From: a virus
Reading direction: 5' to 3' (one strand)
Virus record (IMG/VR): IMGVR_UViG_3300030099_000111
Span: 1-50,072 of that record
Length of the DNA stretch: 50,072 nucleotides
Below are positions 1-50,072 of the stretch, piece after piece; the first letter of the stretch is position 1; every line of letters starts with the position of its first letter. The notes under the pieces were generated by a model. The model had not been told where the DNA came from. It was given only the letters and a program-made list of their open reading frames with translations, and ran no database searches. The position numbers and the translations under genes are program-made.

Positions 1-78
1 GCCACGAAGCTGCTTATTGCCAGTACCGCCATTGTTGGAAGTAGAGGCTGAGTTCGTGCTCATTGAAATAGTAGCCAT
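1..78 (-). CDS. Unknown protein, N-terminal fragment (cut by window edge)
   Basis: Only the first 26 codons are inside the window. An AGGGAGA ribosome site lies just upstream of the ATG at 76-78, and the gene follows the capsid gene by about 16 bases in the same direction. The visible residues are rich in Ser, Thr, Asn and Gly and give no family clue. By position it belongs to the late virion operon, where a tail or head-completion gene would be expected. It cannot be joined in frame to the open frame at the right end of the window. Confidence 0.6.
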   Translation of the reverse strand, partial: MATISMSTNSASTSNNGGTGNKQLRG

Positions 79-94
79 TATTCAATCTCCCTTC

Positions 95-1168
95 TTACGC
101 TGCGTTGTATTTAGCAGTTGTGATTGCTTCTGGACGAAGAATCTTTCTGCCATATAGATGCATACCACGAACAATGTCAGCAAAGCTGTCAGGGTCACGA
201 TATGTTTCTGTCTTGTTGATCTGCTCTGCAGTTGCCACAGCAGAATCATGTCCAGCAACAATCACACCAAAGTTAGCATTTTGGTTTGCTGTTCCTGATG
301 TACCTGGCCCTGTACCTACTGCTGGTAGGTTAGATGACACGTACAAACGGAAGCCGTGAAAGTTGTTGATTACAAGACCGTTACGTAGTCCACCAGACTC
401 ACCATAATCTCCATTCATAAATCGAGAGTCTTCGTCTGATAGGATTTCCATAAACACTGGGTCAATTACCAGCCATCTACCTTGCGTATCAACTTGTTGT
501 TGATCAAGCAAACGTTTCATTCTAGCAATGATCATTGCAGGTGAAACTGTAGCTGTCGGTAAAGACGTAGCGCCTGGCATACGTGCAGTCACTGGGATCG
601 AGTGATCTCCAGCAGATGATGTTGTAATATTACCAAATGAATCCTTGCGGAGTTTCATTGATGTCAACAACTCGTCTGAACCTGCAGTGATTACAGCTTT
701 TGTACCATTAACGGTTGTGTTAGCTGTATCAGCTTTTGCGTGTAGTGCAGATTGTTTAAAACCTGATAGATAGCCAAGAACTTCTTGGTCATACTGATCA
801 GCTAGTCTGTATGCTGCACGATCTGTAGCAAGTTGCATGAAGTTCACATGTGAGTGAGCTTCTTCAATATCGTCCATCTTAAAAGCAAAGTAGTTGCTTT
901 TGTCTACGACTAACTGAAAATCTTCATCGTCAAGGTCTTGTGCTGTGACTGTTGTGCCACGAGAATAAGCTTGAACTGAGATTTCAGGCTCTTTGATTAT
1001 ACGCACAGTATCACCTTGTGCGCTAATCTCTCCGAAATAATCAGAGTTAGTTATATCTCCTACAGTAGCAGCTTTGCGGAACGCAAGCTGTACCTGTTTG
1101 GAGTAGATTATTGGCGAGAAATTACCGTTAGGTAAATTGCCATAACCTGATGCGGTTTGAAAAGCCAT
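95..1168 (-). CDS. Major capsid protein
   Basis: This 357-residue protein is the likely shell-forming major capsid protein. The start at 1168 is chosen because GGAGG lies a few bases upstream of the ATG that gives MAFQTASGYG; a start five codons earlier lacks a ribosome site. The sequence has an N-terminal segment followed by an extended GDTVRI stretch and a long helix with DDIEEAHSHVNFMQ, as in coat proteins of the HK97 fold. It lies directly downstream of an acidic coiled-coil gene that looks like a scaffold, and downstream of portal and terminase, the usual order of a head module. A 262-base leader with a hairpin and possible promoter precedes it. The family assignment is by context and general look, not by a diagnostic motif. 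Confidence 0.75.
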   Translation of the reverse strand: MAFQTASGYGNLPNGNFSPIIYSKQVQLAFRKAATVGDITNSDYFGEISAQGDTVRIIKEPEISVQAYSRGTTVTAQDLDDEDFQLVVDKSNYFAFKMDDIEEAHSHVNFMQLATDRAAYRLADQYDQEVLGYLSGFKQSALHAKADTANTTVNGTKAVITAGSDELLTSMKLRKDSFGNITTSSAGDHSIPVTARMPGATSLPTATVSPAMIIARMKRLLDQQQVDTQGRWLVIDPVFMEILSDEDSRFMNGDYGESGGLRNGLVINNFHGFRLYVSSNLPAVGTGPGTSGTANQNANFGVIVAGHDSAVATAEQINKTETYRDPDSFADIVRGMHLYGRKILRPEAITTAKYNAA

Positions 1169-1284
1169 GATTAAATCCTCCATATAGATGTATAGGCTTA
1201 GTTATTAAGCGTAACACTTTGAAAGAGGCTAATAGTTCTAGGGTGCGAGTACCTTACACGTTGGCCTTTGTGTAAGATATCGGG

Positions 1285-1313
1285 CCTATACTTTATTAGG
1301 TAGGTCTTGTCTT
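1285..1313 (-). promoter_or_regulatory. Candidate promoter for the capsid gene
   Basis: On the minus strand AAGACA (1308-1313) and TATAGG (1285-1290) are separated by 17 bases, a moderate match to a sigma-70 promoter. It lies between a terminator-like hairpin and the capsid gene. Downstream, in the leader, CTTACAC (1253-1259) and GTGTAAG (1270-1276) form a perfect 7-bp inverted repeat. The region is AT-rich, so chance matches are possible. Confidence 0.3.
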
Positions 1314-1333
1314 AGTAGTCGGGCTTAGTTAAG

Positions 1334-1380
1334 AAAAGCATAAAGGTAGCTATATCTCTACAATAGGGCTTTATGCTTTT
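1334..1380 (-). terminator. Terminator-like hairpin upstream of capsid gene
   Basis: AAAAGCATAAAG (1334-1345) and CTTTATGCTTTT (1369-1380) form a perfect 12-bp inverted repeat with a 23-base loop. On the minus strand the 3' arm runs into TTTTCTTAA, the form of an intrinsic terminator whose U tract pairs with upstream A residues. It separates the scaffold-like gene from the capsid gene, so it may partly stop readthrough or act as an RNA processing or stability site. Confidence 0.55.
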
Positions 1381-1430
1381 ACTTCATAAACATAGTTATA
1401 TATACTTAATTTACTATGTCAATAGTTTTT

Positions 1431-2312
1431 TTACCTTGCGCCACCAGAAACATCATAAACAAACTTACCTGATCGTATAGCTTCCATGATTTCTTCTGAT
1501 TTTGCTTCGTATTCTCTTGATGACATTTTTTGTACCTGCGACTCTAATATCTGTCCTGATACACCTTCGTCATCAATCTTAGTGCTTCTCTTTGTTTTAA
1601 CTTGAGATGCAGCTTCTTTAGTACTTTTCTTTTTAGACTTGAGATCCATACCGTTGTCAATCTTAAATAGATCAATAACACGTACAACTGATCTTGGATC
1701 GTCTTGATTTTCGTACAGAGCATCCTGTACCCACTTGGGTTGTTCTCCTGCCCAGTTATGAAAGTCATCGCTCTCACGCAGTTCATCAAAGTCAGGGTGC
1801 ATCTTACGTATGGCACTCTCTGCTTTTGTGCGCTGGGTTTCAGCGTTTAGCTTATCTATTTCTTGTAGCCTTTTGTCTGCCTTTGCAAACTTTTCTTCTG
1901 CTATCTTAGCAGCCTTTGTTTCTACAATCTGTGCTATCTCTGGATATTTTTTAGCCCACGCATCTATCTCTTCATCTGATTTAGGTGGACGTATCTCTCC
2001 TTTAGCAGCATTTTCCATCTGAGCTTTTAGTTCTTTTATTTCCTCAGACTGTTTGTTTAAGTGCTTGCGTAAGTCACTGTACCGTTTCTTATACGTTCTT
2101 TCTTCAGCAGATAGCGTTTCTTCTTTAACTTCTGTATCGGCCTCTTTCGCTTCGGTACTTTCCTCTTCGGTGGGCTGTTCTGTATCTCCCTCCATGAGGG
2201 CTTTGAGTTCTGCCTCATCCTTTTCTATTCGTTTCTTGTTTGCATTTTTTGTAGATTTATGTTGTACAAATCCTGCATTTTTTGGTGTTTCCACTTCTGT
2301 TAGTTCTGGCAT
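1431..2312 (-). CDS. Putative capsid scaffold protein
   Basis: This 293-residue protein is highly charged and mostly helical in appearance, with a Glu-rich N-terminal third (about residues 25-75), a Lys/Glu/Gln coiled-coil stretch (about 80-170) and a Lys-rich C-terminal third. Such composition and its place directly before the capsid gene are typical of scaffold proteins that guide procapsid assembly. There is no sequence motif that proves it. The 118-base gap to the capsid start of the ORF and the hairpin within it suggest that the two genes can be expressed at different levels. Confidence 0.55.
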   Translation of the reverse strand: MPELTEVETPKNAGFVQHKSTKNANKKRIEKDEAELKALMEGDTEQPTEEESTEAKEADTEVKEETLSAEERTYKKRYSDLRKHLNKQSEEIKELKAQMENAAKGEIRPPKSDEEIDAWAKKYPEIAQIVETKAAKIAEEKFAKADKRLQEIDKLNAETQRTKAESAIRKMHPDFDELRESDDFHNWAGEQPKWVQDALYENQDDPRSVVRVIDLFKIDNGMDLKSKKKSTKEAASQVKTKRSTKIDDEGVSGQILESQVQKMSSREYEAKSEEIMEAIRSGKFVYDVSGGAR

Positions 2313-2380
2313 GTTATTACTCCTTATGTTGGGGCCAGCCGTAGCTGGGTAGCCTTATTGTTATATGGATTTAGTTTTAT

Positions 2381-3577
2381 TTATCTAAAGTCTACTTCTA
2401 TTTCTTCTTTTTCTTCTGTGGGATCATCTTCCTGCTCTTGTCTAACTTGTTCTATAGCCTCATCTGGTGTAGGTAGATCATCATCATCATCGTCATCAGA
2501 AACACCTGGTGGCATTAATGCATCGTAATCTATTTCACCTGATTCTGTTTGATAGAAAGGTTGATCTGTTATAGGTACACCTGAAGAAGTCATTCCACCT
2601 GCGTTTGCATCTTGTTGATTAGCTGCTTGTTGTGCTCGAAACAAAATATTATTTGTTTCATCTGTCAGTGGATTACCGTCTGCATCAACACCTTGTGATA
2701 ATAAATCATTTATCTTGTTGTTAATTGATTTTGCTTGCATTCTTTTTATTCTTTTAGCTTGTGTTATTAAACCCAAACCTAAACCTGGCGCAAAGGAGTT
2801 TCCAACAAAACCTAAAATTATTCTATCTGCAGCCGTGACTGCACCTATATCTTCAGTTGCAAGCTTAGACATATCACTAGCATATTGTTGAAAATCTTTT
2901 GCTGTCCATTTACTAGCAGGTTTGTTTTCCCACGTTCTAGGAATATCTGGTCTGTCATCATCGTCATCATCTCTTGATGTTTCTGTTTTTTGTTTTTGTA
3001 CTTCTACGGCTGTATCACCTTTAAGTATAAATCCTTCTGGTATAGGAGAGAGAGGTCTACCATTAAAAAAGATTATTTGTATTTCTCTTCCTGTCTCAGG
3101 ATCAATGTATATCTTATATTCAAAGCCAGTAAAGATTGGACCTGTTCCACCATATGCCCCAAAGCCACCTCCAACTGGTGCAGGTATTTCTTTGTCTTGT
3201 ATTTTATCTATTTCACCACCCTCTTGCATTTGTTGTGGTGAGCCACCTGATGTAACTTTTTCTGCAGCTTCTTCTACTTCTAGCTCGTCATCTCTAAAGA
3301 AAGACTCCTCACCTTTTTTGATACGTTGGAAACCTTGTTTAGCTGCAGCCTGTAAGTTCTCAAAGAAGGGTGTTCCGTAGTAACGTCTAGTAGCTGCATC
3401 TATCATAAACTCATTGGGGCTTGCCATGATAGGTATGTCATCTCTAACTTCTTCTGGTGTAGCTCCAACAGGTGCTACGTTACCACTTACAGGATCTTGT
3501 TTCTCACTGAGTATCTCATCCATCTCACGTTTCATAGAACGTGTAGATTGAAACATTGGTGCGTCAGTCTCTGCCAT
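2381..3577 (-). CDS. Conserved-type virion protein, Asp-rich, function unknown
   Basis: The protein has 398 residues. Two runs of six or seven Asp (near residues 201-206 and 363-369) are encoded by slippage-prone GAT/GAC repeats. A Gly/Pro-rich middle segment (about 136-150) leads into a short beta-rich segment with the YIDPETGRE motif (about 155-185). The C-terminus is strongly acidic. It lies between scaffold and portal genes and overlaps the next upstream gene by 14 bases, so it is probably a head-assembly or virion component. I do not recognise a family with a known function. Confidence 0.6.
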   Translation of the reverse strand: MAETDAPMFQSTRSMKREMDEILSEKQDPVSGNVAPVGATPEEVRDDIPIMASPNEFMIDAATRRYYGTPFFENLQAAAKQGFQRIKKGEESFFRDDELEVEEAAEKVTSGGSPQQMQEGGEIDKIQDKEIPAPVGGGFGAYGGTGPIFTGFEYKIYIDPETGREIQIIFFNGRPLSPIPEGFILKGDTAVEVQKQKTETSRDDDDDDRPDIPRTWENKPASKWTAKDFQQYASDMSKLATEDIGAVTAADRIILGFVGNSFAPGLGLGLITQAKRIKRMQAKSINNKINDLLSQGVDADGNPLTDETNNILFRAQQAANQQDANAGGMTSSGVPITDQPFYQTESGEIDYDALMPPGVSDDDDDDDLPTPDEAIEQVRQEQEDDPTEEKEEIEVDFR

Positions 3578-3758
3578 TTATTTCATCCCTTAAAAATGTC
3601 AATCTTCTTAGAGCAGCTATCTCACCTTGAGCACGATACACACCCTCCATAGATGTTTCTTGTTCTAGTTTGCGCTGCGCTACTTCTATCTTTTGATTAA
3701 GTACATCAACAAACCCATCCCAAAGAGGCTTGTCATTTACTAGTTTTTTTACTATCAT
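3564..3758 (-). CDS. Small helical protein next to portal, unknown
   Basis: A 64-residue, probably all-helical protein. Its start overlaps the portal stop by four bases (3755-3758) and its end overlaps the following gene by 14 bases, so it is translationally coupled to both. The pattern of a short helical protein between portal and scaffold modules is common in podoviruses, but the role is unknown. Confidence 0.6.
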   Translation of the reverse strand: MIVKKLVNDKPLWDGFVDVLNQKIEVAQRKLEQETSMEGVYRAQGEIAALRRLTFLRDEINGRD

Positions 3759-5893
3759 GTACCTGTAAACCCTTGTTCACCTGGCGTTGGAACTGTGCCT
3801 GTGCCTATCGTTCCTCCACCTGCACCTGTAGTATCTTGTACTCCTGTACCTGCTGGTGGTGTTGGAGCAGGTTGTTGTCCTTCTTGTTCAGGAGTTTCAA
3901 GTGGAGCTATACCTTCAGGTGGCTCTGGTGGTGCAGCAAACTTCTTGAGTATCTCAGCTTGTATAGCTGCGTCACCAAGTGAGTTAGTTACTTTGTCAGG
4001 ATCTAAGTCCATGCTTTTAGCTATCTCACGAATGATGTAGTCTGACTTTACAAACGGCTGTAGCATAGGATTAGAGGCTACACCTAAGAACTGCATAAGG
4101 CGCTGGGAGCGTACCTCGTTAGCCATAAGACTTTCTGTGCCTTGTGCCTTTACTTCTAAATCACCCTTGATACCTTCATCGTAGTCAAACTGCATGTTAA
4201 ATGCAAAGAATGCTCTGCCCATAGGTGCAATAAGATAGTCATCTACGTTCTTAACTACATTCCGTATGCTACCGTTGGCAGCAGACATGAGCATAGAAAT
4301 ACCAGAAGCAGTACGCCCCACACCTTGTATGCCTGTTTGACCGTGTGCAAAAGATGGAAAGCCTGTTGATTCATCTGCTAGTACCCTTGCCTTATCAAAT
4401 AGCTGCATGTTTTCTGCAGCAACGTTTGGAAACTTAGTGCCAAATATACCTTGACCAGGAGCACCGCCCTGTCTACGAAACACCTTGCCAGGATAAACAG
4501 ATAGATCTTGGCCTGGTACTAGGTTAGTCTCATCTACCTCGATTATAAGATTACCAGATAGTGCAGCGTTGTCAATAGCCATACGCATAAAACCATTCAT
4601 TAAAGTTTGCGTATCATCCATGTTTTCTGCGATACCTACACCAAAGAATGAGTAAGGGTTTAACTCATACGGCACAGCGTAGTAAGGTATACGTGCTGGT
4701 TTAAATGGGTTAAGAACTAAACGTAAAACTTTACCATTACATATCCAAGCGTTTACACTTAACTGTTCTGAGTCTTGTACATCTTTTGGTATTACTACGC
4801 CGTGAGATTCTAGTATGTCTGTGTCTACGTATCCCCAAAACTCTAGGACTTCGTATCTGTATGGGGCGCTGCTATATTGTGCATCGTCCTCCATGTCTTG
4901 TTCCCAGTATTTCTTTTCGTAGTATTCGCCCATGTCTATAGCTTCACTAATAGACTCCTCTCTAAAGAAAGGTCTAGACTTTAGTCCTCGCATCTGAGAA
5001 CGTGTCATACGATGACGCTCTACTACATATTCTACTTCGTCCATGTTGTAAGCATCTGGATCAGGATAGAAGTTCCAAATAGATACGTGACTTGTAGATG
5101 GCACAGTCTTCACTGTTGGGTCATACTCACCGTCTTCATTCCAGTTAGGATACTCTTTGTCTATGGCAAATGGACCTTTCATAATCCCTGTGCCAAACAA
5201 TGCCATCTCAAAAGAAGTGTGGCGCAGTTGTTTATTAGCGCCACTTTCTTCTAACTGATCATGTATTTTTTTCTCCATCTTTTTAGCTGCAATCATAGCA
5301 GGATGGAATGTAACTGTATCTTGTGTTGTACCTGGGCCTTCTATTATTTTATCTGAAGCATACTCTAGCGTATCCTCTATTGGACCCATACGTTTCATGC
5401 GGTCATACATGGTTTCGCCAGGTTTTAGTTTTTGGTCTGGGTCAAACAACAATGTAACTGGGGGTTTTTTACCAAAGGCATCCTCTAACTGATCTTGTGC
5501 TTGTTCAGTTTGTGGGTTTATGCTAATGTGCATAGACTCAGCTACACCTTCAGGTAGTGTTGTAGGATTAACTGTAAGGGGAAAACGAGAGCTACCAAAC
5601 AAAACATCTACTATTTGTCCATAAGCAGCGAGTGTTTTAGTTTTAGTAACCTTTATAAATACACGAGACTTTTCAGTTTCTGTAAACTGCACGTCTGTGC
5701 TGTACATACCACGATAGTTTCTATATGCACGTAACCATCTGTTCTCGTCTGCAAACCTAGCGTCTTCTGCTTTTTTAAATTTAGAAGTAACAAAAGCTAC
5801 CACACTTGATGCATCTAAATCATCTTTGTCTTGAATAACAGAAACTTCATCTGTTTCAAATAGTTCAGCTTGTTCGTTATCTGTTGTAGCCAT
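3755..5893 (-). CDS. Portal protein (head-tail connector)
   Basis: A 712-residue protein, the size of portals in this phage group. Twelve copies would form the ring through which DNA enters and leaves the head. It lies next to the terminase large subunit, separated only by one short gene, and before scaffold and capsid genes, which is the conserved portal position. The sequence has the mixed helical body expected, with aromatic-rich segments such as WNFYPDPDAYN and WGYVDTD, a segment near residues 420-520 rich in Gly and Asn that resembles the crown/wing transition of podoviral portals, and a Pro/Gly/Gln-rich low-complexity C-terminal tail (last about 50 residues). Identification is by size, context and general look. 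Confidence 0.75.
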   Translation of the reverse strand: MATTDNEQAELFETDEVSVIQDKDDLDASSVVAFVTSKFKKAEDARFADENRWLRAYRNYRGMYSTDVQFTETEKSRVFIKVTKTKTLAAYGQIVDVLFGSSRFPLTVNPTTLPEGVAESMHISINPQTEQAQDQLEDAFGKKPPVTLLFDPDQKLKPGETMYDRMKRMGPIEDTLEYASDKIIEGPGTTQDTVTFHPAMIAAKKMEKKIHDQLEESGANKQLRHTSFEMALFGTGIMKGPFAIDKEYPNWNEDGEYDPTVKTVPSTSHVSIWNFYPDPDAYNMDEVEYVVERHRMTRSQMRGLKSRPFFREESISEAIDMGEYYEKKYWEQDMEDDAQYSSAPYRYEVLEFWGYVDTDILESHGVVIPKDVQDSEQLSVNAWICNGKVLRLVLNPFKPARIPYYAVPYELNPYSFFGVGIAENMDDTQTLMNGFMRMAIDNAALSGNLIIEVDETNLVPGQDLSVYPGKVFRRQGGAPGQGIFGTKFPNVAAENMQLFDKARVLADESTGFPSFAHGQTGIQGVGRTASGISMLMSAANGSIRNVVKNVDDYLIAPMGRAFFAFNMQFDYDEGIKGDLEVKAQGTESLMANEVRSQRLMQFLGVASNPMLQPFVKSDYIIREIAKSMDLDPDKVTNSLGDAAIQAEILKKFAAPPEPPEGIAPLETPEQEGQQPAPTPPAGTGVQDTTGAGGGTIGTGTVPTPGEQGFTGT

Positions 5894-6093
5894 TATCGGT
5901 CATCCTTTTCAAAACAGTCAAACTGTAATCCGTAGTATTCATTCTCTTCATACTTTTCCCAGTTAGAGTTATCAACTATTATATTACACTGTTCTTGTGT
6001 AAACGTTTCTTGCATGATATATTGATTGCCTGTGTAAACCCACTCTTCTCCAGTGTACCCCCACATACTTATAACTACTACAAATGTTTTCAT
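5893..6093 (-). CDS. Small membrane or exported protein with two Cys
   Basis: The 66-residue protein starts at 6093, three bases after the terminase stop; an extension further upstream would overlap terminase without a ribosome site. It has a short hydrophobic N-terminus (MKTFVVVISMW), then an aromatic-rich middle, the motif FTQEQC and a second Cys near the C-terminus. The same plan (hydrophobic start, T-x-E-x-C, late Cys) occurs in two proteins of the early block at 17666 and 30247. Function unknown; export and a disulphide are possible. Confidence 0.55.
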   Translation of the reverse strand: MKTFVVVISMWGYTGEEWVYTGNQYIMQETFTQEQCNIIVDNSNWEKYEENEYYGLQFDCFEKDDR

Positions 6094-6095
6094 TG

Positions 6096-7664
6096 TTAAT
6101 ATCCAAACGTTGAGTCTGCGGCTTGGAAGCCTGTTCTGTGAGACATAGGATTGTAATCCCATAAAGAACTACGTGGTCTTGTCATTATACCATACCTAAG
6201 AGCATCGTACAAGTGGTCTTCTGAGTTTGTATCTACATCCTCTGGGTTTCTTTTATCAAGAGGTAGGCCTGGCAGTTGAGCTATCATATTGTTGCAAGTA
6301 GAGAAGAACACTAGTCTTGGCTCCTCAGTAAACTCGTCCACTTGCAAACGGCGGTGAAGCTCATTTTTACCTGCCACCCTTGAACCTTTTGATCTATCAG
6401 ACGGCCTCCAACGCAAGCCTTTCTGATTCATCTGTTCAGCCAAAGAAGGGCCAGTGTCTCCACGTTTATGCCACAGGGAGCTATCCAACACACCGTACCT
6501 GATATTGTCATCTTGTTCTGCATCTAATATCATATCTGCTAAATCTGTTGCCGTAACTCTTGAACAGTATAACTCTCTATATACTACAAGTTGTTCAGTT
6601 GGGCTTACTGCCAACCAAACAACTCCTGTGTAACTTCCGTAGCCGTAGTCACATGCCCTAAACCTAGTCCAACTTTTAGGTATATCATAGGGGTCTACTA
6701 CGTGTATTTTTCTGTTAAACTCAGGAAATGCTGCTCCCTCGTTTACATCCCAGTTCCCTTCTAGTAGTTGCTTTCTTTGATGCTCTGGCAGTGATAGAAG
6801 CATGGCTTCGTAGTCACCACTCTCAGCTAAATAAGGATTATCAAAGAGACTAGCAGGTATGAACCTTCTTTTGAATAGGGGTTGACCAGCTTTGCTATGC
6901 CCTTGTGGAAACTTCAGAACCTCACTAGTCTCTATGTCCGTTGCCCAGAATGGCGTGTTAGGCTTTGCTGGGTCAATGAACATCTTCTTAACCCAAGAGT
7001 GACCTGGACCACCTGGGTTTGTAGTTGCTCTCATGTACAGACCTAAGTCTTTGTTAGCACTACGTAGTCGGGATCTCATGTAGTTCCACGAGTAAGGACT
7101 GTTCCACTGTGTCAACTCGTCAAATGCTACGTAATTAAACGCCTGACCTTGATAGCGCATCACGTCTGTATCTCTGTCCAAGTACGACATCCAAAGTGTG
7201 CCGCCTCTTGGTGTAGTCCATTGCGACTTACGCTCAGACCACTTTATGTTAGGTATTGCTTTAGGGTATAGCTCTTGACTTTTTTGTATAAGCTCCCTAA
7301 GTTCCTCTGTTGTGTGTCGCACAAGTAGACCACTGAAGTCTTCATTATTTAAGTTACGTAACGGATCAGCTAGTGTTGCGTAGCTTTTACCGCCACCTGC
7401 TGCACCACCGTATAATACTTCACGCTCAGAGGATGCTAGGTATTGTGTTTGAGGACCAGGATTTGGCTTGAATACAACACTTTGTGCATACTCTACATCA
7501 AACTCTGGTGGCTTTGCTTGCGCTGGTTTAACCTCAGTCTTCTTCGTAGGTGTAGGAGCCAGGTCTTTCTTTTTCAAGGATTTCGATTTGACGTAACGCT
7601 TTTTCGAGCCTTTTGGCATACTGGCGTTTAATTGCAGTAATCCTCTTTCGCTTTCTTTCGACAT
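6096..7664 (-). CDS. terL: Terminase large subunit (packaging ATPase/nuclease)
   Basis: The 522-residue protein is the DNA-packaging motor. The ATPase Walker A motif GGAAGGGKS is at residues 86-94 and the Walker B segment YVAFDE ends at residue 183. The C-terminal half holds acidic patches such as CDYGYG and GVLDSSLW typical of the RNase H-like terminase nuclease. An N-terminal basic stretch (residues 16-50) is unusual but may be a linker. It overlaps the upstream gene by 131 bases if read from 7664; a start at 7619 (MPKGSKKRY) is equally plausible. Neighbours are the small-subunit candidate upstream and portal downstream. Confidence 0.92.
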   Translation of the reverse strand: MSKESERGLLQLNASMPKGSKKRYVKSKSLKKKDLAPTPTKKTEVKPAQAKPPEFDVEYAQSVVFKPNPGPQTQYLASSEREVLYGGAAGGGKSYATLADPLRNLNNEDFSGLLVRHTTEELRELIQKSQELYPKAIPNIKWSERKSQWTTPRGGTLWMSYLDRDTDVMRYQGQAFNYVAFDELTQWNSPYSWNYMRSRLRSANKDLGLYMRATTNPGGPGHSWVKKMFIDPAKPNTPFWATDIETSEVLKFPQGHSKAGQPLFKRRFIPASLFDNPYLAESGDYEAMLLSLPEHQRKQLLEGNWDVNEGAAFPEFNRKIHVVDPYDIPKSWTRFRACDYGYGSYTGVVWLAVSPTEQLVVYRELYCSRVTATDLADMILDAEQDDNIRYGVLDSSLWHKRGDTGPSLAEQMNQKGLRWRPSDRSKGSRVAGKNELHRRLQVDEFTEEPRLVFFSTCNNMIAQLPGLPLDKRNPEDVDTNSEDHLYDALRYGIMTRPRSSLWDYNPMSHRTGFQAADSTFGY

Positions 7665-7956
7665 CTAATCTTTTCTTTAGCCCATCGTGTGTTATGCTTC
7701 TACCTGACTGTGTAGTTAGCCACGCAGCAACCTGTCTTAAACTATATTGCTTTACGTGTTTCTTTGCAAGCTCTAGTAGTTCTAACTGTTCTGGGATAGG
7801 GTTTAACCAATCCTCATCCTCTGGGTCTACTTCATATCCGAAAGGAATGTTCTTACTTATCTTTGGAATCCTCTGCCACAGTTTTACCTTGAAAGGTACT
7901 TTAGGCAGTGTCCAATATTCATATTGTAGAGGTCTTTCACTCGTCAGATTCTGCAT
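7534..7956 (-). CDS. Putative DNA-binding protein between terminase subunits
   Basis: The 140-residue protein has a helix-turn-helix-like centre (about residues 68-100, around YSLRQVAAWLTTQSG and THDGLKKRL) that resembles the helical domain at the end of recombinases and resolvases, followed by a long basic helix. It overlaps the terminase small-subunit candidate by 20 bases and the large subunit by up to 131 bases. It could assist DNA recognition during packaging. No catalytic motif is visible. Confidence 0.6.
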   Translation of the reverse strand: MQNLTSERPLQYEYWTLPKVPFKVKLWQRIPKISKNIPFGYEVDPEDEDWLNPIPEQLELLELAKKHVKQYSLRQVAAWLTTQSGRSITHDGLKKRLDVERKRKRITAIKRQYAKRLEKALRQIEILEKERPGSYTYEED

Positions 7957-8317
7957 TGGTATCCTCTTTAGGTGGTAAAATAAATAAACCTCCTGTAGAC
8001 TCTACTGATACTTTCTCTGTTTTTACTACACCTGCACGATCAAGTATCTGACCTGCAGCCATTAGTGTTTCTTTTATACCTAGCTGGGTAGGATCGTCCA
8101 AAGCCCTACCATAAGCGACTGCAGCTTTGGGTCCAATCCTTGACATGTACGTTTTAGTAGCATCAAATATTTCATCCTTCAACCCCTCCACTATAGATGT
8201 AGTGGGAGTGTTGTCACTATACCCTGCTAACTTCTTAGCTGTGACAGCATCCCCACCTGCTTCTTCAAATAGAACTTCTAGGAACTTAGTTTGTTTCTCA
8301 TTTAAAGTTCGTGTCAT
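7937..8317 (-). CDS. terS: Terminase small subunit (likely)
   Basis: A 126-residue protein with an N-terminal helix-turn-helix-type segment (LNEKQTKFLEVLFEEAGGD...AKKLAGYSD) and a C-terminal segment with AAGQILDRAGVVKTEKV and GLFILPPK. That C-terminal signature is familiar from terminase small subunits of marine myo- and podoviruses. The protein would bind the packaging start site and pass DNA to the large subunit. It is two genes upstream of the large subunit and overlaps both neighbours. Confidence 0.7.
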   Translation of the reverse strand: MTRTLNEKQTKFLEVLFEEAGGDAVTAKKLAGYSDNTPTTSIVEGLKDEIFDATKTYMSRIGPKAAVAYGRALDDPTQLGIKETLMAAGQILDRAGVVKTEKVSVESTGGLFILPPKEDTNAESDE

Positions 8318-8562
8318 TTTACTTTCCTGTAGGCTCTGGTTTTTTTTGCGATCTTCTTAGGTTGAGCCACATGCTGCTTACCTGCCTTAGTGCCTTTTCG
8401 CTTTGCTCTGGTTGTAGCGGCATACTCAGCAGCGCTAAGAGACTTAATAGCCGCACTAGGTAAATAGCGCTCACCAGTTTTAGCACTAGGCTTCCCACTT
8501 TTAGTTCGCCACTTTTGTTTTGTCCATGACTTTAAACTTTTCTGAGATTTTTTAAGTGCCAT
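8314..8562 (-). CDS. Small basic protein, unknown
   Basis: An 82-residue, Lys/Ser/Ala-rich protein with the segments KSWTKQKWRT and YLPSAAIKSLSAAEYAATTRAKRKGTK (in part). The start at 8562 is preferred because AAGG precedes it; the longer frame from 8595 has no ribosome site. It overlaps the terminase small subunit by four bases. Proteins of this look are common in marine phage late operons; a nucleic-acid-binding or internal head role is possible but unproved. Confidence 0.65.
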   Translation of the reverse strand: MALKKSQKSLKSWTKQKWRTKSGKPSAKTGERYLPSAAIKSLSAAEYAATTRAKRKGTKAGKQHVAQPKKIAKKTRAYRKVK

Positions 8563-8649
8563 GTTAAGCCTTGCAATCACATCCACACTTGCCATTACAC
8601 AGGCATTTCAAATTTATAATAGCTCTAAATAACCTTCTAAAGTACCTTT

Positions 8650-8835
8650 TCATTTGTACCCTCCACCTTTTGCTTTGTATTGCTTTGCAAGCATCTGTGC
8701 TTTCCTGGCGCTCCACTGTCCAGGTTTTCCACCTTTGCTGCCAGCTTTAATGGAAGAAAACAAACGCTTACGCATAGTAGGCTTAGTATAATTACCTGCC
8801 TTGTTAACGGTTGATTTTTTTGCTGATTTCGCCAC
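8650..8835 (-). CDS. Small basic phage protein, possibly DUF5872-like
   Basis: A 61-residue, Lys-rich protein containing KAGNYTKPTMRKRLF and GGKPGQWSARKAQMLAKQY, a signature seen in many phage genomes. I associate it tentatively with DUF5872. It overlaps the end of the DUF1127 gene by 32 bases. It may bind DNA or RNA by charge; function unknown. Confidence 0.65.
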   Translation of the reverse strand: MAKSAKKSTVNKAGNYTKPTMRKRLFSSIKAGSKGGKPGQWSARKAQMLAKQYKAKGGGYK

Positions 8836-8965
8836 GAGTAATACCTATATCTTTTAATTGTTCGTTGGTCATACTTGTCAACTGCCAGTGAGCCACTCTT
8901 CGCTCTTGGTGTTGTATTATCTTGTTGTTTGCTCTTTTGAGCACTTCTAATAATTTTGTCCACAT
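8804..8965 (-). CDS. DUF1127-domain microprotein
   Basis: This short gene encodes 53 residues with a clear ribosome site (AAAGGA, seven bases before the ATG). Residues about 29-47 read LTSMTNEQLKDIGITRGEI, a textbook DUF1127 signature. Established knowledge: DUF1127 proteins are short Arg-rich proteins abundant in alphaproteobacteria, and at least one in Rhodobacter sphaeroides binds RNA and affects RNA maturation and turnover. Here the gene sits in the late block, in front of basic microproteins and terminase. An inverted repeat covers its start. A phage copy may mimic or interfere with host RNA regulators; that is inference. Confidence 0.8.
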   Translation of the reverse strand: MWTKLLEVLKRANNKIIQHQERRVAHWQLTSMTNEQLKDIGITRGEISKKINR

Positions 8966-9029
8966 AAACTATCCTTTCTTACATTAGTTGTGTACTAAGA
9001 ATAGTTTTACACATATGTGGACAAAATTA
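8951..9029 (-). promoter_or_regulatory. Inverted repeat covering the DUF1127 start codon
   Basis: TAATTTTGTCCACAT (8951-8965) and ATGTGGACAAAATTA (9015-9029) are perfect 15-bp inverted repeats. An inner pair AAACTAT (8966-8972) and ATAGTTT (9001-9007) extends the stem across a bulge. In the minus-strand RNA the start codon and first codons of the DUF1127 gene would be paired with the leader, with the Shine-Dalgarno beside the stem. No U tract follows, so it is not a typical terminator. It looks like a translational control hairpin. Confidence 0.55.
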
Positions 9030-9051
9030 AATAGACATTATTGCATAACCG

Positions 9052-9357
9052 TTATGTTAGAACTACACGAACCACAGTGCTTGAGCCACTAGCACGTCTG
9101 TAGTTTAAAATAGTAGCGTTACCCAAAGCTTTAGGTACAACAAAAGTATGTACCCCTGCAGGTAACTCTATATCATTATCATCAACATCAGCTTCAGCAG
9201 CACTGAAGTTAACGTCTAGAGCATGACTAGTTTCAATAATAACCATTTTGGCATTAGTGCAAACCACGTGTGTTGTGTTAGTGTTACTCAGGGTGACTGC
9301 ATCTTCTACAGACCACCCTAAGTTTTCACCAACTAAGGCTCCATTAACTTCAACCAT
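9052..9357 (-). CDS. Putative virion protein (beta-rich), unknown
   Basis: A 101-residue protein with AGGA upstream of the start. It is rich in Val, Thr, Asn and Asp, suggesting beta structure, with DVDDNDIELPAGVHTFVVP in the middle. It lies next to a similar beta-rich protein. A capsid decoration or head-fibre role is possible from composition and context only. Confidence 0.6.
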   Translation of the reverse strand: MVEVNGALVGENLGWSVEDAVTLSNTNTTHVVCTNAKMVIIETSHALDVNFSAAEADVDDNDIELPAGVHTFVVPKALGNATILNYRRASGSSTVVRVVLT

Positions 9358-9371
9358 AGTTGTATCCTAAC

Positions 9372-9881
9372 CTATGTAAATGGAGTTGCTGCAGTACCGT
9401 CACCGAATAGGTGTCCTGTAACTACCCACTTAGAATCAGTGATACATGTGTACTTAATCATACCACCGATAAAACGTCCTTTAGTATCACCGTCAGCTAC
9501 AATCTGATGATCTGCTGCTGCAGGTACTACAAACGCTAGTGTATCAATGTTTTCATTTAACGCAGCTAAACCACCGACTTCATCTTTGTCGATTATTGTA
9601 ATCATACCTTGAAGGGTATCTGCGCTAGATGCTGCATCAATTTGCATTGTTCCTGTAAATGTTGTGCCTACATGAAACTCATACGTTAATCCTGCTGCTG
9701 CTGCAGGTAGAGTTACGGTAATACCAGCAGCCCTGTTAAGAGTAAAGATAGTTCCTGACTCTGCTGCTGTTACTGTTTTAGTTGAATCAGTGATACTTGT
9801 CACTGCTGCTTTGATAGTAGTTAGAGTAATATCTTTTTCGTATACTTCGATACCCTCTTGCCTTGTTGCCGTTGCTGACAT
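9372..9881 (-). CDS. Putative virion decoration/fibre protein, unknown
   Basis: A 169-residue protein with a strong AAGGAG ribosome site. The sequence is rich in Thr, Ala and Ile and contains ESGTIFTLNRAAGITVTLP, a segment of the kind found in phage fibre and decoration proteins of marine viruses. Its start overlaps the upstream gene stop by one base. Probably an outer virion component; exact role unknown. Confidence 0.6.
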   Translation of the reverse strand: MSATATRQEGIEVYEKDITLTTIKAAVTSITDSTKTVTAAESGTIFTLNRAAGITVTLPAAAAGLTYEFHVGTTFTGTMQIDAASSADTLQGMITIIDKDEVGGLAALNENIDTLAFVVPAAADHQIVADGDTKGRFIGGMIKYTCITDSKWVVTGHLFGDGTAATPFT

Positions 9882-10195
9882 TATTTGTCTCCTTTATAAA
9901 ACATTCCAGACTTTCTATAGTCTTTATTTCCATTACTGATCATGCCGCCTCTGTTCTTGAAGCCCATTTTGTTTCGTACTGCTGCAGGTAGTTTACCCAA
10001 ACCTTTGTTTCCTACAGGCACATCTTTTAGTTGTCCACCTTCGGACATACCCATAGCTGGGGCTGTACCCATCATCTTTTTAGGTTTACGTTGTTGTTGA
10101 CCCATCATCATACTACGTTGCCTCTCTTGATCTGCTTGTGTAGGATTGTACATAGGTTGTATAGGGTTTATGACGTTTGCGTTTTTAGTTCTCAT
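9881..10195 (-). CDS. Small Met/Gln/Gly-rich basic protein, unknown
   Basis: A 104-residue protein with AAAGGG before its start. It has a low-complexity N-terminal half with Met and Gln runs (MMMGQQQRK), a Gly/Lys-rich C-terminal half and no recognisable domain. It is followed at once by the beta-rich virion gene and preceded by the Lys/Gly repeat gene, so it is probably part of the same head-associated set. Confidence 0.55.
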   Translation of the reverse strand: MRTKNANVINPIQPMYNPTQADQERQRSMMMGQQQRKPKKMMGTAPAMGMSEGGQLKDVPVGNKGLGKLPAAVRNKMGFKNRGGMISNGNKDYRKSGMFYKGDK

Positions 10196-10199
10196 AACG

Positions 10200-10538
10200 C
10201 TACCCTTTCATAAGTTTATAACCTTTGGCTTTTGCTGCTGCACGAAGACTAGATAAAGTCATGCCTGTTTTACCACCATTAGCCATACCTTTTTTCTTCA
10301 TGCCCTTAACTTTACCGCCATTAGCCATGCCTTTCTTTTTCATAGACCTAACCTTACCACCGTTAGCCATGCCCTTTTTCTTCATGGATCTAACTTTACC
10401 TCCGTTAGCCATGCCTTTTTTCTTCATGGTTTTCTTTACTTTGCCACCATTAGCCATGCCTTTTTTCTTTACTTTACCACCGTTTTTGTATTTTCTCATA
10501 GCTCCACCACGAGCCATACCTTTCTTTTTCATTTTCAT
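10200..10538 (-). CDS. Lys/Gly repeat protein (KKKGMANGGK repeats)
   Basis: A 112-residue, very basic protein made of about five copies of KKKGMANGGK linked by VRSM-, VKGM- or VKKT-type spacers, preceded by MKMKKKGMARGG and ended by a short non-repeat tail (LSSLRAAAKAKGY). GAGGA precedes the start. Such composition resembles basic nucleoprotein tails, so DNA condensation in the head or attachment to an acidic surface is possible. No known fold is visible. Short Lys/Gly-rich proteins of this kind occur in several marine phages. Confidence 0.6.
   Translation of the reverse strand: MKMKKKGMARGGAMRKYKNGGKVKKKGMANGGKVKKTMKKKGMANGGKVRSMKKKGMANGGKVRSMKKKGMANGGKVKGMKKKGMANGGKTGMTLSSLRAAAKAKGYKLMKG
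10271..10470 (-). repeat. Coding tandem repeat, 42-45 bp unit
   Basis: About five imperfect copies of a 42-45 bp unit encode KKKGMANGGK plus spacer. The core TTAGCCAT recurs on the plus strand near 10279, 10321, 10363, 10405 and 10450. Copies differ mainly at third positions, which points to older duplication with selection on the protein. Copy number could change by recombination. Confidence 0.7.
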
Positions 10539-10540
10539 GG

Positions 10541-11218
10541 TTAATCCTCACTGTATAGATTGTTAAACACTCGTTGCGTATCCCAAACGTACTCTACGTC
10601 TTGCTTAGAGTGAAATATGTTTTGGTTAGGTTTAAAGTCAGGAGCACCTTCGCCAGCTTCAAACCATGCAGGGTGAGTTACCCTCACTCTATTATTAGGC
10701 AACGCAACCATGTTGCCAGTATATTCACCTGCATCTAATAACTCCAACACGTGTGATTGTTTGTGCTGCGCTGGGTCATCTGCTACCTCGCTGTCTGTGT
10801 AGTCAACAGTGAAGTAATACTTTGCAGGATAAAACTCATTGTCTATCTTAGCTATCCACGGTGCAGGGCTTGCCCTGTTAATCACGTAAACGGAGTGTTC
10901 ATGCGACATGCAATCCCACGGCTGCGCTAAGTAAGGTGGAAGTTCTTGGGGCCACTCCTCTAAAGGGGTATCTGCAACGAGCGCAGTTAGCGGCATTCTA
11001 GCCCACATTGCTCCACCATGCACGTTAGGGCTATCTTCGTCATCATCGGACTCATAGCCAGTAAATATTACTTGAAAGCTTAGTGTCCTGTTAGGCATAG
11101 TCGTAACTGCTACAACCATACAATGCAAGAACTCGCCATGATATTCCTGCATATTCTTTGTGTATTCTCTTCTTACCCACGCTTTGAAGTAGGGTATATT
11201 ACTTTGTAGATACGCCAT
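10541..11218 (-). CDS. Conserved-type phage protein, unknown
   Basis: The start is placed at 11218 (MAYLQSNIPYFKAWV), giving 225 residues; a longer frame to 11266 overlaps the upstream gene more. The protein is globular in composition, with many Trp, Tyr and Pro, and contains GEFLHCMVVAVTTMPNRTL and GAMWARMPL, segments I recall from marine cyanophage and pelagiphage proteins of unknown function. Its place among structural genes suggests a virion or assembly role. Confidence 0.65.
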   Translation of the reverse strand: MAYLQSNIPYFKAWVRREYTKNMQEYHGEFLHCMVVAVTTMPNRTLSFQVIFTGYESDDDEDSPNVHGGAMWARMPLTALVADTPLEEWPQELPPYLAQPWDCMSHEHSVYVINRASPAPWIAKIDNEFYPAKYYFTVDYTDSEVADDPAQHKQSHVLELLDAGEYTGNMVALPNNRVRVTHPAWFEAGEGAPDFKPNQNIFHSKQDVEYVWDTQRVFNNLYSED

Positions 11219-11504
11219 CTTTTTTGTGTTTCCTTCGCAAATCTGCTTTAGCTTGTTTGAAGACATTTGCTATAGCTGTCTTCCCCATAACTTTAGCACG
11301 TTGTTCAGCTACTGTCAATATCTGAATCTTTCTTGCGTAGGGTTTCTTGATGCGTTTTACTTTAGCTACTGTAGCTCTAGCGTCAGCCATAGTAGCAAAC
11401 TTAATAGATACTGTATCTTTAGGGTTTTCGTCTGTGTATAGCCTACGTCCAGACCCTTTAGGTTTTTTACCTGTTCCTACTTTTGGGTCTTTTTGCTTTG
11501 CCAT
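11199..11504 (-). CDS. Small basic conserved-type protein, unknown
   Basis: A 101-residue, Lys-rich protein beginning MAKQKDPKVGTGKKPKGSGRR. The N-terminal segment GTGKKPKGSGRRLYTDENPKDTV is one I recognise from many phages (possibly DUF6321); the rest is helical and basic. It overlaps both neighbours, so the local genes are translationally coupled. Function unknown. Confidence 0.65.
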   Translation of the reverse strand: MAKQKDPKVGTGKKPKGSGRRLYTDENPKDTVSIKFATMADARATVAKVKRIKKPYARKIQILTVAEQRAKVMGKTAIANVFKQAKADLRRKHKKDGVSTK

Positions 11505-11616
11505 TACCTACTAAACCTTTTAAAGTTCTTGCTTGACCTTGGTGTGTTTTTACAGCTTTGTTCAAACCTTTTATAACACCTCGTACTTTTTTCTTATTTC
11601 CTTTTGTTAGTGGCAT
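11467..11616 (-). CDS. Basic microprotein, unknown
   Basis: A 49-residue protein starting MPLTKGNKKKVRG, with nearly one third Lys or Arg. AAAAAGGA lies upstream of this ATG; the frame is open further but without a ribosome site. It overlaps the following gene by 38 bases and the preceding one by 23 bases. Probably nucleic-acid binding by charge. Confidence 0.5.
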   Translation of the reverse strand: MPLTKGNKKKVRGVIKGLNKAVKTHQGQARTLKGLVGNGKAKRPKSRNR

Positions 11617-11737
11617 TCTTTTTCCTTTTTGCTTTACTGGGTAATAAACCTTTACTAACTGCACGAGCACGTTCAGAAAAACCCATCTTTTCTCCTGTGC
11701 GTATCTTGCGTTTAATAGTTGATACTTTAGCTACCAT
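11594..11737 (-). CDS. Basic microprotein, unknown
   Basis: A 47-residue frame starts at 11737 inside the last codons of the upstream gene (seven-base overlap) and ends at 11594. It contains KVSTIKRKIRTGEKMGFSER and a Lys-rich tail. There is no strong ribosome site, so translation would depend on coupling. It belongs to a run of Lys-rich microproteins. Confidence 0.45.
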   Translation of the reverse strand: MVAKVSTIKRKIRTGEKMGFSERARAVSKGLLPSKAKRKKNATNKRK

Positions 11738-12015
11738 GCTTTGCAGGACCAGTATCTTGCAGTAAATTTATCTTTGGCTGTATCGCATTTGTGTCGAGCA
11801 CGAAAACTTTTACGTGCTGCAGCGTTATCTTTTCGGATGGGCATATTAGGATCGCCAAACCGAACAACTTTTATCTCGTCACCTTTTTTAGCTAACACGG
11901 CTGACTTCTTAGATTCACCTGATAGTCGTTTAACTTTGTTGTAGCCTGGGAATATCTCACCACGATACTTTAGTTTGCCACTGGGTAGTCGCTCTACATC
12001 TTTAGTTGTTGCCAT
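11731..12015 (-). CDS. Conserved-type phage protein with SFRARHKC / ARYWSC motifs
   Basis: A 94-residue protein. The C-terminal half carries VRFGDPNMPIRKD, SFRARHKCDTAK and ARYWSCKAW, a set of motifs I know from small proteins in many unrelated phages. The two conserved Cys and the His could bind a metal, but this is not established. It sits at the head of the basic microprotein cluster. Function unknown. Confidence 0.7.
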   Translation of the reverse strand: MATTKDVERLPSGKLKYRGEIFPGYNKVKRLSGESKKSAVLAKKGDEIKVVRFGDPNMPIRKDNAAARKSFRARHKCDTAKDKFTARYWSCKAW

Positions 12016-12024
12016 TAGTTAACC

Positions 12025-12099
12025 TCAGTTAGTTAATAAAGCTAATGTAATTAAACCCATCCATACAGTAATTACAGCTACCGTCAAATATGTATTCAT
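12025..12099 (-). CDS. Single-span membrane micropeptide
   Basis: A 24-residue frame (MNTYLTVAVITVWMGLITLALLTN) preceded by AAGG eight bases from the ATG. Nearly the whole peptide is one hydrophobic span. It lies in an otherwise empty 95-base gap between two late genes. Its length makes it uncertain; a membrane or lysis-modulating role is possible. Confidence 0.4.
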   Translation of the reverse strand: MNTYLTVAVITVWMGLITLALLTN

Positions 12100-12110
12100 A
12101 GTCTTACCTT

Positions 12111-12467
12111 TTATTTTCTTGGATCAAGCATATCCATATGATCACGGTTCATAAACTTCAAACTGTTCTCCATTAAAGCCATGCGTTGTTGCAAAGCAGT
12201 AATAGCTCCTATCGTTTTTGTTAAGTTTTCTGTTTCTTCCCAAAGTTCTTCTATCTCTTCAAACGCACCATCAATGTAGGCCATGTTGTCCAGCACATCA
12301 CGTTTAAGATTAACGTTATCCTCTACAGCCATCTTACTAGCAAACTGAGATACAGTTTCTTCTAGGCTTGATATAGTAGCAGCTTGTTGTGATACCCACC
12401 ACACACCACCTGCTAGTTGTGCGCCCATTGCTACTACGAGTGCTATAGGTAGTTTCATATTATCCAT
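12111..12467 (-). CDS. Membrane-anchored coiled-coil protein, unknown
   Basis: About 118 residues with an N-terminal hydrophobic span (MKLPIALVVAMGAQLAGGVWW) and a long acidic coiled coil (about residues 30-105). One span plus a periplasmic coiled coil is the plan of inner-membrane spanins, though such proteins also occur as virion-associated membrane proteins. No partner outer-membrane lipoprotein is adjacent. The start could also be at 12473, overlapping the upstream gene by 14 bases. Confidence 0.6.
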   Translation of the reverse strand: MDNMKLPIALVVAMGAQLAGGVWWVSQQAATISSLEETVSQFASKMAVEDNVNLKRDVLDNMAYIDGAFEEIEELWEETENLTKTIGAITALQQRMALMENSLKFMNRDHMDMLDPRK

Positions 12468-12732
12468 CTGCATATTCCCTTTTTCTGTCGGGGTCTAGAA
12501 CTTCGTGTCGTTCTAAATGTCCTTCTAAGTACATAGCTCTTTCTACATGATCCAATGTGTACCACTCTCCAGTACGATTGTAGATTGCTTCTCGTACATA
12601 GAACACATCCGACTTGGGTATGTGTACTTTCCTCATAGCATACGAGTTATTAGAGGCTAATGCATTATAAAAGTCTTCTAAAACACTTTCACTTTGACAT
12701 AGTTGTACTCTTTTATTTTTCATTGTCAACAC
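12460..12732 (-). CDS. First gene of leftward late block, unknown
   Basis: The 90-residue frame starts at a GTG at 12732, with an ATG at 12723 as the alternative (MKNKRVQLCQ). It is mostly polar and probably helical, with IYNRTGEWYTLDHVERAMYLEGHLERHEV in the C-terminal half. It directly follows a terminator-like hairpin, so its expression depends on readthrough from the leftward promoter. A regulatory role is possible but nothing in the sequence proves it. Confidence 0.55.
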   Translation of the reverse strand: MLTMKNKRVQLCQSESVLEDFYNALASNNSYAMRKVHIPKSDVFYVREAIYNRTGEWYTLDHVERAMYLEGHLERHEVLDPDRKREYADG

Positions 12733-12750
12733 ATATTTAACCTATGAGGG

Positions 12751-12833
12751 AAAAAAAGTGTTACAGATACAAATATGGTAGGGAGAGAGGAGACACATGG
12801 GAGGAGCTTTACCAAACTGTGTCTGTAACACTT
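12751..12833 (-). terminator. Promoter-proximal terminator or attenuator of late block
   Basis: Arms 12756-12771 and 12818-12833 pair over 16 positions with one G-U; the outer 12 bp are perfect (AAGTGTTACAGA with TCTGTAACACTT). An inner pair TGGTA (12776-12780) with TACCA (12810-12814) extends it. On the minus strand the stem ends in a run of seven T, the form of an intrinsic terminator. It lies about 36 bases after the expected leftward start and before the first late gene. Confidence 0.65.
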
Positions 12834-12865
12834 ATAGTTTAACTATAGTTCGTTTATTATTATAG
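12797..12865 (+). CDS. Possible 22-residue leader peptide
   Basis: An ATG at 12797 follows GAGAGGAGA by a few bases and opens 22 codons (MGGALPNCVCNTYSLTIVRLLL) ending at TAG 12863-12865. It lies inside the loop and right arm of the large hairpin. A rightward promoter upstream of it is not visible, so it may be a chance frame. Confidence 0.15.
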   Translation: MGGALPNCVCNTYSLTIVRLLL

Positions 12866-12866
12866 T
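12839..12866 (+). promoter_or_regulatory. Candidate rightward promoter
   Basis: TTAACT (12839-12844) and TATAGT (12861-12866) are 16 bases apart. The -35-like element is part of an AGTTTAACT repeat. AT-rich context weakens the call. Confidence 0.3.
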
Positions 12867-12875
12867 TATAGTGTA

Positions 12876-12905
12876 ATAGTATCATAGTTTAACTAGTAGT
12901 GTCAA
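12876..12905 (-). promoter_or_regulatory. Leftward promoter for the late block
   Basis: On the minus strand a perfect TTGACA (12900-12905) is followed after 18 bases by TACTAT (12876-12881) with an extended TG element just before it. This is the best sigma-70 promoter in the window. An AGTTTAACT palindrome (12885-12895) fills the spacer, so a bound protein would block RNA polymerase. Confidence 0.6.
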
Positions 12906-12930
12906 TATATTTTTTTATTTAATTGGTAGT

Positions 12931-12958
12931 TTAACTTTAAGTTTAACTATTTTATAAT
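12931..12958 (+). promoter_or_regulatory. Candidate rightward promoter for the early block
   Basis: TTAACT (12931-12936) and a perfect TATAAT (12953-12958) are 16 bases apart. Another AGTTTAACT copy (12940-12948) lies in the spacer. It faces the early genes but is about 1 kb away from the first good gene. Confidence 0.4.
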
Positions 12959-12991
12959 CGTTTTATAGAAGTTTTAACTCTAAGTTTAACT

Positions 12992-13657
12992 AAGCTACTT
13001 CTACTTCGTAGTTTTACACGGATTTACACCTAAGTCAACCCTAAAAGTACACCTAGTTGCATTATTATCACAGTGTGTTACCCTCTGTATACACTAAAAT
13101 AGGGCAAAACTCAAAATCTGGTGTGTTGCAGTGTACATATACATATACGGTATACCCCCTACTGGCCCTTGCAGGGTACATATCGTGAACAAAAGGTGAA
13201 CAAACCAGAAACAAAAGAACAAAAGGTAAACAAAATCTATGCAAAAATCCCAGCTCGTCAAAAACTCCGGGGTAAAGCATTGTTTTTATTGCACAAATTT
13301 ACAGATCAGTTGTCAGTATCTATAAAATATATGAAAAAAAGATCGAAAATTTCACGAGAAGCAAAAACTCTGGAATGGATGCACAAAACAGAAAAGCAAA
13401 TCACTTGAGCAAATCACCTCAAAAAATACCCAAGTTTTACACCCTACCCCATTGTGCAGCTTGTCGAATACCTACCCCAAACATAACGTAACCTATTGAA
13501 ATATATAACAAAACGCAGATAATTATTTTAGGGCTTTACATATTTAAAAAAGTATGAGCATACTAGTCTCATCAAATTGCAGAGTAGCTTTAACGCCTTG
13601 ATCCTAAAGTTTGATAGTAAAAGCTCAGTAAGTGCAATCCAGTCTTACAAGAATAAA
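12992..13657. other. AT-rich intergenic region, no clear gene
   Basis: This stretch holds several TTTTACAC-like motifs (near 13013 and 13433), a repeated GTACATAT (13133-13140 and 13176-13183) flanking a small CCCT/AGGG hairpin near 13165-13176, and a weak promoter-like pair TTGAAA / ATAATT near 13496-13526 on the plus strand. One doubtful open frame (13121-13408) is listed separately. The composition and position between divergent blocks fit a regulatory region or replication origin. Confidence 0.4.
13121..13408 (+). CDS. Doubtful basic protein in intergenic region
   Basis: A 95-codon frame opens with GTG at 13121 but has no good ribosome site; an internal GTG at 13195 is also possible. The product is Lys-rich and includes a duplicated EQKVNK motif coded by an 18-base direct repeat (13187-13204 and 13217-13234, one mismatch). 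The C-terminal half looks helical and basic. It could be a small DNA-binding regulator or chance coding. Confidence 0.25.
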   Translation: MCCSVHIHIRYTPYWPLQGTYREQKVNKPETKEQKVNKIYAKIPARQKLRGKALFLLHKFTDQLSVSIKYMKKRSKISREAKTLEWMHKTEKQIT

Positions 13658-13750
13658 TGACTAACTAAATAAATACTTGACTAACTAAATTAAAAATTAC
13701 AGACTAAATACACAAGCTCTAGTAGATGGATGTCTACATGCTGACTAAAT
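13658..13750. repeat. Short direct repeats (TGACTAACTAAAT)
   Basis: TGACTAACTAAAT occurs at 13658-13670 and 13678-13690, 20 bases apart. Shortened copies GACTAAAT occur at 13702-13709 and 13743-13750. Such short spaced repeats may be binding sites for a regulator or replication initiator. No DnaA box was recognised nearby. Confidence 0.5.
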
Positions 13751-13904
13751 GAGAGGCTTAAAGAACCTCAGAGGAAGACGGATGGAAGTGACGCCGTTGT
13801 AGTAGAACCTACGTAAAACTATTCCCGAAGGTATGCAGTGCAACCCTGTGCTATAGAACGGTAAAATACATCAGTCCGTCATTAGGAAAAGCTTGATGTT
13901 TTTT
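13722..13904 (+). ncRNA. Candidate structured RNA with possible pseudoknot
   Basis: Several pairings nest on the plus strand: GTAGA 13722-13726 with TCTAC 13733-13737; GAGG 13753-13756 with CCTC 13766-13769; P1 GACGGAT 13777-13783 with GTCCGTC 13874-13880; P2 CCGTT 13794-13798 with AACGG 13857-13861; P3 GTAG 13799-13802 with CTAC 13809-13812; P4 CTAT 13819-13822 with ATAG 13853-13856. A further stem 13863-13873 with 13894-13904 abuts P1 and would make an H-type pseudoknot; its 3' arm ends in a T run, as in a terminator. It lies upstream of the early genes. The pairing was found by eye, without covariation support. Confidence 0.45.
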
Positions 13905-13924
13905 GCGAGGCACACGCCAACTAA

Positions 13925-13940
13925 TCTGAGCCAACTCAGA
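13925..13940 (+). promoter_or_regulatory. Hairpin in early-gene leader
   Basis: TCTGAG (13925-13930), loop CCAA, CTCAGA (13935-13940) form a perfect 6-bp stem. AGCCAAC (13929-13935) can instead pair with GTTGGCT (13959-13965), so two alternative folds exist shortly before the first early gene. A perfect TTGACA at 13948-13953 has no convincing -10 partner. Confidence 0.35.
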
Positions 13941-14001
13941 CTTATGCTTGACATATGGGTTGGCTTGTGTCTTACTGAAAATATTACAGAGAGGTGATAC
14001 A

Positions 14002-14139
14002 ATGCAAGTATGGACTTTAAACTTAAAAGACTATGAAACTAGCTATACTACTCAAATATTTATTGAGGCTAGTAGTTATAACAAAGCATTTGAAATATTA
14101 ACTAAATGGTATAGAGGTTGGGAGGTGATACATGACTAA
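14002..14139 (+). CDS. First early-block gene, small unknown protein
   Basis: A 45-residue protein starting at 14002, where GAGGTG lies seven bases upstream; an 18-codon longer frame has no ribosome site. The sequence is polar with FIEASSYNKAFEILTKWYRG, probably one helix plus strands. It overlaps the next gene by eight bases. No family recognised. Confidence 0.6.
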   Translation: MQVWTLNLKDYETSYTTQIFIEASSYNKAFEILTKWYRGWEVIHD

Positions 14140-14740
14140 GATAGTAAACGACTTCATGGCATACGTGGATAACATTGAGAATGTTTACACACAATGCACT
14201 AGTCCAGAGATAGCACACGGTATGACTTGGTATGCAGATGCTAAGTCTAGCGCCTACGAGATATGCGACAAGTATGAACTACCGTTGCACATTGTAGTCG
14301 GTGTTATTTCCGCACTAAGTCCGACTAACAAGTGGGAGATAAACCTACGCAATGCTGATGATATGTGCCGTATCTTTACAGACGGTGGCTATATAGAAGA
14401 GTGCAAGCCTAGCACGTATAACACAATGCGAGACAAGGCTTGGTCAATACTACAGAGTATGCCACACACTAGTGGAGATGTAGCATTCATACTCAGAGGT
14501 CCAAAAATCACAGACTTCTTTTGGTGTATCTTAGGTGATGACACTTGTGTAATTGATGGACACGCTTGGTGCATTGCTCACAACGATAGACGCAAGCTAC
14601 AAGAAGTACCAAACATAGGTAAAGCATTGCGACAAGACCTACAAGAAGCTTACAGAAGTGTAGGACTAAAGCACAATATGAAAGCATACGAGATGCAAGC
14701 TGCTACATGGTTAGCTTGGAAAAGAATACATAACGTATAG
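14132..14740 (+). CDS. Conserved-type phage protein, possible HhH-GPD-like fold (DUF7178-like)
   Basis: The 202-residue protein has a strong GGGAGG site. It contains ISALSPTNKWEINLRNADDM (about residues 57-76), KAWSIL, GPKITDFFWCILGD and CVIDGHAWCIA (about residues 138-148). The order of helical repeats followed by an Asp in a V-I-D-G-H-A motif recalls helix-hairpin-helix DNA glycosylases and a phage family I associate with DUF7178. It may act on DNA bases, perhaps linked to the methyltransferase in the same block. This is a resemblance, not a proof; the usual catalytic Lys/Asp spacing was not confirmed. Confidence 0.6.
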   Translation: MTKIVNDFMAYVDNIENVYTQCTSPEIAHGMTWYADAKSSAYEICDKYELPLHIVVGVISALSPTNKWEINLRNADDMCRIFTDGGYIEECKPSTYNTMRDKAWSILQSMPHTSGDVAFILRGPKITDFFWCILGDDTCVIDGHAWCIAHNDRRKLQEVPNIGKALRQDLQEAYRSVGLKHNMKAYEMQAATWLAWKRIHNV

Positions 14741-14752
14741 GAAGGATATATA

Positions 14753-14944
14753 ATGCAATTTAAATGTGAAATAGACATGGACAACGATGCATTTGATGAC
14801 GGAGGTGATTATCATCGATTTGAGTTATCTAGAGTGCTTAACAAGGTAGCAAGAGAGTTTTATGAGTTTGGATGCTCTGAACGCACCAAAGCAATTTGGG
14901 ATGCCAACGGTAATAAAATTGGTTCTTGGACAATTAAAGTTTGA
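14753..14944 (+). CDS. Small acidic protein, unknown
   Basis: A 63-residue protein with GGAAGGA upstream. It has an acidic N-terminal segment (DMDNDAFDDGGDYHRF) and a helical middle. No family recognised. It is the third of a run of small early proteins. Confidence 0.6.
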   Translation: MQFKCEIDMDNDAFDDGGDYHRFELSRVLNKVAREFYEFGCSERTKAIWDANGNKIGSWTIKV

Positions 14945-14998
14945 CAACCAAATAAAATTATGATTTAACTAAACTACAAACAGAAAAGGAGACACACA

Positions 14999-15217
14999 AT
15001 GTTTGTAATATTCGCCACTAAGCCACTTAATGATGGTACTAAAGGTTTTCGCTTCAACTTCTTAGGCTACAAAGGTTTGACACGTAAGCGTAAGCATGAC
15101 AGCAGAGGCTACAAGATCAACACCGGTGGTTGCATGACAGCCATACACTTAGGCAAACGCACAGTGTACTTAGAGCATAGCTCTACACCACGCAAGTTGC
15201 GACACTTTGCAGGGTAA
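14999..15217 (+). CDS. Small basic protein, unknown
   Basis: A 72-residue protein with a strong AAAAGGAG site. Short and basic, with GYKGLTRKRKHDSRGYKINTGG and one Cys. It may bind nucleic acid; no family recognised. Confidence 0.6.
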   Translation: MFVIFATKPLNDGTKGFRFNFLGYKGLTRKRKHDSRGYKINTGGCMTAIHLGKRTVYLEHSSTPRKLRHFAG

Positions 15218-15231
15218 AAAAGGATAATCTC

Positions 15232-15423
15232 ATGCAACTAAGAGAGCTAACACAAGCCCTATCTAATGGTGATGATGTACGTTGGAGTAACGATGGTTAT
15301 CATGTACAGTGGGAAACTCTACCAAATGGTGCTGCAATCTGTATAAGATATACAGCCAATGGTTTTGGTGGGGCAATGGCTAACAGTGAAATAAAAGACT
15401 GTTATATAAAGGAAAGCGCATGA
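15232..15423 (+). CDS. Small protein, unknown
   Basis: A 63-residue protein with AAAAGGA upstream. It contains NDGYHVQWETLPNGAAICIRY and a Gly-rich loop (NGFGGAMAN). It overlaps the next gene by four bases (ATGA). Function unknown. Confidence 0.6.
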   Translation: MQLRELTQALSNGDDVRWSNDGYHVQWETLPNGAAICIRYTANGFGGAMANSEIKDCYIKESA

Positions 15424-15566
15424 CTAGATATTACATAGCAACGGTGTCCAGTGATGGACGCCACGCTAACCAACGATGGCTAACAAATATAGATGACTTG
15501 ACTGATGTTATGATACAGTACGTCAATGAAGGATACAGAGTAACTATAGAAGAGGAGATACACTAA
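15420..15566 (+). CDS. Microprotein, unknown
   Basis: A 48-residue protein starting in the stop of the previous gene and ending in TAATG with the next one. AAAGGA precedes the start. It begins MTRYYIATVSSDGRHANQRW and ends with an acidic tail. Its strict coupling on both sides supports a real gene. Confidence 0.6.
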   Translation: MTRYYIATVSSDGRHANQRWLTNIDDLTDVMIQYVNEGYRVTIEEEIH

Positions 15567-15781
15567 TGGCATACAAAAATGAAATATCAGCATACAACGC
15601 AAACTATGGTGGTTTACGTGGTGCAAAGATACTAGAGTTTTACATGGAGCAATGCGACTATGACCCCGATCATTACTGGCCTACGTTTAGGATGCAAAAA
15701 GGTAATGACGTATTTAAGTTTATATTATCGCAAGACCCGGAAGGTAATGGCAGTGGGTTTGCTTTCATAGAGGATGTATAA
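15566..15781 (+). CDS. Small protein, unknown
   Basis: A 71-residue protein with GAGGAGA upstream. It has YMEQCDYDPDHYWPTFRMQKGNDVFKF in the middle, aromatic-rich. It lies directly before the methyltransferase gene. Function unknown. Confidence 0.6.
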   Translation: MAYKNEISAYNANYGGLRGAKILEFYMEQCDYDPDHYWPTFRMQKGNDVFKFILSQDPEGNGSGFAFIEDV

Positions 15782-15783
15782 AG

Positions 15784-16914
15784 ATGAACGTACTAAGTTT
15801 ATTTGATGGTATGTCTTGTGGACAGATTGCCTTAGACAAACTAGGCATACCAGTTAACAAATACTTTGCGGCAGAGATTGACAAGTATGCAATCCAGGTT
15901 GCCAAGAAAAACTATCCTGACATGATCCACTTAGGTGATGTCAAAGAGATAGACCCTAATGAGTTACCGAAAATCGATTTGCTCATTGGCGGTTCACCTT
16001 GTCAAGGATTTTCGTTTGCAGGAAAGCAACTCAACTTTTCTGATCCACGATCACAGTTATTCTTTGAATACGTGCGACTACTCAAAGCACTCAAGCCAAA
16101 GTATTTTTTGATGGAGAACGTTAAGATGAAGAAGGAGAGCATGGATATCATTACTGAGTATCTTGGTGTAGAACCTGTGGAGATAAACAGCAATCTTGTC
16201 TCAGCTCAGAACAGGCGTAGACTTTACTGGACAAACATACCAGTAGACGGATTGCCAGAAGATAAAGGTACAGTTTTAGCTGATATCTTAGAAGATGGAT
16301 TCACAGATCGTGACAAGTCCTACTGCTTGGATGCTAGTTACTACAAGGGTGGTGGTGCATCTAATGTACGGCTGTACTTTGAAAAGAGTAGACGACAGAT
16401 TGTATTCGGATCAGGTGACAACAGACTAGATGTAACAGGTGCAAGGATTGTTAACCGTAGGCTAAACAAGGACGGTAAACGTAAAGACAATGACAAGAGT
16501 ATTAAGCCACAGGCTAGGTTAGAACTACGCAAGGATAACAAAGCAGGTTGCCTTACAACAGTACAGAAAGATTCTGTTGTTGCAAAAACAAACTCAAGTG
16601 GAATGAACATCGTAGGTGAGGCCAACATCAAAGGCAGAGAATCTATACGCAGAGTGTACGGCACAGACGGTAAAGCACCAACATTATTAGCTACTACTGG
16701 TGGTAACACACAACCTAAGATAGCACAGCCTATGACACTTGACGAGGGTACAACATGGCGTAAACTCACTGTGACAGAATGTGAGAGACTACAAACTGTA
16801 CCTGATGGGTATACCTGCGGCGTATCAAACACACAACGCTACAAGATGCTAGGCAACGGATGGACAGTAGATGTAATCAAACATATCTTTGAAGGACTAA
16901 AGGAGACAGCATAA
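15784..16914 (+). CDS. DNA (cytosine-5) methyltransferase
   Basis: The 376-residue enzyme transfers a methyl group from S-adenosylmethionine to C5 of cytosine. Motif I is LFDGMSCGQIAL (residues 6-17), the catalytic motif IV is GSPCQGFSF with Cys73, motif VI is ENV (111-113), motif VIII is SAQNRRRLYW, and the C-terminal motifs IX-X include ECERLQTVPDGYT and MLGNGWTVDVI. The target-recognition region lies between about residues 170 and 310. There is no partner restriction enzyme, so it is an orphan enzyme that probably protects phage DNA from host restriction or alters expression. The gene is in a tight run of small early genes. Confidence 0.93.
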   Translation: MNVLSLFDGMSCGQIALDKLGIPVNKYFAAEIDKYAIQVAKKNYPDMIHLGDVKEIDPNELPKIDLLIGGSPCQGFSFAGKQLNFSDPRSQLFFEYVRLLKALKPKYFLMENVKMKKESMDIITEYLGVEPVEINSNLVSAQNRRRLYWTNIPVDGLPEDKGTVLADILEDGFTDRDKSYCLDASYYKGGGASNVRLYFEKSRRQIVFGSGDNRLDVTGARIVNRRLNKDGKRKDNDKSIKPQARLELRKDNKAGCLTTVQKDSVVAKTNSSGMNIVGEANIKGRESIRRVYGTDGKAPTLLATTGGNTQPKIAQPMTLDEGTTWRKLTVTECERLQTVPDGYTCGVSNTQRYKMLGNGWTVDVIKHIFEGLKETA

Positions 16915-17087
16915 TGAAACTATTTGAGTGTAAGTTAGAAGTGGGTACACTTTATCCAGTTCGTGAAGCAGAAAATGTAGAACAATTTATTGAAGATTTA
17001 ATTGAAGAATATAATGATCAGTGCTTTGGTTTATTTGATATAGATAAGAGTATGATTAAAGATGCAATTTTATCATCGGAAACATAG
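16914..17087 (+). CDS. Small acidic protein, unknown
   Basis: A 57-residue protein whose ATG overlaps the methyltransferase stop (TAATG) and which has AAAGGAG upstream. It is acidic, with EQFIEDLIEEYND. No family recognised. Tight coupling supports translation. Confidence 0.55.
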   Translation: MKLFECKLEVGTLYPVREAENVEQFIEDLIEEYNDQCFGLFDIDKSMIKDAILSSET

Positions 17088-17100
17088 TGGAGGAAGTGTA

Positions 17101-17319
17101 ATGAAAATAATAGTACAAGCAGAACAAAAACTATACATGGATGTAGAAGTAGAAGTGCCAGATGAACTAATAAAATATATTGATAAAGTTCCTAACATGA
17201 CTAATGCTAATATATCTGATTGGATAAATCAAAACTATTGGAACTTTGAATGGTCAGAGTACGACAGTAGTTTAGATTGGACTGAGTGGGAAGAAGTAAC
17301 AGAGAAGGAGACAGCATGA
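17101..17319 (+). CDS. Small acidic protein, unknown
   Basis: A 72-residue protein with GGAGG upstream of the ATG at 17101. It starts with a beta-type stretch (MKIIVQAEQKLYMDVEVEVP) and ends with a Trp/Glu-rich segment (FEWSEYDSSLDWTEWEEV). It overlaps the next gene by four bases. Function unknown. Confidence 0.6.
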   Translation: MKIIVQAEQKLYMDVEVEVPDELIKYIDKVPNMTNANISDWINQNYWNFEWSEYDSSLDWTEWEEVTEKETA

Positions 17320-17666
17320 TGCAACTAACACTAACAATAAACACCAACGCATACCCTGAGTATGACAAGCATCAACTCAATGAGATGCTAGGATTACTCC
17401 CACTATGGGTAGCTGAACACGTAGGCAATGACGATGGCACAGACTTGGTGCAGTTTATGGAAGATCGCTACGGCTTTGGCAGACTGTACGAGTTTGGCGG
17501 TAAGATAAACGAAAATGGTGACTACGTATCTGACTACGATGATGATGCAGATTTGCCATACATTGGTAAAATGATTACTAAGCATGGCTATGCATACTTC
17601 TATACTTATGCTATCATTGCATTACCACAGCCAGACGGTAAACACTTTATAACAAGGATGGACTAA
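17316..17666 (+). CDS. Small acidic protein, unknown
   Basis: A 116-residue protein starting at 17316 after AAGGAG. It contains DGTDLVQFMEDRYGFGRLYEFGGKI and an acidic loop (DYDDDAD). Its stop overlaps the next start (TAATG). It is acidic and single-domain, and its role could be host inhibition, as with many early phage proteins; this is only context. Confidence 0.6.
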   Translation: MMQLTLTINTNAYPEYDKHQLNEMLGLLPLWVAEHVGNDDGTDLVQFMEDRYGFGRLYEFGGKINENGDYVSDYDDDADLPYIGKMITKHGYAYFYTYAIIALPQPDGKHFITRMD

Positions 17667-17839
17667 TGGTTTACATACTAATATGGATGCAACTCTTCAC
17701 AGGACAGACAGTGGAGCATTACCAACTAGGCACGTATGCTACACTGGAGGAGTGTCAAATCGAGATGAGCACAGCAGCCAAGATGGTGACACACAAAGCG
17801 GAGACTGTAGCTTGCCTGGAGGTGGAGGTACAAAGGTAA
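17666..17839 (+). CDS. Small hydrophobic-start protein with two Cys
   Basis: A 57-residue protein starting at TAATG with the preceding gene and ending at TAATG with the next. It begins MVYILIWMQLFTG, then has YATLEECQIEM and a later AC. This matches the plan of the proteins at 5893 and 30247: hydrophobic start, T-x-E-x-C and a second Cys. It may be exported or membrane-attached. Function unknown. Confidence 0.55.
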   Translation: MVYILIWMQLFTGQTVEHYQLGTYATLEECQIEMSTAAKMVTHKAETVACLEVEVQR

Positions 17840-18024
17840 TGTACTTCACACACTACAAAACTAAATACATCCTGTACGATGATATGGGGCGTGTTATAAT
17901 ATCAACTAGAGACAAAAATATTATTAGAAAAACAGCAGAGAGGATCAAGAATGACACCAGAAGAGAGAGCACTGAAGTTCCAAAGAGAGCAAGAAGAAAG
18001 AAAAGCAAGGATAGCAAAAGCTAA
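17839..18024 (+). CDS. Small basic protein, unknown
   Basis: A 61-residue protein starting at 17839 inside the previous stop. It has a beta-type N-terminal half (KYILYDDMGRVIISTRDK) and a Lys/Arg-rich C-terminus. The last 74 bases overlap the start of the next gene in another frame, so only one of the two may be fully real in that stretch. Confidence 0.45.
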   Translation: MYFTHYKTKYILYDDMGRVIISTRDKNIIRKTAERIKNDTRRESTEVPKRARRKKSKDSKS

Positions 18025-18229
18025 AAAAGGTATGCTTGATAGTCAGATAAAAGCTATAGAAAACTATCACAACAATATGCGTCACATACTCAGCGATGTA
18101 GAAGAGATGAATGACTTGTGGCTATCTCAGATTAGAGATATGAGTAAGGCTTGGTACGAGATAGGCAGAGAGTTTGATCTAGACAACAGTTCATTTTGGG
18201 AATGGCAGAATAAACAAGATGGACAATAG
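17951..18229 (+). CDS. Helical protein, unknown
   Basis: A 92-residue protein with GAGAGGA upstream. It has a charged helix (TPEERALKFQREQEERKAR) and a second helical half rich in Trp. It overlaps both neighbours. Function unknown. Confidence 0.5.
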   Translation: MTPEERALKFQREQEERKARIAKAKKGMLDSQIKAIENYHNNMRHILSDVEEMNDLWLSQIRDMSKAWYEIGREFDLDNSSFWEWQNKQDGQ

Positions 18230-18416
18230 TGTAAGACAGGAGGCACAAGCCCAAGCAGAGCAAGCGTATGATTTGTTTATACTGTGGAGTAAACGCACAG
18301 TGTATGCTATCATTGCTACTCTGCTACTGCTGGCAAGCTGCGACTTTGGCACAGACAAGGAGACAGGCAGTCAGTACAACGGTGCAGTGTATGCACCACG
18401 TAACATAGGAGAGTAA
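18219..18416 (+). CDS. Small membrane protein, possible lipoprotein
   Basis: A 65-residue protein with a hydrophobic span at about residues 28-40 ending in LLLLASC, which has the form of a lipobox. The N-terminal part before it is about 25 residues, longer than usual for a lipoprotein signal. After Cys the tail is short and polar. It may be a lipoprotein or a one-span membrane protein, perhaps active in superinfection exclusion or lysis; unproved. Confidence 0.5.
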   Translation: MDNSVRQEAQAQAEQAYDLFILWSKRTVYAIIATLLLLASCDFGTDKETGSQYNGAVYAPRNIGE

Positions 18417-18418
18417 CA

Positions 18419-18550
18419 ATGTCAGAAGTAGACAGTTTATTGAGGAGAATACAAGCAGCAGAAGATAAGATAGAAGCTATTCAAGATAGAATAGATAGAT
18501 TAGAGAAACACATGAAAGAGCTAAGACTAAAGGTGGAGAATAAGAAATGA
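18419..18550 (+). CDS. Coiled-coil microprotein
   Basis: A 43-residue protein with AGGAGAG upstream of the ATG. Nearly its whole length is a Glu/Lys/Arg heptad coiled coil (IQAAEDKIEAIQDRIDRLEK). Its stop overlaps the next start (ATGA). Function unknown. Confidence 0.55.
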   Translation: MSEVDSLLRRIQAAEDKIEAIQDRIDRLEKHMKELRLKVENKK

Positions 18551-18642
18551 TACCTACGACACTTAGAGAATACATATGGTTCATGCATCACTACGACATA
18601 GTATGGACACCAAGCAATGAAGAAGAGGAGCCACCGTTTTAA
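18547..18642 (+). CDS. Microprotein, unknown
   Basis: A 31-residue frame coupled at both ends (ATGA and TAATG). It starts MIPTTLREYIWFMHHYD and ends in an acidic Pro tail. Its size makes it uncertain; the coupling supports it. Confidence 0.4.
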   Translation: MIPTTLREYIWFMHHYDIVWTPSNEEEEPPF

Positions 18643-18758
18643 TGCAACCAGGAACACAGATTATTATACCATTCGTACTAGCCTACATTGGAGGCTTCAT
18701 ATATTTTTTAGTAAAAGGCTATCGTAATGCTGATGACAAAAGAAAAAAAGATATTTAA
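18642..18758 (+). CDS. Single-span membrane microprotein
   Basis: A 38-residue frame with one hydrophobic span (about residues 7-24) and a basic tail (YRNADDKRKKDI). It starts in the previous stop and overlaps the integrase start by 32 bases. Function unknown. Confidence 0.45.
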   Translation: MQPGTQIIIPFVLAYIGGFIYFLVKGYRNADDKRKKDI

Positions 18759-19647
18759 GAAAAACAAAAGCTACAGAATAGAGGAGATCATAGGTTACTA
18801 CATAAAGTCAGATGCATTTTGCAAGCTAGGATCTGCATCACAGAAAGATTATCACGACTGCTTAATGGTTATTGATGGTGACATAGGTGGTATAAACATA
18901 CGCAGACTAGACGTACAAAACATGCAATCGCTGTATAATTTATGGCTAGGTAGAGGTATCTACAGAGCTAACAAGATAGCTGCGATCATGTCTATACTTA
19001 TCAACTGGGCTAAGAAGAATGGCATTAGTATGGAGAACCCTATGCCACTGCTTGATAAGACACCCAACCCACCACGCAAAGTAATGTGGGAGCCAGAGCA
19101 AGTAAACCAGTTCTTACACACAGCATACAGCGAGTGGAAGTGGCGTAGCATTGGCTTGATTGTGCAGATGGCTTACGAGTGGGGGCAGCGAGTAGGTGAC
19201 ATGCGTATGCTTACGTGGGCAGCTATCAACTTTGACAAGAAGCGTTGCGACTTAGAGCAGAGCAAGCGTGGAGCAGAGGTGCATCTACCTATCAGTGATC
19301 CATTGATGCATGTGCTCAAGCAACAACACGAAACGTTTGGCTTTCAGTGTTTAGTGACACCACAGGTTTACCCTAGTGACGGTGCATACAAACCCTACAG
19401 CAAAGAGATGCTACACGTTTATGTCAATGCAATACTAGAAGCTGCTGGACTACCTCGACACCTCACAGCTATGGACATGAGGCGTACAGCTATCACTGAG
19501 ATGGTAGAGGCTGGTGTAGATATAACACAGATCAAACAAGTAAGTGGACACACTAACATAAATAGCTTGACTCCTTATATCAAACACACGTACACCGGTG
19601 CATCAGAAGCATTAGCCCAGCGCCAAGCATTCAAGGATAAGAAATAA
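18727..19647 (+). CDS. int: Tyrosine recombinase (integrase)
   Basis: The 306-residue protein has an N-terminal SAM-like core-binding part (about residues 15-110) and a catalytic domain. Catalytic residues visible are Arg155 (GQRVGDMR), Lys180 (QSKRG), Arg252 (MDMRRT), His275 (SGHTNIN) and Tyr284. The first His of the HxxR box is replaced by Met249. Such enzymes join phage and host attachment sites. No attachment site could be recognised. It suggests a temperate potential, although no repressor is identified. The start could also be the ATG at 18733. It overlaps the primase stop-start by one base. Confidence 0.92.
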   Translation: MLMTKEKKIFKKNKSYRIEEIIGYYIKSDAFCKLGSASQKDYHDCLMVIDGDIGGINIRRLDVQNMQSLYNLWLGRGIYRANKIAAIMSILINWAKKNGISMENPMPLLDKTPNPPRKVMWEPEQVNQFLHTAYSEWKWRSIGLIVQMAYEWGQRVGDMRMLTWAAINFDKKRCDLEQSKRGAEVHLPISDPLMHVLKQQHETFGFQCLVTPQVYPSDGAYKPYSKEMLHVYVNAILEAAGLPRHLTAMDMRRTAITEMVEAGVDITQIKQVSGHTNINSLTPYIKHTYTGASEALAQRQAFKDKK

Positions 19648-20540
19648 TGTTTATAGATATCAATAGTTTAGACATATCTGAGGGTCAAACTATCAGACAG
19701 GACTGCCCTAGATGTAAAGGTAAGAATACTTTCACTGCTACAAAACGTAATGGCTGCATTGCTTACAACTGCTATAAGGTATCGTGTGATGTAGGAGGCT
19801 ACACTAATACAGGCATAGCAAAGGATGAACTAGAGCACTATCTAGTAACACCTCTGATCGAAACAGGTAATATAAACAAGAGGTTAGAGCACTTTGTTTA
19901 TCCAGAACATATAACAACTGACGTAAGTAACAAATATGTAAATAGATTTCGTATGCGCTGGGTAGGCGAGTACGCAAATCCCTTAGAAAACATAGACTTA
20001 CTGTACGATCTTAAAGATAAACGTGCAGTGTTTCCTATCTATAATGATGGACTTATAGTAGATGCAATAGGGAGAGCACTGGACGGTAAGCAGCCCAAGT
20101 GGTTACGCTACGGTGGTGCAGCAGAGTATGCCAAGTATTGCTATGGTGAACCTAACGGTATCTACATTGTTGTAGAGGATGTAATTAGTGCAGTAACTGT
20201 CGCAAAGATATACCCAAATGTCACAGGTTTTGCTTTATTAGGTACAAGCCTGACCGATGCACACAAAGAATGCTTGAGTGATAACGCTAACTATGTTATG
20301 GTTGCACTTGATCCAGACGCACTAAGAAAAACTTTGGTCATGCGTAAGGAGATAGAAGCGTGGTGTGATATACCTACAAGAGCAATAAGATTGCGTGATG
20401 ATGTAAAGTATCAAGACCCAGAAGATATAGAACAGATAGGAGAATGGATACATGTTGCAGAAAAGTCACACAAACAAACAAAATCCAATGGCGAAGGAGG
20501 TAAGACAATCAAAGTACAGACAACAAGTAGTACCCGATAA
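19647..20540 (+). CDS. DNA primase, zinc-finger plus TOPRIM (T7 gp4 N-terminal type)
   Basis: The 297-residue protein has an N-terminal zinc finger with CPRC at 20-23 and Cys42 and Cys47, then a TOPRIM fold with Glu177 (VVEDVISAV) and Asp222-x-Asp224 (ALDPDAL). This is the primase half of a T7-type primase-helicase; the helicase is a separate gene at 21616. It would synthesise short RNA primers at the fork. The C-terminal tail of about 35 residues is low-complexity and overlaps a small gene in another frame. Confidence 0.9.
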   Translation: MFIDINSLDISEGQTIRQDCPRCKGKNTFTATKRNGCIAYNCYKVSCDVGGYTNTGIAKDELEHYLVTPLIETGNINKRLEHFVYPEHITTDVSNKYVNRFRMRWVGEYANPLENIDLLYDLKDKRAVFPIYNDGLIVDAIGRALDGKQPKWLRYGGAAEYAKYCYGEPNGIYIVVEDVISAVTVAKIYPNVTGFALLGTSLTDAHKECLSDNANYVMVALDPDALRKTLVMRKEIEAWCDIPTRAIRLRDDVKYQDPEDIEQIGEWIHVAEKSHKQTKSNGEGGKTIKVQTTSSTR

Positions 20541-20607
20541 GAAGAAATCTAGACCCCAACGTAAAGACAAACATAAAGGAGCAAGACATGATGTCTCAGG
20601 AGATTAA
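20452..20607 (+). CDS. Small basic protein overlapping primase end
   Basis: A 51-residue frame that overlaps the primase end in another frame; AGGAGA lies nine bases upstream of 20452, and an internal ATG is at 20488. The product is very Lys/Arg-rich (KEVRQSKYRQQVVPDKKK). Similar small basic proteins lie beside replication genes in other marine phages. The gene end overlaps the start of the GIY-YIG gene. Confidence 0.5.
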   Translation: MLQKSHTNKQNPMAKEVRQSKYRQQVVPDKKKSRPQRKDKHKGARHDVSGD

Positions 20608-21112
20608 CCCAAGAACAGGTAAGCCATACTACTATCAAGAAGGTAACAGCGCAGAGATACAAAGGAAGAGAAACAAAAAAAGTAATCCCAATCGTATGTA
20701 TGTTGATGGTAAATATATTAAAGATTCACATCCTCTACACAAACCTGGTAAATATTCATCATTTGGTGATGCTGCATTTACTGCTTTACAAAAAGATAAA
20801 CAGGTAAAAGAAGGTTATGTCTACGTTATTACTAACCCAGCTTGGCCTGAGTGGGTCAAGATAGGTATGGCTATAGATGCAGAGGATAGACTTAACGGTT
20901 ATCAAACTAGTTCACCTATGCGTGACTACCAGTTAGTCCACGCTATAGCGACACCTGACAGAGCTAGAGCAGAACGTGTAGCTCACAAAGCTGCCGCCCT
21001 GTGTGGCGAGAGACAAGGTGAGTGGTTCAAGATAGCAAACGAAGAAGCTGTGACAATATTGCAACACATAAAGGAAACTGAAGATGGACAAAAAAGAGAG
21101 TCAACTAACTAA
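20588..21112 (+). CDS. GIY-YIG-type protein (T5orf172-like)
   Basis: The 174-residue protein has AAGGAG upstream. The C-terminal half carries YVYVITNPAWPEWVKIGMA (from residue 77) and Arg101, the pattern of the T5orf172/MUG113 branch of the GIY-YIG nuclease superfamily. The N-terminal 70 residues are basic and may bind DNA. It could be a nuclease acting in replication, recombination or host DNA breakdown. No catalytic Glu was firmly placed (Glu145 or Glu130 are candidates). Confidence 0.75.
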   Translation: MMSQEINPRTGKPYYYQEGNSAEIQRKRNKKSNPNRMYVDGKYIKDSHPLHKPGKYSSFGDAAFTALQKDKQVKEGYVYVITNPAWPEWVKIGMAIDAEDRLNGYQTSSPMRDYQLVHAIATPDRARAERVAHKAAALCGERQGEWFKIANEEAVTILQHIKETEDGQKRESTN

Positions 21113-21314
21113 AGATATCTATCGTATGATAAGAACTCTCAGCGCAAAGACGCTATCTAAAACTCAACGCAGAAGTATTGAGGAAGACGTAGCGTACAAG
21201 CAAAAGAAACTACAAGATCATATGGGCGTAAAGACTTTTATACGCCCTATGAACAACATGGAACGTAAAGCTGCAGCAGAAAAAAGAAAAGCTAATAGCA
21301 ATGAGAAGATATAA
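21084..21314 (+). CDS. Small basic helical protein, unknown
   Basis: A 76-residue, Lys/Arg-rich, helical protein that overlaps the GIY-YIG gene by 29 bases and the next gene by 14. It contains RTLSAKTLSKTQRRSIEEDV. Function unknown. Confidence 0.5.
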   Translation: MDKKESQLTKDIYRMIRTLSAKTLSKTQRRSIEEDVAYKQKKLQDHMGVKTFIRPMNNMERKAAAEKRKANSNEKI

Positions 21315-21462
21315 AGAAGTAAAATGTGATATATGTGAAGAGTACTTCGACACAACTAAATACACATCATGCCCAAAAGAATCCTGTAAGTCAGTTCAGG
21401 ATGGTTGGGAAGATGAAACGTCAACACAAATACAACAGACAAGCAGAGGATTTAACAGGTGA
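21301..21462 (+). CDS. Small zinc-ribbon-like protein
   Basis: A 53-residue protein with CDIC at residues 9-12 and a C-x4-C pair (CPKESC at 24-29), a likely metal-binding ribbon. It overlaps its neighbours at both ends. It may bind nucleic acid. Function unknown. Confidence 0.55.
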   Translation: MRRYKEVKCDICEEYFDTTKYTSCPKESCKSVQDGWEDETSTQIQQTSRGFNR

Positions 21463-21605
21463 GCGAACAATATTGTACAACTAAAGGTTTAGGCTGGGCA
21501 TTTTTAATCTGTGCTTTTTTTATAATAGGCGTACCTATACTGATGTGGTTGGCTGTAGAAGGATCAGATTGGTATGAGATATTTAAAATGATGAATCCCA
21601 TTTAA
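21459..21605 (+). CDS. Single-span membrane microprotein
   Basis: A 48-residue frame with a GTG start inside the preceding stop and AGAGGA upstream. One hydrophobic span (about residues 11-33, AFLICAFFIIGVPILMWLA). It lies 10 bases before the helicase. Function unknown. Confidence 0.45.
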   Translation: MSEQYCTTKGLGWAFLICAFFIIGVPILMWLAVEGSDWYEIFKMMNPI

Positions 21606-21615
21606 GGAGAGTAGA

Positions 21616-22845
21616 ATGGAAAATGGAGAGTTAGCCTTACTTAGGACACTCATGGATAAGGAGTTCTATGACAGTAACAAAGGCATACACACGCCCGACA
21701 AACTGTTTACTAAAGATGTTCGTAAGGTAAAGAGAACTATAGACTACGCTATGAGTCAGTTCGATAAGGATCTAAACTTCTCAGAGTTAGAGGGGTTGTT
21801 CTTTACACGAGAGACACTGACCACAGCTAACAAAGAGTCTTACAAAAGATTGTTTGATAAGCTACGGCAAGAGAAACCCATGAATCAAGAGGTAGCTCAA
21901 GAAGTTATGTCTAACCTGTTCCAACAAGTAGTAGGTGAAGAGGTGGCTAACTTAGGCTTTGACTACGTGAATGGTGAGAAGAATACACTGGAGCCACTAC
22001 GTAACATAATCACAGACTATCAAGATAACTTCCTGCCCAACTTAAAAGTTGAGTGGGGTGATATATCTATCGACAATCTGTTGGTGGCTAATGAGATACA
22101 ATCTAAGTGGCAGTTTAACATACCGTCACTGCAGCGCAAGGTAGAGGGCATATCAGGTGGACATCTAGTTTTAGTGGGCGCTAGACCTAACACAGGCAAG
22201 ACATCCTTCCACGCATCTCTGATTGCCTCTGAGCGTGGTTTTGCTAGACAGGGTGCTAAATGTATCGTCTTGTGTAATGAAGAGGACTACACTCGTGTCG
22301 GTGCTAGATATCTCAGTGCTGCATCTAATATGCCTATGGAAGAGATCAAGGACAACTACGCTCTTGCATCCACAAGGTACAAGCCAGTGTACGACAACAT
22401 ACGAATAGTAGATAGCACTGGCAAGGACATGGTGTGGGTTGAGGCTGTAGTAAAGCATCACAATCCTGACATCGTAGTGCTAGATATGGGTGACAAGTTT
22501 GCTAACAAGACAGGTGCAGACTCCCACGTGTATCTCAAGGATGCAGCCATACACGCCAGAAACATAGCCAAGCAATACGAGTGTGCAGTTATCTGGATGT
22601 CTCAGCTATCAGCAGAAGCAGAGGGTAAGATATATGTAGATCAGTCTATGCTTGAGGGCAGTAAGACAGGTAAAGCTGCTGAGTGTGACTTGATGATACT
22701 AATATCTAAGAACCCACAAGTAGAGGGTGAGTATGAATCAGACACACAGCGACACTTGAACGTAGCAAAGAACAAACTAAAGGGTGGATGGCATGGGGTT
22801 GTCCACTGTCAGTTAGATGGAGAGAGAGCAAGGTACTCAGCATGA
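21616..22845 (+). CDS. Replicative DNA helicase (DnaB/gp4 type)
   Basis: The 409-residue protein has a helical N-terminal part (1-140) and a RecA-type ATPase domain: Walker A GARPNTGKT (188-196), Walker B DIVVLDMGD (Asp290), and WMSQLSAEAE as the Gln-containing sensor. It would unwind DNA at the fork in a hexamer and work with the separate primase and the polymerase that follows. AAGGAGAG precedes the start, and its last codons overlap the polymerase start by four bases. Confidence 0.92.
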   Translation: MENGELALLRTLMDKEFYDSNKGIHTPDKLFTKDVRKVKRTIDYAMSQFDKDLNFSELEGLFFTRETLTTANKESYKRLFDKLRQEKPMNQEVAQEVMSNLFQQVVGEEVANLGFDYVNGEKNTLEPLRNIITDYQDNFLPNLKVEWGDISIDNLLVANEIQSKWQFNIPSLQRKVEGISGGHLVLVGARPNTGKTSFHASLIASERGFARQGAKCIVLCNEEDYTRVGARYLSAASNMPMEEIKDNYALASTRYKPVYDNIRIVDSTGKDMVWVEAVVKHHNPDIVVLDMGDKFANKTGADSHVYLKDAAIHARNIAKQYECAVIWMSQLSAEAEGKIYVDQSMLEGSKTGKAAECDLMILISKNPQVEGEYESDTQRHLNVAKNKLKGGWHGVVHCQLDGERARYSA

Positions 22846-24884
22846 GAAGAGTAGTAGATGTAGAGAACTCAATAACTCTACGAGATGGTAAGATATTTAA
22901 TGATCCTTACGAGCCAAGCAACACACTTACTGAGGTGGGTGTGCTGTGCTTAGACACAGGAGAAAAAAAACTATTACCGTTTGACCACAAAGAAGCCACA
23001 GATCAACATAAGAAAAACGATTGTGTTTTACAGAGAATGCTAGACAACACAACGCTACTGATAGGACATAACCTACAGTATGATCTAGCCTGGCTTTGGG
23101 CTAACGGTTTTAAATATGATGGTGACATATATGACACAATGCTTGCAGAATATTTACTTTTACGTGGACAAAAGCAACCACTAAGTTTAGAGCAGTGCGC
23201 TATCAGACGTAACTTACAATATCAAAAAGACGATACGCTCAAGGCGTACTATAAGAAAGGATACAACACAAATGAAATACCACTTGACGAACTCAGCCAT
23301 TATCTTGAGTATGACTTGCTTACTACTGGGGAGTTGTACAAAGCTACCGAAGCTGACTTTTCAACCCCAGCCTCCGCTTCCATTCGAGCAGTCAAAGACG
23401 TTACCTTTAGAACCTGCAAAGTCCTCACAAGAATGTCAATGGCAGGAATCAGGGTGGATAGACATGCCCTCGAACACGTCCGTGATAGATTCGAGCGAGA
23501 GCGAAAAGAAATACTTGATAGACTGCAAGCCACCACACGAGAGTTGATGGGTGGCACACCTATTAATCTTAACTCACCAGAGCAGATGTCGTGGGTTATA
23601 TTTAGCCGTAAGCCTAACGATAAGAAAGAATGGGTAGGCATCTTTGAATATGTAGATGACAAAGGTTTTAAGGATGCAGTAAAAAAGAATAGCAAGATGA
23701 TCTTTAAAACAAAAGCAAGCACTTGCCCTACTTGTAATGGTGGTGGTAAAGTACACAAAACAAGAAAGGATGGCACACTACATAAGATACCAAACAAATG
23801 CAAAGCCTGTGACGCTAGGGGCTTCCTACTCACAGCAACAAACGAAATGGCAGGGCTTGGGTTCTTTCCACCAAGTAAGAAGTGGGTCAGTGCCAATGGC
23901 TTCGGTGTAGGTAAAACAAACCTAGATGCACTGATAGCCACAGCTAAAAACAACAACATGGAGAAAGCAAATGAGTTCCTTCAAGACCTTAAAAGGCTTA
24001 GTGCTATTAGCAGTTATCTTAGTAGTTTTGTGGATGGTATTATCACCAACTGTAAAACAAATGACAAACTACACATCAACCTTACCCAGCATATCACCAG
24101 TACAGGTAGATTCTCTGGAAGAAACCCCAACATGCAAAACATGCCAAGAGGAGGAACCTTCCCAATAAAACGTGTGTTTATCTCAAGATGGAAGGGTGGC
24201 AAAATTATTGAGTCAGACTTTGCTCAACTTGAGTTCAGAACGGCTGCGTTCTTAGCACAGGACAAGACAGCAATGCACGAGATAGATACAGGATTTGATG
24301 TACACTCCTACACTGCAAAGGTTATCAGTGACGCAGGACAACCTACAACTAGGCAGGAAGCAAAGGCACACACCTTCGCCCCTCTCTTTGGCGCTACTGG
24401 ATATGGTAGATCAAAAGCAGAGGCTGCGTATTACAAAGAGTTTGTTGAGAAGTACAAAGGCATAGCTAGTTGGCATACCAGATTAGGCAATGAGGCTGTT
24501 AACGAGGGTAAGATAACCAACGTCAGTGGCAGACAGTACGCATTCCCTGATGTCATACGTAGAGAGAACGGCACTGTGTCGCACTTTACTATGATCAAGA
24601 ACTACCCTGTGCAAGGTTTCGCTACAGGAGATGTCGTACCAGTTGTATTGATAGAACTTGACCGTTTGTTACAGCCTATGCACTCATGTTTAGTCAACAG
24701 TGTCCACGATAGTATGGTAATTGACACACACCCTAATGAAATAGATGATGTGCTAGGTATAATTAGTTTGATTAACACTAATCTAAATGATATGATTCAA
24801 AAAGAATACAATATAAAAGTTAACGTACCTTTGTTATTAGAATCAAAAATAGGAGACAACTGGCTTGACACAAAGGACGTTTAA
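22842..24884 (+). CDS. polA: DNA polymerase, family A, with DnaJ-type zinc insertion
   Basis: The 680-residue protein begins at 22842 in ATGA overlap with the helicase. The 3'-5' exonuclease motifs are DVE (residues 6-8), HNLQYD (Asp81) and YLEYD (Tyr154, Asp158). Residues 295-298 (CPTC) and 320-323 (CKAC), in CxxCxGxG-like context, form a DnaJ-type zinc segment between exonuclease and polymerase. Polymerase motif A is SDFAQLE (Asp459), motif B is RQEAKAHTF (Arg504, Lys508, Phe512) and motif C is HDS (622-624), where most family members have HDE. The DnaJ segment is the hallmark of HMO-2011-type phages. Phe at the position equivalent to E. coli 762 has been linked to lytic replication, while the genome also carries an integrase. 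Two open frames inside this gene are listed separately. Confidence 0.96.
   Translation: MRRVVDVENSITLRDGKIFNDPYEPSNTLTEVGVLCLDTGEKKLLPFDHKEATDQHKKNDCVLQRMLDNTTLLIGHNLQYDLAWLWANGFKYDGDIYDTMLAEYLLLRGQKQPLSLEQCAIRRNLQYQKDDTLKAYYKKGYNTNEIPLDELSHYLEYDLLTTGELYKATEADFSTPASASIRAVKDVTFRTCKVLTRMSMAGIRVDRHALEHVRDRFERERKEILDRLQATTRELMGGTPINLNSPEQMSWVIFSRKPNDKKEWVGIFEYVDDKGFKDAVKKNSKMIFKTKASTCPTCNGGGKVHKTRKDGTLHKIPNKCKACDARGFLLTATNEMAGLGFFPPSKKWVSANGFGVGKTNLDALIATAKNNNMEKANEFLQDLKRLSAISSYLSSFVDGIITNCKTNDKLHINLTQHITSTGRFSGRNPNMQNMPRGGTFPIKRVFISRWKGGKIIESDFAQLEFRTAAFLAQDKTAMHEIDTGFDVHSYTAKVISDAGQPTTRQEAKAHTFAPLFGATGYGRSKAEAAYYKEFVEKYKGIASWHTRLGNEAVNEGKITNVSGRQYAFPDVIRRENGTVSHFTMIKNYPVQGFATGDVVPVVLIELDRLLQPMHSCLVNSVHDSMVIDTHPNEIDDVLGIISLINTNLNDMIQKEYNIKVNVPLLLESKIGDNWLDTKDV
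23272..23547 (+). CDS. Possible embedded lipoprotein (spanin-like) gene inside polA
   Basis: A 91-codon frame lies in the +1 frame of the polymerase gene. It starts with Lys and a hydrophobic core (AIILSMTCLLLGSC) ending in the lipobox LGSC (Cys22), followed by a Pro-rich stretch (KLPKLTFQPQPPLPFEQ) and a polar tail with two Cys. AAAGG lies about 11 bases upstream. A short Pro-rich lipoprotein overlapping another gene is the plan of Rz1-type outer-membrane spanins. In this stretch the polymerase frame uses C-ended codons (ACC, GTC, TCC, CTC) unlike its surroundings. Caution: the antisense strand is also open here, and the shift could reflect recombination. Confidence 0.4.
   Translation: MKYHLTNSAIILSMTCLLLGSCTKLPKLTFQPQPPLPFEQSKTLPLEPAKSSQECQWQESGWIDMPSNTSVIDSSESEKKYLIDCKPPHES
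23971..24168 (+). CDS. Possible embedded single-span membrane protein gene inside polA
   Basis: A 65-codon frame in the same +1 frame of polA starts at 23971, seven bases after GGAG. It has a basic N-terminus, one strong hydrophobic span (about residues 9-24, GLVLLAVILVVLWMVL), a polar region and a CKTC pair before an acidic tail. Its codons (TTA, GTA, CTA, CCA, ACA) are those the phage prefers, while the polymerase frame here uses AGG, CTT and ACC. It would be a membrane protein with the tail outside. It could be a lysis protein; it could also be chance. Confidence 0.4.
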   Translation: MSSFKTLKGLVLLAVILVVLWMVLSPTVKQMTNYTSTLPSISPVQVDSLEETPTCKTCQEEEPSQ

Positions 24885-24931
24885 TGATATAACTCTAACT
24901 CTGAAACTTTTTACATATGAAAGGTAAAATT

Positions 24932-25771
24932 ATGGAAAATGCAGTCGCACTTAAAGTAGACAACATGAACTTGTCTGATGCTATGGGTTTCTCAAGCCCA
25001 GCAACACAGTCGCAGTCTAGTCTACGTAGGATTACAGGTACAGTTATACAAGAAGTTATTGATGGTAAGGTAGCCTCTTCACCTGTGTTCAAGATTACAT
25101 CTGAAGATGATGTAGTATATGCCAGAGAAGTAGAGGTTAGACTATTTGCAGAGCGTCAGAAGTGGCAGCGTTGGGATAGTGAGAACAAGACTATGCAGAA
25201 GTCTGTCATGTCTAACTCACTCAACGTTGATTTGAAAGATACACTTGGTACGTTCAATCTTGGTAGACCGTCAGGTTACATCAAGGACTTCCAAGCTCTG
25301 CCCAAAGATCAACAGGACTTGATACGCAGTGTTAGCCGTGTCAAAGTTATGATGGGTAAAGCTAAACTAGTTGGCGCTTTCTACGAAGGTGGTGATCCTG
25401 CTACAGGTTATGATGATGAGTTTGACTTTGTGATGGACGTTAAGAACAGAGACAGTCTCAAGTTTATTGATGGCGTAGTAAGCAAACTAATGAAGAAGAA
25501 GATCTCACCTGCAGAGCACACCATAGCTCTACTTGGTGAAACACGTAGCTTGCCTAACGGCAACCCTTACATGGTAACTAACGCCTCACTCAGTGAGTTC
25601 GTTGGCTTGGCCGACGGTGATAATGAAACACTGCAGAACTTTTTAGACTACATAGATTCTAGTAACGAGTACGTTATTGGTAAGTGGTCAGAGAATAATG
25701 TAGAAACTCTATCTCCATCTGACCAGGATATAGTTGCCAACATAGTCGATGTGGAGGACTTTGACCAGTGA
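24932..25771 (+). CDS. Putative single-stranded DNA-binding protein
   Basis: About 279 residues from the ATG at 24932 (an AAAGG lies before it; a start at 24917 lacks one). No classical motif is visible. The middle is beta-rich, and the C-terminus is acidic (VDVEDFDQ), as in SSB proteins that recruit replication partners. It lies between polymerase and the nuclease genes, where T7-like phages place SSB. Assigned by position and tail only. Confidence 0.4.
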   Translation: MENAVALKVDNMNLSDAMGFSSPATQSQSSLRRITGTVIQEVIDGKVASSPVFKITSEDDVVYAREVEVRLFAERQKWQRWDSENKTMQKSVMSNSLNVDLKDTLGTFNLGRPSGYIKDFQALPKDQQDLIRSVSRVKVMMGKAKLVGAFYEGGDPATGYDDEFDFVMDVKNRDSLKFIDGVVSKLMKKKISPAEHTIALLGETRSLPNGNPYMVTNASLSEFVGLADGDNETLQNFLDYIDSSNEYVIGKWSENNVETLSPSDQDIVANIVDVEDFDQ

Positions 25772-26631
25772 ACCACCCTGCTGAACTAGCTTTGCATCAG
25801 TATCTTAGGAGTGCTATCGAAGGTAAATCTGAGATGTCTCAGGATATCATTGATAAAATCAAAGAAGATATTGGTGCTGCTCTTGACAAGCAGTTTAACG
25901 CTGCTGATGAAAAGAAAGAGTTTAAACTTAGGATGTCCAATGTTGGGCGTCCGAAGTGTCAGCTATGGTTCGAGAAGAATGATCCCGATCATCAGGAGCC
26001 TCTGCCTACTTCATTCAAAGTCAATATGATATTTGGTGATATGGTAGAGGCTCTACTAAAAGGTTTGCTCAGAGCATCTGGAGTGCAGTTTGGTGATAAC
26101 GAAAAGGTGTCAATGCAACTTAACGAAAAAGATGAACTGTCAGGTGAATATGACATGCTACTGGATGGCAAGATAGACGATGTTAAGTCAGCTAGTACTT
26201 GGTCATACGATAATAAGTTTGTTGACTTCTATACATTGAACAGCAGTGACTCCTTTGGTTATGTGCCACAGCTTGTAGGTTACGCCACAGCAGCTAACAA
26301 AAAAGTTGGTGGCTGGTGGGTTGTAAATAAAAACAACGGTAGCTTCAAGTATGTGTCAGCAGCAGACGTAGACAAGGACATGGTTATCCAAAAGATAAAA
26401 GATGTACACACCTACCTTGAAAGCAATGCACCATTTGAGAGATGCTTTACAGACGAGCCAGAGATATACAGAGGTAAAGCTAGTGGTAACTACAAGCTAC
26501 CCAAGTCCTGCACTTTCTGTAACCACAAGATAAAATGCTGGCCTAATCTAAAGAGTTTACCATCAAAGGTATACAGTGGTAAGAAAGAACCACCAACCAT
26601 ACATTACACAAAACTAAGAGGTGAATATTAA
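25768..26631 (+). CDS. Cas4/RecB-like PD-(D/E)XK exonuclease with Fe-S-type cysteines
   Basis: The 287-residue protein has the nuclease core SGEYDMLLDGKIDDVKSAS (Asp129, Asp138, Lys140) and the helix PQLVGYATA (Gln168, Tyr172). Cys64 near the N-terminal motif and Cys247, Cys250, Cys256 near the C-terminus match the one-plus-three pattern that holds the 4Fe-4S cluster in Cas4 and AddB nucleases. It probably resects DNA ends for recombination and replication, the role of T7 gp6. It overlaps the preceding gene by four bases and shares one base with the next. No CRISPR array is present. Confidence 0.85.
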   Translation: MNHPAELALHQYLRSAIEGKSEMSQDIIDKIKEDIGAALDKQFNAADEKKEFKLRMSNVGRPKCQLWFEKNDPDHQEPLPTSFKVNMIFGDMVEALLKGLLRASGVQFGDNEKVSMQLNEKDELSGEYDMLLDGKIDDVKSASTWSYDNKFVDFYTLNSSDSFGYVPQLVGYATAANKKVGGWWVVNKNNGSFKYVSAADVDKDMVIQKIKDVHTYLESNAPFERCFTDEPEIYRGKASGNYKLPKSCTFCNHKIKCWPNLKSLPSKVYSGKKEPPTIHYTKLRGEY

Positions 26632-26924
26632 TGACTACAATAACAATCAATGACAAAGACTATGCAACAGACGATATGTCTGATAAAGAAAAAGAGATAG
26701 TGCAACTGTTGCAGCAGAACCTAGTATCTGTAAATATGCTAGAGCACTGGCTACAATGCGTTAAGTTTGTAGGGGAGATGAAGACACGAGAACTAGAGAA
26801 GTCTTTAAATGTAGAGACAGAAATGGTTCGTGCTCGTAACGAAAAAGGACACTTTATAGCAGATGACCCAAACACCCCAGAAAACGAAGCGTGGGTTGAG
26901 AAGCCCAAAGAAGAGAAGGAGTAG
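26631..26924 (+). CDS. Small charged protein, unknown
   Basis: A 97-residue, charged, mainly helical protein between exonuclease and endonuclease I, overlapping the latter by 62 bases. It contains EKEIVQLLQQNLVSVNMLEHWLQC. It may be an accessory of the recombination module. No family recognised. Confidence 0.55.
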   Translation: MTTITINDKDYATDDMSDKEKEIVQLLQQNLVSVNMLEHWLQCVKFVGEMKTRELEKSLNVETEMVRARNEKGHFIADDPNTPENEAWVEKPKEEKE

Positions 26925-27345
26925 CTCTAGAAGGTATCGCAGTGGTTTAGAAAGTGATATTGCTGATTACCTAAAAGATAAACAGAACCAAGTCAGGTAT
27001 GAACGTTTAAAAATAGAGTGGGAAGACTTACGCTATAGAACGTACACGCCTGACTTTATTTTAGACAACGGTATCATAATAGAAACCAAGGGCATCTTTG
27101 ATACTGAGGACAGACGTAAACATCTAGCCATACGAGAGCAACATCCAGAGCTAGACATACGTTTTGTTTTTAGTAACAGCAAAGCAAAGTTGTACAAAGG
27201 CGCAAAGTCTAGATACTGTGAATGGTGTGATAAACACGAGTTCAAATGGGAACATCGTATTATACCTGAAGCATGGCTAAAAGAAAAAGGCAAACCTATT
27301 AAAGTTAAACTTATACCTTTTAAGGGGGAGAAGAAAACAACATGA
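26863..27345 (+). CDS. T7-type endonuclease I (Holliday junction resolvase)
   Basis: The 160-residue protein aligns with T7 gp3: RSGLESDI (Glu30), YTPDFIL (Asp64), ETKG (Glu74, Lys76) form the catalytic set, followed by RKHLAIREQHPELDIRFVFS and LYKGAKSRYCEWC, which are close to the T7 sequence. It cuts branched DNA, resolving replication intermediates and helping host DNA breakdown. The N-terminal 24 residues are basic and extra; they overlap the preceding gene. Confidence 0.95.
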   Translation: MTQTPQKTKRGLRSPKKRRSSSRRYRSGLESDIADYLKDKQNQVRYERLKIEWEDLRYRTYTPDFILDNGIIIETKGIFDTEDRRKHLAIREQHPELDIRFVFSNSKAKLYKGAKSRYCEWCDKHEFKWEHRIIPEAWLKEKGKPIKVKLIPFKGEKKTT

Positions 27346-27692
27346 CAAAATATGTAATAGGAAAGGATGAAGTAGCTTTAGTTTTGAAGCCTTGTTCTTT
27401 TGATGGTAAAGGTAATTGGACAGGAGAGTTAAACACTGGTTTAGTTGTAGGTGAACTTAGCTTATTAAATCCAGAAGACACTTCATATTTAGTTCATCTA
27501 GCTACTATGATGGGTGCATTTTTAGAGCTTGCACAATATGATCAAGATCTATATAATTTAGTAGAAGAAAGAAGAAACGAACTAGTAGGTTATGAACAAG
27601 AAGAAGATACTCCATTGTACGAAAAGGTAGAAGGCACAGAGGGTAAAGTTCTAAAGCTTACTAGATTTACAAAAACACAAGGAAGCGCATAA
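27342..27692 (+). CDS. Small acidic protein, unknown
   Basis: A 116-residue protein starting four bases before the end of endonuclease I. It contains LVVGELSLLNPEDTSYLVHLATMMGAFLELAQYD, and is mostly helical. No family recognised. It lies between endonuclease I and the DUF3310 gene. Confidence 0.6.
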   Translation: MTKYVIGKDEVALVLKPCSFDGKGNWTGELNTGLVVGELSLLNPEDTSYLVHLATMMGAFLELAQYDQDLYNLVEERRNELVGYEQEEDTPLYEKVEGTEGKVLKLTRFTKTQGSA

Positions 27693-27991
27693 TGGATACT
27701 ATGATAGATACACTCACTATGAACGGACAAACATTGTTTGATGATTCAGATATAATTAGTTTTGATCCAGTAGATAAACCTGCACACTATAATTTAAATG
27801 ATGGGGTTGAGTGTATAGACTATATTAAACAAGTTTTAGGAAAAGAAGGTTTTGTTGCATACTGTAGAGGTAACGTTATGAAGTACAACCACAGAGCTAT
27901 GTACAAAAATGCTACACCTGTAGAGGATCTAAAGAAAGCACAACAATATCTGACTTGGGCTAATGAAACATTAAGGGAAATACACAAGTGA
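27692..27991 (+). CDS. DUF3310 protein
   Basis: A 99-residue protein. The DUF3310 signature is clear: KPAHYNLNDGVECIDYIK, YCRGNVMKYNHRAMYKN and EDLKKAQQYLTWA. The family is common in podoviruses and siphoviruses near replication or nucleotide genes; it resembles nucleotide-related helical proteins, but the role is not known. Overlaps the next gene start (GTGA). Confidence 0.85.
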   Translation: MDTMIDTLTMNGQTLFDDSDIISFDPVDKPAHYNLNDGVECIDYIKQVLGKEGFVAYCRGNVMKYNHRAMYKNATPVEDLKKAQQYLTWANETLREIHK

Positions 27992-28164
27992 TAGGAAAGA
28001 AAAAGTTTAGCGTTACATTTTTACTAGAAGTAGAAGAGCCAAGTAACGTGCTATCAACTGTAGAGGATGCACACGTGGAAGATGTACACGATCTGATACA
28101 TAATACGTTTCACGATATAGACGATGTGAATATAGAAAATTTAAATATAAGGGAGAGATTATGA
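27988..28164 (+). CDS. Small acidic protein, unknown
   Basis: A 58-residue protein with GTG start overlapping the DUF3310 stop. It has a beta-type start (KKKFSVTFLLEVE) and an acidic His-rich middle (VEDVHDLIHNTFHDIDDV). It ends in ATGA with the reductase gene. Function unknown. Confidence 0.55.
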   Translation: MIGKKKFSVTFLLEVEEPSNVLSTVEDAHVEDVHDLIHNTFHDIDDVNIENLNIRERL

Positions 28165-30110
28165 TCAACGCTAGTGACATCGAAGCATTTGAATATTACA
28201 ATGAACTGGAGTTAGGTAACGTGCTGCCTACAGATTATCAAACGTTTATACATAAATCTAGGTATTCTAAGTGGCTACCAGAAGAACTAAGACGTGAGAG
28301 TTGGGCAGAGACAGTTGATCGTTACATGAAGAACATTGTCGGTGATATGCTAGACAAGAAAGATTATGCTGAGATAAGACAAGCCATACTTAATCTAGAA
28401 GTTATGCCATCTATGAGAGCAATGATGACTGCAGGTGCAGCAGCAGATAGAGACAACACATGTATCTACAACTGTAGTTATTTACCTGTAGATGATCCTA
28501 AATCTTTTGATGAAGCTATGTTTATCTTACTGTGTGGCACAGGCGTTGGCTTCAGTGTTGAGAGACAGTACATAAACAAGTTAGCTGAAGTGCCTGAGTT
28601 GTACGATAGCGAGACTACTATTGTAGTGCAAGATAGCAAAGAGGGTTGGGCTAAGTCTTTCAGGCAGCTACTAGCTTTACTGTGGGCTGGTGAGATACCT
28701 AAGTGGAACATGTCTAAGATTAGACCTGCAGGGGCTAGACTAAAAACGTTTGGTGGTAGGGCATCAGGCCCAGCGCCATTGGTTGACCTGTTTAACTTTA
28801 CTGTGCAGACATTTAAGAACGCACAAGGACGTAAACTAAACGCACTAGAGTGCCACGACATCATGTGTTTTGTAGGTCAGATAGTAGTTTCTGGTGGCGT
28901 TAGACGCAGTGCTATGATATCATTGTCGAACCTGAGTGATGATCGTATGCGTCATGCTAAGTCAGGACAGTGGTGGGAAAACGCAGGGCATCGTGCTCTA
29001 GCAAATAACTCTGTATCTTACACAGAGAAGCCCGACATGGAGTCCTTCTTGCGTGAGTGGTCATCACTCGTTGAAAGTAAATCTGGTGAAAGGGGAATAT
29101 TTAACCGTGAAGCATCTAAGAAACAAGCTGCAAAGTATGACAGGCGTGATCCAGAACATGAGTTTGGAACTAATCCCTGTAGTGAAATCATACTCAGGCC
29201 GTATCAGTTCTGCAATCTTACGGAAGTTGTTGTCAGGGCTGGAGATGATGTGGATTCTATTGCGAGAAAAGTCAGGCTTGCAACGATTCTTGGAACAGTT
29301 CAGTCCACATATACTAAGTTCCCATATCTGCGAAAGGTGTGGCAGCGAAATACCGAAGAAGAACGACTGTTGGGTGTGTCACTCACAGGGATAATGGACA
29401 ATCCTTTGATGACAACAAAGAACAAAGGTCTTGATAAAACATTGGAGTTTTTAAGAAATGTATCTGTATCTACTAATATTGAATATGCTGGTCTTTTTAA
29501 CATACCCTGCTCTGTTTCGATTAGCTGCAACAAGCCATCGGGAACCGTATCTCAGTTGGTTGACAGTGCCAGTGGCATACATTCTCGTCATAGTGCATAC
29601 TATATCCGTACTGTTCGCGCTGACGTAAACGATCCACTTACACAGTTTATGAAAGATCAAGGCATACCAAACGAGCCATGCGTTATGAAACCTGACACCA
29701 CTGTAGTGTTTAGTTTTCCTATAAAGTCTCCTAACAAAGCTGTTACTCGAAATGATCTAACAGCTATTGAACAACTGGAGACATGGCTAATGTATCAAAG
29801 ACATTGGTGTGAGCACAAACCTAGTATTACCTGCACTGTCCGTGACGATGAGTGGCTAGATGTAGGTGCGTTTGTGTACAAACACTTTGACGAAATGAGT
29901 GGTATATCCTTCCTACCCCACTCAGATCACACATACCAACAAGCACCCTATCAAGAGTGTAGCAAAGAAGAGTACAACAAACTCCTCAAAGCTATGCCTC
30001 GTAACATAGAGTGGTCAGCCTTGTGTGATTATGAAAAGGAAGATAACACTGCAGCTATGCAAACACTCGCCTGTAGTGGCGATACGTGTGAGCTAGTTGA
30101 CTTAACATAA
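28161..30110 (+). CDS. Ribonucleotide reductase, class II, monomeric (adenosylcobalamin-dependent)
   Basis: The 649-residue enzyme reduces ribonucleotides to deoxyribonucleotides for phage DNA synthesis. Active-site elements visible are NCSY (Cys105), NPCSEI (Cys340, Glu342) and FCNLTEV (Cys351), and the mobile C-terminal pair CSGDTC (Cys638, Cys643). The order matches the Lactobacillus-type RTPR. It is somewhat shorter than that 739-residue enzyme. Dependence on vitamin B12 means the host must make or take up cobalamin. The part between 29050 and 29400 uses codons unlike the rest. It follows the DUF3310 and acidic genes in one operon. Confidence 0.93.
   Translation: MINASDIEAFEYYNELELGNVLPTDYQTFIHKSRYSKWLPEELRRESWAETVDRYMKNIVGDMLDKKDYAEIRQAILNLEVMPSMRAMMTAGAAADRDNTCIYNCSYLPVDDPKSFDEAMFILLCGTGVGFSVERQYINKLAEVPELYDSETTIVVQDSKEGWAKSFRQLLALLWAGEIPKWNMSKIRPAGARLKTFGGRASGPAPLVDLFNFTVQTFKNAQGRKLNALECHDIMCFVGQIVVSGGVRRSAMISLSNLSDDRMRHAKSGQWWENAGHRALANNSVSYTEKPDMESFLREWSSLVESKSGERGIFNREASKKQAAKYDRRDPEHEFGTNPCSEIILRPYQFCNLTEVVVRAGDDVDSIARKVRLATILGTVQSTYTKFPYLRKVWQRNTEEERLLGVSLTGIMDNPLMTTKNKGLDKTLEFLRNVSVSTNIEYAGLFNIPCSVSISCNKPSGTVSQLVDSASGIHSRHSAYYIRTVRADVNDPLTQFMKDQGIPNEPCVMKPDTTVVFSFPIKSPNKAVTRNDLTAIEQLETWLMYQRHWCEHKPSITCTVRDDEWLDVGAFVYKHFDEMSGISFLPHSDHTYQQAPYQECSKEEYNKLLKAMPRNIEWSALCDYEKEDNTAAMQTLACSGDTCELVDLT
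29245..29394 (+). CDS. Doubtful zinc-ribbon frame inside the reductase gene
   Basis: An open frame in the +1 frame of the reductase gene encodes 49 residues from 29245 (AGGG six bases upstream) and ends with CERCGSEIPKKNDCWVC, which has the look of a zinc ribbon. The reductase sequence here is itself conserved, so this may be chance. It is listed because a similar case occurs in polA. Confidence 0.15.
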   Translation: MMWILLREKSGLQRFLEQFSPHILSSHICERCGSEIPKKNDCWVCHSQG

Positions 30111-30121
30111 AGGAAAATAAA

Positions 30122-30247
30122 ATGCATTCATTAGGAATATTAATAGCTTTTATCGTAGCTATGGAAGCGTATCAAAAACACGGTATGTCATTTCTTGGCA
30201 ATGGAGAAGATACAACCCCTACTGAAATAATAGAGAGCACAGAATAG
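30122..30247 (+). CDS. Membrane microprotein, unknown
   Basis: A 41-residue protein with AAAGGA upstream. A short hydrophobic start (SLGILIAFIVAME) is followed by an acidic tail. It follows the reductase gene directly and its stop overlaps the next GTG. Function unknown. Confidence 0.5.
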   Translation: MHSLGILIAFIVAMEAYQKHGMSFLGNGEDTTPTEIIESTE

Positions 30248-30438
30248 TGTATGTACTAGTGATCATAATGTCTATCGCTCCAGGATTTGTTAGAGTCCAA
30301 GCAATTGATCACGTCTATCCCACTATAGAGATGTGTAGAAATGGTGCAGCTTATATAAGAAGTGAACTTATGAGTCAAAAGCCTACACCTGAAGCTACCG
30401 TATCTGCTTATTGTACTGAGATACCAACAAAAGTATAA
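30247..30438 (+). CDS. Small exported-type protein with two Cys
   Basis: A 63-residue protein with GTG start in the preceding stop. The hydrophobic N-terminus (YVLVIIMSIAPGFVRVQA) could be a signal peptide; it is followed by YPTIEMC and later YCTE. Same plan as the proteins at 5893 and 17666. Function unknown; a periplasmic place is possible. Confidence 0.55.
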   Translation: MYVLVIIMSIAPGFVRVQAIDHVYPTIEMCRNGAAYIRSELMSQKPTPEATVSAYCTEIPTKV

Positions 30439-30641
30439 TGAATCTAGAACGTGAAGCAAAGATACACATGGAAAAAAAGTTAAAGCTTTTTTATGAGGAG
30501 TTAGAAATAAAGTTAAAGCCTGTAAGAAAGCATATAGAACAAAACCTAAGTGAAGGTTTATACAAAGCTAGGGCTTTACAAGACATAGATGACATACTTA
30601 TGATAGCTAAACATGCTTCAGAAAAGTATGGTCTAAAATAA
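30438..30641 (+). CDS. Last early-block gene, small helical protein
   Basis: A 67-residue, helical, charged protein (LEREAKIHMEKKLKLFYEEL). It ends two bases before the convergent terminator. Function unknown. Confidence 0.55.
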   Translation: MNLEREAKIHMEKKLKLFYEELEIKLKPVRKHIEQNLSEGLYKARALQDIDDILMIAKHASEKYGLK

Positions 30642-30642
30642 A

Positions 30643-30677
30643 AGAGTAGCCGTTGACTTAGCGTTGGCGGCTATTCT
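30643..30677 (-). terminator. Terminator at the convergent junction
   Basis: AGAGTAGCCG (30643-30652) pairs with CGGCTATTCT (30668-30677) over 10 bp with one G-U; the loop is 15 bases. On the minus strand the stem is followed by TTTATTTT, a proper intrinsic terminator for the long leftward block. The stop codon of the 30676 gene lies in the stem. On the plus strand the T-rich run begins ten bases later, so termination of the early block here is less certain. Confidence 0.75.
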
Positions 30678-33600
30678 ACATTCCAGTTTTTATTTTTAGA
30701 TTAAGATGATCTATGTAAGACTCGTAAGTTTTTAACTCTCTAAAATTAAAGTCTTTTAGTTCTGCATCTACACCTAAACTTTCCATGTAACGCATGGCTT
30801 TTTTCTGTTGTGCTTTAGTTCCTTTGGTGGATGCTCTATATCTCTGCTGATCTAAATAAGCTGAACTGCCAGGAATATCAAAGTAGTCTCGCAACTGATC
30901 TCTAGCTTTTTTAAGTTCATACTTTACCCTACCTCTTTTGTATTCCAAATCACCATCTTGAAATCTTTTACTAGACAACAACACCTGCATGCGTTTTTCT
31001 AACATGGGTGCAAGCCCTGCATTAAACAACCTATCATAGGTAGGTATGTTAGATCTTTGATCCTGCTTCCATGACTGTAGATTTGCTAGAGTGTATGCTT
31101 GTTCTGTAGCTGTCTTACCTCTCTTAATGTTTAGACCCAGTATACGAGCTAGTGGGTTAGCATCATATATGTCACCCTCTCTGCTACTAACACGTAAGTT
31201 TTCACCTGTAAGAGTTTCTGATTCTCCTATCAAAGCCTCTAATATATTATCAAAGTATTTAGTAGATGATTGTGTAAACACTGGTAAAAAACCGTCAGCC
31301 TGTCTAACATCTTTTGCTACATCATTGTCTGCTAGGAAACCTATAGATCTGTTGAGAGCGTCAAGAGGACGTGTTGCACCAGCAGCCACGTTACCTAATG
31401 ACTTATACAATGCATCCAGATCTGCCCCTCTTCCCCCACTAGAAAAGAAATCTATTGCGTTAAACACGTCATTACCAAACTGTAAGTCTCTTGCAACTTG
31501 TCCAATGGCTAACTGATTACCTAGTTCTTCTATTAGTTCAGGAGGAACAGTCTCTCCTTTTGCAGTAAGATTACCAACTCTTCCAGCAACTAAGAACAGT
31601 GAGAATGGAAATACGTTTCTGACATCCATCACAGTTCCACTCATTTCTATTTCGTTTACCCCTAAACCTTTTTTCTGTCTCTCATCATCCAACTGCATAG
31701 CTAAAACCAAAGCAGATGTACCCACTAGAGATCTAGCAAAAGCTTCATTTGTTTTTATGCCAGGTTCTTTTTTAATAATACGTGAAGCAACTCCAGCAAA
31801 GCTTAGTGGACTCCACTGATATGCTGTTGCTACAACGTTGTTCATAAATCTACCAAAGGGTATAACAGTACCCAACACAGGTGTGTTAGAGGCTTGCTCT
31901 ACAGCCCTAGCTACAGCACCTAAATACTGATCATCTGTTGTATAATCTTTTGAAAACACAGATCGTAGTGTGGTATCTACTGCACCACCTATCACATCAT
32001 CGTCTAACATTTCAAGATCACCAGACTTTAACACATCAATTAAATTTTTGTTATGCTTTAGTCTGACATACTTATCTAGCTCAGTCATAAACATTTGAGA
32101 TTTAGTAAACGTATCTTGTATACGAACACCAGTTATTGTCATAGAAGCGTCAGCAAATATCTCTGCGTTTTTAATGACAGGATTGTTCACATCAACGTTA
32201 TATCTTTTAGCAGTTCTCTCTACCCCACCGCCAATAGTCTCAAACAACAGTCCTTTAAACTCTTTGTTATCACCTATGTCATCCATTAGACTTATAAAAG
32301 TTTCATAGGTAGCTAGAGGGTCAAGAAAGTTTTTCATCTTTTGAGTTTGTATATCTCTATATACACGAGACTTTCTGAATAGCTCTTGGCTTAGTTCTTT
32401 GTTACCCACACTAGCTGCACCTATTCCAGCTATATACAACTGACCTGATGCAAATATATCAGCTACACCTTGTCCACCATAGAACTGTGCAAAGCCAGCT
32501 ACGTTAGCTGCAGTCGTAGCAGGTGATGACACAAGTAATCTTTTCCATACGTTTTGTGCGTAACCTAATCCTTTAGCTCTTTTAGTTACATTAAGTAAAC
32601 CTTCTTGTTCTAAAGTATCTCTTACTGCTTTTTGCTCAAGTGCTGTTGCTAGTATCTCATTTCCTGACACAACACCTGCGTCTGTGGCTCTTCTGACAGC
32701 CGCCATCACGCTAAGAGTGCTACCTGCTCCACTTGTGGTGGCTGCTATTATGTCACCTAAATCTACTGCAAGAGTAGCAGTGGTTCCCAAGTCTATACTT
32801 GTCTCTTTTTTAAATAGCTTTGATATTTCTTTTAGTTCTTCCTCTGGCATGTACTGAAGCAAGTTTGTCATAACATCAGAGACTTTTGTTTTCTTTGAAA
32901 ACTTAATATTATTCTCATTAAATATCTTTGCTAAACCACCAATCGGCATTGGACCTTTTGATGCTGCTTTGTCTGCAGTTGTGTAGCCTAACATTATCTG
33001 ACTAAGCAAACTCTCAGGCATTATTTGATTGCCCTCACCTTTGGCTAACTCTTCTTTACCTGATCTTACCTTCTCTCCCCACGACTTAATAGCATCTTTC
33101 ATTTCACTAGCTGCTTTGTCTATGGATTCTTTAGCTAATAATGGCTTACCTATTGCCTCACTTTGAAGTTTACTAACTAGCCGTTGTTGTTTTTTTATTG
33201 TAGCCTTGTCTGCACCGCTTTGTTTTAACTTTTTTAGCTCTTCTTTTGCAGCTTTAAATTTTTTAAGAGGGAACTCTTCACCTCTTGTTCCTGCTCTAGC
33301 CATGTCTGCTGCTTCTGCAAATCCAGACAAACCATCTGCTTTACCAAATGTGTAGTGTAACCCACCAGCAACACCACCCAAAGCTAGAGATAAACCAGTT
33401 TGTAGTGCGCTGTACTTTTCTTGAGCACCTACATCTAAATACAGATCCTGTATAGCTACATCTTGATAGCCAGCAAGGAGTGAATCGATTGCTGTAGTTT
33501 GTAGCACTGCTTTCTTACCAGCTTGTTGCATACCAAACTTTATGGTGCGTGGCTTTAGTCTACCCTTTGTAAGAGTTACCTCACCACCCTCAACAGTTGC

Positions 33601-34362
33601 TCTCCTAGCTGCTCTACGTGCGGCCTCAAATCTTACCTTTGCTCTGGCTGCTTTTGCTGCACTTTCAGCAGCCCTAGTCATAGATGCTTTTGTGTAGCCA
33701 CTACCAGTAAGCTTCTTGATCATAGCCTCTGCTGCTTCATCGCCAGCTTTTTTAGCTGCTTCTTTAGTTGCACCAGACTGTGCTGCTCTCCTAGCTGCTG
33801 CTGCTACTGCATTTTTTATTGCTGCTTTACTAGCCTCACTCACACCCAACGCACCAGCCTTACCTGCAAAGCCTGTCACTAAGCCTAAGTAGTTTGTTGG
33901 ATCAGTTGCTACAGCTAGGATGTAATCCTTGACACCATCCACAGCCCCAAACACACCATCGTTTACAAAGACATTACCTAGACTGTCGTACAACTCGTAT
34001 GCTTCTTTTGCTGCTCTTTTAGTTTCGTCATCAGCTTTAGATATGTATCTAGCTTCACCTGCAGTTGCGACTATGTTAGTATTAAACCTACGCATACTAT
34101 CTACAAAGTCCTCCACTACAGTCTCAGCTTTGGCTGTCCTGTATGCAGCACCCTTCTTGCCTATCATGTAGTTACGTATCTTGTTTAACCTGTCTCTTCT
34201 GTACAAGTCTTGCTTTTTTAGTTTTTCTCCTTCACGAGTATCAGACTCAAACATATCATCAAATTGTGTGTTGTCTCTGTACTCAGGCACACCACTGTCT
34301 ATATCTTTAGACGCATCCGTTTCTATACCATACTCTTTATAAAAATCATTTAGTGTTGTCAT
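30676..34362 (-). CDS. Very large internal virion protein
   Basis: The 1228-residue protein is the last of the leftward block. It has an acidic N-terminus, a long Ala/Lys-rich helical region (about 165-260), further Ala/Gly-rich helical segments that could be amphipathic or membrane-inserting (about 310-345 and 530-620), and a charged C-terminus. Size and place at the end of the virion operon match ejected internal proteins of T7-like phages (gp15/gp16 role), which form a channel for DNA entry. No peptidase or glycosidase motif was seen. It overlaps the lysozyme-like gene by four bases. Confidence 0.65.
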   Translation of the reverse strand: MTTLNDFYKEYGIETDASKDIDSGVPEYRDNTQFDDMFESDTREGEKLKKQDLYRRDRLNKIRNYMIGKKGAAYRTAKAETVVEDFVDSMRRFNTNIVATAGEARYISKADDETKRAAKEAYELYDSLGNVFVNDGVFGAVDGVKDYILAVATDPTNYLGLVTGFAGKAGALGVSEASKAAIKNAVAAAARRAAQSGATKEAAKKAGDEAAEAMIKKLTGSGYTKASMTRAAESAAKAARAKVRFEAARRAARRATVEGGEVTLTKGRLKPRTIKFGMQQAGKKAVLQTTAIDSLLAGYQDVAIQDLYLDVGAQEKYSALQTGLSLALGGVAGGLHYTFGKADGLSGFAEAADMARAGTRGEEFPLKKFKAAKEELKKLKQSGADKATIKKQQRLVSKLQSEAIGKPLLAKESIDKAASEMKDAIKSWGEKVRSGKEELAKGEGNQIMPESLLSQIMLGYTTADKAASKGPMPIGGLAKIFNENNIKFSKKTKVSDVMTNLLQYMPEEELKEISKLFKKETSIDLGTTATLAVDLGDIIAATTSGAGSTLSVMAAVRRATDAGVVSGNEILATALEQKAVRDTLEQEGLLNVTKRAKGLGYAQNVWKRLLVSSPATTAANVAGFAQFYGGQGVADIFASGQLYIAGIGAASVGNKELSQELFRKSRVYRDIQTQKMKNFLDPLATYETFISLMDDIGDNKEFKGLLFETIGGGVERTAKRYNVDVNNPVIKNAEIFADASMTITGVRIQDTFTKSQMFMTELDKYVRLKHNKNLIDVLKSGDLEMLDDDVIGGAVDTTLRSVFSKDYTTDDQYLGAVARAVEQASNTPVLGTVIPFGRFMNNVVATAYQWSPLSFAGVASRIIKKEPGIKTNEAFARSLVGTSALVLAMQLDDERQKKGLGVNEIEMSGTVMDVRNVFPFSLFLVAGRVGNLTAKGETVPPELIEELGNQLAIGQVARDLQFGNDVFNAIDFFSSGGRGADLDALYKSLGNVAAGATRPLDALNRSIGFLADNDVAKDVRQADGFLPVFTQSSTKYFDNILEALIGESETLTGENLRVSSREGDIYDANPLARILGLNIKRGKTATEQAYTLANLQSWKQDQRSNIPTYDRLFNAGLAPMLEKRMQVLLSSKRFQDGDLEYKRGRVKYELKKARDQLRDYFDIPGSSAYLDQQRYRASTKGTKAQQKKAMRYMESLGVDAELKDFNFRELKTYESYIDHLNLKIKTGM

Positions 34363-34973
34363 TTTAGTGCTGCCTTTAATGCGTCAGAAAACTTAGTGCC
34401 AGGAGTTCCAAAGCCATCCTTAGTAACTTTACCTGTCTTCAACCACGATTTAGCTTTACCGTGTCCTTGATTGTGTGCGTACGCTAGTGCTGCTAGTTTA
34501 TCTTCTTTAGATAACTTTCTGTACTCAGGTGACACCATCATATATCTGTGATTTTGAGCAGTGTAAGCAGCAAAAGCTTTTTCTTGTAAGTCTACATTGC
34601 CTCTAAACTTTTCACGAGATTTAGTATCATGAGGTAGTTCTAGTCCTAACAATCTAGCCGCATCTATCTTAGCATCTTTACCTAACTGATACCTACCATC
34701 ATAGTGATCGTTAGCCCCACCCTTTGCGTGATAGTTACCAGATCCTCTTGATTCTATCTTAGCTAGTTCTTCTCTGTATATATCCCATGTGCTTTTGTTT
34801 ACGCCAAGTTTATCAGACACAAGATCATACACAGTATTTTGCCATGTAGGTTTTTTCTTTGGAGACATCAGCCCCTCTGGTTCCTCTCCCACAACTCTTC
34901 CTGGCATGTTTATCTCAACAAACTCAACAACTTTTCCTGGCATATCTATAGCTACCATGTTTAAAAAATCCTC
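34359..34973 (-). CDS. Lysozyme or lytic transglycosylase-like protein
   Basis: About 204 residues from 34973 (AGAGGA upstream). The core has ELAKIESRGSGNYHAKGG, then HYDGRYQLGKDAKIDAARLLG and LAALAYAHNQGHGKAKSWL, the order of a catalytic Glu, a G-x-Y-Q motif and helical tail seen in transglycosylase-like murein hydrolases. It probably opens peptidoglycan during DNA entry since it lies between internal virion proteins, or serves in lysis. A longer frame to 35066 would add a signal-like stretch but overlaps the upstream gene by 89 bases and has no ribosome site. Confidence 0.75.
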   Translation of the reverse strand, partial: EDFLNMVAIDMPGKVVEFVEINMPGRVVGEEPEGLMSPKKKPTWQNTVYDLVSDKLGVNKSTWDIYREELAKIESRGSGNYHAKGGANDHYDGRYQLGKDAKIDAARLLGLELPHDTKSREKFRGNVDLQEKAFAAYTAQNHRYMMVSPEYRKLSKEDKLAALAYAHNQGHGKAKSWLKTGKVTKDGFGTPGTKFSDALKAALK

Positions 34974-34977
34974 TATA

Positions 34978-36558
34978 CTATTCTTTTTGCATAAGCTGAT
35001 TGGTATCAGGGTGAATAAAGTAAGCACCAACAGGAAGATCTTTATACGCTTGATTCTTTTCTGCATTACTCATACTTTCTGGAAACCTAAAAGGATTATC
35101 TCTTGATGTTTCTTGTGGTTCTGTTTCAGTGATCTCAGGAGTTTCGCTTAACTTTCTACCAGTTTCAGGATCGTGAGTGTCACCAAATAGTTCATCCCAC
35201 TCATCAACTCTTAGATTATCAGGAACCTCTATTTCACCATTTAGTATCTGCTGTCTTGTTTCATAATCTAATGAAACACCAGTAAATCTGCTAGTAAAAG
35301 CATTTGGTCTAGGTGGCACTTTTATTTCAAGATCTAAACTGTCAGTAACAGGCACTTCAGGCGTTGGCACAGGAACCTCGTCACCTGCTAATTGTATGCT
35401 TGGTATTAGACCTTTTACAGCCATATCTTTTAACAAATCATCTACCTGTTCTTCAGGAACAGTTTGACCACCTATTATTAGACTTTTTACTTTTTTATCT
35501 GTGCCTATAATTATTTCATGTCTGACACCGTTGCTCATCACACTAAATTTATTTTCAATGTCAGTGGATATGGACGGTTTACTTTTTAGTATATCACTAA
35601 CTATTTTTCTTTCTAACTCCTCATCATCCAAACTACCGTACTCTAGCTCTCCTATCTGATCTTGACTAAGACCAGCATCTTCTAGTAAAGGACGCATCCT
35701 ATTTACATAAGTGGGATCACCCTGTGATGTAATTGATATCTGATTAAAAAGCATTTGTTGTTTATCTTTTGTAGCAAACTCCATAGCTAATGCTTGGATA
35801 TCTGCATCTGGATCTCCTCGCGCAGCTAGTTCTGCTTGTCTTAAATACTTACCGCTATCTCTGTTATCTTGAACCTGTGAGTCTATCGTGTTAATCATTC
35901 TGTTGAAAGCAGATGCTGCACTTGTTGGATCAAAGTCTCGTGTAGGTGTAAATGAGAAGTATGTGCCAGGTGCAACGCTATCGTAAGTCTCCTGTTTAGA
36001 TATCTCGTTTATATCCATAACAGAGTAGCCATCATAGAAAGCATCTTTATCTAGCTTTGCTCTTACTGAATCATCTAAGTCAATACCGAATATAGTTTTC
36101 ATTAGACCTCTTTGTGGGTCTTTGGTACTACCTAGTGATGGATCAGTAAGAGCAGTGTTCATCTGGTAGAACTCCTCCGAATCCACATCCCCATACGCAA
36201 AGTTCTCTGAAAAGTCTATCAAAGATTCTATCTCATACTCATCAAATTTTTGTCCTGATGTAAAGTTACGTCTTGCTGCTTCTTCTTGAGCAGACACAGA
36301 CAAGTCAAACAAACCTTTAGGCCCAGACGCAATAGCTGCGTTGATATGTTTATCCTCAAAGCCTAGCGCCCTCAGTCTTGCTATCTCAGACTTAGCTAAG
36401 TTACCTAGCTGTCTAAGTTGAGTTATCTTAGACTTACCTTCATCTGCTTTTTCTTTTAGCTCTCGTTTATATTCTCTGGCTTCGGCAACTCTTGTGTTAA
36501 TCTGCCTTGCCTGATCTTCCATAAACGCTGCAGCGAATGCCTTTGCATCAAATCCCAT
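34978..36558 (-). CDS. Putative internal virion protein
   Basis: A 526-residue, charged, largely helical protein with a coiled-coil start (about residues 1-70) and Pro-rich linkers near residues 390-420 and 460-495. It lies among internal virion genes. The C-terminus (YKDLPVGAYFIHPDTNQLMQ) resembles a segment of other phage virion proteins. Function inferred from place only. Confidence 0.55.
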   Translation of the reverse strand: MGFDAKAFAAAFMEDQARQINTRVAEAREYKRELKEKADEGKSKITQLRQLGNLAKSEIARLRALGFEDKHINAAIASGPKGLFDLSVSAQEEAARRNFTSGQKFDEYEIESLIDFSENFAYGDVDSEEFYQMNTALTDPSLGSTKDPQRGLMKTIFGIDLDDSVRAKLDKDAFYDGYSVMDINEISKQETYDSVAPGTYFSFTPTRDFDPTSAASAFNRMINTIDSQVQDNRDSGKYLRQAELAARGDPDADIQALAMEFATKDKQQMLFNQISITSQGDPTYVNRMRPLLEDAGLSQDQIGELEYGSLDDEELERKIVSDILKSKPSISTDIENKFSVMSNGVRHEIIIGTDKKVKSLIIGGQTVPEEQVDDLLKDMAVKGLIPSIQLAGDEVPVPTPEVPVTDSLDLEIKVPPRPNAFTSRFTGVSLDYETRQQILNGEIEVPDNLRVDEWDELFGDTHDPETGRKLSETPEITETEPQETSRDNPFRFPESMSNAEKNQAYKDLPVGAYFIHPDTNQLMQKE

Positions 36559-36564
36559 AGTAAC

Positions 36565-37170
36565 CTACCTTCTAGCCATCAGGCCCATTTCTTGTGGAGC
36601 CTCTGCTGGTGGCTCGTTAACTTGTTGTATGTCTTCTGGCTCTGGCGCTGGCATATCTTGCGCTTCCATCACTTCATCTCGACTTACATCTCTTTCGAGG
36701 AACTCTGATATCTCACCTAACAGTGCTGTACCTGCATCCTCACCACCTTCTTCTTTTGCCTTAGTTAGAGCACCCTGTAGAATCATCTGCACTCTGCTTC
36801 TCTCTTTTGCATCTAGCTCTGCCTGTGGATCTTTGTTACTAAACTTATAGTCAATCTCATTGCTTTCAGCGACTGCAGCTAAAAACTCCATGACCACAGG
36901 TTTTACTAATAAGGCTACATCTAGGTTGTGTTTACCTCTCATAACCTGCGACAAAGTTATAGCCTCTGATATCGGGTTGATAGCTACGCCAGCTTCTATG
37001 GCTACCATCAGGTCATCCATGATATCCTCTTGAGATAGACTAGTCATGTAATAACTTATAGCATCCTCTACCTTATCTATGTCTACAGGACGCTCCCACG
37101 GACGCTCACCTGGCGCATGTGTAAACAAAGAGTTTCCTGGTATTGGTGCTCCAAAATCTGATACTGCCAT
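36565..37170 (-). CDS. Putative virion protein, acidic, unknown
   Basis: A 201-residue, acidic, helical protein with a Pro/Glu-rich C-terminal tail. It contains AISEAITLSQVMRGKHNLDVALLVKP (in part) and no enzyme motif. It lies between a membrane protein and the 526-residue protein. Probably an internal or tail component. Confidence 0.55.
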   Translation of the reverse strand: MAVSDFGAPIPGNSLFTHAPGERPWERPVDIDKVEDAISYYMTSLSQEDIMDDLMVAIEAGVAINPISEAITLSQVMRGKHNLDVALLVKPVVMEFLAAVAESNEIDYKFSNKDPQAELDAKERSRVQMILQGALTKAKEEGGEDAGTALLGEISEFLERDVSRDEVMEAQDMPAPEPEDIQQVNEPPAEAPQEMGLMARR

Positions 37171-37179
37171 TTTCTTTTC

Positions 37180-37623
37180 CTATTTAGTAAACCCAGCGCC
37201 AAAGTATAATCCTACTATGGCTGATACGATGTGTGTATCTAGTGGTGTGATTACAAAGCCTTTAGCCACTTTCCACTGTATAGCTTCATCTGGCCCAAAC
37301 AACCAGTTCATAATACCACCAGTTGCTTCTGTATATCCTACATAAACGCTGACATCAGGATACCACACTGCGACTAGTTTTGGCAAGACAATAATACTAA
37401 ATACTGCACCTAATGCTATTAATCTTCTAGTCCAAGCAAAGTGTTTGTCATCTTTGCCAGCGTTACGTGCTTCAGCTACGGCTTCTTTTCTAAAGTTAGC
37501 ACGTTGTAAAAGCATCTTGTTGTTAGCTTCTCTAGCCTTTATGGACTGCCCCCATATGGACATAACCCCACCTAACACGGTGGAGAAAAGCATAGTGATT
37601 AGTTCTAGTGGTAGACCCATCAT
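37180..37623 (-). CDS. Membrane protein, holin candidate
   Basis: The 147-residue protein has hydrophobic spans at about residues 5-25, 70-88 and 125-143, and a charged loop (IKAREANNKMLLQRANFRKEA) between the first two. Small proteins of this type occur next to endolysin or virion hydrolase genes in many marine phages and may be holins. Neighbours are the peptidoglycan-binding protein and structural genes. Confidence 0.6.
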   Translation of the reverse strand: MMGLPLELITMLFSTVLGGVMSIWGQSIKAREANNKMLLQRANFRKEAVAEARNAGKDDKHFAWTRRLIALGAVFSIIVLPKLVAVWYPDVSVYVGYTEATGGIMNWLFGPDEAIQWKVAKGFVITPLDTHIVSAIVGLYFGAGFTK

Positions 37624-37624
37624 G

Positions 37625-39052
37625 TTAGTTACCCCACGTTTCTGGATTGCCGATATTTATAAGCATAGGTGTTCCATCATCTTTACTTGAGTCTTTATAA
37701 TCTCTAGAGCCTAACAAAAAACCCATGTTGTGTGCAACATCTAGAAAACCTATTTTACCTTGTCTATATGCATTTGCTGTATCAATTACACCTTTTGCTG
37801 TAGAATATTTTTCTTCAAACTCTTCTGTGTCAAGAATAGGATATTTACCTTTTTTATTTGGTTCTACAGAGTAGTCAGTGTATATATTATAATCATATGT
37901 ATCTTTTACTATAACATCCCCATTATCTCTTTGTGTCAAAAATGTGTCACCCACAGAATAATAAGCTCTCATGGCAGGAGGTAAACCTAAAGGAGAATCG
38001 CTTTCACCAGTTGCAACTTTTAAAATATCTTTTGCTGTATCTATCTGCTGTCCTCTAGTTACTGTTCCCTCTCCATACCTATTCCACATTTCTCTAAAAT
38101 GATTTAACTCACCGTCTGTAAAGTATGTTTCATCTATTGTTTTTTTACCTGTCCATACATTTCTATCTAAACCAAATATATTTCTAAGTAAAAGTTTTGC
38201 AGGGGTTGACTTTACTAAATCTAAATATCTACCAGCAGTGGATTCACCAAAATTAAAAACGCCAGGAACAATACTAGCTTGTTTAGGAACTAAAGATTGT
38301 TGAGCTAAAAAGTCATCGTCATATATTACCTCGCCAGGCTCTAACGTTTCTACTTCAATCTCTGGTACACCTACTAACGCTGCTGTTGTGTTCTTACCTA
38401 CTATACCATCAACTTTTAAACCTTTTTCTTTTTGAAAAGCTTTGATGGCTTTCTTTGTTTGTGGACCTATAATACCATCTACCTTAATATTATAACCTGC
38501 ATCAACTAGCTTTTGTTGTATTTGTTTATTGTTTAACTCTACAGGTTCTTCAGGAAGCGGTTCTATAAATGTTTCAGGATCTGGTGGTCTACTTTCTGAC
38601 TGTTCTTTAGCTAACATAGCTGTCACATCAACTAGTAAATCATTTACTACTGGAGATTTTAATTTTTGTTGCATCACTTTCGGTACTTCATTACCAAACC
38701 TAGAAAGCCTTCTTACGGTGGTGCCATGTCTATCGTACAGAGAGTTTGGGTTTATTAGTAGCTCTTGCAGACTAGCACTATCTAACTCAACACCTTGATC
38801 CTCATCCTCGCTATCGTCATAGTTATTCATCATGGTAATAGTATCTGTGGTAGCTGCTATCGGGTCAGTTGGTTTGTCATCATCGTCATCATCATCTTCA
38901 GGTCTAGGCACAGGTCTTGGACTAGACATCAATCCTGTAGGTCTAGCTTTAGGACGCAGACTTGAGGTTACAGCACCTGATGGTTCTTTATCCTCTTGTC
39001 CAATACCCAAGAAGTTTTTGATTATTTCACCTAATCCTAATTGTTCAGCCAT
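37625..39052 (-). CDS. Peptidoglycan-binding virion protein
   Basis: A 475-residue protein. An Asp run (DDDDDDD, near residues 53-59) is followed by a helical stretch, then a PG_binding_1-type domain at about residues 172-230 (KLVDAGYNIKVDGIIGPQTKKAI and GLKVDGIVGKNTTAAL). The C-terminal 230 residues have Tyr/Asp-rich segments with no clear motif. It may anchor or carry a murein hydrolase activity for entry, or serve in lysis with the nearby holin candidate. Confidence 0.75.
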   Translation of the reverse strand: MAEQLGLGEIIKNFLGIGQEDKEPSGAVTSSLRPKARPTGLMSSPRPVPRPEDDDDDDDKPTDPIAATTDTITMMNNYDDSEDEDQGVELDSASLQELLINPNSLYDRHGTTVRRLSRFGNEVPKVMQQKLKSPVVNDLLVDVTAMLAKEQSESRPPDPETFIEPLPEEPVELNNKQIQQKLVDAGYNIKVDGIIGPQTKKAIKAFQKEKGLKVDGIVGKNTTAALVGVPEIEVETLEPGEVIYDDDFLAQQSLVPKQASIVPGVFNFGESTAGRYLDLVKSTPAKLLLRNIFGLDRNVWTGKKTIDETYFTDGELNHFREMWNRYGEGTVTRGQQIDTAKDILKVATGESDSPLGLPPAMRAYYSVGDTFLTQRDNGDVIVKDTYDYNIYTDYSVEPNKKGKYPILDTEEFEEKYSTAKGVIDTANAYRQGKIGFLDVAHNMGFLLGSRDYKDSSKDDGTPMLINIGNPETWGN

Positions 39053-39063
39053 TTTATTTTACC

Positions 39064-42000
39064 TTATGAAAAGAAACTACCTATGCCACCTGCTTCTCCA
39101 ACAGCGCCAACTACAGCAGATAAAAACGTACCTGTGGCTGCTGAGAATGCAGCATCACCAGCAGCATCATTATTTATTTTTGCTTTAACTAACTCAAACT
39201 CTCTGTCTGCTTGTTTCTCTGATGTAGTCCAAGCATAGTTCATTAGGTCACGCTCTTGTTGCCATAACTCTGCAATACCTTGTGCAGTTAAGTTGTTAGC
39301 TACAGCAGCAGCCCTCATGTTAGCATCGTTTATATTTTGATTGTTTATGGTGGCTATCTGTTGCCGCCACTGTGCATTAGCTTGTGCCACGACTAACTGG
39401 TTCTGTGCGTTAAACATATCTCTTTGATTTTCTAGCTCTTGATTAAACTTAGAAATAGAGTTAAGCTCACCTGTGTTAAACTGATTCATAGCATTCATCT
39501 GTGCATTGTTAAACATATCTATCTGTGAATCTTGATTCATCATAAATTGTCTAGTTTGGTTTAGGCTAGACGAGTTGAACTGTGCTGCTGCATTAGCTGC
39601 ACCTTGATCACTAAAGATACTTTGTATTGACTCTTGTGCCTTAAACAACTCCATTTGTTGTAGCTTGTCAATGTTAGACAAGTCCAGTGATAAAAACGCA
39701 TTTGCTTTTTGTTGTGCTGCTTGTTGCTCGTTAGACAGATTAGTTACATCAACTTGTGTTAGTGCTGCTGCGTCTGCTAATAATTTAGCTTGCTCGTTAG
39801 TTATATTAGTTATGTCAAAGGTTTGTACTAGTTCTGAGTTACGTAATACACGAGTCTGATCTGCGCTAAACTGTAAGTTAGCTATCTCAGCAATACGATC
39901 TGCACGTATGACATTTACTTGTTGTTCGTTAGTAAGTTCTTGTCCACGCATAGCCGCTTCTATTTGTGCGTTAGCCAATGCAGTCTGTTGACGGTTAGAC
40001 AAGTTTTCTACATCAATGTTTAACTTGTTAGTCATGTTAAATAATCGAACTTGTTGTTCGTTGCTCAACTCTGCTTCACGTTCTTGAATCTGGTTAGACA
40101 CATTAAACAAAGATGTTTGTTGTCTGTTATCCAACACTCTACCTTGCATAGCAGCAGCAGCCACAGCATCTTGTATGAATGCCTGTTGCTTGTTTGTAGC
40201 GTTTTGCATTTCTGTTTCAAATGCTTGTGTGCTTGTAAGCACAGCTACCTGCTGCTCATTACTGAGCACCTGCCCCATCATAGACGCTTTGACTTGTAAA
40301 TTAGATAGCGCAGTCTGCTGGGCGTTTGACAGGTTTGTAAGATCTACTTCAAGTGCCTGTGTGGACTCTAGTATAGATGCCTGTTGTCTGTTAGTTAAGT
40401 TTAGATTGTTTACTTCTGCAAACCTAGCTGCATTTGCTAAAGCAACGTTTTGTGACACGTTTAGGTTTTGGTTTCTTAGACCTGCTCTCAGTTGTGCTTG
40501 TGCTAACACTGCCTCTTGGGTATTGCTCAAGTTAGTTAACTGCAGATTTGCATTGTTGGTGCTATTCTGTATAGCAGCCGCTTGTTGGTTGTTTAAATTT
40601 TCTAGCTCAAACCTCTGTGCAGCAGCAGCGTTAGCTAAAGCTACAGCTTGTTTATTACGGATATTCTCCATGTCTATAGCTTGAAAGATAGACGCATCAG
40701 CCTGTGCTATTGGTATGGCGCTCTCCATAGCAGCCTGTATCATAGCTGCCCCTGCCATAGAACTAGCACCTAAACCTCTAGCATTCATAACTTCGTTTAC
40801 TTTACGTAGTGCTCCTGCAGCCCACGCAGGTGTACCATCGTTAAACGAATCCATAAGTTTTTCTAGTTGGAAAGATACTGTAGACTGTGGGCTAACTTCA
40901 CCCTTAGTGAACTGTGCTTCTAACTGTTGTGTGAATGTAGCAGTCTGTGCTTTTAGTGTGGCTGCTTCGTTTAGTCCACTGAGTGTTTGTCCAGTTACGA
41001 CAATTTCCTCTGTGTTCAATATGTTGTTTACATCTACTATTTCATTTGCATCTACAACTGTAGCTTGTTCTGCTGTTATGTCAGGCACAAACTCTGTTTG
41101 TTTTTGCTGTGCGTTTGCTATCTCAGAAAACTCTGCAGCATTCTCTACTCGTGTAGCCTCTGCAGTAGCTGACTGTGTAGGTGGTAATGTGTAATCAACT
41201 TGAGGTGTGGCTATAGGTGTGTCTGTTGCAAACTTAGCAGCATCTACTTCCTCTACAGGTTCTGTAATCTGTTGATCTGGAGCTTGTACAATCTCATCAA
41301 AGGTAGCTGGATCAGGTAGTTCACCCTCCTGTATATCTCTAGTTATTTTTTGTACTTCTCTTATTTCTTCTAAAGTTTTAGGATCTAAGTCTAACTGAGC
41401 CAACTCTTCTGGTGGCATAGTAGCAGCTTTAGCTATAGCGTCATCAGACAGTGTACCTGTCTTGGCTGCAAACTCTTCTAGTGCAGTTTTAACTTTTGCT
41501 TGAGACATGTAAGCAGTGTAGATGGCTGCTGCTGCATCTGTAGCATCCTGTGCTACTTGTGCTTGTTGTCTAGCTACATACTCTACTAAATCCTCTTCAG
41601 GAGTTCCTATAGGTGCAGGTGGGTACTTTATATTTATTTCATCTGGAGACATTCTAGCTAGATAGCCTCGAACTGCTTTGACTGATGGTGAGTTTACTGC
41701 ATCTGCAAGCGTTGCCTGTGCTGCAATAATATCATCTATACTAGCTACTTCACCTGTGCCTTTGTCTATAAGTTGACCATTCTGTACTTTAAGTAAAGAT
41801 ACATCTTGTTTAGTTACAAGTGTTTGAGGTGAGCTTATTGTTTGTGCTAGAGATTCTGCTACGGTAGGTATGTCAGTAACCTTCATGCGTTCTTCTGCAG
41901 ATTTTAAGTCTCCGTAAGTAGTTTCTATAAGAGACTGTGCATTTTCTAAGTTTAGTTTTGCTGCATCATACTCATTTGTTAATCTTGTTTTTTCTTCTTC

Positions 42001-43359
42001 TGATACTATATTTCTAGATGCAATAGTTGCTGCAGCTAATATGTTAGCACGTCCAATAGCATAACTGTTATTATTGTGAAATGTTTTAACAATAGTTCCG
42101 TCAGGATATTCTAGTTGTATGTAAGTCTTACCATTAGTGTGTACAAAAGTACCTAACTTGTAATCCTTTGGGTCTACAACATTAGTCATTTCTGATACAG
42201 TTGTTTTAGCCCAAGCTTTATCATCTGCTATTCTTCTGTTTCTACCCTCTGTACCTTCATTAAAGTCTGTTTGAAAAGCAGCTTCTATAGCAGCATCAGG
42301 ATCAGTGTACAAATCTGATGGATCTGTTAGTTTGTTAAACGCTTGCTGTGCGTCTGTTAATGTTTTCTGTGCATCAGCGTATGCCTGTTGTGCCTGATCT
42401 AATTGTGTCTGACCCTGACCAGCCGCAAATTTTGGTATTGTAACATCGGTTTGTTGTGTTTGTGGTTGTGCTGTAGTTAAATCAGTGCGTAAACCTAAAT
42501 CAGTAGCGGTGGTAGTATCAAATGGAGTTCCTGTAAAGTCTGGCTGTGTGGCAGATCCTTCAGTAATTTGTTTTAGATCATCATCAGTTGTAGTTATTTC
42601 ATCAGGTAGCTCTGACGTTATACCTGTACCTGTAGTGCCTGTACCTGTAGTTGTAGCTAAAAGATTAGTTGCGCTTGCATCAGCACCAACACCAAAGTTA
42701 ACACCTGCTTTTTGGGCTTGTTCTAGCGTTGGTAAATTACGTAATATTTGTCCATTTGCATCTACTATAGCAAATCCTTTAGCGCCACCAATATTTGTTT
42801 CAACTATACTAGGTTTATTAAATGTTTGTCCTACATTAAAATACTCTATTGTTTCTCCTTGTGTATTTTTTGTTCCTAGTTTTTCTGAATCAGTGGTTGA
42901 TTTACTAGTTATATTAGGGTCAGGAGCATTGCTTGCATACATCTGACCTGTGGCTTGTTGAGCAGCAGCGACAATATTATCAGATGCCATAATAGCATTC
43001 CAATTACGAGTGTCTTGATTAGATCCTACAACACCATATAGTAAATCAGATGCCTGTTTAGATAGAGCAGCATAACTACCATCAGCCTGTGTCTCCTTTA
43101 AAGATTTGCCACTAATAGCTTCTATAAGTTCTCGCGAACTAGGTTTTACTATTTTACCACCGCCTTGAAAGCCCATAGACATTGGTCTACCTTCAATACG
43201 ATCTCTAGCCATTTCGTTATAACGGCCTAGCATAGATGCAGCAGATGGTGTGGCTGCTACAAAAGCATCCATCATCTCTTTATCTACAGGACCATCATAG
43301 CCAAGCTCACTTAGCAGTTGATGTGTTTGTTGATTTGTAAAACCTTTAAACTTAGCCAT
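39064..43359 (-). CDS. 1431-residue repeat protein (tape-measure or ejection protein)
   Basis: The N-terminal part (1-200) includes a Gly/Lys motif GFQGGGKIVKP; residues about 230-870 are low-complexity and Gln/Thr/Ala/Glu-rich. From residue 900 to 1251 there are 16 gap-free repeats of 22 residues with Gln always at position 5 (for example LSNEQQ). From 1260 to about 1347 eight 11-residue repeats follow (QFN-, MFN- and KFN-starts). The C-terminus is Gly/Ala-rich and hydrophobic (FLSAVVGAVGEAGGIGSFF). Hendecad helices plus a hydrophobic end suggest a membrane-active or rod-like virion protein. Confidence 0.7.
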   Translation of the reverse strand: MAKFKGFTNQQTHQLLSELGYDGPVDKEMMDAFVAATPSAASMLGRYNEMARDRIEGRPMSMGFQGGGKIVKPSSRELIEAISGKSLKETQADGSYAALSKQASDLLYGVVGSNQDTRNWNAIMASDNIVAAAQQATGQMYASNAPDPNITSKSTTDSEKLGTKNTQGETIEYFNVGQTFNKPSIVETNIGGAKGFAIVDANGQILRNLPTLEQAQKAGVNFGVGADASATNLLATTTGTGTTGTGITSELPDEITTTDDDLKQITEGSATQPDFTGTPFDTTTATDLGLRTDLTTAQPQTQQTDVTIPKFAAGQGQTQLDQAQQAYADAQKTLTDAQQAFNKLTDPSDLYTDPDAAIEAAFQTDFNEGTEGRNRRIADDKAWAKTTVSEMTNVVDPKDYKLGTFVHTNGKTYIQLEYPDGTIVKTFHNNNSYAIGRANILAAATIASRNIVSEEEKTRLTNEYDAAKLNLENAQSLIETTYGDLKSAEERMKVTDIPTVAESLAQTISSPQTLVTKQDVSLLKVQNGQLIDKGTGEVASIDDIIAAQATLADAVNSPSVKAVRGYLARMSPDEINIKYPPAPIGTPEEDLVEYVARQQAQVAQDATDAAAAIYTAYMSQAKVKTALEEFAAKTGTLSDDAIAKAATMPPEELAQLDLDPKTLEEIREVQKITRDIQEGELPDPATFDEIVQAPDQQITEPVEEVDAAKFATDTPIATPQVDYTLPPTQSATAEATRVENAAEFSEIANAQQKQTEFVPDITAEQATVVDANEIVDVNNILNTEEIVVTGQTLSGLNEAATLKAQTATFTQQLEAQFTKGEVSPQSTVSFQLEKLMDSFNDGTPAWAAGALRKVNEVMNARGLGASSMAGAAMIQAAMESAIPIAQADASIFQAIDMENIRNKQAVALANAAAAQRFELENLNNQQAAAIQNSTNNANLQLTNLSNTQEAVLAQAQLRAGLRNQNLNVSQNVALANAARFAEVNNLNLTNRQQASILESTQALEVDLTNLSNAQQTALSNLQVKASMMGQVLSNEQQVAVLTSTQAFETEMQNATNKQQAFIQDAVAAAAMQGRVLDNRQQTSLFNVSNQIQEREAELSNEQQVRLFNMTNKLNIDVENLSNRQQTALANAQIEAAMRGQELTNEQQVNVIRADRIAEIANLQFSADQTRVLRNSELVQTFDITNITNEQAKLLADAAALTQVDVTNLSNEQQAAQQKANAFLSLDLSNIDKLQQMELFKAQESIQSIFSDQGAANAAAQFNSSSLNQTRQFMMNQDSQIDMFNNAQMNAMNQFNTGELNSISKFNQELENQRDMFNAQNQLVVAQANAQWRQQIATINNQNINDANMRAAAVANNLTAQGIAELWQQERDLMNYAWTTSEKQADREFELVKAKINNDAAGDAAFSAATGTFLSAVVGAVGEAGGIGSFFS
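39607..40662 (-). repeat. Coding repeat, sixteen 66-bp units
   Basis: Sixteen consecutive units of 22 codons encode the repeat with a fixed Gln at position 5 and Asn usually at position 3. Units differ in DNA sequence by many bases, so the array is old and kept by selection on register rather than recently copied. Confidence 0.85.
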
Positions 43360-43818
43360 TTATGTCACCATGTATATTATGAAACCTAGCATTGCTGCCC
43401 CAGTTAGTATTATCAGTATTGAAAGAGTCCAAGTAACTATTGCCTCTTGTATTTCTGCTTTACGATACTCTTGATCTTTCTTTTGTTTACGTATCTTACC
43501 CTCAGTAGCTATAAGCTCATCCCATGCAGATGGCCCCATGCTAAAACTAATCCAATCCTTTAGCTCTTTTCGCATGGCTTCAGCTTTCTTTTTAGCTGTA
43601 AATATAGCCAAAGCTTCTGCTTCAACAGATTGTCCGTTTAGTGCTTTCCACCACGGAGGATTTTTATTTTTCTGTTCTGCGTAGGACAGATCACTCATAG
43701 CACCTGCCCATTGGGTCAACTGTCCTGACATATCTTGTAGATCCTTGCCTACTTGAAAGCCTTTCTTTAGCGCATTAAACGCAACAGTTGCACCACCGAT
43801 AATGGTAACTGGGTCCAC
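43360..43818 (-). CDS. Membrane-anchored virion protein, unknown
   Basis: A 152-residue protein with a Gly/Ala-rich start (TIIGGATVAFNALKKGFQVGKDL), a charged helical middle with PPWWKAL, and a C-terminal hydrophobic span (about residues 128-150, TWTLSILIILTGAAMLGFIIYM). It starts 27 bases before a further membrane protein gene. A role in DNA entry or tail assembly is possible. Confidence 0.6.
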   Translation of the reverse strand: MDPVTIIGGATVAFNALKKGFQVGKDLQDMSGQLTQWAGAMSDLSYAEQKNKNPPWWKALNGQSVEAEALAIFTAKKKAEAMRKELKDWISFSMGPSAWDELIATEGKIRKQKKDQEYRKAEIQEAIVTWTLSILIILTGAAMLGFIIYMVT

Positions 43819-43845
43819 GAGTCCTCTCCCTACTCTTGGTATGTA

Positions 43846-44091
43846 TTATTTAAACGTCATCCAAACTGCTGTAGCTAAGAATGTTAACACGGCTACGGTT
43901 CCCATCTTTACTGTCGTAGCCCATATGCTTTTCTTAGTGTATCTCCATGCCTCTAACAAACCACGCATATCTCTAATGTCGTTAGCTGCATCTTCATCCT
44001 GTAAACCTATCTCACGCAAAGCTGCAGTCGCACCTTTTTTAGCAGCACGATCTAACATATCCTCTAATTGCTCTGGTGTAATGTCAGCCAT
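43846..44091 (-). CDS. Small one-span membrane protein, DUF6127-like
   Basis: An 81-residue protein with the pattern AAKKGATAALREIGLQDEDAANDIRDMRGLLEAW and a C-terminal hydrophobic span (about residues 60-79). The pattern matches a phage family I associate with DUF6127. It may be a holin or membrane-anchored virion protein. Overlaps the upstream gene by eight bases. Confidence 0.65.
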   Translation of the reverse strand: MADITPEQLEDMLDRAAKKGATAALREIGLQDEDAANDIRDMRGLLEAWRYTKKSIWATTVKMGTVAVLTFLATAVWMTFK

Positions 44092-44947
44092 CTGTCTTAT
44101 CCTCTAGTTGTGGTGTGTTTGTTAAAGATGTTTTATCTAGTATATTAAATCCACGACTGTTAGCAAAGTCACCTGGGCAATGCGCCCACTTATCTGCACA
44201 AGCTTCTAGCCACTGCACTGTGTGGTGATGCTCTGGCGCTTTACCTTCTTGTACTATCTTGTTTTCCCACTCTAGGTAAGCAAACACTTCAGCCTGTGCC
44301 TGTGCTGCATTGATACCTAAATCAAACAAGTAAATCATGTTACCCTCATCAATGACACCGTTACGTGGTCTTGCACTGTTGAGTGCTTGCTTCATGCAAG
44401 TCATAATGTGATACTTAATTTCTTCTAGCTCGTAGTCTTCTTCTGTCAGTTCTTCTTTACCTATCTTTTCCATTAGGTTATCGTACTGGTTAGTAAAGAA
44501 GTTTAGTTTACGTACTGCACCCTCAACATAATTACGAGAGCTTGCAGCCTGTGCTTGCTTCTCTGTTATCTTAATCTCTAGCATCTCTTGTTCTAGTGGG
44601 TCAGTCTCTTCTAATAGTTTACGTTCTAGCTTCTTTAGTTTTACTTCATCCTTTTTCATCTTAAAGTAGGACTCTTGTAGCGCAGCCTTAGTTTTCTCTA
44701 TCTCAGCTAGACTGTGCTTAATAGAACGTATAGGTGTGATAGCTGTAACGTCCAGTGTTACACTCATCATCTGTGAGTGAGACTTATAGAAGTTGCTTGA
44801 TGCCTGTCGTATGGCAGGAGCATGTTCTTTAATATTAGCCAACATAGATTTGTATTCAGGCTTTGACATTGGTAGCTGAATGTCTATGTCTTGTGTGACC
44901 AGTTGTGTCTGATCCTCGTTATAAGTTTTTGATAAGTCTCTTAACAT
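44084..44947 (-). CDS. Coiled-coil protein, unknown
   Basis: A 287-residue protein with a long charged coiled coil (about 80-190) and a C-terminal His/Trp/Cys-rich segment (PEHHHTVQWLEACADKWAHC). Similar proteins occur in marine phages close to tail genes; no function is established. The gap to the propeller gene upstream is 14 bases. Confidence 0.6.
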   Translation of the reverse strand: MLRDLSKTYNEDQTQLVTQDIDIQLPMSKPEYKSMLANIKEHAPAIRQASSNFYKSHSQMMSVTLDVTAITPIRSIKHSLAEIEKTKAALQESYFKMKKDEVKLKKLERKLLEETDPLEQEMLEIKITEKQAQAASSRNYVEGAVRKLNFFTNQYDNLMEKIGKEELTEEDYELEEIKYHIMTCMKQALNSARPRNGVIDEGNMIYLFDLGINAAQAQAEVFAYLEWENKIVQEGKAPEHHHTVQWLEACADKWAHCPGDFANSRGFNILDKTSLTNTPQLEDKTDG

Positions 44948-44961
44948 GTTTTATTTTTTCC

Positions 44962-46002
44962 TTATGCTGCTATACCGCCATGACCGTTGGAACAAGCTGC
45001 AAAACTTTGCAACGCTGCTGTCAAATCTCCAAAGTCCGTAGTATTACCTGTAGTAGTTATTGTTATTTTTTCGATGTTGTTTGTAGTTGACGAATCTGTA
45101 TCACCTCCTGCAATAAGTCCAGTATCACCATGAGAAGTACCTGCAGGATACCATTTTGAAAGTGACATATCTCCAAAGTCTGTTGAGTTACCAGTGCTTG
45201 CTATGGTAATGTAATCTATTACATTTTGTTTGGAACTACCACCATCACCTCCTGCTGTAATGCCTCGTGTATTATTGCTCATACAACATCCTGATCTTCT
45301 TGCAACTGTAAGATTGCCAAAGTCTGATGCATTGCCTGTGCTTGCTATAGTTACATAATCTATAGTGTTATCGCCTTGATAACTACCCCCTGATCCCATG
45401 CTGCAAACAAATCTTGTAGTTGAGGCTGCTGACCTTGTTTCTTGTCTATTTGTAGATAAATCTCCAAAGTCTGTAGCATTTCCTGTGTTAGCTATGGTAA
45501 TATACTCAAGAGTTTTGTAACCCCCTGTATGGTTACCCCCACCACTAATGCCTCTCGTATTACTTCCTGCTGCACCACCGTCATAAAAATCACCTGTTAA
45601 ATTACCGAAGTCAGAAGCATTGCCATCAGTAGCTATTGTAACATACTGTATGACATTCTGATCACCTGATGTAGGTATGCCACCCATAAATACACCTCTA
45701 GTAGTTGATGCGACACCTGCATACAAAAACCTTGCTGCATCAAGATCTCCAAAGTCAGAAGCGTCTCCTGCTGATGAAGGATCTAATTTTTGAATAACAT
45801 TTACTCTAGTGCTTCCAGTATAGCCTCCTGCAAATAAAGCACGAGGGGCTAAGTTAGCTGCATTAGGCCAATTATCACCTTTAGTAAGATCAAAAGCTTC
45901 TTCAAGTGACCACACACCTGATGCTGCACTATTTGTAAGATTGCCATTAGGCACTACTTTAGTAGCAGATATAACGTTAGCTGTGAAGTCTTTAATTGAC
46001 AT
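44962..46002 (-). CDS. Six-repeat propeller-like protein 1 (receptor-binding candidate)
   Basis: A 346-residue protein with six repeats of about 50 residues, each ending in a version of GNATDFGDL and carrying TRGIxxGG about 15 residues later. Such repeats probably fold into a six-bladed propeller. The C-terminus (CSNGHGGIAA) would complete the last blade. It is one of three neighbouring genes of the same type, sharing one base with the next. A tail-spike or receptor-binding role is probable from place and repeat type. Confidence 0.65.
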   Translation of the reverse strand: MSIKDFTANVISATKVVPNGNLTNSAASGVWSLEEAFDLTKGDNWPNAANLAPRALFAGGYTGSTRVNVIQKLDPSSAGDASDFGDLDAARFLYAGVASTTRGVFMGGIPTSGDQNVIQYVTIATDGNASDFGNLTGDFYDGGAAGSNTRGISGGGNHTGGYKTLEYITIANTGNATDFGDLSTNRQETRSAASTTRFVCSMGSGGSYQGDNTIDYVTIASTGNASDFGNLTVARRSGCCMSNNTRGITAGGDGGSSKQNVIDYITIASTGNSTDFGDMSLSKWYPAGTSHGDTGLIAGGDTDSSTTNNIEKITITTTGNTTDFGDLTAALQSFAACSNGHGGIAA

Positions 46003-46952
46003 TACTGCACCCCTCCGTTGCTGCTAGATGTAGAATCTCTGTATCCTACTGTGGAGTCAAGGTCTCCATAGTCTGTTCCATCACCAGTTGTTGCTATAGT
46101 CATTTGGCTTAAAGTATTAGAACCTGAATGTTGAAATATAGCTAATGTTGCGCTACTTGCAGCCGAACTTTGATTGGGTACGGAAGTGGGTAAATCTCCA
46201 AAATCAGTTGCATTACCAGTGCTTGCAATTGTTACATACTCAACATGAACTTGATTTGAAGCTTGTGGGATTAAACTTCTTACTCCACTTCCACATGCCC
46301 CAAAAGCAGGGCCAGTGTAATTACTATCTCCAAAGTCAGAAGCGTTTCCGTCAGAAGCTATTGTAACATAATCAATAACGTTTCTACTAGAGCTACCATC
46401 AAAACCTCTAAAAAACAAACCTCTTGTTGATGAGGAGTCTGCTGCAAGATTTCTTACAGCGGCACTTAGATCGCCAAAGTCAGACGCATTGCCTGTAGAA
46501 CCTATAGTAATTTTTTGTATTGTATTATAATAAGTAGAGTTGTTAGCATAACCCCCTGCATATAAACCTATTGTAGCACTATTACATGAAGCACCTATAT
46601 GAGGGGTATTTGTTAGATTACCAAAGTCTGTAGCGTTACCTGCATTTGCAATAGTTACATAATCTATAGTATTAACAGGGAAAAAACTTCCAGAGGTAGA
46701 CCCGCCTTGAAAACAAGCTCTTGTTGTTGAGGCGCAACCACTAGGGCTGTGCCTAGCTTGAGTCAAGTCTCCAAAGTCTACTGCGTTTGCTCCCCCTGTA
46801 TTTATGTCTATAGATACAATAGTGTTAATAGCAGTTGAACCATCTAACCCCCCTGCAGATAGCATCCTACCTTGACTTGGAAAAAATATAGGCCAATCTG
46901 ATCTATACTGCAACTGTGTTGTGAGTGACCACACGCCATTAAAGTTAGGCAT
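46002..46952 (-). CDS. Six-repeat propeller-like protein 2
   Basis: A 316-residue protein with six repeats ending in VDFGDL, TDFGNL, SDFGDL, SDFGDS, TDFGDL and TDYGDL. It lacks the N-terminal domain of the third copy and starts MPNFNGVWSLTTQLQYRSDWP. Its start is two bases after the stop of the third copy. It probably formed by gene duplication. Confidence 0.65.
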   Translation of the reverse strand: MPNFNGVWSLTTQLQYRSDWPIFFPSQGRMLSAGGLDGSTAINTIVSIDINTGGANAVDFGDLTQARHSPSGCASTTRACFQGGSTSGSFFPVNTIDYVTIANAGNATDFGNLTNTPHIGASCNSATIGLYAGGYANNSTYYNTIQKITIGSTGNASDFGDLSAAVRNLAADSSSTRGLFFRGFDGSSSRNVIDYVTIASDGNASDFGDSNYTGPAFGACGSGVRSLIPQASNQVHVEYVTIASTGNATDFGDLPTSVPNQSSAASSATLAIFQHSGSNTLSQMTIATTGDGTDYGDLDSTVGYRDSTSSSNGGVQ

Positions 46953-46954
46953 AG

Positions 46955-48148
46955 TTAAAGCCCTCCATGTGCGTTAGAACAACCTGCACTATAGCCACCA
47001 TCGTAACCTAAATCTCCATAATCAGTAGCATTACCTGTACTCGCTATTTGTATACTTTCAATCCTATTTTGGGTGGTGCTATTACCTCCAAATAAAGCAA
47101 AGGTGCTATTAGCACATCCTGCAACACCATAACCATTACCAGAGTTTAGATCGCCAAAGTCTGTAGCATTACCTGTGCTAGACATTGTAATATAATCTAT
47201 TTCATTTTTAATTGCACTATTAGTTCCTCCACCTGCAAATACACCTCTAGTAGAGTTACTAGCAGCACCAAGAGAATATCTTGCAACAGTCAAGTCTCCA
47301 AAATCTGTGGCATCAGCACTTGAAGCAAATAGTAAAAAGTCTATAAAATTAAGACTATTGTCGTTATAACCACCGCCAAAAATTGCTCTTGTTTCATTTG
47401 AACACCCTGCTAACTGTGATCTACTAACACTAAGTCCATTTGTATTTACTGCATTACCTGTAGTAGCTATAGTAATATATTCGGCTCTGTTTTCATAGCT
47501 ACCAGTGTCACCTCCTGCGAGAATACCAGTGATGGTGTTAGCAGCAGCACCTTGTTGCTTAGTGGCTTGCGTTGCATTACCAAAATCTTGAGCGTTTCCT
47601 GTTGATGCTATTGTAATGTAGTCTATATCATCAACTCTAGCAACTCCACCTGATTTCTCTCCTGTAGCAAACAAACCTCTTGTTTGAGAAGATAATCCTG
47701 CTTGATTTCTTCTACCTGTGGTTAAATCACCAAAATCAGTAGTTGATCCAGTACTCGCAAAACTCATGTATTCAATATTATTTTGTGGGCCTATTCCACC
47801 TGCAAAGATACCTCTTGGTGCAAAAGGTGAAACACTAGAACTAGCTTCACTTGCAGCAGATGTGCCGTAAGCATTAATAGCCCACACTTTAGCAGTGTAA
47901 GATGTACCGTTAGATAAACTACTCACAACAATAGGGGAAGATGATCCTGTGTTAGAACCTGCACTATAGTTATCACCACTTGAAGCAACCTGTGCAACAA
48001 ACCCTGTTATATCAGATGAGCCTGTATCAGTAGGAGCAGTAAACGCTATACTAATTTCTGTATTACCTGCAGTGGGTGTAACATCTGTGGGTGGATCAGG
48101 TGCATCTGGTCCATCAGTGCCTATAAAACCACCGTTGTATCTGGGCAT
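46955..48148 (-). CDS. FN3 domain plus six-repeat propeller-like protein 3
   Basis: A 397-residue protein with an N-terminal fibronectin type III domain (about residues 12-107: PDPPTDVTPTAGNTEISIAF and GTSYTAKVWAINAYGTS) followed by six propeller-type repeats (for example GNATDFGDL). FN3 domains are frequent on phage surfaces, where they bind carbohydrate. The FN3 part may attach the protein to the tail, or to the cell surface. One repeat is degenerate (VNTNGLS in place of DFGDL). Confidence 0.7.
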   Translation of the reverse strand: MPRYNGGFIGTDGPDAPDPPTDVTPTAGNTEISIAFTAPTDTGSSDITGFVAQVASSGDNYSAGSNTGSSSPIVVSSLSNGTSYTAKVWAINAYGTSAASEASSSVSPFAPRGIFAGGIGPQNNIEYMSFASTGSTTDFGDLTTGRRNQAGLSSQTRGLFATGEKSGGVARVDDIDYITIASTGNAQDFGNATQATKQQGAAANTITGILAGGDTGSYENRAEYITIATTGNAVNTNGLSVSRSQLAGCSNETRAIFGGGYNDNSLNFIDFLLFASSADATDFGDLTVARYSLGAASNSTRGVFAGGGTNSAIKNEIDYITMSSTGNATDFGDLNSGNGYGVAGCANSTFALFGGNSTTQNRIESIQIASTGNATDYGDLGYDGGYSAGCSNAHGGL

Positions 48149-48160
48149 TATTAATTACCT

Positions 48161-48523
48161 TTAGTCTACTAGAAGTTCGTAACTAACCAAGTATGTTAGA
48201 TCACTGTTAGCAGAAGCTGTAACAGCGAGTAGATCTGTTTCGTCTAAATAAAATCCGTTGTCTTTACCTACAACAACTAAAGTTGCATCAGCAGGTACAG
48301 ATATTGTGTTAGCTATCTTAACATAGTTTGATCCGTTATCTACACTTACCTCAACGGTAATGTCAGCAGCATTTGTACCATCTATGTTTGATATCATTAA
48401 CGTGTTTATCTTTGCACAGTTTTCTGCAGGTACATCAACAATGTCTGCTCTACTTGTTGTCACTGCACCAACTGCCACCTTTGGTGTAATAGTTGCTACA
48501 TTAATTATATTTGGAGTTGCCAT
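48161..48523 (-). CDS. Virion structural protein, conserved marine type
   Basis: A 120-residue, beta-rich protein. Segments VEVSVDNGSNYVKIA, KDNGFYLDETDLLAVTASANSDLTYLVSYE are of a type found in virion proteins of marine cyanophages and pelagiphages. It lies between fibre and propeller genes and is probably a tail-fibre adaptor or tip component. Confidence 0.65.
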   Translation of the reverse strand: MATPNIINVATITPKVAVGAVTTSRADIVDVPAENCAKINTLMISNIDGTNAADITVEVSVDNGSNYVKIANTISVPADATLVVVGKDNGFYLDETDLLAVTASANSDLTYLVSYELLVD

Positions 48524-48537
48524 TTACCTTTTCCTTT

Positions 48538-50072
48538 TTATCCAAATACTATTGCCATAGCAATAGCAAATCCTTTAGTGGCAGCACTACCTGCTGCATA
48601 AGTTTTTACATCTGATGCTGGAATAGTTTTCATTGTTCCATTATCGTTAACTATAAAACCATCAGCGTCTGCTAGTGTTATTGAACTACCAACAGAAGTA
48701 CCACCATCTATCAAGTTTAGTTCTGCTGCAGTGGCAGTTACAGCAGTTCCGTTTATTGCTAGTTTATCTGTGACAACGTTAAACGTACCATTGTCCTCTA
48801 CCCTAGCTACCTCTGTACCATCTCGTTGTTGAAAGATTATATCTTTAGCATCCACGATAGGTTTAATAATTACATCACTAGATGAGTTAGTGACACTAAG
48901 TATCTCTGTACCTGCAGCAGCAAACTTTACATCACCACCACCTGCGTCTAGTATTATATCACCAGCTACATCAACTGTCAAGTCTCCAGAGCTAAGATCA
49001 ATCTCTGTGCCATCAATTGTTATGTTGTCAACAACTACACCACCGTTGGCTGTAATTTTTGTTGTTGTCAAGTTACCTGTGCTTGGATTGTAGGTTAGAT
49101 CCCCATCCATCTCCAAGCCGACATTGCCTGTGCTAGATGTAGCGTTTTCTACAAATGTAATTAAGTTATCTTCATTTGTATTTTCATTATCTGTGACAAG
49201 AACGTGTGCGGCGTTTGTTGCATCAGTAACAGTAACACCTGCTATAACTGTATTAAGAGCAGTTCCATCTACTGTAATTGCATCTGCCTCAAGTGTGCCG
49301 TCTACATCTACGTTACCAGATATATCTAAAGAAGCTGCTATAAGTTGATCAACCTGTAAGTCCTCGTGATTAGAACCCAGCTTTAACTCAAACTTTGGAC
49401 CTGTAGTATTGTAAGTAAACGTAGCATCATCACCACTACCGCCCTCTATTGTAATACCTGCACCATTAACTACAGCAGATGTACTGTTACCACTATCAAG
49501 AACAATGTTATGATCGTTAAGATTTACAGTGGTAGAGTTTACTGTTACAGTTGTACCCGATACAGTTAAGTCACCTGTAACTGTAAGGTTGTCTGCTACT
49601 GTTACCTCTGAGGTGCTGTGACCTAATGTGATAGCTGTACCAGATATACCAGTACCAATAGATACAGACTCACTGCTGTTAGCCGTATCAATTATAAGAT
49701 AAGCATCTGATCCTTGTTTGATTGTAAATGCAGTGGCTGAGTTATCAGTAACAGCAACGTTAATATCTGTATCATCGGCACTAATAGAGTCTAGTGCAAT
49801 GTCACCAACGTTAGTTATATTGTTATCACCAAAGCTAGTATTGTCACCAAACGTTTTATTTGTTAGTGTATCTGTGGTGGTCTTACCTACTAATGTATCT
49901 GTAGTGGCAGGTAATGTTAGTGTTATGTTTCCACTAAATGCTGAGTGAGCAGGAGCTTGTAGTTGAGCATAGTGTGCGTTAGAAGATTCACAATAAAATC
50001 TAACATATGATTGTGCTCCAGAGTTTTTAATAGAGATAGCACCTGACTGCATATCAATACCGTTAGAACCAT
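48538..50072 (-). CDS. Tail-fibre-like protein (N-terminus beyond window)
   Basis: About 510 residues are visible; the frame stays open to the right edge, so the N-terminus is missing. The protein is beta-repeat-rich with TLTGDLTVSGTTVTVNSTTVNLNDHN-like segments, DGTALNTVIAGVT and a C-terminal TATAAELNLIDGG motif, all typical of marine phage tail fibres and fibre-like proteins. It lies ahead of the receptor-binding candidates. Confidence 0.75.
   Translation of the reverse strand, partial: GSNGIDMQSGAISIKNSGAQSYVRFYCESSNAHYAQLQAPAHSAFSGNITLTLPATTDTLVGKTTTDTLTNKTFGDNTSFGDNNITNVGDIALDSISADDTDINVAVTDNSATAFTIKQGSDAYLIIDTANSSESVSIGTGISGTAITLGHSTSEVTVADNLTVTGDLTVSGTTVTVNSTTVNLNDHNIVLDSGNSTSAVVNGAGITIEGGSGDDATFTYNTTGPKFELKLGSNHEDLQVDQLIAASLDISGNVDVDGTLEADAITVDGTALNTVIAGVTVTDATNAAHVLVTDNENTNEDNLITFVENATSSTGNVGLEMDGDLTYNPSTGNLTTTKITANGGVVVDNITIDGTEIDLSSGDLTVDVAGDIILDAGGGDVKFAAAGTEILSVTNSSSDVIIKPIVDAKDIIFQQRDGTEVARVEDNGTFNVVTDKLAINGTAVTATAAELNLIDGGTSVGSSITLADADGFIVNDNGTMKTIPASDVKTYAAGSAATKGFAIAMAIVFG

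Follow-up and report, generated by a model that had tools for sequence, protein, structure and literature searches.

Overprinted lysis genes are known from small phages, among them the levivirus L gene and the lysis gene of phiCb5, which lies within the replicase gene. The ssRNA phage M likewise carries its lysis gene inside the replicase gene (PMC3561173). Known embedded o-spanins belong to the lysis cassette, where each is nested in its i-spanin gene (PMC6139136). Here we describe a predicted lipoprotein gene, ORF1, and a probable membrane peptide gene, ORF2, in the +1 frame of the DNA polymerase gene (polA) of an HMO-2011-type phage, represented by a 50,072-base virus record, the whole of which is referred to as the window. 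Lambda Rz1, an o-spanin encoded in the +1 frame of Rz, and ORF1 are both small lipoprotein genes nested out of frame in another gene, and Rz1-type o-spanins share with the ORF1 product a proline-rich, unstructured mature part and periplasmic cysteines. Unlike embedded o-spanins, ORF1 is nested in a DNA polymerase gene, has no i-spanin that we could find and shows no significant homology. The u-spanins (T1 gp11 type, and the ‘spanin2’ of phage CRP-345) are also lipobox lipoproteins, and they apparently share a role with ORF1, since one replaces the other in relatives; u-spanins, however, have a C-terminal transmembrane span and are encoded near the endolysin, and ORF1 has neither feature. With the lysis genes of phage M and phiCb5, ORF1 shares the arrangement of a short gene that is read out of frame within a gene for a polymerase. 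Those genes, however, belong to ssRNA phages and encode a single-gene lysis peptide, whereas ORF1 belongs to a dsDNA tailed phage of ~50 kb, overlaps a DNA polymerase and is predicted to encode an outer-membrane lipoprotein.

The sequence-only reading of this DNA knew of no lysis gene nested in a DNA polymerase gene, and our literature search, which covered few subscription papers, likewise turned up no tailed phage whose DNA polymerase gene was reported to contain a lysis or lipoprotein gene. Overprinted lysis and envelope genes are already known; a tailed-phage DNA polymerase as the host gene appears to be new, with no precedent known to us. Phages of the HMO-2011 type are a dominant and widespread group in the sea (PMC9038755); the paper on HMO-2011-type genomes makes no mention in its text of a spanin, a holin or an overlapping gene.

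The window polymerase is 55% identical in amino acids to that of HMO-2011, and its best named relatives are those of CRP-603, CRP-2 and CRP-207 (66-68% amino acid identity), with 100% coverage in each case. As the sequence-only reading had described, polA holds two ORFs in its +1 frame, the first with a lipobox and a proline-rich stretch and the second with a hydrophobic span (Table 1). They lie on the two sides of a DnaJ-type zinc segment, which we place at polA residues 290-329. For comparison, 190 distinct polA sequences from five viral-contig scans and from annotated phages were aligned by codon, placed on a tree and thinned at 96% identity to 123 representatives. We refer to the 17 sequences with at least 76% nucleotide identity to the window as ‘near’, and to these plus L125, L130, L131 and L133-135 (23 sequences) as ‘near+’. 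The ‘main’ set consists of 102 representatives and leaves out the L065 clade, HMO-2011, CRP-345, CRP-1, HTVC033P and their closest kin. In one of the contigs, the gene for the terminase large subunit (G009:C1:5401-6984) contains one in-frame TAA, which may be a sequencing error or mark a pseudogene.

Table 1. Position, strand and supporting evidence of the features discussed, in window coordinates.
Feature	Position	Strand	Evidence or remark
polA, family A DNA polymerase, HMO-2011-type	22842..24884	+	Pfam DNA_pol_A E=5.9e-48
Shine-Dalgarno-like site of ORF1, AAAGGA	23256..23261	+	10 nt upstream of ATG
ORF1, predicted overprinted lipoprotein gene, 91 aa, ATG start	23272..23547	+	few stops, lipobox codons kept constant, lowered synonymous variation (102 representatives)
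Lipobox of ORF1, Leu19-Gly-Ser-Cys22	23326..23337	+	Leu19 in 100/102, Cys22 in 101/102
Cys55 of ORF1, second conserved cysteine of the mature lipoprotein	23434..23436	+	kept in 100/102
Shine-Dalgarno-like site of ORF2, GGAG	23960..23963	+	7 nt upstream of ATG; invariant in the 17 near sequences
ORF2, probable overprinted gene for a membrane peptide with one span, 65 aa, ATG start	23971..24168	+	stop deficit and synonymous dip in near+
Second endolysin-like protein	34359..35066	-	phrog_5867 endolysin, E=1.4e-44
Holin-like membrane protein, 147 aa, late strand	37180..37623	-	hydrophobic span; PHROG match without assigned function
Peptidoglycan-binding endolysin-like protein	37625..39052	-	PG_binding_1 E=1e-17; PHROG endolysin

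The frame of ORF1 is kept open across the main set. Over the 58 codons from its start, the 102 sequences contain 12 stops, compared with 314 expected from the amino acid pairs of polA. A stricter null, in which polA codons evolved along the tree under site-specific amino acid preferences only and with an intact ORF1 at the root, gave a mean of 272 stops (range 194-391); both estimates rest on simplified codon models, and they agree. ORF1 is open in 98/102 representatives, a number that the simulations put at 4.4 on average and at 14 at most, and the stop count in the +2 frame of polA matches expectation. Changes that are silent in polA but alter ORF1 occur at a rate of 0.16, versus 0.30 elsewhere, in the near and the remaining sequences alike, and in the non-near sequences dNN/dNS is 0.72 within ORF1 versus 1.2 elsewhere in polA. 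The deepest synonymous dips of polA in the main set fall at 23250-23370 and 23388-23508, and reduced synonymous variation at ORF1 is found in all groups. Altered codon use in the stretches of both ORFs had been proposed from the window by itself, and was measured here as a drop in synonymous variation. The ORF1 signal covers sequences down to ~62% nucleotide identity, with the polA amino acids varying.

The start of ORF1 is similarly maintained. It is ATG in 91/102 representatives, with ACG or GTG in ~10%; most of the 11 that lack this ATG have another in frame 14 codons upstream, the exceptions being L236 and L278. A Shine-Dalgarno-like site (AAGGA, AGGA or AGGAGG) precedes ORF1 in 84/102, and the polA glycine codon at this site is GGA in 70/102, compared with 20% elsewhere. 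ORF1 spans 59-77 codons in most main sequences outside near+ and 86-97 codons in near+.

Conservation of the predicted lipobox extends to positions that are silent in the polymerase. The polA threonine codon behind Leu19 is ACT in 100/102 representatives, versus 29% elsewhere, and is ACA in all 15 members of the L065 clade. Cys22 overlaps a polA leucine codon that takes the form TTG or CTG in 101/102, versus 22% of leucine codons elsewhere. Simulations reached a maximum of 76 for Leu19 and for Cys22, against the 100 and 101 observed. The conservation of Cys55 is for the most part forced by a methionine of polA at that place, with a simulated expectation of 88 against the 100 seen. Roughly, the family consensus reads M[RK]Y...SLAFILG.....L.SCS...K.TT......P...SE.LPS.PVKPS.ECTCQESGWI..P. 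Stops in relatives, synonymous variation, and conservation of the start and the lipobox thus all came out in favor of ORF1 as an overprinted lipoprotein gene, as the sequence-only reading had proposed, and we regard it as very highly probable, from comparison of sequences, that ORF1 encodes a protein.

We next consider what this protein would look like. A lipobox widened to allow glycine at -2 and asparagine at -1 is matched by 96 of 99 ORF1 proteins, and 96 of the 99 have serine or threonine at +2, which under the enterobacterial +2 rule is a signal for sorting to the outer membrane. At least two extra cysteines are present in 96/99. The mature product has a median length of 48 aa and is 15% proline, compared with 3% in polA. 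The AlphaFold2 prediction, made with 42 sequences, contains a single N-terminal helix and nothing else structured (mean pLDDT 63). No second, C-terminal transmembrane span was found in ORF1, which places it outside the u-spanins. Pfam and PHROG searches returned no significant family for ORF1; a PHROG scan of 42 members gave five weak matches to Rz-like spanins (E ~0.01-0.2), and no other kind of PHROG family was matched, weakly, by as many members as the Rz-like spanins. A tblastn search of annotated phages found three polA copies, one weak match and nothing else. The ORF1 span has the highest hydropathy rank of the +1 frame and the ORF2 span the next; as the z-scores are overdispersed (sd 2.2), this ranking serves as support only. 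In the mechanism that we propose, ribosomes would initiate within polA, in its +1 frame, at a start that belongs to ORF1 itself, and the signal peptide of the precursor would be cut at Cys22, followed by lipidation. The lipoprotein would probably be sent to the outer membrane, given the serine or threonine at +2, and its mature form would be an unstructured, proline-rich tail with further cysteines. Translation, lipidation and location of the product are all inferred here from sequence features.

ORF1 has also been lost naturally. The L065 clade, L225 and L229 have many stops in the +1 frame and an ordinary polA protein. On the polA tree, the L065 clade sits inside the ORF1 clade, and it has 82 stops in the ORF1 frame, with 97 expected over 60 codons. 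Since the lineages that lost ORF1 keep ordinary polymerase proteins, the polymerase protein does not force the existence of ORF1.

The occurrence of ORF1 is complementary to that of a u-spanin. CRP-345 and CRP-1, which lack ORF1, each encode a lipoprotein with a C-terminal span adjoining the endolysin, annotated in CRP-345 as ‘spanin2 family’, which is a u-spanin. G007 (L172, an ORF1-minus member of the L065 clade) has a homologue with 66% identity, located close to genes for an endolysin and a holin-like protein, and another is carried by G030 (L225, a separate loss of ORF1). No homologue was found in nine long contigs with ORF1 (the window, G001-G006, G008 and G009), in the ORF1-bearing phages CRP-603, CRP-2 and CRP-207, or in the further ORF1-bearing contigs scanned, many of them fragments. 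The endolysin of the u-spanin cassette was found, among 51 records, only in G007, G010 and G030. The u-spanin is thus present in 4/6 genomes without ORF1 and in 0/12 near-complete genomes with it (Fisher p=0.005), a value that is optimistic because the genomes are related, to which three separate lineages contribute, and which involves metagenomic records of uncertain completeness. HMO-2011 and G010, both without ORF1, have no recognizable u-spanin either. These two encode similar short hydrophobic proteins (G010, L312 1974-2219; HMO-2011 gp57, L281 16024-16137), each a possible holin or other lysis factor.

Because ORF1 is absent where the u-spanin is present, it probably fills the spanin job, and this complementary occurrence is what leads us to favor a spanin-type role, with disruption of the outer membrane at lysis as the probable function of the ORF1 product. 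ORF1 would then be an o-spanin-like factor that takes the place of the u-spanin, which relatives have retained within a lysis cassette of the usual kind. The description of the protein as spanin-like, already offered by the sequence-only reading, is favored indirectly by the lipobox, the serine or threonine at +2, the unstructured proline-rich tail, the extra cysteines and the weak matches to Rz-like PHROGs, and most of all by the anti-correlation with the u-spanin; it was not matched by an i-spanin partner. The search for a cognate i-spanin, with an N-terminal span and a coiled coil, gave no candidate adjacent to ORF1 or co-distributed with it. The gene at 12111-12473 encodes a single span and a coiled coil with a weak match to Rz-like spanins (E=0.006) and is common to CRP-603, CRP-345, CRP-7, CRP-13, CRP-901 and CRP-4; as an obligate i-spanin it was rejected, being absent from several genomes with ORF1 and present in CRP-345, which lacks it. 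A ferredoxin-like protein (phrog_3704, host takeover) is encoded at 10541-11266, in the late-strand region. The holin-like protein of the window is a putative holin, by comparison with GTA-type holins. A pattern scan of CRP-603 for other lipoproteins found none that was convincing, and a laxer scan added one 39-residue frame. At 18219-18416 the window has a second small gene, whose product is lipoprotein-like or has a single span (LLLLASC). It occurs in 10/23 searched records, all of them near+, and may serve that clade in lysis or at the envelope.

A different reading of the same gene starts from its location. The neighbors of ORF1 are replication genes, and the holin and endolysin genes lie on the other strand; for this reason late expression of ORF1 is not obvious. 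It could instead be a real overprinted lipoprotein that is made early, together with the replication genes, and serves superinfection exclusion or another envelope function. Phage lipoproteins with such a role are known: T5 Llp is a small superinfection-exclusion lipoprotein made during infection, and so resembles ORF1 in being a small phage lipoprotein, and we know of no case in which its gene was described as overprinted. The position of ORF1 inside a replication gene of early or middle type, on the plus strand and away from the late lysis genes, suits this reading, as does the failure of the search to find an i-spanin partner. It leaves unexplained, however, why the u-spanin cassette is present in lineages without ORF1 and absent from those with it, and the fast sequence change and proline-rich disorder of ORF1 suit o-spanins equally or better. 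We therefore consider an exclusion or other envelope function rather unlikely, though the chief competitor, and retain a spanin-type role as the preferred reading of ORF1.

The evidence for ORF2 is confined more closely to the relatives of the window. In near+, the 65 codons of ORF2 contain no stop in any of the 23 sequences, where 57-61 would be expected and simulations gave 61 with a minimum of 17. The deepest 40-codon synonymous dip of near+ (z=-8.4) is at 24027-24147. The near sequences begin ORF2 at 23971 with ATG or TTG; the L125 and L133 groups begin it with ATG at 23965. Beyond near+, synonymous change in the ORF2 region runs at a normal rate (0.35 vs 0.31), and ORF2 is broken within 34 codons in 22/102 representatives, most of which retain ORF1; stops in the frame are still below simulation there (131 vs 383). 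Sequences with an open frame have a span hydropathy above simulation and those with a closed frame do not, a comparison biased by conditioning on openness. The proposal of ORF2 as a gene is thus upheld for the window clade and its nearest sisters, but elsewhere the start is not conserved and the frame is often broken. We lean toward ORF2 being a real gene in the window’s own clade, where it is a probable addition that may contribute to the same lysis step as ORF1, and we reject it as a gene of the whole group, given the normal synonymous rate outside the near clade and the common stops. Downstream, the main set has a third synonymous dip at 24216-24336 and a deficit of +1 stops at 24270-24444 (60 vs 170 simulated), and the window carries a 56-codon frame with a TTG start at 24295-24465.

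ORF1 and ORF2 might together form a two-component spanin, in which polA would contain the genes of the o-spanin and the i-spanin alike. Constraint on ORF2 is seen in the clade whose ORF1 has the longer C-terminus (86-97 codons), and in a scan of 11 genomes for N-terminal spans, whose hydropathy threshold was picked after ORF1 was known, ORF1 and the ORF2 frame were the two most widely shared families. ORF2 has ~35-40 residues past its span, however, with no evident coiled coil, and its disruption in 22/102 representatives that mostly keep ORF1, together with the lack of synonymous constraint outside the near clade, makes such a pair unlikely. We are equally doubtful of the broader scenario in which an outer-membrane lysis device wholly overprinted in polA, made up of ORF1 and ORF2, replaces the u-spanin cassette, with repeated switching between the two solutions.

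Two further explanations, which would remove the gene altogether, are each highly improbable. A structured RNA, a regulatory element or a recent recombination event could underlie the silent conservation, as two dips in the near clade are short (~20-40 codons) and there is a further dip at 24216-24336, but the signal is frame-specific, with stops avoided in +1 while +2 is normal, and the signal peptide, lipobox and cysteines are preserved to ~62% nucleotide identity as the polA amino acids vary. The antisense ORF at 23300-23959, which had been held to weaken the case for overprinting, is indeed open in the window, but it is not conserved, being stop-free in 3/17 near relatives and 0/85 others, and we attribute it to chance. 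A chance origin of ORF1 and ORF2 from the amino acid sequence and codon bias of the polymerase could be argued from that ORF, as an example of a long frame arisen by chance in this gene, from the fact that one open stretch of 91 codons among 680 is by itself no rarity, and from the overdispersed hydropathy z-scores; yet for ORF1 such an origin is refuted by the 25-fold stop deficit conditioned on polA amino acids, by silent threonine and leucine codons frozen precisely at the lipobox, and by loss of the frame in lineages with a similar polA protein.

Overall, the polymerase gene of these phages very probably contains an overprinted lipoprotein gene, ORF1; we find it reasonably probable that its product is o-spanin-like, and ORF2 was probably added in the window clade. 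In a survey of 677 phages, 91 were counted as spanin-less (PMC6139136). The arrangement described here suggests that phages of this kind may hide such genes out of frame within other genes. The DNA polymerase is a widely used marker in viromics, and its evolution in these phages would be shaped in part by an unrelated nested protein. ORF1 also offers a case in which a gene born by overprinting appears to take over a standard lysis function and to swap with it, with independent losses that can be compared.
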